From the IMG/VR virus record IMGVR_UViG_3300031857_000997, positions 1-29,436 of that record: 29,436 bases of DNA. One strand, 5' to 3'. Every line of letters starts with the position of its first letter. Within the stretch, counting starts at the first letter, position 1. This document shows, piece after piece, positions 1 to 29,436 of this stretch. Source of the DNA: a virus. A program made the position numbers and the translations under genes. The notes beneath the pieces are model-generated. The model searched no databases. It was not told the DNA's origin and was given only the letters and a program-made list of their open reading frames with translations.

Positions 1-54
1 TGCATAAGCAACTGACGGCGCTAACTCATAGACAATAGGGTGGAGATCACTCAT
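1..54 (-). CDS. 5' end of an unidentified early gene (partial)
   Basis: An ATG at 54 overlaps the last 8 bases of the DUF1599 gene and stays open to the window edge, giving 18 residues that begin MSDLHPIVYELAPSVAYA. The overlap fits the close packing of this operon. Too little is visible to name a family. No strong Shine-Dalgarno is seen, so translation would depend on coupling to the upstream gene. Confidence 0.5.
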   Translation of the reverse strand, partial: MSDLHPIVYELAPSVAYA

Positions 55-430
55 CAGGCCACGTCTCGTCAAGGACCATCATTGCAATAGCAGAATAGTT
101 AAGTAGATCCAGGAATGAATCACGCAAGGACTCGTTGCTAGGCTGCACGCCTGAGTCAAGAAGGTTATTGATGCGAGCTATCTTATCCCACATACGTACA
201 CGCAGACCATTAAGTGGTCCACCTGGTGACTGAGCAATATTCTTTGGGCCGTAGTCGTGATGCTTACGAATGAGTAGGTTACCTGCGGTATCCATAATGC
301 GCCATACATCTGTAATGAACTCCGGACTTATCTTGTCTCGATAGGTCGTATCAAGATAGTCTCGGTTGCCGTATCCACTTCGAGGATCTGGAAGCCCATA
401 TGCTGTATAGTCTGTAGAATCATCTGCCAT
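47..430 (-). CDS. DUF1599 / nucleotide-modification-associated protein
   Basis: This 127-residue protein carries the signature of the DUF1599 family (called nucleotide modification associated domain 1 in domain databases): a central HHDYGPKNIAQSP stretch at about residues 57-69, then LRVRMWDKIARINNLL, then a helical DSFLDLLNYSAIAMM near the C-terminus. Family members occur in phages, often near nucleotide-metabolism or DNA-modification genes, but I know of no firmly assigned reaction. It is the last complete gene of the early operon, just after the primase TOPRIM gene (6-base gap). An AAAGAAG purine run precedes the ATG. The domain call is fairly secure; the biochemical role is not known from sequence. 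Confidence 0.75.
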   Translation of the reverse strand: MADDSTDYTAYGLPDPRSGYGNRDYLDTTYRDKISPEFITDVWRIMDTAGNLLIRKHHDYGPKNIAQSPGGPLNGLRVRMWDKIARINNLLDSGVQPSNESLRDSFLDLLNYSAIAMMVLDETWPDE

Positions 431-436
431 TCTTCT

Positions 437-1090
437 TTACTCACCCTTCGATTCACCCACTAGCAAAGCCCGCGTAGCATCTGCTCCGTGTGCTAGGTAG
501 TAGTCATTGATGTCCATACCTGGTGGTAGTGTAACAATAGTTGAGTTCAATATCTCGTTGGCGACACGCTTAGCAAAGTCAGCGCCAGGGTTGGACCCAT
601 CTTCTTTAATATCATTATCGCCCACAACAAAGACAGTCTCATAGCCAGTAAATAACTTAGGAAAGTGTGGCTTCCAAGACTGTACTCCTGGGACTCCCAC
701 TGCTGGGATACCCAACATCCCGCTAGTAATGACTGCATCTAACTCACCCTCACAGATAACTATGTAAGGCGATAGCGGTAGCACATCTGCAACATTGTAA
801 AGGTGTGCCTTCTGTCCAGAAGGTGAGCCATACTTAGGCTTGCCATCATCTAACCTACGGAACTTAAAGCCTACGCAACTGCCACCGGCAGTGATGTAAG
901 GGATAGAGATCCATCCTTCATACATCTCGTGACCATTCATTGCACCAGTGACTGTGCCTAGTTGGAACTTAGCTGCTACAAGTTCAGAGATCCCACGTTC
1001 GTCTAGTGCGACCAGAGTTTCCGGACTTACCTCTTGGGCGTATCGCTGCGCCGCTTCCAGTAGCAATTTCGACTGCGCGTTTGAGGCCAT
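437..1090 (-). CDS. DNA primase, TOPRIM (catalytic) part
   Basis: 217 residues. The N-terminal segment (LEAAQRYAQEVSPETL, then ERGISE and FQLG) matches the linker after the zinc finger in DnaG-type primases. A TOPRIM domain follows, with the acidic motif VICEGELDAV (E114) and the metal-binding VVGDND (D158, D160); LPPGMDINDYY near the end is also typical. It would synthesise RNA primers with the CHC2 protein encoded just upstream. The ATG at 1090 lies inside that gene, in a different frame, and has a GGAG Shine-Dalgarno 7 bases upstream, so independent coupled initiation is plausible. At 217 residues it lacks a helicase domain; the separate ATPase at 2424-3278 may supply that role. Confidence 0.88.
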   Translation of the reverse strand: MASNAQSKLLLEAAQRYAQEVSPETLVALDERGISELVAAKFQLGTVTGAMNGHEMYEGWISIPYITAGGSCVGFKFRRLDDGKPKYGSPSGQKAHLYNVADVLPLSPYIVICEGELDAVITSGMLGIPAVGVPGVQSWKPHFPKLFTGYETVFVVGDNDIKEDGSNPGADFAKRVANEILNSTIVTLPPGMDINDYYLAHGADATRALLVGESKGE

Positions 1091-1361
1091 CCCTAAACTC
1101 CAAGTTCTCTATGATGCAGACTATGTTGACTGCATTGCCACCCTTACCGCAGGTGTGGCAGAAGTATAAATTCTTATACGTATTGATTACAGCAGACCTA
1201 CGAGTGTCGCTATGCAAGCAACACTTAACCGATACATCCTGTCCTTCTCGTACCTCACCACCGAAGTAGGAGACGATAGGACCTATGGGGATTGCGTTTG
1301 CAGAAGTGGAGTTCGAACTCCCTCTACCTTTACCCAACCTTGACCAGTCTTGTGCTGGCAT
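984..1361 (-). CDS. DNA primase, CHC2 zinc-finger part
   Basis: About 125 residues with a CHC2-type zinc-binding primase module: KCCLHSD, then LYFCHTCGKGGNAVNIV, giving the C-x2-H ... C-x2-C ligand set, followed by the FRDGLKRAVEIA helix that normally ends this domain. In DnaG this module recognises template and stimulates the TOPRIM core. Here the core is a separate gene in another frame, overlapping by 107 bases. Of two nearby in-frame ATGs, 1361 has AAGG six bases upstream, whereas in front of 1367 the same AAGG touches the codon, so 1361 is preferred. After the overlap begins, the C-terminus (RPRGKSGNSGRTRR) is basic and may be non-domain sequence. Confidence 0.85.
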   Translation of the reverse strand: MPAQDWSRLGKGRGSSNSTSANAIPIGPIVSYFGGEVREGQDVSVKCCLHSDTRRSAVINTYKNLYFCHTCGKGGNAVNIVCIIENLEFRDGLKRAVEIATGSGAAIRPRGKSGNSGRTRRTWDL

Positions 1362-1456
1362 ACGCATCCTTCACACTTCTCGTGCCAGTGTGCAGCACGC
1401 TTTAGATGGTTGAGTGAGTTCTCCTCACCTGCCTTGATACAGTTGTCACAGATCAT
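1283..1456 (-). CDS. Small Cys/His-rich putative zinc-binding protein (57 aa)
   Basis: The product starts MICDNCIKAGEENS and contains CDNC near the N-terminus and CEGCVC in the middle, with several histidines between (NHLKRAAHWHEK). This arrangement fits a small zinc ribbon. Its ATG overlaps the stop of the upstream gene (ATGA), and its own end runs past the start of the CHC2 primase gene, so it sits inside a translationally coupled chain. No family is recognised. Position just before the primase suggests a replication-associated accessory, which is inference. Confidence 0.65.
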   Translation of the reverse strand: MICDNCIKAGEENSLNHLKRAAHWHEKCEGCVCQHKTGQGWVKVEGVRTPLLQTQSP

Positions 1457-1620
1457 TCTTCTACCTTCTTACTTTCTAGTTCTTGCTGAGCCTTTTGCCA
1501 AAGAACACCTGCATCAAAGCCAGCGTTGTATCCTTGATCGAAGGACTCACTCTTTGCAGATTCATAACCTAATCCTTTGAGTCGCCTACGATTTTCAGGT
1601 AGGCCAATCTTGGTTGTCAT
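1453..1620 (-). CDS. Small hypothetical protein (55 aa)
   Basis: A 55-residue product begins MTTKIGLPENRRRLKGLGYE and continues with YNAGFDAGVLWQKAQQELES, a probable C-terminal helix. Both ends are ATGA overlaps (with the gene ending at 1617 and the one starting at 1456), which strongly supports translation despite its size. No known domain is recognised. Confidence 0.65.
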   Translation of the reverse strand: MTTKIGLPENRRRLKGLGYESAKSESFDQGYNAGFDAGVLWQKAQQELESKKVEE

Positions 1621-1865
1621 ACTTTCTTTGCTCGCTTCTTAGGTGCTGGCTTCTCAGCAACGTACTCTTCTACTGCTTCTTCAGCATCAGCTTCTACGAT
1701 TGCTTCTTCTACTGCATCAGGAATTAGTATCTCTGATGTGGTGATTTGACCTTCTGGTACTGGCATTATTGTCTCTACCTTCCCCCATCTCTGGGATTGA
1801 CTCATCGGTTTACCGCGTTGTGCAGTACGCCTTCTACGACGAAGAGGCTTGATGGCAATAGCCAT
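1617..1865 (-). CDS. Small charged hypothetical protein (82 aa)
   Basis: The chosen start is the ATG at 1865, which shares its A with the TAA of the preceding resolvase gene (TAATG) and has AAGGAGAAG a few bases upstream; an upstream ATG would need a longer overlap. The product starts with a very basic patch (KPLRRRRRTAQRGK), passes through an acidic alanine/glutamate/valine stretch (EEAIVEADAEEAVEEYVAE) and ends basic (KKRAKKV). The split charge and low complexity suggest a disordered nucleic-acid-associated protein. No family is recognised. Confidence 0.6.
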   Translation of the reverse strand: MAIAIKPLRRRRRTAQRGKPMSQSQRWGKVETIMPVPEGQITTSEILIPDAVEEAIVEADAEEAVEEYVAEKPAPKKRAKKV

Positions 1866-2221
1866 TACTGCTTCTCCTTCAACCATTGTGTTAGATCTTG
1901 GATTACCCAAGCCTTATCTATGCCAGAGTTGCGACGCTTAACTACAACATAATGCAGTGGCACTTCCCCGATACCACGAGCCTTAGCGTAGTTAAGCGCC
2001 TCAACTTCTGCTTGCCTCCAGAACTCTGGCAAGTCTAGTCTCGCCGTGTTCTTGAGTTCTAGTATGTAGGTCTGTCCCGCGACAACACATACTAAATCAC
2101 CTTCGTCATCTTTACCCGCTAGACGTAAGCGGTCAGCTACTTGACCCATAGATCGTAGCCACTTCATAACATCTATCTCAAAGGCAGCACCCTTAGCCTT
2201 ATTGTACTTCGGGTTGCTCAT
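1865..2221 (-). CDS. Holliday-junction-resolvase-like PD-(D/E)XK nuclease
   Basis: The 118-residue length and layout match archaeal-Hjc-like or phage Holliday junction resolvases: an N-terminal NKAKGAAFEIDVMKWL helix with E15, then DEGDLVCV with D42, then TYILELKNT with E55 and K57, forming the PD-(D/E)XK active site. It would cleave branched recombination or replication intermediates, for example before packaging. It lies within the replication operon, its start overlapping the 70-residue gene by 23 bases and its stop overlapping the next gene (TAATG). It could also be a VRR-Nuc-type or other nuclease of the same fold, but length and motif spacing favour resolvase. Confidence 0.75.
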   Translation of the reverse strand: MSNPKYNKAKGAAFEIDVMKWLRSMGQVADRLRLAGKDDEGDLVCVVAGQTYILELKNTARLDLPEFWRQAEVEALNYAKARGIGEVPLHYVVVKRRNSGIDKAWVIQDLTQWLKEKQ

Positions 2222-2411
2222 CTACCAGTACAACCTTGTTGATCTTATAGACCACATTGCCTTCTTCATCTTTAACTAACTCGACAATACCAGATTGCAG
2301 CAGCGCACCAACGAAGTTGGTTAAGTCTACCTTGATTGCATCAACGTCTGTGCGTAGTGCTTCTATCTTAATGCTATCTCGGTACTTGTTTGTTAACTGT
2401 ACTTCAGCCAT
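2199..2411 (-). CDS. Hypothetical protein (70 aa)
   Basis: The 70-residue product starts MAEVQLTNKYRDSIKIEALR, preceded by an AGGGAA Shine-Dalgarno. It has a predicted helix-rich N-terminal half (DVDAIKVDLTNFVGALLQSG) and a strand-like C-terminal half (VELVKDEEGNVVYKINKVVL). It lies between the ATPase and the resolvase gene, which it overlaps. No family is recognised; a small replication accessory is possible. Confidence 0.65.
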   Translation of the reverse strand: MAEVQLTNKYRDSIKIEALRTDVDAIKVDLTNFVGALLQSGIVELVKDEEGNVVYKINKVVLVDEQPEVQ

Positions 2412-2423
2412 TTAATTCCCTAT

Positions 2424-3278
2424 CTATTCTTGGAGGATATAGTCGCCACCATATTTATTTATTACATCGTTTCTTAGCATAACACCCCAGGCATTTTTAT
2501 CAGAGATCTGACAAGCAGCATAGTTAACGAACAGTGTTACGTAATCCTTACCATCTGCAGCGTGTGGACCAAAGCGGTTCTTCACTGCAGCTACCTTCAA
2601 CTCACCGTTGGTTGGGTCATAACCCAGCGTCAGGATCAACGCCGGCAACTGACTTACCTTGCCGTGAATAGCACGTCTAGCAGGTGGCTGAGATGGTGAT
2701 CCATACTCACTCTGCTCAGATACGTGATGTAGCACAAGTACGCAGGCTTCAGTCTTACGTGCCATATCGTGCAGCTCCATCATAATCGCACGTAAGCCAG
2801 CCCACTCATTGTCAGTCTCTGCTGCCACATTCATTAAGTTGTCTATGACAATCAACTCTGGAGCGTGGCCGTAGAGTTCTACATATGCTCTGATCTCTAA
2901 CTCGATATCATCTAGTGATGGTGATGAATCAAAGACCCACTTGATATGTTCCAACTTGCCAAAGTGTTTGTCGTAGTAGTGCTTATCCTTAGATAGGTTC
3001 GACTCTACTGATACCTGTGAGTGACCAGATGCAGCAGATGCTGCTCTCATCATTACAGTTGTTGTATCAGTATCTGCCGAGAAGAAAAGAGTTGGCACAT
3101 CTGCCTTCATCGCATAGATGAGAGCAAACATAGACTTACCAGCGTTAGGTGCTGCAGCTACCATACAGACTTGTCCTCTTCGGAACTTAATCTGCTTGAG
3201 TGCTAAGCCCTGCCACACGTCCGGAAGAGGTGTTGCTTTGGTAAGCACCCCACTCCAAGCACGTGATAAGTCAAGCAA
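2424..3278 (-). CDS. RecA/DnaB-fold replicative ATPase (helicase-like)
   Basis: 284 residues with a P-loop AAAPNAGKS (G47, K48, S49) and a Walker B ELIVIDNLMN (D146), followed by VLVLHHVSEQ, a sensor-like segment typical of DnaB/RadA-family proteins. It lacks the N-terminal domain of full DnaB and resembles the single-domain DnaB-like or RepA-like helicases of actinobacterial phages. It probably unwinds the fork with the split primase. The start is a TTG at 3278 that overlaps the end of the WhiB gene by 8 bases; AGGGGG lies six bases upstream and no in-frame ATG is better placed. Helicase versus recombinase (RadA-like) cannot be decided from motifs alone. Confidence 0.8.
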   Translation of the reverse strand: MLDLSRAWSGVLTKATPLPDVWQGLALKQIKFRRGQVCMVAAAPNAGKSMFALIYAMKADVPTLFFSADTDTTTVMMRAASAASGHSQVSVESNLSKDKHYYDKHFGKLEHIKWVFDSSPSLDDIELEIRAYVELYGHAPELIVIDNLMNVAAETDNEWAGLRAIMMELHDMARKTEACVLVLHHVSEQSEYGSPSQPPARRAIHGKVSQLPALILTLGYDPTNGELKVAAVKNRFGPHAADGKDYVTLFVNYAACQISDKNAWGVMLRNDVINKYGGDYILQE

Positions 3279-3537
3279 TGCCTTCCCCCTTTAATGTTAT
3301 GCGTCGTTTACGTCTGATTAACCTGCGTTCACCTTCAGCAACGCCACCCCAGATACCGTGCTGCTCATTTTGTATTCCCCACTCAGCACACTCTGCTTGA
3401 TGTGGACACCTTCTACAAATTGATTTAGCCATAACCATCTCGGTTGTGTTAGAACTTCCGGCCTCCTTTTCAGGGAACCAGAAGTCGCCACCGACTGTAG
3501 CGCAAGCAGGATTCTCATAGAACCTTGGCTCGCGCAC
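3271..3537 (-). CDS. WhiB-family Fe-S transcription regulator
   Basis: 88 residues with the four WhiB cysteines (C12; C41 and C44 in CRRC; C50 in CAEWG) and the family GIWGG turn at residues 61-65, followed by a basic RRLIRRKRR tail. WhiB-like proteins bind a 4Fe-4S cluster and act on transcription through the housekeeping sigma factor; they are restricted to Actinobacteria and their phages, so this is the best host indicator here. Phage copies can silence or replace host WhiB proteins. Start is GTG at 3537, with no convincing Shine-Dalgarno. It is embedded in the replication operon between the Cys/His protein and the ATPase, suggesting early expression and redirection of host transcription. 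Confidence 0.93.
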   Translation of the reverse strand: MREPRFYENPACATVGGDFWFPEKEAGSSNTTEMVMAKSICRRCPHQAECAEWGIQNEQHGIWGGVAEGERRLIRRKRRITLKGEGIA

Positions 3538-3540
3538 CGA

Positions 3541-3921
3541 TCATCGGACCCAGATAGTTTCGCACTTGTCTGTCGCACCCTTTGGTGCAGCACACATATG
3601 ACCCTTCCAAGATTTACCCTGAGCATTAGTGCCTTCACGATATGTCATTGCTCCGTGACGGCAGGTTTGACCAGAAATGCCAGAAATGTCAATAGCAACT
3701 GGTGTTGCATTAAAGGCTGCAGCTACTGATGCAACTGTTGGTGCTGGTGCTGCTGCTGTGCTTGCACCTAGTTCGACACCTGTTGCCTTGATGTTAAGTG
3801 CGTTCATAGCAAGATCTGCTAGTCCCGCTTCTAGTTCTCCAACTGTTGCAGCATAAAGATTGATAAGTGTTCCATCAGATAACTTGTAGTTAACCTGGAA
3901 CTTTGTTCCTTCTGTAGCCAT
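3541..3921 (-). CDS. Hypothetical protein with C-terminal Cys/His module
   Basis: 126 residues. The first half (FQVNYKLSDGTLINLYAA, then VGELEAGLADLAMNAL) looks like a small alpha/beta fold; an alanine/proline-rich linker follows (TAAAPAPTVASVAAAF); the end carries CRHGAMTYREGTN, GHMCAAPKG and KCETIWV, i.e. C, H, C, C in a zinc-ribbon-like arrangement. GGAGG just before the ATG, in the end of the Cas4-like gene, is a strong ribosome site. The position next to the Cas4-like nuclease suggests a nucleic-acid-binding partner such as a single-strand binder, which is inference only. Confidence 0.7.
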   Translation of the reverse strand: MATEGTKFQVNYKLSDGTLINLYAATVGELEAGLADLAMNALNIKATGVELGASTAAAPAPTVASVAAAFNATPVAIDISGISGQTCRHGAMTYREGTNAQGKSWKGHMCAAPKGATDKCETIWVR

Positions 3922-4878
3922 TTACTTTCCTCCACTTGGTTTGATGTTTAATCTGGCAGTTTCTAGCCCTACACTTACTGGGACATAACCAATAAGTTCT
4001 TTAACTTTATCTTTGTCAACTGTCTCACGACCTTTAACTTTTGTCCAACTGATTTCAATACCACTGGCTGTAACACCAACGGTTCCCTCGAAAGAACTCT
4101 TAATTGAATCTCTTTGCGTTTCTAACTCTTTGATCTTTGCATCTAATTGTAGAAAGTGCAAGGCGTTCTTGTCAATCTGCTCGTCCTCAATCACTATTTC
4201 ACTAAGGACGATATGTTCTTTTTTTAAGCCAACACAACCCATCGTTCCTGATGCGTCATAGTACTGACAGTAATGCTTGCAGAAAGATTCATCCTTCTCA
4301 GGTTCTGGAACAGTCTCCATCTTCTTGATCTCAGTTAACCACTCCATAGCCTCTAGTGCAACATCTTCATCGTAAGGTTCTGAGTGAACCTTGACATCCT
4401 TCTCAGCACCATCACGAGCTATAGCAACTAGGTTCACAGTGTTGACTGTGTGACCATTCTGCGATAGCAGATAGCCATAGATCTGCACCTGCCAACGCTG
4501 TTGCTTTGATGGGAAGTAAGAAAGGTTCTTGACCTTGCTTGTCTTCCAGTCAATGACTGCTCCGGTGCTAGGTATAAACAAGTCCACGTGTGCTTTCATA
4601 TCACCGTGTGCTACTGCAGTTTCTACTAGGTAGTCCTTGCCATCTGGATCTAGGTGACCGATTGCTTCTTCGATTGCAGCGTGGATAGCAGTACCCATAA
4701 TTGCTGCCAGCTTTGACTGGTTATCGTTGGTATGTGGCTGTCCGTTCAATCGGTACCAGACCTTACGACGGCAACCACCAATCTCTGATGGACCTACCTG
4801 TGTCTGAGTACTGCGATCACGAGAGGCATCCTTAGCGTGGAGCACTGTTAGTAGCAGTTCCTTGGGATCTGTAATCAT
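3922..4878 (-). CDS. Cas4/RecB-like PD-(D/E)XK exonuclease
   Basis: 318 residues. RecB-nuclease motifs appear in order: GGCRRKVWYRLNG (C36), AIHAAIEEA (H66, E70), HVDLF (D99), VIDWKTSK (D110, K112) and the QVQIYGY motif. Three more cysteines, CKHYC and GC (C200, C204, C215), with C36 give the one-plus-three cysteine layout of Cas4/AddB-type Fe-S nucleases. A C-terminal coiled segment follows (KIKELETQRDSIKS). Related phage proteins act as DNA exonucleases in recombination or end processing; no CRISPR locus is present here. The stop neighbourhood carries the Shine-Dalgarno of the next gene, and the start overlaps the 53-residue gene (ATGA). Confidence 0.82.
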   Translation of the reverse strand: MITDPKELLLTVLHAKDASRDRSTQTQVGPSEIGGCRRKVWYRLNGQPHTNDNQSKLAAIMGTAIHAAIEEAIGHLDPDGKDYLVETAVAHGDMKAHVDLFIPSTGAVIDWKTSKVKNLSYFPSKQQRWQVQIYGYLLSQNGHTVNTVNLVAIARDGAEKDVKVHSEPYDEDVALEAMEWLTEIKKMETVPEPEKDESFCKHYCQYYDASGTMGCVGLKKEHIVLSEIVIEDEQIDKNALHFLQLDAKIKELETQRDSIKSSFEGTVGVTASGIEISWTKVKGRETVDKDKVKELIGYVPVSVGLETARLNIKPSGGK

Positions 4879-5036
4879 TGCGGGTTCCTTACGATAAATG
4901 CAGCACCTGGATAGTTGGCTGCTTCTAACTGTTGTGCGATCTGCTCACGCAGTTCTATCTCCATAAAGACCGGAGTTGCTGATCTACGACCAGATTGTAT
5001 TGCTTCCTCTATCGCATAGCTAAGTGTCTTTTCCAT
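4875..5036 (-). CDS. Small hypothetical protein (53 aa)
   Basis: The product begins MEKTLSYAIEEAIQSGRRSA and contains a helix rich in E and Q (MEIELREQIAQQLEAAN). Its ATG shares one base with the stop of the 28-residue membrane ORF (TAATG) and its TGA overlaps the Cas4-like start (ATGA), so it is almost certainly translated as part of the chain. No family is recognised. Confidence 0.65.
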   Translation of the reverse strand: MEKTLSYAIEEAIQSGRRSATPVFMEIELREQIAQQLEAANYPGAAFIVRNPQ

Positions 5037-5122
5037 TATCGGTTATCTCTATACTGTAGAAAAGCATCTAAGGCATACGCTAGTACAAAGCCAAACAGTA
5101 ATCCAAATAAAAATTCGAGCAT
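5036..5122 (-). CDS. 28-residue single-pass membrane peptide
   Basis: The peptide starts MLEFLFGLLFGFVLAYAL and ends in the charged YRDNR, i.e. one hydrophobic helix of about 18-20 residues with a short hydrophilic tail. AAAGGA lies 8 bases upstream of the ATG and the stop is a TAATG overlap with the next gene. It starts 4 bases after the proteasome-like gene ends. It could be a tiny inner-membrane regulator or an anchor; no family is recognised. Confidence 0.55.
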   Translation of the reverse strand: MLEFLFGLLFGFVLAYALDAFLQYRDNR

Positions 5123-5126
5123 TATC

Positions 5127-5681
5127 TTATCCTTTCTGTTGAGTAACTAATTGAATCGGAGGACAGGTGTTCACGTCAAGTACCGACGCGATCTTTATTG
5201 CGCGTTCTGCTACTACCTTAGACATAAGCAGGGACTTGTAAGAACCAGGTTTGAGTGAGTAGAGGTAGCCCAGAGCAAATGCTCCACCACTACCTGCTGT
5301 AAAGAGTCCACGTTCACTGGCGTTGAATGATAGATCTGATCCGATGGAAAATAACATCCCATTGAAGGCAATGAGGTAGGCGAAGTTAGCTTCCTTATCG
5401 GATGGGTCGTATCCATTATCCTTAAAGGCAGCGTAGATACTTGGCAGTATCTTCTTACCCATCCACTCCACCGGATCATAGTTCTTATACGTTGGTGGTT
5501 TCCAATTAAACGCGAGGATATCTCCAGGTCTTGAGTCGCCCGTGATACCTATCAGGTAGTCACCTACGCTTACGATCTTAGGTGTCTGAGTAGAAATAAT
5601 GCGCTGATCGTTATCGGTGATCTGCGAATCAGCAGCTAGTACTACGAAGTCAGGTCCTTGGATACCTACCAGAGTTGTCAT
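5127..5681 (-). CDS. Proteasome beta / HslV-like N-terminal-nucleophile hydrolase
   Basis: 184 residues, about the size of HslV. It starts MTTLVGIQGPDFVVLAADSQ, closely matching the start of HslV and mature proteasome beta subunits; removal of Met would expose Thr as the nucleophile without a long propeptide. Family active-site positions can be traced: T2, D18, K35 (in TPKI), S131 in TAGSGGAFALG, and D169 in LDVNTC, with Thr172 where proteasomes usually have Ser169. It is the first gene of the leftward early operon. It could form its own peptidase ring, as HslV or Anbu do, or mix with the host 20S proteasome; no ATPase partner is encoded nearby. The family call is strong, the role inferred. 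No Shine-Dalgarno precedes the ATG, consistent with a leaderless transcript. Confidence 0.88.
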   Translation of the reverse strand: MTTLVGIQGPDFVVLAADSQITDNDQRIISTQTPKIVSVGDYLIGITGDSRPGDILAFNWKPPTYKNYDPVEWMGKKILPSIYAAFKDNGYDPSDKEANFAYLIAFNGMLFSIGSDLSFNASERGLFTAGSGGAFALGYLYSLKPGSYKSLLMSKVVAERAIKIASVLDVNTCPPIQLVTQQKG

Positions 5682-5693
5682 TGGCAGATCATA
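5682..5693 (-). promoter_or_regulatory. Candidate leaderless promoter of the early operon
   Basis: On the minus strand a TATGAT hexamer at 5693-5688 lies six bases before the ATG at 5681. Transcription normally begins about seven bases after the -10, which here is the A of the ATG. No Shine-Dalgarno is present. Leaderless mRNAs are common in Actinobacteria. No good -35 is visible. Confidence 0.5.
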
Positions 5694-5700
5694 TCACGGC

Positions 5701-5714
5701 GTGTCGCAAGACAC
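5701..5714. promoter_or_regulatory. Inverted repeat between divergent promoters (candidate operator)
   Basis: GTGTC-GCAA-GACAC is a perfect 5+5 inverted repeat around a 4-base centre. It lies between the minus-strand -10 (5688-5693) and the plus-strand -10 candidate (5734-5739), where a repressor or activator could act on both. The arms are short, so chance occurrence is possible. Confidence 0.35.
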
Positions 5715-5733
5715 ACATTTGGCAGGCTCTGTG

Positions 5734-5739
5734 TACAAT
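5734..5739 (+). promoter_or_regulatory. Candidate -10 element for the plus-strand gene pair
   Basis: TACAAT lies in the divergent intergenic region, with no clear -35 at the usual distance. Transcription from it would start near 5746, giving a leader of about 60 bases before the ATG at 5806; that leader contains the alternative hairpins at 5767-5800. Confidence 0.35.
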
Positions 5740-5766
5740 ATGAGCCGTAGGCGAATAACAGTACAG

Positions 5767-5800
5767 CGGCCCTTATCGGGCCGAGGAATGTGGAGGCCCG
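5767..5800 (+). promoter_or_regulatory. Leader with two mutually exclusive hairpins overlapping the ribosome site
   Basis: CGGCCC (5767-5772) can pair with GGGCCG (5778-5783) around a 5-base loop. Alternatively CGGGCC (5777-5782) can pair with GGCCCG (5795-5800), which occludes part of the GGAGG Shine-Dalgarno (5792-5796) of the ATG at 5806. Both are perfect 6-bp stems sharing the middle strand, the geometry of a translational switch. No ligand-binding fold of a known riboswitch class is recognised. Confidence 0.4.
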
Positions 5801-5805
5801 ACAGT

Positions 5806-6075
5806 ATGCTGCTCCGTCTACTCTCCCTGCAGAAATTCATAGGCAGGCGCAAACTCTACGATGGCCTTCCTGCCCCCTTTGGAGCCGATCTGAGGGCTTT
5901 AGGCCCGATCCACGCCTGTACCTGTGGCTGCACTATGTTCAACATTATGGCAGCCTTTGAAGATTATGACATTGCTTGGTGGCACCTCGACGGAACCTGT
6001 GCCAACTGTGGAAATCTGGTAACAATACCCTGCCCTGTGGATAACCCTGATGGACCACAAGCTAACGGATATTGA
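5806..6075 (+). CDS. Small zinc-ribbon-like protein
   Basis: 89 residues from the ATG at 5806, chosen because GGAGG lies 9 bases upstream. In-frame ATGs at 5740 and 5788 lack proper spacing, and the former would lie before the likely transcription start. The protein begins with a basic helix (LSLQKFIGRRKL) and has a Cys module: HACTCGCTMFN, then EDYDIAWWHLDGTCANCGNL and IPCP. This pattern of CxC or CxxC pairs flanking FEDYDI resembles small conserved proteins of actinobacterial phages. It overlaps the HNH gene by 26 bases, so the two are probably one transcript. Function is unknown; nucleic-acid binding is likely but inferred. Confidence 0.7.
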   Translation: MLLRLLSLQKFIGRRKLYDGLPAPFGADLRALGPIHACTCGCTMFNIMAAFEDYDIAWWHLDGTCANCGNLVTIPCPVDNPDGPQANGY

Positions 6076-6400
6076 TGAGTCTGCTCGGACTGCGCTATGC
6101 TCAGTCTGTGGTCAGACCAAGATTAAACTCAGAGACAAGAACAATCCCCTCTCTAGCAGGTATCGGTGCAAGGCAGTCTACAAACGTAACATTATTAAGA
6201 ACCAGTACCCATACGCACTCCACAAGAAAGACACCTGCGAGCAATGTGGTTTCATCCCAGTCCACAGCAGTCAGCTTGACGTTGACCACATCAACGGGGA
6301 TGGCAGGGACCACGACCCGTCTAACCTACAGACGCTCTGTGCTAACTGTCACCGCCTAAAGACACACTTGAATAACGATAGCAACTCTGGTATTTTTTAA
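6050..6400 (+). CDS. HNH endonuclease
   Basis: 116 residues. An N-terminal CSVCGQTKIK plus YRCKA gives a first zinc site; CEQCG follows; the HNH core is LDVDHINGDGRD, then SNLQTLCANCHRLKTH, with the histidines, asparagine and CxxC typical of phage HNH nucleases. Family members nick or cut DNA. In many tailed phages an HNH protein works with terminase at packaging; others are homing enzymes. Here it is not beside a terminase but in a two-gene plus-strand unit between the early and late operons. The ATG at 6050 has no clear ribosome site and overlaps the upstream gene by 26 bases, so coupling is likely. Confidence 0.88.
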   Translation: MDHKLTDIDESARTALCSVCGQTKIKLRDKNNPLSSRYRCKAVYKRNIIKNQYPYALHKKDTCEQCGFIPVHSSQLDVDHINGDGRDHDPSNLQTLCANCHRLKTHLNNDSNSGIF

Positions 6401-6436
6401 GCAGTGGGGAAACCAAGTACCCACGAGTGCTGGACT

Positions 6437-6480
6437 AAACCTCTACAGACTTCGCGGCCTGTAGGGGTTTCGTTCTTTTC
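6437..6480 (+). terminator. Intrinsic terminator of the plus-strand unit
   Basis: A 12-bp stem with one G-U pair (AAACCTCTACAG at 6437-6448 with CTGTAGGGGTTT at 6459-6470) encloses a 10-base loop and is followed by a T-rich stretch (CGTTCTTTTC). It lies 36 bases after the HNH stop. Confidence 0.8.
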
Positions 6481-6486
6481 TGGCAT

Positions 6487-6530
6487 AAAAAAAGAAGCCC
6501 CCCACCCAGGATTTCTCCTGAGCAGGGGGC
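6487..6530 (-). terminator. Intrinsic terminator of the late operon
   Basis: On the minus strand a 15-bp stem with a few G-U pairs spans 6530-6497. It closes on a GAAA tetraloop (AGGA-GAAA-TCCT at the tip) and is followed by TTCTTTTTTT. It lies just after the last late gene and faces the plus-strand terminator. Confidence 0.9.
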
Positions 6531-6554
6531 CATTGCCTCGCGCTTATGGGCTAA

Positions 6555-6749
6555 TTACTTAGCTCCACGTCCAAACTCTGATGCTTTTGGGTCTAGTGCC
6601 TTGAGCAATGGACCTGCGATAGCAGCGATACCTGCTGTTGCTAAAGCCTTTGGATCTGTAACTCCTGCTAGGTATAGCGCAATTACTGACGCTACTCCTG
6701 CACGGAGATATGTTGCGAGCATTGATTTCATCTTTGCATTGATTTTCAT
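6555..6749 (-). CDS. Putative holin or lysis membrane protein
   Basis: 64 residues with a basic start (MKINAKMKSM), a first hydrophobic helix (AGVASVIALYLAGV), a second weakly hydrophobic segment (LATAGIAAIAGPLLKAL) and a polar tail (PKASEFGRGAK). Size, topology and position directly after the endolysin gene (ATGA overlap) fit a small holin that permeabilises the membrane at lysis. It is the last gene of the late operon. The other membrane protein in this cassette (7195-7398) is an alternative holin, so which one forms the hole, or whether they act as holin and antiholin, is unresolved. Confidence 0.6.
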   Translation of the reverse strand: MKINAKMKSMLATYLRAGVASVIALYLAGVTDPKALATAGIAAIAGPLLKALDPKASEFGRGAK

Positions 6750-7198
6750 TTATTCTCTTTCTTCTTAGGTAAAGGCTTAACTGCTGCCTTTACTTTGTTG
6801 ATAGCCTTTGGCTGGGGCAGCCAAGGGAACCAAGGTGAGGTGTCGTTGCCGCACCCTTCCTTGATCGAAATATGTAGGTGCTTGTTGTGCTTGTTGGAAC
6901 CGGTGTAATCACGGTCACCCTTTTCTCTTGACCAGATTCTGCCCTGGAAGATCAGGTACTTTACTCGTGGATCATTACGCAGATCTATGTAGGCAATGGT
7001 GCAATCAATACCCTTATCAGGATCGTGTGTGATATCTACTGCAAAGCCTGAGTTGTGGTCTGAGTTAGGGTTCTGATGAACGTGTGCTGCACTAGGTAGC
7101 AATCCATCTGATGCCTTCTTGCGCTTAGGAAAGTGAGCTGTTGCTTGACGCAGTGCTGCGATAGCAGCAGGTGTGGCCTTCTTTGCTAATGGGATCAT
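6746..7198 (-). CDS. Endolysin, M15-family peptidase
   Basis: 150 residues. The zinc-binding motif SDHNSGFAVDIT (H48, D55) and a C-terminal KHLHISI (H107, H109) are those of the VanY/M15 D,D- or L-alanyl-D-glutamate peptidases that cut peptide cross-links in peptidoglycan. No signal peptide is seen, as expected for a holin-dependent endolysin. The last 25 residues are lysine- and proline-rich (KAAVKPLPKKKENK), which may help wall binding; no separate wall-binding domain is present. Genes on both sides overlap by 4 bases (ATGA) and both encode membrane proteins, forming a compact lysis cassette. Confidence 0.87.
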   Translation of the reverse strand: MIPLAKKATPAAIAALRQATAHFPKRKKASDGLLPSAAHVHQNPNSDHNSGFAVDITHDPDKGIDCTIAYIDLRNDPRVKYLIFQGRIWSREKGDRDYTGSNKHNKHLHISIKEGCGNDTSPWFPWLPQPKAINKVKAAVKPLPKKKENK

Positions 7199-7398
7199 AG
7201 CTCCTTCTTCTGTATCAGGATCTGGTAGAGGATCTCTACTTTCTCTTCTAAACGGATTACTGAATCCTTGAGTGAACTGCCAGAGTTAGGCTTGAGTTCA
7301 TTGAGGTAGTGTTTTACTAGCCACCTTACTGCTGCAGCAAAGCCACCAATGATGGTTACTACTGCTACTGCTACCGTTGCATAGTCTTGTGCTTGCAT
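7195..7398 (-). CDS. Membrane protein with coiled coil, putative holin-like
   Basis: 67 residues with one N-terminal transmembrane helix (YATVAVAVVTIIGGFAAAV, about 6-28) and a C-terminal heptad-like helix (SVIRLEEKVEILYQILIQ). This one-helix-plus-coiled-coil design recurs in phage lysis cassettes just upstream of the endolysin. The start overlaps the stop of the tail gene (TAATG) and the stop overlaps the endolysin start. It may be a holin, antiholin or spanin-like membrane organiser; the lysis role is inferred from location. Confidence 0.6.
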   Translation of the reverse strand: MQAQDYATVAVAVVTIIGGFAAAVRWLVKHYLNELKPNSGSSLKDSVIRLEEKVEILYQILIQKKEL

Positions 7399-9338
7399 TA
7401 GACCGTCCGAATCGTAACTAGAAGTGTTCCGCCAAAGCCAGAGAATCTCTTATCCTCTGGAGTCTTGTTGATGAAGTCCATCTCTTCGATGATGCCAAGG
7501 TATGACTCACCGGTTCTAAAGTCTTGAACGCGGATAGTGTCACCAACATTTTCAACCTGCTCAAGTTGAGACATACGAGCATAGGCAGATCCTTCATAGC
7601 CTACTTCGTTGCTGAACTTATCGCTCTCGTGGTCATAACAGAAGACTGGGTATTGGATCAGGCGCTGACGTGGAACGGCAGGTAGTGACTTCAACTGATA
7701 GCCAGTAAATAGCGGTCCCTTAGTAGCATCACTGCTTGATCGAGTCATAGTAAACTTAAAGCCTAGATACTCTTGTGCAGTAGTTGGGTAGTTTACGTTG
7801 ATCTCAGGAACAGTCTCACCTTGTGAGAAAACACCAATAGCATATTCAGTATCGGTTGAGTCAATAGATTGGATAGTGATACTGCCATTGGTTGTATCAA
7901 TACGAGCTTGTAGCAGTTTGTAGATCTTAGTCTCAAGTGTGTTGTAGCGGATATAACCGGTACGTAGGTAACCTGTTGGTACAAGAGTGCTTGCAGATTC
8001 AATCCATATTCCATCACCTGGGACACCAAAGACAACTCTATCGGTAGAACCAAGGAAGTCTGTAGATACTGGATTGGCAGTCTCACCGCTTGCATAAACA
8101 TCCCAAGCATAAGCAAAGACAAGGCTGTTAGGAACTACTGGCTGTGATAAATCAATACGGATTAGACCTGACTCAGCACCTTGCAAGGTTGTTACATAAG
8201 CAAAACTATCCTTGAAGGTTACGCTCTTGCACTCTGTATCTAACAGTAACGGTCCATAACTGACGTTACCATCGGCAGATACCACTGCAATTCTTACACC
8301 TTTATTGGTGCAAAGAACTCCAAAGGTACCAAGGTATACATCGAAGGCATTGAGTATCTCACCCTCTGGTAGATCAACTACAACAGTAGGTGTCTCTAGT
8401 GTTGGGAAACCTAGAGAGTTAGGAGTAGCAGTATCTAGTGTAATCTTGTATAGAGATGATTGAGATCCAGCATAGCCACCAACATAGAAAGCAGCCGGTC
8501 CTTCAGATATAGTTGTCCATACCCAAGATGGATTTGGGTGTGTATAGAGTTCAGTAGGTAGAGCGTGACCACCTGAAGTAGGTGTCTTGTTAGAATCTAG
8601 TTCATATAGATCTCTATCAACTCCAGCAAGTAAACGTTGCTTTGCATAGCGCAGTACTACTGTAGTTACTGGACCACCAAGATCGTAAATATGACCATCA
8701 GATGTGGTACCAAATATATTACCTCTATGGATGCGAGCATTATCTGCTGCAAAGTACCTAGTGCCATCAGAGGTTAATGACTTGAAATCAAGTGTGTGCG
8801 GAACTGTTACTAGAGTGTAGGTGGTAACAGTAGGTGTATCACCACTCATAGTAAGTTTCTTTAGATCGGGTCCTTCAGTAAAGACAACTGCATCTACGTT
8901 ATTGGTAGTATCTCTAGCGCCAAATAAAGATAGGTTAGTTGCTGTTGCAGGCTCAGCTCTGACTGTGGTGTTCAGTAGAGTTGCTTGTCCTCTAGTCCAG
9001 ACATCTAAACCTTTAGATTCTGTGTACTGAAAGCGTAGCGACTCCTCTTGGATAGGCTCGAAATACTTAATCCCCGCTCCGAAGTGGAACGAGGATTGAG
9101 ATCTAACCCACCAACCGGTGAGCGTCTGCTCACCAGGCTCACGCGTCTGGTCAATCTGTTGCTTGCGATACTGCGCTGTTACTCGACGATAAGGTTGCTC
9201 ATCGGATGCAGCAAGAAAGAATGGAAGAGCAGCAAAGGCTACATCGTAGGCTGGTCCAGTTGGAGTATACGAAGTAGATCCTGCAGGGTTGGAGAGTACG
9301 TAGGGTATTCCCTCGGTGATGTCGTCGCCGTATGGCAC
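7398..9338 (-). CDS. Large minor tail protein, probable host-contact component
   Basis: 646 residues, predominantly beta-strand. It begins PYGDDITEGIPYV and contains many repeated hydrophobic strands separated by turns (for example SDGTRYFAADNARIH, RLLAGVDRDLYELD, SLYKITLD), a texture like a beta-propeller or long beta-rich tail protein. The last part (RIQVDFRTGESYL, then EEMDFINKTPED) is compact and more polar. It starts with GTG at 9338, preceded by AAGGAG at 5-base spacing. Position after the fibre genes and before lysis genes suits a tail tip or nozzle component. The repeats are too diverged to count blades by eye, so the fold is an inference. Confidence 0.6.
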   Translation of the reverse strand: MPYGDDITEGIPYVLSNPAGSTSYTPTGPAYDVAFAALPFFLAASDEQPYRRVTAQYRKQQIDQTREPGEQTLTGWWVRSQSSFHFGAGIKYFEPIQEESLRFQYTESKGLDVWTRGQATLLNTTVRAEPATATNLSLFGARDTTNNVDAVVFTEGPDLKKLTMSGDTPTVTTYTLVTVPHTLDFKSLTSDGTRYFAADNARIHRGNIFGTTSDGHIYDLGGPVTTVVLRYAKQRLLAGVDRDLYELDSNKTPTSGGHALPTELYTHPNPSWVWTTISEGPAAFYVGGYAGSQSSLYKITLDTATPNSLGFPTLETPTVVVDLPEGEILNAFDVYLGTFGVLCTNKGVRIAVVSADGNVSYGPLLLDTECKSVTFKDSFAYVTTLQGAESGLIRIDLSQPVVPNSLVFAYAWDVYASGETANPVSTDFLGSTDRVVFGVPGDGIWIESASTLVPTGYLRTGYIRYNTLETKIYKLLQARIDTTNGSITIQSIDSTDTEYAIGVFSQGETVPEINVNYPTTAQEYLGFKFTMTRSSSDATKGPLFTGYQLKSLPAVPRQRLIQYPVFCYDHESDKFSNEVGYEGSAYARMSQLEQVENVGDTIRVQDFRTGESYLGIIEEMDFINKTPEDKRFSGFGGTLLVTIRTV

Positions 9339-9347
9339 TGTGACTCC

Positions 9348-9578
9348 TTAGTTGTTTGTAAGTGCTGCGATCTCTTCACCTGATAGGCCAAGAGCCTGGA
9401 GCTTTGCCTGAGCAGATAGTTTGGCATCTGCCTTAGCTGCTTCTTGAGCATCACGCTCTGCCTTTTCAATAGCAGCAGCCTGTGCATCTACTGCACGCTG
9501 CTCGATCTCTTCTGGGGTTAGGTCAATATAGGCTGACGTTCCCTTTGCTACATCTACTACAAGTTTCTTATCAGTCAT
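9348..9578 (-). CDS. Short helical protein of the tail-fibre region
   Basis: 76 residues from the ATG at 9578 (AAGG nine bases upstream; an earlier in-frame ATG would lie deep inside the previous gene). A short strand-rich start (KKLVVDVAKGTSAYIDLT) leads to PEEIEQRAVDAQAAA, a long alanine/glutamate helix, and ends ALGLSGEEIAAL. This composition is common in small proteins encoded behind tail-fibre genes in aquatic phages, where they may assist fibre assembly. No specific family is claimed. Overlaps the previous gene by 8 bases. Confidence 0.6.
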   Translation of the reverse strand: MTDKKLVVDVAKGTSAYIDLTPEEIEQRAVDAQAAAIEKAERDAQEAAKADAKLSAQAKLQALGLSGEEIAALTNN

Positions 9579-9903
9579 TTGTGATTGCCTTCCAGTCGGT
9601 TGTCTCTTCATCCCATACATACATCAAGCCATCTGTTGGGTAGGCCACAGGTGCCTGCCACTGTGCGTTCTCATCCAATACCCAAGATGGGAATGGCTGA
9701 GGTGCGTGGAACCAATCATTTGTTGGGTCATAGTGAAACCCAATTCCTGCAAAGTTCTTCCTTACATTCCCGTTGTAACTGGTCTTAACCCAGGTACCAC
9801 CGAGTGAATTCATAAAGGCTTCGCCTTCATCTGGCTCGCTGTTATTGCCAACGAGTACACGGAGAACAATGTTGTTCTCGTCAATCTCTGCCCAATGTGA
9901 CAT
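9571..9903 (-). CDS. Conserved aquatic-phage tail-associated protein
   Basis: 110 residues with the recognisable order HWAEIDENNIVLRVLVGNN, GGTWVKTSYNGNVRKNFAGI, FHAPQPFPSWVLDE and GLMYVWDEETTDWKAI. Proteins with this layout are widespread in cyanophages and other aquatic phages and are usually annotated as structural or fibre-associated without a proven role. AAAGGA lies about 8 bases before the ATG. It sits directly after the glycine-rich fibre gene, so it may cap or be swapped with that fibre. Confidence 0.7.
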   Translation of the reverse strand: MSHWAEIDENNIVLRVLVGNNSEPDEGEAFMNSLGGTWVKTSYNGNVRKNFAGIGFHYDPTNDWFHAPQPFPSWVLDENAQWQAPVAYPTDGLMYVWDEETTDWKAITND

Positions 9904-9915
9904 TTTTATTTTCCT

Positions 9916-11250
9916 TTACGCTATTGGATATCTAATAATTACTACGCCTGAACCGCCTGCGCCAGAGTTTGCGCTAATTCCAGCAGCACCGCCTCCACCA
10001 CCGCCTGTGTTTGCTGTTCCATTTGTTGCATTAACGCCGCCTGTGTTTGCTCCAGCACCACCACCACCTGCACCACCTGCGCCTGCTGTTGGATTGCCAC
10101 CAGCACCACCACCACCTGCGCGTGTTACTGAAGTGCCAGTAATTGATGATGCTGTTCCAGCGCCGCCATTACCTGATGCAGATGCAGTTGCTCCAACCGC
10201 ACTAGCTCCACCTCCACCGCCACCGCGAAATGGTGATACAGCGCCAGTACCACCAGCGCCGCCAGCATTACCTTGACCGGATGGCGAGGCTGAACCACCA
10301 GCAGGGCTACCGCCACCACCGCTTGTTCCACCACCACCACCAGAACCACCAGCATTACCAGCAGTTCCATCAGGGCTGCCATAAGTACCGCCACCGCCAC
10401 CGCCTGTTGAGGTTATTGTATCAAAAACTGAGTTACTTCCGTTATTACCTTGGACATTTGTATTTACAGAAGCTGCTCCAGCACCGATTATTACACTGTA
10501 ATTTGTAGCGGCAATTAAAGATGATCCTGTAGCGGTTCTGTAACCGCCTGCACCACCACCACCAGATCCAACTCCACCAGAACCACCACCACCAGAACCA
10601 CCACCTGCAACTACGAGGTAGTCACAAGTAAGTCCAGTTTGTGGAATAAAGTTTCCTGATGAAGTAAATGTGTGAATCCAATAGGTGCCATCGTTTTCAA
10701 TACTGTTGCCACCTGTAGCTTTAGGTGCAAGTACAGGGGTAGTACCAAAGGCTGCAACGCCGTACAAGGAGAAGGTTGAACCTGCAACGAAGTTAGGCCC
10801 TGTTAATGGGGAAAGACCAACGCTTGTAATTGCTGCTGTATTTGACCACAAGCCAGCAATCATTACAGCGTAAGCAGTAGTTGCGTTTGTTTCTTGAACA
10901 CCATCTACGCTAAAAGATTTATTATCAGAACTTCTGTAGTTAGGAATGTAAATTTCTGAGTTACCAAAAGTGTTTGCTGTTGCATTAGCACCAGCGGCTA
11001 CACTTGCAGCACGTGCTGTGGTAATAGACACGGCAGATGTACCATCGCCGTAAAGTTCACGACCAGAAAATGATGTTGTGCTACCGTTAAAAGAAATAGC
11101 AATATCATCTACTACTGATGCACGGTCAGACCGTGCAGATGAAACAATCTTCAGATCGGTGTAACCGCTAGTAGGTAGGTTGTCGAAAGTTACCGAGGCT
11201 GCGCTTTGGGTAAGGGCGATTGTTTCTAAAAGAACATAATTGTTTGGCAA
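9916..11250 (-). CDS. Glycine-rich tail fibre / adhesin, paralogue 1
   Basis: 444 residues. The N-terminal domain ends TFSLYGVAA and is shared with the two preceding fibre genes; a bridge (YWIHTFTSSGNFIPQ) leads to a long glycine-rich tip of GGGGG runs with alanine, serine and asparagine, closing with GGSGVVIIRYPIA. Glycine-rich tips with this VVAGGG...VVIIRY frame recur in phage adhesins, where polyglycine packing presents receptor-binding loops. The preferred start is TTG at 11250, since it gives MPNNYVLLETI aligned with MPNTYVALRTE of paralogue 2, with AAAGGAAG 10 bases upstream; a GTG at 11259 is the alternative. Confidence 0.75.
   Translation of the reverse strand: MPNNYVLLETIALTQSAASVTFDNLPTSGYTDLKIVSSARSDRASVVDDIAISFNGSTTSFSGRELYGDGTSAVSITTARAASVAAGANATANTFGNSEIYIPNYRSSDNKSFSVDGVQETNATTAYAVMIAGLWSNTAAITSVGLSPLTGPNFVAGSTFSLYGVAAFGTTPVLAPKATGGNSIENDGTYWIHTFTSSGNFIPQTGLTCDYLVVAGGGSGGGGSGGVGSGGGGAGGYRTATGSSLIAATNYSVIIGAGAASVNTNVQGNNGSNSVFDTITSTGGGGGGTYGSPDGTAGNAGGSGGGGGTSGGGGSPAGGSASPSGQGNAGGAGGTGAVSPFRGGGGGGASAVGATASASGNGGAGTASSITGTSVTRAGGGGAGGNPTAGAGGAGGGGAGANTGGVNATNGTANTGGGGGGAAGISANSGAGGSGVVIIRYPIA
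9925..10611 (-). repeat. Glycine-rich coding repeat tract of fibre paralogue 1
   Basis: About 225 codons dominated by GGN glycine codons, seen on the plus strand as irregular CCACCACCA and CCGCCACC runs. Periodicity is irregular rather than a strict tandem unit. Such DNA can expand, contract or recombine with the similar tract in paralogue 2. Confidence 0.7.
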
Positions 11251-11255
11251 GACAA

Positions 11256-11312
11256 TCACACTTCCTTTCGTGATTGGATTGTTAGATGATTAACGCAGTT
11301 GATTATCCACAT
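11256..11312 (-). CDS. Possible 18-residue leader ORF before fibre paralogue 1
   Basis: In the 77-base gap between two fibre genes an ATG at 11312 has AGGGAG exactly 8 bases upstream and opens an 18-codon frame (MWIINCVNHLTIQSRKEV) whose TGA ends 5 bases before the TTG start of paralogue 1. The ribosome site is strong and the peptide could couple translation to the weak TTG start, but the ORF is so short that chance is a real alternative. Confidence 0.3.
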   Translation of the reverse strand: MWIINCVNHLTIQSRKEV

Positions 11313-11327
11313 TATTTAATCTCCCTA

Positions 11328-12677
11328 TTATTTCGCATATCGAACTATGACAATACCTGAGCCGCCGGCTGCTGCTTCTGCGCTTGTACCAAATCCACCA
11401 GAAGCGCCACCACCTGTATTAGCAAGTCCTGCTTGTCCAGGACCACCGCTAGTGTTAGTAGTAAAAGCACCACCGCCACCATTACCAGCAGCACCACCTG
11501 TAGATGGACCAGTCCATTTACCACCAGCGCCACCGCCTGCATACCATACGGTTCCGCTTACATTTTGACCTGTACCAGTGGCAATACCCCAAGAAGAATA
11601 AGTAGAAGAACCATTACCACCTGAACCGCTTACGACAGAATCTCCGTTAGTTCCTGCAACGCTAAAGCCTCCACCACCACCTGCTGGTTCGTTGGCATTA
11701 GGTGATACACGGACACCATTACCACCAATTTGTCCCTGTCCAGATGTTGCAGTGCCGCCAGTGAACTGACCTTGGCGACCATTGCCACCACCACCAGAGC
11801 CACCGTTAACAAGTGTTGTTGTATTTGCATCTGAAGTACCAGCACCAGCACCACCACCGACTGATGCAGTCAATGAAGCAAACTGTGAGTTGGTACCTTT
11901 TGAACCGTGAGGAGAACCTGAGTTAACTCCACCAGGACCACCACCACCGACAGTTACGTTGTGTGAAATAGCAGTTAAGGATTGTGATGCGTAGTAGGTA
12001 AGACCGCCTGCACCTCCACCGCCACCGCCGCCCCATCCAGAACCGCCGCCACCTGCAACAACTAGCACGTCACAAGACAAAGACTGCTTAGGGATAAAGG
12101 CACCTGATGCACCGAAGGTGTGGTACCAATATGTTGAATCCTCTGTGATGATGCCGCCAGTTGCTTTGGCAGCTCCCTGATCGGCATTTGCTATGCCGTA
12201 GAGTGAGAATGTAGAGCCGATGTCAATGTTGTCAGAGTTAAGAAAGAACTGAATTGAAGTAATGGCTTCAGGCGTTTTGCGCCATAGATTGACAACTGCT
12301 TTTGCTCCAACTGAGGCTTCAGCAGAACGGGTAAGAATTGTCTTGAAGGTTGTAGCATTAGCATAATTCATTATCTGAGTAATGCCAGTACTAAAATTGG
12401 TATTGCTTGCATTACCAGTTAAACCAAATGTTGAGCTGGATGACCTGCCTGATACGGCAGTTGACCCATCGCCATCAAGTTCAGTGTAAGAATAGTTAGT
12501 TGTTGTATCACCGTTAAATCTAAAGAACAAAGCACGGTTTCCACCTGAATTATTTTTGACAGAACTTACAACAACTAAATCTGTATACCCTGAAATGCCG
12601 GAAAGACTAAGGGTAACTGATGAAGCAGCACTTCCCGTAACAGTTTCAGTTCTGAGTGCGACGTATGTGTTTGGCAT
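11328..12677 (-). CDS. Glycine-rich tail fibre / adhesin, paralogue 2
   Basis: 449 residues built like paralogue 1: an N-terminal beta-rich domain (MPNTYVALRTE, SGYTDLVVVSSVK, FRFNGDTTTNYSYTEL, ending GSTFSLYGIA), a bridge (YWYHTFGASGAFIPKQ), the VVAGGGG entry into a glycine-rich tip of about 240 residues, and an end of GGSGIVIVRYAK. Its ATG shares one base with the stop of the upstream paralogue (TAATG). Likely a second receptor-binding or fibre-tip protein. Tip sequences of the two paralogues differ much more than their N-terminal domains and bridges, the usual sign of adhesin diversification on a common attachment domain. Confidence 0.75.
   Translation of the reverse strand: MPNTYVALRTETVTGSAASSVTLSLSGISGYTDLVVVSSVKNNSGGNRALFFRFNGDTTTNYSYTELDGDGSTAVSGRSSSSTFGLTGNASNTNFSTGITQIMNYANATTFKTILTRSAEASVGAKAVVNLWRKTPEAITSIQFFLNSDNIDIGSTFSLYGIANADQGAAKATGGIITEDSTYWYHTFGASGAFIPKQSLSCDVLVVAGGGGSGWGGGGGGGAGGLTYYASQSLTAISHNVTVGGGGPGGVNSGSPHGSKGTNSQFASLTASVGGGAGAGTSDANTTTLVNGGSGGGGNGRQGQFTGGTATSGQGQIGGNGVRVSPNANEPAGGGGGFSVAGTNGDSVVSGSGGNGSSTYSSWGIATGTGQNVSGTVWYAGGGAGGKWTGPSTGGAAGNGGGGAFTTNTSGGPGQAGLANTGGGASGGFGTSAEAAAGGSGIVIVRYAK
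11341..12059 (-). repeat. Glycine-rich coding repeat tract of fibre paralogue 2
   Basis: About 240 codons rich in glycine with interspersed S, T, N and A, seen on the plus strand as CCACCACC and CCGCCACC runs. It has the same composition as the tract in paralogue 1 and could recombine with it. Confidence 0.65.
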
Positions 12678-13249
12678 TAGCGTACCCCGTATAATGTAAA
12701 TTGAGTGTGTTGTTGCAGAGTAGAACTTGTATTAGAGTACAAGGATATTGTATTGATTGCCGTAGACGCGTTCATCCACAATCCAGAGTTAAATCCAATA
12801 GAACCACTACCGTTTGCATCTGTTCCACCAAGACCTCTAAAAGTCTTATTTTTATTTATAGAACTGTAATCTAAAATGTCAATCACAAATCCACCAAATT
12901 TTGAAAATGTTACCTGGGTTCCTATATAATCCCAGAAAGTCATATTGGTAGTTGATGCTGTTGCACTAGCAGCAGCGGTAGATCCGTTACCAGTTAGTAC
13001 GTGCCAAGCATAGTTTGACCCAGTATCCCCATTAACTTGAATACCTAAATCATCCTTAACAAATGTTCCACGATTAGATTGAGCTATTCCTCGCACCTGA
13101 AGGTGCTTATACCCAGTTGGAATAGCAGCAAAGGTAATGCTCGCCACTCCACCTGATGGGACTGTAACGGTACTCAAAGCATCATAGGCACCTTGTGGCT
13201 GCCATAGATTGGCAGACATTGCTGAAGCCATAATTCCTAGAATTGGCAT
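12677..13249 (-). CDS. Fibre paralogue lacking the glycine-rich tip
   Basis: 190 residues from the ATG at 13249, which overlaps the preceding stop (TAATG); an upstream in-frame ATG would sit deep inside that gene. It starts MPILGIMASAMSANLW, then QGAYDALSTVTVPSGG and a beta-rich domain with TGYKHLQVRGIAQSN, GIQVNGDTGSNYAWH and a final TLYGVR that corresponds to FSLYGVA/FSLYGIA in paralogues 1 and 2. It is therefore the same domain without the glycine-rich extension. It may form a shared fibre shaft or base, or an alternative short fibre. Proteins starting like this are frequent in aquatic actinobacterial phages. Confidence 0.72.
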   Translation of the reverse strand: MPILGIMASAMSANLWQPQGAYDALSTVTVPSGGVASITFAAIPTGYKHLQVRGIAQSNRGTFVKDDLGIQVNGDTGSNYAWHVLTGNGSTAAASATASTTNMTFWDYIGTQVTFSKFGGFVIDILDYSSINKNKTFRGLGGTDANGSGSIGFNSGLWMNASTAINTISLYSNTSSTLQQHTQFTLYGVR

Positions 13250-14094
13250 TAAACGATATCTCCAATCAAGGTCCAAGTATCGGTTGCCACCTTCACCAGC
13301 GTAGCTGCAGACCACTGTACACGCAGTTTGGTGCCAGTACCGTTTACAGTAACGCCAGTGTCACCGGCAACTGTTACCTGTCCTGCACCTATTGCTTGAA
13401 TATTGATCTGTGCTCCAACTGCATAGGCAACCGAAGCATTAGTTGGTACTGTCAGTGTAATAGGTGAAGCATTAGACAGAGTTACCAACTTGCCATTGTC
13501 TGCAAGGACTGGAGTGTAAGTAGTTCCAGTCTGTGCATTAAGGGCAAGGTTGATAATTGATGTGCCGATAGTGGCACCGTTAATTGTCGGGCTAGTTAAA
13601 GTTTTGTTAGTAAGAGTATCTGTGGTTGCCTTACCTACCAAGGTATCGGTTGCAGCAGGTAGCGTAAGGGTTGTAGTACCAGCTACTGCAGTTGCCTGTA
13701 CTGTGGTAGTTCCAGAAGTTGATCCGCTAAATCCAAAGGATGCTACAGGTGAGGCATTGTTACGAAAGAAGATCAAGTCAGATGAGGTAAGTACGTGCTT
13801 GACAGATGCTCCAGCAGTATGTGATAGACCAGATACTCCAGCAGTTCCTGTGCCAGCCTGTCCTCGACTGATTGTTAGTGTGTCACCAGATACCTGCGTG
13901 ACGAAGACAATCTCTTCGTTGACCGTATCTGCATCTAGTGCAACGGTGAAGATGTCTACGTTACCACCGGCTAAGGTAATACCACCCATTAGGGCTGTAG
14001 CGGTACCCGTTGCCACTGTCATAGTAGTAGCAGTTGTGTTGATGCTACCAGCCAGCGTTGTCTCAACGCTAATAGAAGAATACTGTCTAGTCAT
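13249..14094 (-). CDS. Tail fibre protein with C-terminal beta module
   Basis: 281 residues, rich in T, A, V and G. N-terminal part: LAGSINTTATTMTVATGTA and EEIVFVTQVSGDTLTISRGQ, a pattern common at the base of phage fibres. The middle carries TDTLTNKTLTSPTING, a phrase typical of fibres. The last 95 residues (QTGTTYTPVLADNGKLVTL to TWTLIGDIV) form a module repeated at the end of the collagen-like protein at 16071-17081. It probably forms a trimeric fibre shaft with a knob-like end. Confidence 0.72.
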   Translation of the reverse strand: MTRQYSSISVETTLAGSINTTATTMTVATGTATALMGGITLAGGNVDIFTVALDADTVNEEIVFVTQVSGDTLTISRGQAGTGTAGVSGLSHTAGASVKHVLTSSDLIFFRNNASPVASFGFSGSTSGTTTVQATAVAGTTTLTLPAATDTLVGKATTDTLTNKTLTSPTINGATIGTSIINLALNAQTGTTYTPVLADNGKLVTLSNASPITLTVPTNASVAYAVGAQINIQAIGAGQVTVAGDTGVTVNGTGTKLRVQWSAATLVKVATDTWTLIGDIV

Positions 14095-14103
14095 TTATCT
14101 GCC

Positions 14104-15000
14104 TTACTTTGTATAGTGGATACGGATAGGGAACTTATCTTGAAGTTTAAGTGCTTCGTCATTGAGTCTTTGTTGGAACAGAGCGTAGATATAACGAGAT
14201 GAAGCAACGCCTGCTGTGCTTGGAATCTTTGTATCGTTAAGATCAGCCTCTGCTGAACTCAGGTTGATACGACCAGCATCTACATATGAGAGCAACTTGT
14301 AGCAGGCTCCGAGGATTACTACCTCAACTGATGAACTAGGTAGCCCTGTTACATCTGCATAATCGTCTGTGTTGTTATCTAAAGTATTAGGAGTGGTTGT
14401 GTAGTACACCTGTACTGTTCGTCCAGGTTGGATGTTCTCGTAGATATTTACTGTGTTTGTTGTATTAAATGTTGCAATGTTTGCCATTGGGTCTGCACGC
14501 CAACGGTTGATAGGTAGCCATTCAAGGCTAGAACCTGTTGTCTGCCAAGACATATAAAGGATTGATTCAACATCATCTGGCAGGGTATATGTTGTCTGGC
14601 TTGCATTAAAGGTAAAGGTAGTTGAGGCAACTGACCAGAGTTTAGGATAGAGGCTATTGATTACATCGTTGATAGCCTTCTTAATCATTGATCGTGGAAA
14701 GGTTGGGCTAAGAGTTACTTGAGCATATTGTGCGTGAGGTGAGGCTGGTGTGTTCTGGTAGCCTCGGCCAAATCCTGGAGCTGCATTAAGTGTGCTGCTT
14801 GCTTGGCTAAAGTTATCAATCCAGATCAATTCATCATCAATTTCAATGATGCCTTTGGCTAGGTTAGAACTTGAGCCGATAGTTATAGCAGTAGCAGTAG
14901 ATGATATAGCACTATTGAGATAGGTTATTCTATCTTGGCGCAGGGTATAACCTGCTAAAGATGAGCGAACCTCATCTATCATATCGCTAAGTGTTGGCAT
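14104..15000 (-). CDS. Virion structural protein, possible neck/adaptor or tail component
   Basis: 298 residues. It starts PTLSDMIDEVRSSLAGYTL, has a strand-rich insertion (STATAITIGSSSNLAKGIIE, then IDDELIWID), then helices and sheets (RSMIKKAINDVINSLYPKLW, TTYTLPDDVESILYMSW) and ends in a helical region (RYIYALFQQRLNDEALKLQD). The helical start and end around a beta insertion resemble phage proteins annotated as neck, adaptor or minor tail components. The start overlaps the glycosyltransferase stop by one base (TAATG). Virion role is inferred from the operon; the exact family is not recognised. Confidence 0.6.
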   Translation of the reverse strand: MPTLSDMIDEVRSSLAGYTLRQDRITYLNSAISSTATAITIGSSSNLAKGIIEIDDELIWIDNFSQASSTLNAAPGFGRGYQNTPASPHAQYAQVTLSPTFPRSMIKKAINDVINSLYPKLWSVASTTFTFNASQTTYTLPDDVESILYMSWQTTGSSLEWLPINRWRADPMANIATFNTTNTVNIYENIQPGRTVQVYYTTTPNTLDNNTDDYADVTGLPSSSVEVVILGACYKLLSYVDAGRINLSSAEADLNDTKIPSTAGVASSRYIYALFQQRLNDEALKLQDKFPIRIHYTK

Positions 15001-16061
15001 TATTTCCTCTCATACCAGCCATCTCCCCATAGAGTCAGCAGTCTTGCAAAGTATTGCTCGTATTGTGGTGCAATAGCATCTAATGAATACAACGCTACTG
15101 CTCTCTTATGTATTGCTACTGGGTCTAAGTCCTTGACCCATTCTGTTGCTACTGCAAACTCCATTGCATTTCTGCAACGGTATCCAGTTATTCCATTGGG
15201 GTTAGTCTCTGTAAAAGCACCCCAGTCTGTAGTAATGGTTGGAGTTCCGCAGGCTTGCGCCTCGATCACCACATTACCGAAAGGTTCTATGTAAAGCGTT
15301 GGAGCAAATAGGGCAATAGCACCGCCCATTAACTTTGCTCGTTCTTCCGGACCAACAGGTCCTACCCATTCACCATATTCAATCTTTGGGTTATTACCTG
15401 GGCCTGCCATAATCAACTTAACGCCTAGTTCTTTACAGACGTGTTGTGCTACAACTAAACCTTTACGATCTACCATACGTCCTACGTAGAGGTAGTAATC
15501 TTCCTTCTTCTCCTGTAGCGGGAACATCTCTGGTTCTAAGTAACCAGGTATTACCGCATCATAGAAGTTGCCATCTACCATAGTAGGGTTCTTGAAAGCA
15601 GCATAGATGCTGTGCATCCAAGCGTAAGACTCAAAGACCTTGTACTGGCTAAATACTCCACCGTAACCAACACCAAACTCTACGCTCATATAGTCTGGGT
15701 AAGCATCTGCAATAGGCTTCTGTGAATAGCCACCGATAAGACAGATAAAGTCTTTCTTCTGCAGGCGCTTGCCTAGCTGAATGATGGCGTTACTGTTAAA
15801 GATCTGCCAATGCGGTAGCGCATTATCAAAGGCAGCTTCTGTGTAGTGCTTACCATCGAGTGCTTCATCTTGCTGTTCTTTAGTGATGCAGGTGATTAAC
15901 TCATCAACTGGCGCTTCATTATCTTCACCAGCATAGAGATAGACCGTATGGCCTAGGTTCTTCATCATTATACAAAAGCGCCTTACCTTTTCAGTATAAG
16001 CGCAGTTGACGTAATCTTTAGTTGTTTGTGTATGTGGCAGGCTTATGACGTGGAATCTCAT
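15000..16061 (-). CDS. GT-B glycosyltransferase (GT4-like)
   Basis: 353 residues. The C-terminal nucleotide-sugar domain is clear: YYLYVGRMVDRKGL at about 189-202, LGVKLIMAGPG, then EPFGNVVIEAQACGTP with the EX7E pair (E259, E267), as in GT4-family retaining enzymes. The N-terminal acceptor domain starts MRFHVISLPHTQTTKD. No membrane segment is seen. It lies among fibre genes, immediately after the collagen-like protein, so its acceptor may be a virion fibre; modifying host surface glycans or DNA is possible but less favoured by position. No Shine-Dalgarno precedes the ATG, but a TATAAT lies 8 bases upstream. Confidence 0.85.
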   Translation of the reverse strand: MRFHVISLPHTQTTKDYVNCAYTEKVRRFCIMMKNLGHTVYLYAGEDNEAPVDELITCITKEQQDEALDGKHYTEAAFDNALPHWQIFNSNAIIQLGKRLQKKDFICLIGGYSQKPIADAYPDYMSVEFGVGYGGVFSQYKVFESYAWMHSIYAAFKNPTMVDGNFYDAVIPGYLEPEMFPLQEKKEDYYLYVGRMVDRKGLVVAQHVCKELGVKLIMAGPGNNPKIEYGEWVGPVGPEERAKLMGGAIALFAPTLYIEPFGNVVIEAQACGTPTITTDWGAFTETNPNGITGYRCRNAMEFAVATEWVKDLDPVAIHKRAVALYSLDAIAPQYEQYFARLLTLWGDGWYERK

Positions 16062-16069
16062 AGTGCGAG

Positions 16070-16075
16070 ATTATA
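16070..16075 (-). promoter_or_regulatory. Candidate leaderless promoter before the glycosyltransferase
   Basis: A perfect TATAAT on the minus strand spans 16075-16070 at the very end of the collagen-like gene; 8 bases separate it from the ATG at 16061. This spacing would start the transcript at or next to the ATG. A convincing -35 is not seen, so chance is possible. Confidence 0.4.
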
Positions 16076-17081
16076 CTATGTCTCCGACGATCAAGAAGGT
16101 GTTGCTCGCCGTACAGATCACCGTGGCGGCAGACTTATTAGTTCTCAACTTGGGAGCAGTTGTTGTGGCACCAGTTGAAAGGATAGTAACTCCAGCACCT
16201 TGAGCAAAGGTCACTTGACCTGCTCCGTATTGGACTATGTGGATCTGGTCATTAGCACTAAAGACTGATGGTGGCACTGTAAGGGTAATAGCAGCAGCGT
16301 TATTAAGAGTAACGATATCGCTGAGATCGCCAATAACAAGTGTGTAAGAAGTACCAGTCTGGGTATTAAACCCTGCGATGTTACCAACACCAGTAGCGCC
16401 AGTTGGTCCGGTAGGACCAGTTAAACCTGTTGGTCCTGTAGGACCTGTAGCACCAGCAGGTCCAGTAGCACCTGTTAATCCCGTAGGTCCAGTAGGGCCG
16501 ATGTCACCCGTAGCACCGATAGGGCCTGTAACACCAGTAAGACCAATAGGTCCCATATCTCCTGTAACACCTTGTGGCCCTGTGGCTCCTGTAGGCCCTG
16601 TAGCACCTGCTGGACCAGTAGCACCTGTCACACCTGTTGTACCAGTAGCTCCATCTGGACCAGTAGCACCTGTGGCTCCTGCTGGTCCTGTGGCTCCTGT
16701 AGGACCTGGAACAACGCTGTCAGCACCCGTAGGACCTGTAGGTCCTGTGGCTCCTGTAGCCCCTGCAGGCCCTGTAGCGCCCGTAGGACCGGCAACTGTG
16801 CTATCAGCACCAGTTGGGCCAGTAGCACCTGTAACGCCCGTAGGACCGGTTGCACCAGTAGCACCTACGCCTGTAGGTCCAGTATCACCAGTAGCACCTG
16901 TTGGGCCTGTGGCACCTGTTACACCAGTTGCACCAGTTGCTCCTGTGGGGCCAGTTGCACCGACAGGACCACTAGGACCAGTTGGACCTGTGGCTCCACC
17001 GATACCTTGAGGACCTTGCTGTGCTGAGAATACTAAGGATTGGTTCGGGGTAATAGATTCAATAACTACATAAGTGGTCAT
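16071..17081 (-). CDS. Collagen-like tail fibre protein
   Basis: 336 residues. After a 22-residue N-terminal strand segment ([16 protein letters not shown]), residues 23-233 are Gly-X-Y triplets, mostly [14 protein letters not shown] and GPAGATG, the form of bacterial and phage collagen-like trimers in which threonine often replaces hydroxyproline. Residues 234-336 form a beta module ([13 protein letters not shown] to TFLIVGDIV) homologous by eye to the end of the fibre at 13249-14094. It likely makes a stiff triple-helical shaft with a C-terminal trimerisation or contact module. Threonines in such repeats are often glycosylated, and a glycosyltransferase gene follows directly. Its start overlaps the previous gene (ATGA). 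Confidence 0.88.
16383..17015 (-). repeat. Collagen-type triplet repeat tract
   Basis: About 211 codons of GGN-NNN-NNN periodicity (9-base unit), seen on the plus strand as repeated CCTGTAGGACC and CCAGTAGCACC variants. It can change copy number by slippage. The plus strand gives an open frame of GPV-type triplets over the same tract, which is a by-product of the periodicity. Confidence 0.85.
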
Positions 17082-17419
17082 AGCGTTACAGCCCCCGTTA
17101 CGATAAATAAACCTTCAAGATATCTAGTGATAGTAGATCCGCTATCTAGTACTAAGTCATATGAATAGCGACCAGGAACGATTGGCTCTGTAAGAGCTGC
17201 AGACAGGGTCACAGTCACAGTGCCAGTAGCACCAGTAATTACCATACGACCATTGGTTGTAGTGGCAGTGATGGTGGTAGTAGTTGACCCAACGAATGGG
17301 CGCACTGTCATAGTTCCGGTGTAACCAGTAAGGTTGATCGGAACAGCATCGTTGTTGATCGAGAACTGAAAATTAAATGTTGTTGCTTGTTCGCAGATTA
17401 GATTAAATTTAGCACTCAC
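17078..17419 (-). CDS. Phage fibre-base / Ig-like structural protein
   Basis: 113 residues. The order [45 protein letters not shown] and [14 protein letters not shown], then [13 protein letters not shown] matches a widespread phage protein type resembling the N-terminal domain of baseplate/BppU-like fibre-attachment proteins. Starts with GTG at 17419 in a GTGA overlap with the previous gene and overlaps the collagen-like gene by 4 bases. It may link the collagen-like shaft to the virion. Confidence 0.65.
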
Positions 17420-17700
17420 GTAGAGACTCCTCTGAGAGCTTGCGCTGCAGGTAGTTGAAAAGTACCAGCGATAAGGTTACATACGCCGCTATAGTCAAGG
17501 CGGTTAGCGCTAGTCGTCCCCGCAATCGCATTTAATACTCCTACTGTGTCTGTTAAGTTTGTTGATACTGAACGTTGGACAGCCCACTGGCGAGCAGCAA
17601 GTGCCTCATCTACCATCTCACCTGGTGTTCGATAGGTGCCACCATTAGCAAGACGATTGAGTTCGTCTAATAGCGTTGTACCGTATTCTCCTAGTGCCAC
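17416..17700 (-). CDS. Small structural-region protein (94 aa)
   Basis: 94 residues from a GTG at 17700 with GAGGAG six bases upstream. It starts ALGEYGTTLLDELNRLANGG, then GEMVDEALAARQWAVQRSVS, LTDTVGVLNAIAGT and YSGVCNLIAGTF, helical throughout. It lies between the basic small proteins and the fibre-base gene and overlaps the latter by 4 bases. No family is recognised; a small virion or assembly protein is likely. Confidence 0.65.
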   Translation of the reverse strand: MALGEYGTTLLDELNRLANGGTYRTPGEMVDEALAARQWAVQRSVSTNLTDTVGVLNAIAGTTSANRLDYSGVCNLIAGTFQLPAAQALRGVST

Positions 17701-17711
17701 CTATATCTCCT

Positions 17712-17873
17712 CTACTTCTTCTTGCGGGCTGCTGCTGCGTTATCAACCAGGTTTGGATATGGTCGTCCTGCTGCCTTAGCTCGTGCTTTCGCTGCTGCCT
17801 TTTGTGCAGGCGTTAGCGCTTTTGATGTCTTCTTAGGATTCTTTGTATCCCAAAATGCTACTTTCTTTTTCAT
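17712..17873 (-). CDS. Very basic small protein (53 aa)
   Basis: The product starts MKKKVAFWDTKNPKKTSKAL, continues with TPAQKAAAKARAKAAGRPYP and ends ARKKK. About a third of the residues are lysine or arginine, with an alanine/lysine helix like histone H1 or HU tails. Its ATG overlaps the stop of the gene above (ATGA). It may bind DNA inside the capsid or aid assembly; this is inferred from charge only. Confidence 0.65.
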   Translation of the reverse strand: MKKKVAFWDTKNPKKTSKALTPAQKAAAKARAKAAGRPYPNLVDNAAAARKKK

Positions 17874-18148
17874 TTGCAACTACAATCCCAAGCACGAAGT
17901 GACTTGTTAATTCTTGAGTTCGGATCTCTAGCTGTCTTGCTAGAAGTATTCTTTGCCTTCATTCCACACATACGACCACAGAAAGACTTGCGCCGTCCTG
18001 CAGACTTAGGTGACTTGGCAGCCTCAGCCTTTTTGACTGGAGGCTTAAGGTTCATCCCCTGCGCTTTGGCAGAGGCACGACCCTTTGCGTTAAGGCCACC
18101 CTTTGGGTTCTTGCCTTCTGCTCTTTGCCACGCTGGAGACTTAGCCAT
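17870..18148 (-). CDS. DUF6321-like basic protein
   Basis: 92 residues starting MAKSPAWQRAEGKNPKGGLN, then AKGRASAKAQGMNLKPPV and RRKSFCGRMCGMKAK, the order seen in DUF6321 proteins (AWQR.GKNP.GGLN.KGR...LK.PV...R..FC.RM.GM). These occur in aquatic phages near structural genes, with unknown function. It ends DCSC with extra cysteines and overlaps the next gene by 4 bases. Highly basic, so nucleic-acid contact is plausible. Confidence 0.75.
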   Translation of the reverse strand: MAKSPAWQRAEGKNPKGGLNAKGRASAKAQGMNLKPPVKKAEAAKSPKSAGRRKSFCGRMCGMKAKNTSSKTARDPNSRINKSLRAWDCSCK

Positions 18149-18322
18149 TTACTTTGTCTTACCCATTCTCTTCTTAGACATCTTTGCTTGTGATAGTGCA
18201 ATAGCAACTGCTTGCTTCTTGCCCTTAACTACTGGCCCTCTACTAGACCCAGAGTTTAGAGTTCCAGCTTTGAACTCTTTCATAACCTTGGCAATCTTGG
18301 CTTTCTTAGCTGCCTTATTCAT
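18149..18322 (-). CDS. DUF6496-like basic protein (57 aa)
   Basis: The product starts MNKAAKKAKIAKVMKEFKAG and continues TLNSGSSRGPVVKGKKQAVA, then IALSQAKMSKK. KVMKEFKAGTLNSGS followed by K(K/R)QA(V/I)AIALS is the DUF6496 pattern, seen in phages and bacteria without an assigned function. The ATG overlaps the previous stop (TAATG) and the next gene starts immediately after the stop (TAAATG). Confidence 0.75.
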   Translation of the reverse strand: MNKAAKKAKIAKVMKEFKAGTLNSGSSRGPVVKGKKQAVAIALSQAKMSKKRMGKTK

Positions 18323-18465
18323 TACTTGGCAGCCTTGCCCATTGCACCTGTCTGGATTGATTCGTAGGTGCAGTACTTCATAGCACTTTCGTATTGCTTG
18401 TCAGGTGTTGGGTACTTTGTGATGTACTCGTCTGATTCCATTTCCATCTTTGCGTAGTTTTCCAT
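18322..18465 (-). CDS. Small hypothetical protein (47 aa)
   Basis: The product starts MENYAKMEMESDEYITKYPT and contains KQYESAMKYCTYESIQTG. A GGAG five bases before the ATG and a TAATG overlap with the next gene support translation. It is not basic, unlike its neighbours. No family is recognised. Confidence 0.6.
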   Translation of the reverse strand: MENYAKMEMESDEYITKYPTPDKQYESAMKYCTYESIQTGAMGKAAK

Positions 18466-18474
18466 TGTTACTCC

Positions 18475-18741
18475 TTAGTTTTTGAAGGTCATTGCGATTC
18501 CATCGAAAGCCTTACCAGCCTCGTTGGAAAGTTTAACTGCTGCATCTATATCTTTAGACTTAGTAGAACGTGGTTCTATTCCTTGACGTGTTGCATCATA
18601 ATAAGACTGTAGTTCTTTATCGTGCTGCTTAGCGGTAGGAATACCGTTGCCACGCAAAGAGACTTCATTAACTTGTAAGCCTAGAACCTTGCACCCAAAG
18701 CAGGTTGCTACTGGTTCAGGATGATCTTCCCAATGCTTCAT
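18475..18741 (-). CDS. Hypothetical protein with Cys pair (88 aa)
   Basis: 88 residues starting MKHWEDHPEPVATCFGCKVL, with the CFGCK pair and several histidines (HWEDH, KQHDK) that could bind a metal; the middle is polar and helical (QHDKELQSYYDATRQ). Start overlaps the preceding gene by 4 bases (ATGA). Similar short proteins with a WEDHPE...CFGCK opening are found in structural regions of actinobacterial phages, without known function. Confidence 0.6.
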   Translation of the reverse strand: MKHWEDHPEPVATCFGCKVLGLQVNEVSLRGNGIPTAKQHDKELQSYYDATRQGIEPRSTKSKDIDAAVKLSNEAGKAFDGIAMTFKN

Positions 18742-19064
18742 ACTATCGGTGTCACATAATCGCCGTAGCCGGCGTTGATAAGAACCTGTGCTTGTCCGTC
18801 ACTGATCTCGTACTCGTGTCCACCAAGGAAGTAATAACTAGCTGCTGCTAGATCATCTTGGCTAGGAGTTAGTGTCAGAGTTACTGTGGTGCCGTTGACA
18901 ATCATTGTCTGACCACGTGCCACATCTGTCAGGCTGATTGGGATAGCACCGTCAATAGTTCCACCGTTAAACCGGCGACCAGCAAGACGTGAGTATGGAG
19001 TGAACTCAGTTGCACCTGCGCCCCAAGTTTGCCATTGGTAGGGTGTTACTAGCGTGTATGCCAT
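18738..19064 (-). CDS. Virion-associated beta-rich protein (108 aa)
   Basis: 108 residues, strand-rich: AYTLVTPYQWQTWGAGATEF, GRRFNGGTIDGAIPISL, GQTMIVNGTTVTLTLTPSQ, then GGHEYEISDGQAQVLINAGY. AAAGG lies six bases before the ATG. It is the first gene after the major capsid gene and could be a decoration or head-completion protein; this is inferred from location and fold texture. No family is recognised. Confidence 0.55.
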   Translation of the reverse strand: MAYTLVTPYQWQTWGAGATEFTPYSRLAGRRFNGGTIDGAIPISLTDVARGQTMIVNGTTVTLTLTPSQDDLAAASYYFLGGHEYEISDGQAQVLINAGYGDYVTPIV

Positions 19065-19085
19065 ATCTAACCTTTCCTAAGTGAC

Positions 19086-19109
19086 AGAGGTGGGTTTGAC
19101 CCCACCCCT
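19086..19109 (-). promoter_or_regulatory. Hairpin after the capsid gene
   Basis: On the minus strand AGGGGTGGG pairs with CCCACCTCT (9 bp with one G-U) around a 6-base loop, 18 bases past the capsid stop. No T-run follows, so it is not a classic terminator; it may protect the capsid mRNA 3' end or partially reduce read-through. Confidence 0.45.
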
Positions 19110-19127
19110 GCCGTTGCACTAGCGGAA

Positions 19128-20309
19128 TTATCCGTTTGTTGCTGCAGACTCAATGCGATAGAGCGCTGCTTCACGAAGGCGTGCAAAGCCTCCGAAGTAG
19201 TACCAACCGATTGTGCGGAAACGACGGAGTGCATCAATCTCTGGACCGATAACGGTTGAGATGTCTGCAGCCTGTGCTTCAGCCAATGCTTCACGACCTG
19301 CGATGATCGCACGGTAGTTGTTGGTAAATGTAACAGTACCTGTATCTGCTGCTGAAGTAACGTTAGTTGCTGTCAGAGCATAGGTAAATGTTGTTGTTGA
19401 TGGTACAGATGCGATTGTAAATGTACCGTTAAGTGTTGTTGCAGTTGTAGCAGCAACTGTTACGACCTGGCCTACGCCAAGACCGTGAGCAACTGCTGTT
19501 GTGATTGTTGCGACGTTTGATGTCAATGCAACGTTTGTGATTGCAACTGTAGGTGTGATACCTGAAGCGAGCTTTAGACCGTTAAGGACACGTGGTGTCT
19601 CAACGATGAAAGCGCCTTCGATAACTCCTACTGCACCAGCAACGAACGGTGTACGCTCTACGTACTTTGTTAGCTCCTGGAATCCACCTGTACCGGTTTC
19701 AGCACGAAGATCGGCTGACTGGCGTGGGTGGAGGTATGCTGCGTAGAGTTCACCCATACGAGGCAATGCCTTGTTTGTGCGTAGTGAAACGACAGCGTTG
19801 CGGATATCCGCTACTGACATTGTATCTACTGGTAGAACTGTTGCAGATGATGTTGGAGCAGTTCCTGATGGACCGTTAGCGTAGATCGCGTTGGTTCCTG
19901 CTGAGAGGACCTGACCTACTACGTTGTCAATCGAATCTGCTGCGTTGTACGCGATGATGTCAGCAAGAGCTGAATCAACGTCGTTGAAAGAAGTTAGGTT
20001 TAGCTTCTTTGTTGTTGTTACTGCTGAACCGTATTCGTTCAGAGTTACTGTAACCTGTGAAGGGTTACCGAGAGCAATGGAAGATACATCTGATGTTTCT
20101 GTCAATGTAGATGTTGCTTGTGCAAGATCTGAATAGATTGAGAATACAACTGATGATCCTGGCATTGCCTGTTGCACTGGCTTGACGTCAGCGAGAGAAC
20201 GCATAACTGGAATGGAGCGAAGCGCCATTCTGACATATTGGTCGTATGCGGCCTGTACTAGGGCGCTGATCGTCGAGCTAGAGGTGGGGGTACCTGTTGG
20301 GATAGCCAT
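19128..20309 (-). CDS. Major capsid protein, N4-gp56 family
   Basis: 393 residues. Family-like order: SALVQAAYDQYVRMALRSIP at the N-terminus, VTVTLNEYGSAVTTTKKLNL, SVADIRNAVVSLR, MGELYAAYLHPRQSADLR, GAVGVIEGAFIVETPR, and near the end FRTIGWYYFGGFARLREAAL. This matches N4-gp56-type HK97-fold capsid proteins. Residues about 257-329 form an inserted beta domain (VAHGLGVGQVVTV, NGTFTIASVPSTTTFTY) between the VETPR and IIAGREAL parts, probably exposed on the capsid. It follows the scaffold gene directly. Shine-Dalgarno AAAGG lies about 10 bases before the ATG. Confidence 0.88.
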   Translation of the reverse strand: MAIPTGTPTSSSTISALVQAAYDQYVRMALRSIPVMRSLADVKPVQQAMPGSSVVFSIYSDLAQATSTLTETSDVSSIALGNPSQVTVTLNEYGSAVTTTKKLNLTSFNDVDSALADIIAYNAADSIDNVVGQVLSAGTNAIYANGPSGTAPTSSATVLPVDTMSVADIRNAVVSLRTNKALPRMGELYAAYLHPRQSADLRAETGTGGFQELTKYVERTPFVAGAVGVIEGAFIVETPRVLNGLKLASGITPTVAITNVALTSNVATITTAVAHGLGVGQVVTVAATTATTLNGTFTIASVPSTTTFTYALTATNVTSAADTGTVTFTNNYRAIIAGREALAEAQAADISTVIGPEIDALRRFRTIGWYYFGGFARLREAALYRIESAATNG

Positions 20310-20340
20310 TTGGGTCTAGCCTTTCGTTTAGGATCGGATG

Positions 20341-20814
20341 TTAGAGTCCAGACAATCTAATGACTTCATCTAGTTCTTCACGACTGTTTGTATTGAGAAG
20401 TTTTTGCATTATGTCTGCATTATGTTCTGGCGATGAGCCAGCATCTGCAGTGTTAGTCATTCTCTTATACGCAGCCGCTTGAGCCGGATCTACATTAGGT
20501 GTTGCCTGGGGTTGGCTGGATTCAAAGCCGAATACATCGGCATAATCATCTAGCCATTTAGACAATGACTCTTCAGTTGGGTCAATGTCCTGCGGAATAA
20601 ATGAAGCAATTTTGCCATTCACCCCGCGAGATGCGAGGACATCCTTAATTGCTCGTTCGCGTTGGCCCTTGCTTAGGTTTTCAAACTGAGCACGAAGCTC
20701 TTGTAGTTCTTTATCCTTTTGCTTTGAAGCCTTGCGTAGTTGCTTTACAAGGTCATTAGACGAATCGTTTGTAGTGATATCGTCGTCGTCATCCTCGTAC
20801 TCGTAATTGGACAT
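20341..20814 (-). CDS. Capsid scaffolding protein
   Basis: 157 residues. Acidic N-terminus (YEYEDDDDDITTND), a charged coiled coil (LRKASKQKDKELQELRAQFE), a middle region (VLASRGVNGKIASFIPQ) and a proline/alanine linker ending in a helical tail (KLLNTNSREELDEVIRLSG). Size, acidic coiled-coil design and position immediately before the major capsid gene are those of phage scaffolds, which shape the procapsid and leave before DNA entry. GGGAGA lies six bases upstream of the ATG. Confidence 0.75.
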   Translation of the reverse strand: MSNYEYEDDDDDITTNDSSNDLVKQLRKASKQKDKELQELRAQFENLSKGQRERAIKDVLASRGVNGKIASFIPQDIDPTEESLSKWLDDYADVFGFESSQPQATPNVDPAQAAAYKRMTNTADAGSSPEHNADIMQKLLNTNSREELDEVIRLSGL

Positions 20815-20936
20815 AGTCCATCTCCCTATCAGTTAGTTGATTGCGCCAGCCTCATATTCCAATGGGGATTGGGTATGGCTCTGACTCCTGGTATTGATGT
20901 CGCTCCACTAGGCCAGTCGTTCTAGTGGCAGGTTTA
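20815..20936 (-). promoter_or_regulatory. Intergenic region before scaffold/capsid with hairpin and -10-like sequence
   Basis: This is the longest non-coding gap inside the late operon. It holds a perfect 7-bp inverted repeat CCACTAG/CTAGTGG (20905-20911 and 20922-20928, 10-base loop) and a smaller one, CCAAT-GGGG-ATTGG (20859-20872). A perfect TATAAT reads on the minus strand at 20941-20936, overlapping the end of the preceding gene, but no -35 is evident. A secondary promoter or RNA-processing site raising scaffold and capsid expression is plausible. Confidence 0.4.
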
Positions 20937-22109
20937 TTATATTCCGCCTGCGCGATCTCGCGCTAAGGCTCCAGTAGTTACTCCGGTCTGACCACCAAAG
21001 GTAGCCTTCTCAAGTCCAGTAACCTTCTGGCGTTGCTTGCGTGCCTCTTGTGCTCCTGTAAGTTTGAATACTTCTGACTCAGCAGTTGCTTGAGTGTAAG
21101 GTGATTCACCATAGATAGAAGCAAGTTCTGATCCACGCTGTAGTCCAGCACCGATTGTAGAGTAACCTTCAGTAGCTGCTGCTTTATCCACACCATACTT
21201 CTGTAGTTCTTCTGCTCTTGAAAGGCTAGTTGTCAGACCCTTTTGCTGCATTGCTGCTCCACCAATTTCGGCAGCAGTCACCTTACGTTGGATCTCTTTG
21301 ATAGCGTTCTTAGGATCAAGCGTGTAAGCCAAGATATCGCCATCTTTAATATCTGGATAAAAGTCTTTAAGAGTCTTGAGAACTTCTGGGTTAGACTTAA
21401 GCACTCGATCTTGGGCTACCATCAAACGATCTTCTAGTTCTGTGTTGCTAACATCATTAGCAAGGAGTTGTTCAAAACCTTTTTGTGTACCCATAGAGTC
21501 TTTGCTCCAGTATGACTCTGGTAGTCCATACTGACGCATTACTTCTTGGTACTGATCTTCCATCTTAATATACTCGGCTTCGCTGAGTGCAGCTAGTCCC
21601 TTACCGATGCGCTGCTTATTAGCACCAAAACGTTGCTGGTAGGCAGGTGTCTCACGTAGACGTAGAGTAAATTCATCATCTGAAAGTCCGTCTTGAATGT
21701 ATTTCTGTAGAGGTTCAACCAATGATCCCAGACCATACTCAGAAAACTTCTTGTAAAGAATGTTGTAGGCTGATTCGCCAGCACGTCGCGTAGTATCAGA
21801 AAGTGCTGTCTTATCAGCAAGTAGCGCTTCATACTTGTCATAGGTAGCCTTGTCATTAAAGACTGTGCCATCTGTAGCCGTATAAGTAATTGGTTTTACA
21901 GCCGCTTTCTTTTTTGCGGCTTCTGCTTTTCTAGCTTCTGAGGCTTCACGTAATCCTTTAATAACTTCTCTATTAGCTGCTGCTTCTTGGCGACCAAGAT
22001 CAACAGTTTCTTTTGAGATTCTTGCAGATTCGGCAACGGCACTAAGATTAACATCTTCTTGAGCAAGTCTTTTTTGAAGTTCTTTTATTTGCGCTTTGGT
22101 TGCCATCAT
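20937..22109 (-). CDS. Coiled-coil virion protein, probable internal/ejection protein
   Basis: 390 residues. N-terminal coiled coil (KAQIKELQKRLAQEDVNL to EARKAEAAKKK), then a helical body (GLGSLVEPLQKYIQDGLSDD, ETPAYQQRFGANKQRIGKGL, QYQEVMRQYGLPESYW), ending in a region rich in A, Q and G (TGLEKATFGGQTGVTTG). Two adjacent ATGs (22109 and 22106) are possible; the second has AGGGG at 5-base spacing. It lies between the 506-residue protein and the scaffold. An internal virion protein delivered with DNA is the best guess; no catalytic motif is seen. Confidence 0.5.
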   Translation of the reverse strand: MMATKAQIKELQKRLAQEDVNLSAVAESARISKETVDLGRQEAAANREVIKGLREASEARKAEAAKKKAAVKPITYTATDGTVFNDKATYDKYEALLADKTALSDTTRRAGESAYNILYKKFSEYGLGSLVEPLQKYIQDGLSDDEFTLRLRETPAYQQRFGANKQRIGKGLAALSEAEYIKMEDQYQEVMRQYGLPESYWSKDSMGTQKGFEQLLANDVSNTELEDRLMVAQDRVLKSNPEVLKTLKDFYPDIKDGDILAYTLDPKNAIKEIQRKVTAAEIGGAAMQQKGLTTSLSRAEELQKYGVDKAAATEGYSTIGAGLQRGSELASIYGESPYTQATAESEVFKLTGAQEARKQRQKVTGLEKATFGGQTGVTTGALARDRAGGI

Positions 22110-23629
22110 TACCCCTGGAATCCGAAGTCCTTGAGGACTCTCGATGCTACTTCTGAAACGTTCTCACGTGCCTTATCTGTGAACTGCCAGCGTGGATCTT
22201 TGCGGAGTGAACGCTGGTACTCATAGATAGGCATTTCTTTATCTGGACCAATAGCCATACGCAGTGTTGGATCATTTAGAGAAATACTTGTTGGATCTAT
22301 CTCTAGCGTTGCAGCCATTAACTTCTTGTAAGGAGCATAGACAACATCAAGATCAAGTCCGTTGTCTATCATCTGAGCAACCTTATCTGGCATACCAATC
22401 TTGGCTGTGCTGCGAATAAGGTTCTTAAAGATATCTACATTTTCACCATTATCAACACGCTTAACCCAGTCATTAACAATAGAACCAAAATTGTCATCAA
22501 GATCAAGTCCATTTGCTACTGCTGTTTTTTCTAACTCTTGGCGAGTAAGAGACTTAGCACCTTCTAAGCGTTGTGTGACCTCTTTCTTGAGGTTAGAATT
22601 CTTGTTGATCTCATCCAAAAGGAATTGATTAGCATCAACACCAGTAAGGGTTTCAACAATCTTCTTGCCATTGACTATTTTTATAGTCTGAGTAGAAGGT
22701 TGCTTACGTTGGGCATCAAGCAACTTTGAACTAAATATTTTTATTTCGCTAGGAGTTGCGTCACGGCCTAGTTCAGCATTAAAGACTTCATTGATTTTAG
22801 CAACAGCCGCTGTTGGACTAGAGATTGAAGGGTACTGTGTAGTAGTTGGGCCATCGCCTAGACCTCCTACACCTGCTGCTTTTCTATTGTTTGCTAAAGT
22901 TTTGTAAAACTCAAAACGATCTGTGTAGACCAATCCAAGGCTTGCGTACTTATCAAGATCTTCTTCTGCGGCAATAGCGGCAGGAAGTAGAGCTTCAGCG
23001 TTAAAGACACCATTGACTGGACCTTTGTAGGTTCCTGCATCTTTGAGGGCTTGTTGCAATCTCTTTGTTTTTTCAACGCTACCGATTGCACTTTTTAGAA
23101 AGTCATCAATGGTCATTGATTGAGCAGGAGATTGTGTAGGACTTTGATAACCAGATGGTTGACTTGTTACCACAAAAGGCTTTTGAGTATCTGTAATTAC
23201 CTTTTCTGTTTGATTACGCTTGATGCGAGCTTCTTCTAGTTTCTTTTCAGCCGCTTCTTGAGCAGCTTTATCTTGAAGATCTTTTGCTCGTTGAATCTCT
23301 TCTTTAGCCGCAGCTACTTTTTTCTTTTCTTCGTCTAATCTTTTCTTATCTTCTTTTTCTTTTTTGTCAGCTTTTTCTTGTCTTTCGGCTTCAGCCAACT
23401 TAGTCTCAAAAGAAGATAACTGCTTTTCTAATTCTGACTTCTTTTTCTGATATTCAGGAAAAGCCTTATCAAACTTTACTTTGGCTTCTTCATAACGTGA
23501 AGATCCAATTTTATATTTATTCATATTATAGCCAGGGGTGCCATAGCCATAAAGATTATATTCTAGCGTCTTAAGACTGCGCTCAATTTTTTCGATGTCT
23601 TGTTTAACATCAATTACATTATCTGCCAT
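22109..23629 (-). CDS. Coiled-coil virion protein with possible peptidoglycan-binding segment
   Basis: 506 residues. Residues about 40-140 form a long, highly charged K/E/A coiled coil. A proline/glutamine/serine linker follows (QPSGYQSPTQSPAQ), then TKRLQQALKDAGTYKGPVNG with VFNAEALLPAAI (about 187-220), which looks like the three-helix peptidoglycan-binding fold (PGBD1 type). The remainder is helical (FNAELGRDATPSEIKIFSSK, SLTRQELEKTAVANGL). It is adjacent to the giant protein (stop and start abut, TAAATG). Wall binding during DNA entry is plausible, with the PGBD call moderate. Confidence 0.5.
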   Translation of the reverse strand: MADNVIDVKQDIEKIERSLKTLEYNLYGYGTPGYNMNKYKIGSSRYEEAKVKFDKAFPEYQKKKSELEKQLSSFETKLAEAERQEKADKKEKEDKKRLDEEKKKVAAAKEEIQRAKDLQDKAAQEAAEKKLEEARIKRNQTEKVITDTQKPFVVTSQPSGYQSPTQSPAQSMTIDDFLKSAIGSVEKTKRLQQALKDAGTYKGPVNGVFNAEALLPAAIAAEEDLDKYASLGLVYTDRFEFYKTLANNRKAAGVGGLGDGPTTTQYPSISSPTAAVAKINEVFNAELGRDATPSEIKIFSSKLLDAQRKQPSTQTIKIVNGKKIVETLTGVDANQFLLDEINKNSNLKKEVTQRLEGAKSLTRQELEKTAVANGLDLDDNFGSIVNDWVKRVDNGENVDIFKNLIRSTAKIGMPDKVAQMIDNGLDLDVVYAPYKKLMAATLEIDPTSISLNDPTLRMAIGPDKEMPIYEYQRSLRKDPRWQFTDKARENVSEVASRVLKDFGFQG

Positions 23630-26600
23630 TTAGTCCAACAACCTTCCGAATAAAGAGTCATATGCTGCAAGTGTGTTTTCATTAAACTGTGATAGTTCCT
23701 TGAGTTTAATTATTGTGCTATCTTTTTTAGATCTTGCAAGGAAATCAGATCCACCAAAACGATCAAAGTTTTCTTTCTCTTTCTTGTAAGCAAGATATGT
23801 GTCAAGCATTTTCTTAAGAGCATCAAACGTCTTAGGACTTCTTGCTCGAACACTGTTATTTGCAAGCATTAACTCAAGATCGTTAAGAGCATTGATTCTT
23901 TCAATTTCCTTCTGACCGCCAGCATTAAGTTCTTCTGCTACCAATGGACGTCCAGCAAAGAATAGTTCTTTCCAGTCACTAAACTCTTTACGTAATTTGC
24001 TGCGAGTATAATCAGTTGCAGCTGACTCTAAACCGCTTTCGTATTCATCTTTACGATCATAGTATGACTGTAGATCTGCTGATGTTTGAATCTTACGTAG
24101 ATGATCTTCTACTCGCTGGTTCTTGCGTAGACCCATATCAGTCATAGTCTTATAGGCATCCCAAGAGAAACCACCCTTGTTAGGAATAAGGAATACTGCT
24201 GCCTCTGGATATTCTTTAAAGATACTTTCGTTTTGTTCTACAAACATACCGGCTTCTTCAGCATAACCAAAGGAAGCAACTGTAGATCTTTCAGATTCTG
24301 GAACAGTAAAAGGTATTTGATTAGGGTATAGTTCTACCCAACGCTTCATTGCGTCGTCGTAATCAACATATTCATCTTTAAGATCATTCCACAACTGCTT
24401 AAAGTTAGCACGTCCATTGTCACGAACCCACTCGTTCATATCTGATTTGAGCTGAACTTGAGGTGATGCGGGAGCAAAGAATCCAAATACAAAGCGCATA
24501 CCCAAAATACCTAGGGTAGTATTCTTTACCATTAGGCGGTACTCTTCAAGTTGCTGAGCAGATGGTGGAATAAGATTTCCTTCTGCATCATAACTCTTAG
24601 GAATACCGTGTCCTGCTGCCTCAAGGTAGGTAACTGCCTTGCGGTGTGCTGATGCGTACTGTGAGTCACGCTCGTCACGGCCCATTGCACCGATTAAACG
24701 GTTGACGTGTGCCGGTAAAAATGCTGAAGTTACAGGTTGATCTACTGCATACTTACCTAAAGTATAACGAGTAATCGTATCGGCTGCGCCTGGGCTAAAG
24801 ATATTAACAATACTTTCAAGAGTCTTGATAGAAATACCAGCAACGGGTCCAGCAAAGGTAGGAACAAGTGAATCTGGATTTAAAGATGGGGTTAACATCT
24901 TAACCTGAGCACCAAACTGAATAGGCATTGGTGCTCTAAACTGTGATCCAATACCTAAACCGTCAAGCATCTTCTGCATTGCGTTATATACAGGTTCAAT
25001 TCCTGGGTAGATAAAGTACTTTTCACCTTGATCGTCTTCTTGTACGAAACCAGAGTGAGTAATTCCCTCATATGTCAAGGCTGCTATAGCGATTGACTCT
25101 GGGTTGTACTTAACAGCACGACCAACACGACGATAAAAGTCCTCAGTGGCACGATAGAAGCGTGCAAAGTTACGAATCGAGAAAGACATCTGTGAACGAA
25201 CTAGCGGATTGTCAATATATGCAAGAGTTTGTCCAATAGCACGCTCTTCTACTACTGTGGCTAAATCACGCTTAGCCTTTTCAGTAGCTTGAAAAACAAG
25301 TTCTCGTTCTGCTGGGTTAATACCCTTAGTGTATGAGGCAATCCACGCATCTTCAAAGCCTGACTTACGCATTTGCCTACGAATATCTAGCATTTCAGAT
25401 ACAACAATAGGCTGACGTGACATACGGGCGTTAGCCATACCCAGCCAGCGCCATCCATTTTCCATAAATGTTGCACCCATATTGCCTGTATTAGTTACAG
25501 GTACAAGTTGTGGTCCAATTACACTTCTTGGTAGATCCATATCATCTGCTGTGCGAAGATCATCTAATGATATCTTGCCAGATACTACATACTCACCATT
25601 GTCATCAAGGGTGCGAACCTTGTTGAGAAGATCATCATTAAGTATTGTAACGCCATTGGCATCTACTCTGCGTGTTTCAAATATTTTGCGGGTGCGATCA
25701 TAAACAAGACGAGCGTGCTCATCAATACTGATACCCTTAGCCTTAAGAAGTGACTGGTTTACAATGTCTGGGTTTTTTCCAAGATAGGCACGGATTGCTG
25801 CAATAGCAGCCTCTGGGTTGTCAAGGTTTGCGACAGCCAAAGCACCTAGTTCATCATTAGAAACGTATGAAATGCGAAGTAGCCAGGAAACAAGTGATGC
25901 TTCATCCTGATTAGTTATACCAATAGTCTTAAATCCAAGAGTATTTGCATCACGACTGTATTGTTGTTTAGGACCGGTAATGCGTAGTTCTGCTGAACGT
26001 ACTCCGTGCGCCTGGGTAAACCCTACTGCGCTAGTGAGAAAGTCTGATCCTGTAGCAAAGTTAAAGCCACCTTCTGAAATAACAGATAAGAAGTTCTCGA
26101 TGTCGCCATAGATGATCTGTTCTGTAAGGAGTTCTACCGCTTCCTCGTTCATTGGCTTGCGACCTTGTGATTTCAGGAAGTTATTAACACGTCCTCTAGT
26201 AAGAGCACTTGCCATAATCTCACGTGTTTGACGGACGATATCAACATCTGTTTCTTTACGCAGTTGAGCAATTCGATTCTTTGCAGCGTTGATAGTTGCT
26301 TCGTCTGTAGACTCTTCGATTGTTTTACGAAGTTCTTTAATTTCAGCTTTGCTTGTAGTGAGTTTAAGATCAAGCGCCTTGATCTCATCTGCGTAGCGAG
26401 CAGCCTCGTCTTTATTAACAATACGCATAACAACACCTAGTGGACTATTTGCCAAGTTCTCAAATGCTCCAGCACCACGTGCTTCTTGCAATGAGGTAAG
26501 TACACGTGTAGTCAGACGACGGCTACTTGCAACTCCCCAAGGAGATACACCAATAGCAAGACTAATCATAAGATCTTCAACAGAGTTACGAATAGCATAA

Positions 26601-28465
26601 CGTGGGCCAGCAAGAGTAAGGAATGACCAATATCCAACTGTCTTTTCAAGAAATGTACTATTTGCAATCGGACCAATAATCTTTTGTCCTAGTGTACTTC
26701 TTGCAGTAAGGCGATCAATGTCTCTTAGAGTTGGAACTGTAACTATGCTACTAAAGTCTGTAGCAAATGCACCGACTTCATCTAGTGCATTATCATTGTT
26801 ATCAAATTTAGCCTTACCTTTACCTGCCATAGCACGACCTACGCTTTGGGTAGGTTCAGTTGTGTTGATGCCACGAATATCAGATATGTTAGCCATAATG
26901 CCATCAAAAAATTCTTTTCGCTGGCCTACATCATCAATGCCACGAAATACTTCTGCTGCTAACTTAGCTTCACGTTGTGGAAACACTAGGCGTGATAGGC
27001 GATAGATATACTCTGGTGCTTTAGTGTCAAGAAGATCAAACTGATTGTCCCTAAACATAGGTGCAATAGCAAAGCGTTGCTTAAATCGGTCAATACGGAC
27101 ACCAATATCTGCTGTAGAAAAACGCGCTACGCCAACTTTCTTGGTCTTATTAAGAGCGTCTACTGTCTCTACGATTTGTTCACGGCCTTCTGTGATGGCC
27201 TTATAGATACCAGCATCTGTTGCATCTTCACCAAAGAATGATGCGTTAACAAGAGCCGGTCCTACTTTATCAATGTTAAATATTCTATTAGCCGTAGTCA
27301 AAGTGGCAACTCTAAGTTTGCGAGCCTCTGTCATACGTGGCGCAATAATGCGGCGACGACCACCTGCGCCCGTAATCATCTCATCCATTTGTTTTGCATT
27401 GGAAAAAAATGCTTTGGCGGTAAGAACGTCTTCAATAGGCTCTGCCGCCTTATTAAATGTTTGAATAACTGCTGGGCCAAACTCAGGGGCAAGAGTCTTC
27501 ATCTCTTCAATAAGACGAGCTTTGGTTACAGTATCTTGTACTTCATCGGCTTTGCGATAGGCTTTAAGTTTAGCGCCGTATTCATTCCAGAATGTAGCAG
27601 TCTTAGGCTGATCGAAGTATTTTGCAAATGCAACACCATCACGTGCTGCGCTACCTGCAATAACTTCTACTGAATACTTAGAAATATCATATAGTTTCTT
27701 TACTTTACCACCAACAATAAGTGGATCAGCAAAGATTCGATATGCAGCATCTACTGCTCCTGATACTGCCTTGTAGAAAAATCCAGATCCTTCGTATTTC
27801 TCAGGAATAAATAGGTTTGCTATGAAACGACCAGGTGAGTACTTAGCTGCTTGAACAGCATCCATTGTATCTTGAAAGAGATCTTGTTCTTCCTTTGTAC
27901 CTTGGGTCTTATCGTAAAGTTTAAGATACTTAAGTTGCTGAGGTGTAGCCTCAGCAATAATTCTACCTTGATCTTCACCCGATGCAATACGTATAGCGAT
28001 ATCAACAGCAGTAGGATCAAATAGTTCCTTAGCACGTTCAATACGACCTGGGCTAAATACTTTGTCACCTTTATCGTTGGCTATATCCCAAGCCTCGTTA
28101 AGATTTACCTTTTGATCTCCTGCAACTAAAACAGTACGAGCAAGGCGTGTAGAAAAATCTGAAACATTCTGAAGTCCTGCAAGACCTTTACCTAACAGAT
28201 CAACTACAGCTCCACCAGTATAGTTCCAAGCAGTAGATAGCCAACCTTCATCCGGTTTTTCAACTGGAGTTTCAGTGCCATATTGTTGCTTTAATGAAGC
28301 CTGTTGTGTAGGTGTATATTTAGCATACTGCTGTTGGGCTAGATCATTAGGAAGAGAAGTGAGTTGTTTGTGGGCCTTAAGGGACTTACTGTAAGCCTCA
28401 ACCCTTTTTCTATCTTCTGCCGCCAACTTAGCTGCATAGGCTGCTGATGAAATATTATCAGCCAT
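23630..28465 (-). CDS. Giant virion protein (1611 aa), probable internal or ejection protein
   Basis: Mostly helical. It starts ADNISSAAYAAKLAAEDRKR and has a hydrophobic helix pair near the N-terminus (NYTGGAVVDLLGKGLAGL), a central membrane-like stretch (VGYWSFLTLAGPRYAI, DLMISLAIGVSPWGV), a coiled coil (ALDLKLTTSKAEIKELRKTI) and a late hydrophobic segment (TLGILGMRFVFGFFAPA). No catalytic motif of a lysozyme, transglycosylase, polymerase or ADP-ribosyltransferase was recognised. Length, helical texture and amphipathic stretches fit large ejected core proteins of short-tailed phages (T7 gp16-like in role, not shown to be homologous). Its ATG shares one base with the previous stop (TAATG). 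Confidence 0.55.
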   Translation of the reverse strand: MADNISSAAYAAKLAAEDRKRVEAYSKSLKAHKQLTSLPNDLAQQQYAKYTPTQQASLKQQYGTETPVEKPDEGWLSTAWNYTGGAVVDLLGKGLAGLQNVSDFSTRLARTVLVAGDQKVNLNEAWDIANDKGDKVFSPGRIERAKELFDPTAVDIAIRIASGEDQGRIIAEATPQQLKYLKLYDKTQGTKEEQDLFQDTMDAVQAAKYSPGRFIANLFIPEKYEGSGFFYKAVSGAVDAAYRIFADPLIVGGKVKKLYDISKYSVEVIAGSAARDGVAFAKYFDQPKTATFWNEYGAKLKAYRKADEVQDTVTKARLIEEMKTLAPEFGPAVIQTFNKAAEPIEDVLTAKAFFSNAKQMDEMITGAGGRRRIIAPRMTEARKLRVATLTTANRIFNIDKVGPALVNASFFGEDATDAGIYKAITEGREQIVETVDALNKTKKVGVARFSTADIGVRIDRFKQRFAIAPMFRDNQFDLLDTKAPEYIYRLSRLVFPQREAKLAAEVFRGIDDVGQRKEFFDGIMANISDIRGINTTEPTQSVGRAMAGKGKAKFDNNDNALDEVGAFATDFSSIVTVPTLRDIDRLTARSTLGQKIIGPIANSTFLEKTVGYWSFLTLAGPRYAIRNSVEDLMISLAIGVSPWGVASSRRLTTRVLTSLQEARGAGAFENLANSPLGVVMRIVNKDEAARYADEIKALDLKLTTSKAEIKELRKTIEESTDEATINAAKNRIAQLRKETDVDIVRQTREIMASALTRGRVNNFLKSQGRKPMNEEAVELLTEQIIYGDIENFLSVISEGGFNFATGSDFLTSAVGFTQAHGVRSAELRITGPKQQYSRDANTLGFKTIGITNQDEASLVSWLLRISYVSNDELGALAVANLDNPEAAIAAIRAYLGKNPDIVNQSLLKAKGISIDEHARLVYDRTRKIFETRRVDANGVTILNDDLLNKVRTLDDNGEYVVSGKISLDDLRTADDMDLPRSVIGPQLVPVTNTGNMGATFMENGWRWLGMANARMSRQPIVVSEMLDIRRQMRKSGFEDAWIASYTKGINPAERELVFQATEKAKRDLATVVEERAIGQTLAYIDNPLVRSQMSFSIRNFARFYRATEDFYRRVGRAVKYNPESIAIAALTYEGITHSGFVQEDDQGEKYFIYPGIEPVYNAMQKMLDGLGIGSQFRAPMPIQFGAQVKMLTPSLNPDSLVPTFAGPVAGISIKTLESIVNIFSPGAADTITRYTLGKYAVDQPVTSAFLPAHVNRLIGAMGRDERDSQYASAHRKAVTYLEAAGHGIPKSYDAEGNLIPPSAQQLEEYRLMVKNTTLGILGMRFVFGFFAPASPQVQLKSDMNEWVRDNGRANFKQLWNDLKDEYVDYDDAMKRWVELYPNQIPFTVPESERSTVASFGYAEEAGMFVEQNESIFKEYPEAAVFLIPNKGGFSWDAYKTMTDMGLRKNQRVEDHLRKIQTSADLQSYYDRKDEYESGLESAATDYTRSKLRKEFSDWKELFFAGRPLVAEELNAGGQKEIERINALNDLELMLANNSVRARSPKTFDALKKMLDTYLAYKKEKENFDRFGGSDFLARSKKDSTIIKLKELSQFNENTLAAYDSLFGRLLD

Positions 28466-28875
28466 TAGTTACCTCGCGCTAGAGCGTTCTGATAAAGGAT
28501 AGCAACTTCACCTGTATTGTCAAAAGGAATCATCTCAGCGAGAATATCTGATAGTTTGCGTTCTGCAAACTTTGATTGCATCATAAGTGCGCTAGATCCA
28601 GGGCCTGCACCCATATCAATACCTGCTGTTACAGGTTCTTCTGGACGTTGTGTTGGTTCATATAAACCAGTAACTGGTGTTTGGTCTGGACGTACTCTAT
28701 CTCGTGGTGCTGATACTGCATCTGCTGTTTTGCTTAGTGGAGCACCAGACTTAATAGCCTGTGTCTCGACGCCTTCGCCGTATGCAATGGAACCCATCTC
28801 TAAATTATCTGTACGTGTGGAATACTTGCCAGGACCTGCTGGGCCAGCCAATGGATTCATTGGTGCTGTTGTCAT
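28465..28875 (-). CDS. Hypothetical virion-region protein (136 aa)
   Basis: 136 residues from the ATG at 28875, chosen because it forms an ATGA overlap with the previous gene and has GGAGG just upstream; an earlier ATG would overlap by 49 bases. The N-terminal two thirds are proline/glycine/threonine-rich and look disordered (MTTAPMNPLAGPAGPGKYST); the end is helical (KFAERKLSDILAEMIP, AILYQNALARGN). Possibly an assembly or adaptor protein partnering the giant protein. No family is recognised. Confidence 0.6.
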   Translation of the reverse strand: MTTAPMNPLAGPAGPGKYSTRTDNLEMGSIAYGEGVETQAIKSGAPLSKTADAVSAPRDRVRPDQTPVTGLYEPTQRPEEPVTAGIDMGAGPGSSALMMQSKFAERKLSDILAEMIPFDNTGEVAILYQNALARGN

Positions 28876-29081
28876 CGGTCCTCCTCTAAAGTCTCTAGGT
28901 CTTGCGCCATTTGTTGCCACGCCTGATTAGTTTCAGTCTTATGGTTAGAATGGTAAATACTTAATTCATATAATGATTCAAAAAATCCTGATGCAACCTG
29001 CGAGAAGTTATATGCAGCTTCTGCAAGTATTACTATAAAATCAGAAGGGCGTATAGGACGACGTATTCTATTATTATCCAT
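28872..29081 (-). CDS. Small hypothetical protein (69 aa)
   Basis: 69 residues from the ATG at 29081; a GTG at 29093 is possible but a purine run touches it directly. It starts MDNNRIRRPIRPSDFIVILA, has an amphipathic helix (EAAYNFSQVASGFFESLYEL) and an acidic end (QMAQDLETLEEDR). Overlaps the next gene (ATGA). No family is recognised. Confidence 0.6.
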   Translation of the reverse strand: MDNNRIRRPIRPSDFIVILAEAAYNFSQVASGFFESLYELSIYHSNHKTETNQAWQQMAQDLETLEEDR

Positions 29082-29108
29082 CGTCCTACACACCTTCCAC
29101 TAAATCTA

Positions 29109-29249
29109 TTAACCTTTTTTTACTGATGTGCCTTTGCGAGCTTTTGCCATCATTCCGAAAAAAACCTTGCCGCCTTTTGGCTTAGAGGTATCCTTCTTGC
29201 CTTCTACTGGCGTTGACATTGGCGCCTTAGCGCGTGATCCCTTGTTCAT
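29109..29249 (-). CDS. Very basic small protein (46 aa)
   Basis: The product starts MNKGSRAKAPMSTPVEGKKD and continues TSKPKGGKVFFGMMAKARKG, ending TSVKKG. GGGAGG lies 7 bases before the ATG, a strong ribosome site. Lysine- and arginine-rich like the small proteins at 17712-18322. No family is recognised. Confidence 0.65.
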   Translation of the reverse strand: MNKGSRAKAPMSTPVEGKKDTSKPKGGKVFFGMMAKARKGTSVKKG

Positions 29250-29266
29250 ATTTACACCTCCCTCAC

Positions 29267-29436
29267 TTATGCTGCGCCGGTAATACCAGCGAGTAGTTGT
29301 GCTATATCTGGACGTTGACCAGCAGCAGGGGCCGAACCAGCTTGTGTTTGTGTAGGTTGCTGCGAGGCAGGGGCGGGGGCCGCACCTGCTGCTGGAATCT
29401 GTTGCTCCATACCTGGTGCCATAGGTGGCATCTCTG
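29267..29436 (-). CDS. C-terminal end of an upstream structural gene (partial), possibly portal
   Basis: An open frame enters from the right edge and ends at 29267. The visible 56 residues are proline/alanine/glutamine-rich (AAGAAPAPASQQPTQTQAGS) and end AGQRPDIAQLLAGITGAA. A disordered proline-rich stretch with a short terminal helix like this is common at portal protein C-termini, and portal would be expected here, but the evidence is weak. An ATG at 29431 could in principle be the start. Confidence 0.45.
   Translation of the reverse strand, partial: EMPPMAPGMEQQIPAAGAAPAPASQQPTQTQAGSAPAAGQRPDIAQLLAGITGAA

Follow-up and report, generated by a model that had tools for sequence, protein, structure and literature searches.

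Which task does a protein of the proteasome family fulfil in a phage? This question is raised by an open reading frame at positions 5127-5681 of the window, i.e., the whole stretch of 29,436 nucleotides of viral DNA analysed here (IMG/VR record IMGVR_UViG_3300031857_000997). The original prediction had named its product a proteasome/HslV-type Ntn hydrolase, and this was borne out by two family matches and by the predicted fold; its phage origin was upheld as well. The strand, missing from that prediction, is minus: the gene starts with an ATG at 5681-5679, stops at 5129-5127 and encodes 184 amino acids. Reading 5127-5681 on the plus strand was ruled out by 8 stop codons. Pfam family PF00227 was matched with an E-value of 8.5e-7 (29.2 bits at a cut-off of 22.4), and PHROG 1040, the “peptidase HslV family”, with residues 1-181 (78.1 bits, E-value 1.7e-21). 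These were the sole family matches; none was obtained with the known prohead-protease families. A reading as defence gene was rejected, as a PADLOC match was missing. When a profile of 8 phage relatives was compared with PDB chains, nearly full-length matches were found to HslV (7e-8), a ring built from beta subunits only, and to BPH (7e-7), while 20S beta chains ranked after both. HslV thus provided the best sequence-profile match in the PDB and shares the exposed Thr1. Nevertheless, the window protein is not a standard HslV: the NCBIfam equivalog model TIGR03692 gave 22.8 bits, far under its cut-off of 157.75, and HslU is missing from the phage. The archaeal-beta model of NCBIfam matched weakly and also far under its cut-off, and the actinobacterial PrcB model TIGR03690 gave no match to the window protein. 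Overall, the profile searches placed the protein inside the proteasome family, a point on which the original prediction could have failed. Judged by its sequence, it resembles the homo-oligomeric HslV/BPH group more closely than actinobacterial PrcB.

After removal of the initiator methionine the N-terminus reads TTLVGIQGPDFVVLAADSQ. Numbered from there, the catalytic positions are Thr1 (codon 5678-5676, minus strand), Thr2, Asp17 (5630-5628), Lys34 (5579-5577), Gly47, a GSGG motif with Ser130, Asp168 and Thr171. Lys34 lies one residue past the canonical Lys33 of proteasomes. Conservation was analysed in two sets. The best 80 of 149 relatives on viral contigs, representing 63 distinct sequences, formed the close-relative set, in which Thr1, Thr2, Asp17, Lys34, Gly47, Ser130, Asp168 and Thr171 were all invariant. 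The wider set of 117 distinct proteins covered two sister clades, the second of which was found with the protein of the Planktophila phage E7. There, Thr1, Thr2, Asp17, Lys34 and Gly47 were still invariant, while a Thr at the place of Ser130 and Asn or Ser at the place of Asp168 were tolerated. The catalytic match claimed at the outset is therefore solid for Thr, the first Asp and Lys. Its Ser varies, to Thr only, and its C-terminal Asp is a feature of the close relatives, not of the wider clade. Pairwise dN/dS values of the gene were mostly about 0.05-0.2, indicating purifying selection, and together with the invariant residues they rule out a neutral or dead gene. With its active site intact, the window protein is apparently catalytically competent, a prediction made from sequence.

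In nearly all loci the start codon stands immediately before the Thr codon, so that methionine removal is the sole maturation step needed. Both claims of the original prediction on this point, the lack of a propeptide and maturation by methionine removal, thereby held up. The start codon abutting Thr1 also sets the window protein apart from PrcB. The exceptions are a few alleles with an insertion, in which an HNH/EndoVII-like endonuclease gene takes the place of the usual promoter (L039, L048, L060, L068, L070 and L080). In these six loci the end of the endonuclease gene overlaps or abuts the Ntn start, and the codon before Thr is TTG, ATC or ATA, with the Thr codon still next.

The AlphaFold2 model of the window protein (pLDDT 89.8, pTM 0.86) showed a proteasome-subunit fold, as did that of a sister-clade member (pLDDT 90.2). 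A beta sandwich and two helix pairs are predicted, so the fold gave no ground to refute the original prediction. The four helices of the window model span residues 50-58, 70-88, 133-142 and 151-168. Between the last two, the window clade has about 14 residues which are missing in the sister clade. Using Foldseek, the best PDB matches for both phage models were chains of BPH (PDB 5ovs/5ovt/5ovu; TM about 0.78), followed by HslV and 20S subunits; E-values of these matches for the window model ranged from 1e-9 to 1e-12. BPH forms a homo-tetradecamer without a known unfoldase, binds epoxomicin and uses the proteasomal mechanism (PMC5777263). Like the phage protein, it lacks a known unfoldase partner. 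However, identity is 16-20% only, and the BPH gene is a bacterial, chromosomal one.

These data bear on the idea that the protein joins host proteolysis, either by replacing or mixing with 20S subunits or by docking on a host unfoldase (Mpa/ARC, Clp). Many actinobacteria possess 20S proteasomes and unfoldases, and an unfoldase is missing from the products of the phage itself, which speaks for this idea. Still, the sequence profile puts HslV and BPH above 20S beta, the structure puts BPH first, and TIGR03690 does not match the window protein. Consequently, insertion into the host 20S proteasome, one of two options offered by the original prediction, was not supported, and we regard host proteolysis as a whole as a very improbable explanation. 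We judge a non-degradative Ntn hydrolase to be equally doubtful, i.e., a specific processing enzyme, a connectase-like ligase or a small-molecule amidase. A precedent exists within the superfamily, which includes the monomeric ligase connectase (PMC8665760), and the phage proteins are strongly diverged, sharing about 20% identity with HslV and BPH when the structures are matched. On the other hand, no residue of the full proteasome-type Thr/Asp/Lys/Gly core varies, and the model has the compact subunit shape of ring-forming group I members.

Proteasome homologs of phages are already published and catalogued. PPH and AAH, both carried by phages, belong to the group I proteasome homologs; they have neither an AAA+ partner nor an assigned function (Fuchs, Alva and Lupas 2021, PMC8665760). 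PPH comprises about 140 amino acids and lacks helix H2, and no actinobacteria-specific phage carrying an AAH was found (PMC8665760). With 184 amino acids and four helices in the model, the window protein is not of the PPH type. PHROG 1040 contains proteins of Actinomycetia phage DSL-LC01 (“ATP-dependent protease subunit HslV”), Vibrio phage 2.058.O (“proteasome subunit”) and Arthrobacter phage Hum25 (“protease”). Its members share the Thr start and the catalytic positions with the window protein, and their genes usually lie among non-structural genes; the DSL-LC01 protein is 34% identical over 98% (tblastn). Compared to them, the window clade is distinct and well supported, and it is marked by a leaderless-looking promoter and a gene for a 28-amino-acid neighbour. 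In the literature searched, we found no account of this actinophage clade or of the two locations of its gene, of the leaderless-looking promoter or of the conserved microprotein, and no phage proteasome homolog with known function. Two further observations concern phages outside the clade. In Vibrio phage 2.058.O, a gene for a peptide deformylase (L249 1498-1995) precedes the proteasome-like one by three genes; the deformylase could help to expose the N-terminal Thr. In Aeromonas phage 2L372X (L255) the HslV-family genes 210 and 211 stand side by side, possibly encoding a two-subunit ring.

Isolated relatives were identified via the major capsid protein (MCP). That of the window phage, which appears podovirus-like, was 44% identical over 95% to the MCPs of the “Ca. 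Planktophila” phages LanE43-AprE7 and AprF5 (E7 and F5), and 47% over 61% to those of Streptomyces podoviruses (Beephvirinae, e.g., Manuel). From these relatives we infer that the host is most likely a freshwater actinobacterium near Nanopelagicales, with which the WhiB gene and the G+C content of 45% agree. Nothing on proteasomes was found in the papers searched on acI/Nanopelagicales, and a genome scan for host 20S proteasomes yielded a single contig, from a gammaproteobacterial MAG. Phages E7 and F5 (OX376640, OX376641; PMC10202952) carry an Ntn gene whose product shares 31% identity with that of the window. The main text of the paper describing them mentions protein-degradation genes in general, does not use the words protease, peptidase or HslV, and does not discuss the Ntn gene as a proteasome homolog (PMC10202952). 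In the maximum-likelihood tree the window and E7 clades are sisters (95/91) and separate from other phage members; HslV and BPH group together outside the phage clade, in a deep part with long branches that is not for close reading. Exactly one Ntn copy was present in each of the 27 related virus records tested, E7 and F5 likewise having a single one. Genomes of the window type (G004, G012) are colinear with E7 across about 25 reciprocal best pairs, and depart from it in the Ntn gene, in WhiB and in two neighbouring genes that have traded places. WhiB was thus relocated too, lying at 38023-38376 in E7 (L129) and at 3271-3537 in the window.

The Ntn gene occupies two different addresses in these genomes. 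The isolated phages E7 and F5, and 79 of 80 related E7-type loci, have it directly after the portal gene, with a strong ribosome-binding site; in E7 and F5 it stands between portal and a PHROG 8200 gene within the head operon. In window-type phages it is the first gene of the replication/WhiB operon, despite a head module colinear with that of E7. The difference is most simply explained by a single move of the gene within the lineage. The non-structural placement is probably the older state, as the remaining actinophage members (DSL-LC01, Hum25, Pumpernickel and contigs L086-L088) sit outside head modules, several of them adjoining WhiB.

The position behind the portal is the classical slot of a prohead protease, and none of the head genes examined could be recognised as another such protease. 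Could the Ntn protein be a morphogenetic protease, digesting the scaffold or trimming head proteins during capsid assembly? This job is otherwise done by serine-protease folds, and no prohead protease of the Ntn type was found in the literature searched. In window-type phages the gene belongs to the replication operon even though the head module is colinear, and other phage members have it outside the head modules altogether. Moreover, cleavage seems unneeded, given that the scaffold has its own gene and that the MCP lacks a long N-terminal extension. Finally, the capsid module of Manuel, homologous to that of the window phage, goes without any Ntn gene (profile search in all six frames), although Manuel also has a Cas4/DnaB/primase replication module. 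Hence, the Ntn gene is not tied to the virion module, and a role in capsid maturation appears unlikely.

The claim that the gene opens its operon was backed by the gene order and by an intrinsic terminator behind the late genes. This terminator (6496-6531, minus strand), a strong one with a 16-pair stem followed by TCTTTTTTTA, separates the Ntn gene from the late operon (tail/lysis), which ends there. Between the two, an extended -10 element, TGATATGAT, was found at 5688-5696 (minus strand), 6 nt before the ATG. The pattern TGNTATNAT-N6-ATG occurs once in the whole window at an expectation of 0.09, most related loci have the extended -10 element at the same place, and in 57 of 63 loci it is preceded by a GACACG box. 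Position and conservation point to a promoter. The standard sigma-70 scan of the window does not list it, since a -35 box at the usual distance is missing. From its layout, the putative operon transcript looks leaderless.

Directly 3′ of the Ntn gene follows a gene for a membrane-like, single-span microprotein of 28 amino acids, MLEFLFGLLFGFVLAYALDAFLQYRDNR (5036-5122, minus strand, as are all following genes). It is encoded in 62 of 63 loci under purifying selection (median pairwise dN/dS 0.12); a motif scan did not find it in E7 or Manuel. Next come a 53-amino-acid protein starting with MEKTLSY (4875-5036), whose gene overlaps the ends of both neighbours, a Cas4/RecB-like PD-(D/E)XK nuclease (3922-4878; PF01930 8e-9, PF12705, and PHROG 1674 exonuclease), a mycobacteriophage gp49-like protein (3541-3921; PF25690 4.6e-6), the WhiB-family transcription factor (3271-3537; PF02467 3.9e-15), a DnaB-like replicative helicase (2424-3278; PF03796 1.5e-14, PHROG 243 9.7e-75) and primase parts. 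No Rfam matches or tRNAs were found in the window, and at the nucleotide level the operon matched nothing in the phage collection. That no ATPase partner lies beside the Ntn gene was confirmed by a search for AAA+ proteins: no AAA_2 (HslU/Clp-type) protein was found in 8 phage genomes, the sole AAA match being the DnaB-like helicase of E7. The “early need” read from the first place in the operon is less convincing as a general rule, as the sister clade keeps the gene in the head operon. Accommodating both addresses, one lineage may use a morphogenetic protease behind the portal and its sister employ the protein early, with the 28-amino-acid microprotein tethering or regulating the ring; we consider this split quite improbable.

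The family, the intact active site, purifying selection, the single copy, the operon, the absence of an AAA+ partner from the phage and the differing placement were seen directly. On this basis we favour an autonomous HslV/BPH-like threonine peptidase serving host takeover or proteostasis, to which we assign a probability of roughly 55%, inferred steps included. The host methionine aminopeptidase would expose Thr1, which would act as nucleophile, with Asp17 as orienting acid, Lys34 as base and Gly47 lining the oxyanion hole. By analogy to HslV dodecamers and BPH tetradecamers, the subunits may form a homo-oligomeric ring of 6- or 7-fold symmetry with inward-facing sites. Such a ring would need no special unfoldase from the phage: it would cut peptides or proteins that are already unfolded, or make use of an unfoldase of the host. 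For window-type phages, transcription of the replication/WhiB operon would begin with the Ntn gene, at a leaderless-looking promoter of its own. This arrangement makes host takeover or proteostasis more likely than a role in virion structure. The peptidase could remove proteins of the host or of its defences, dispose of damaged ones or release amino acids in a nutrient-poor host. Proteolysis as such, ring assembly and substrates are predictions, as is the timing, which is read from gene order only. What speaks against the autonomous peptidase is that in the sister clade the gene occupies the place where a capsid-maturation protease is usually encoded, and that the Lys stands one residue late.

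With isolated members (the Planktophila phages E7 and F5) and natural variation in gene placement, this clade allows the role of viral proteasome relatives to be tested, and host takeover to be told apart from capsid maturation. The outcome would also tell how phages infecting the abundant, streamlined actinobacteria of freshwater handle protein turnover. Two other genes of the window, both on the minus strand, deserve mention. One, at 23630-28465, encodes a protein of 1611 amino acids in the structural region; it had no PHROG match, and its homologs in E7 and in the G004 type are 26-36% identical only. The other, at 16071-17081 in the tail region, encodes a collagen-like protein with Gly-X-Thr repeats.
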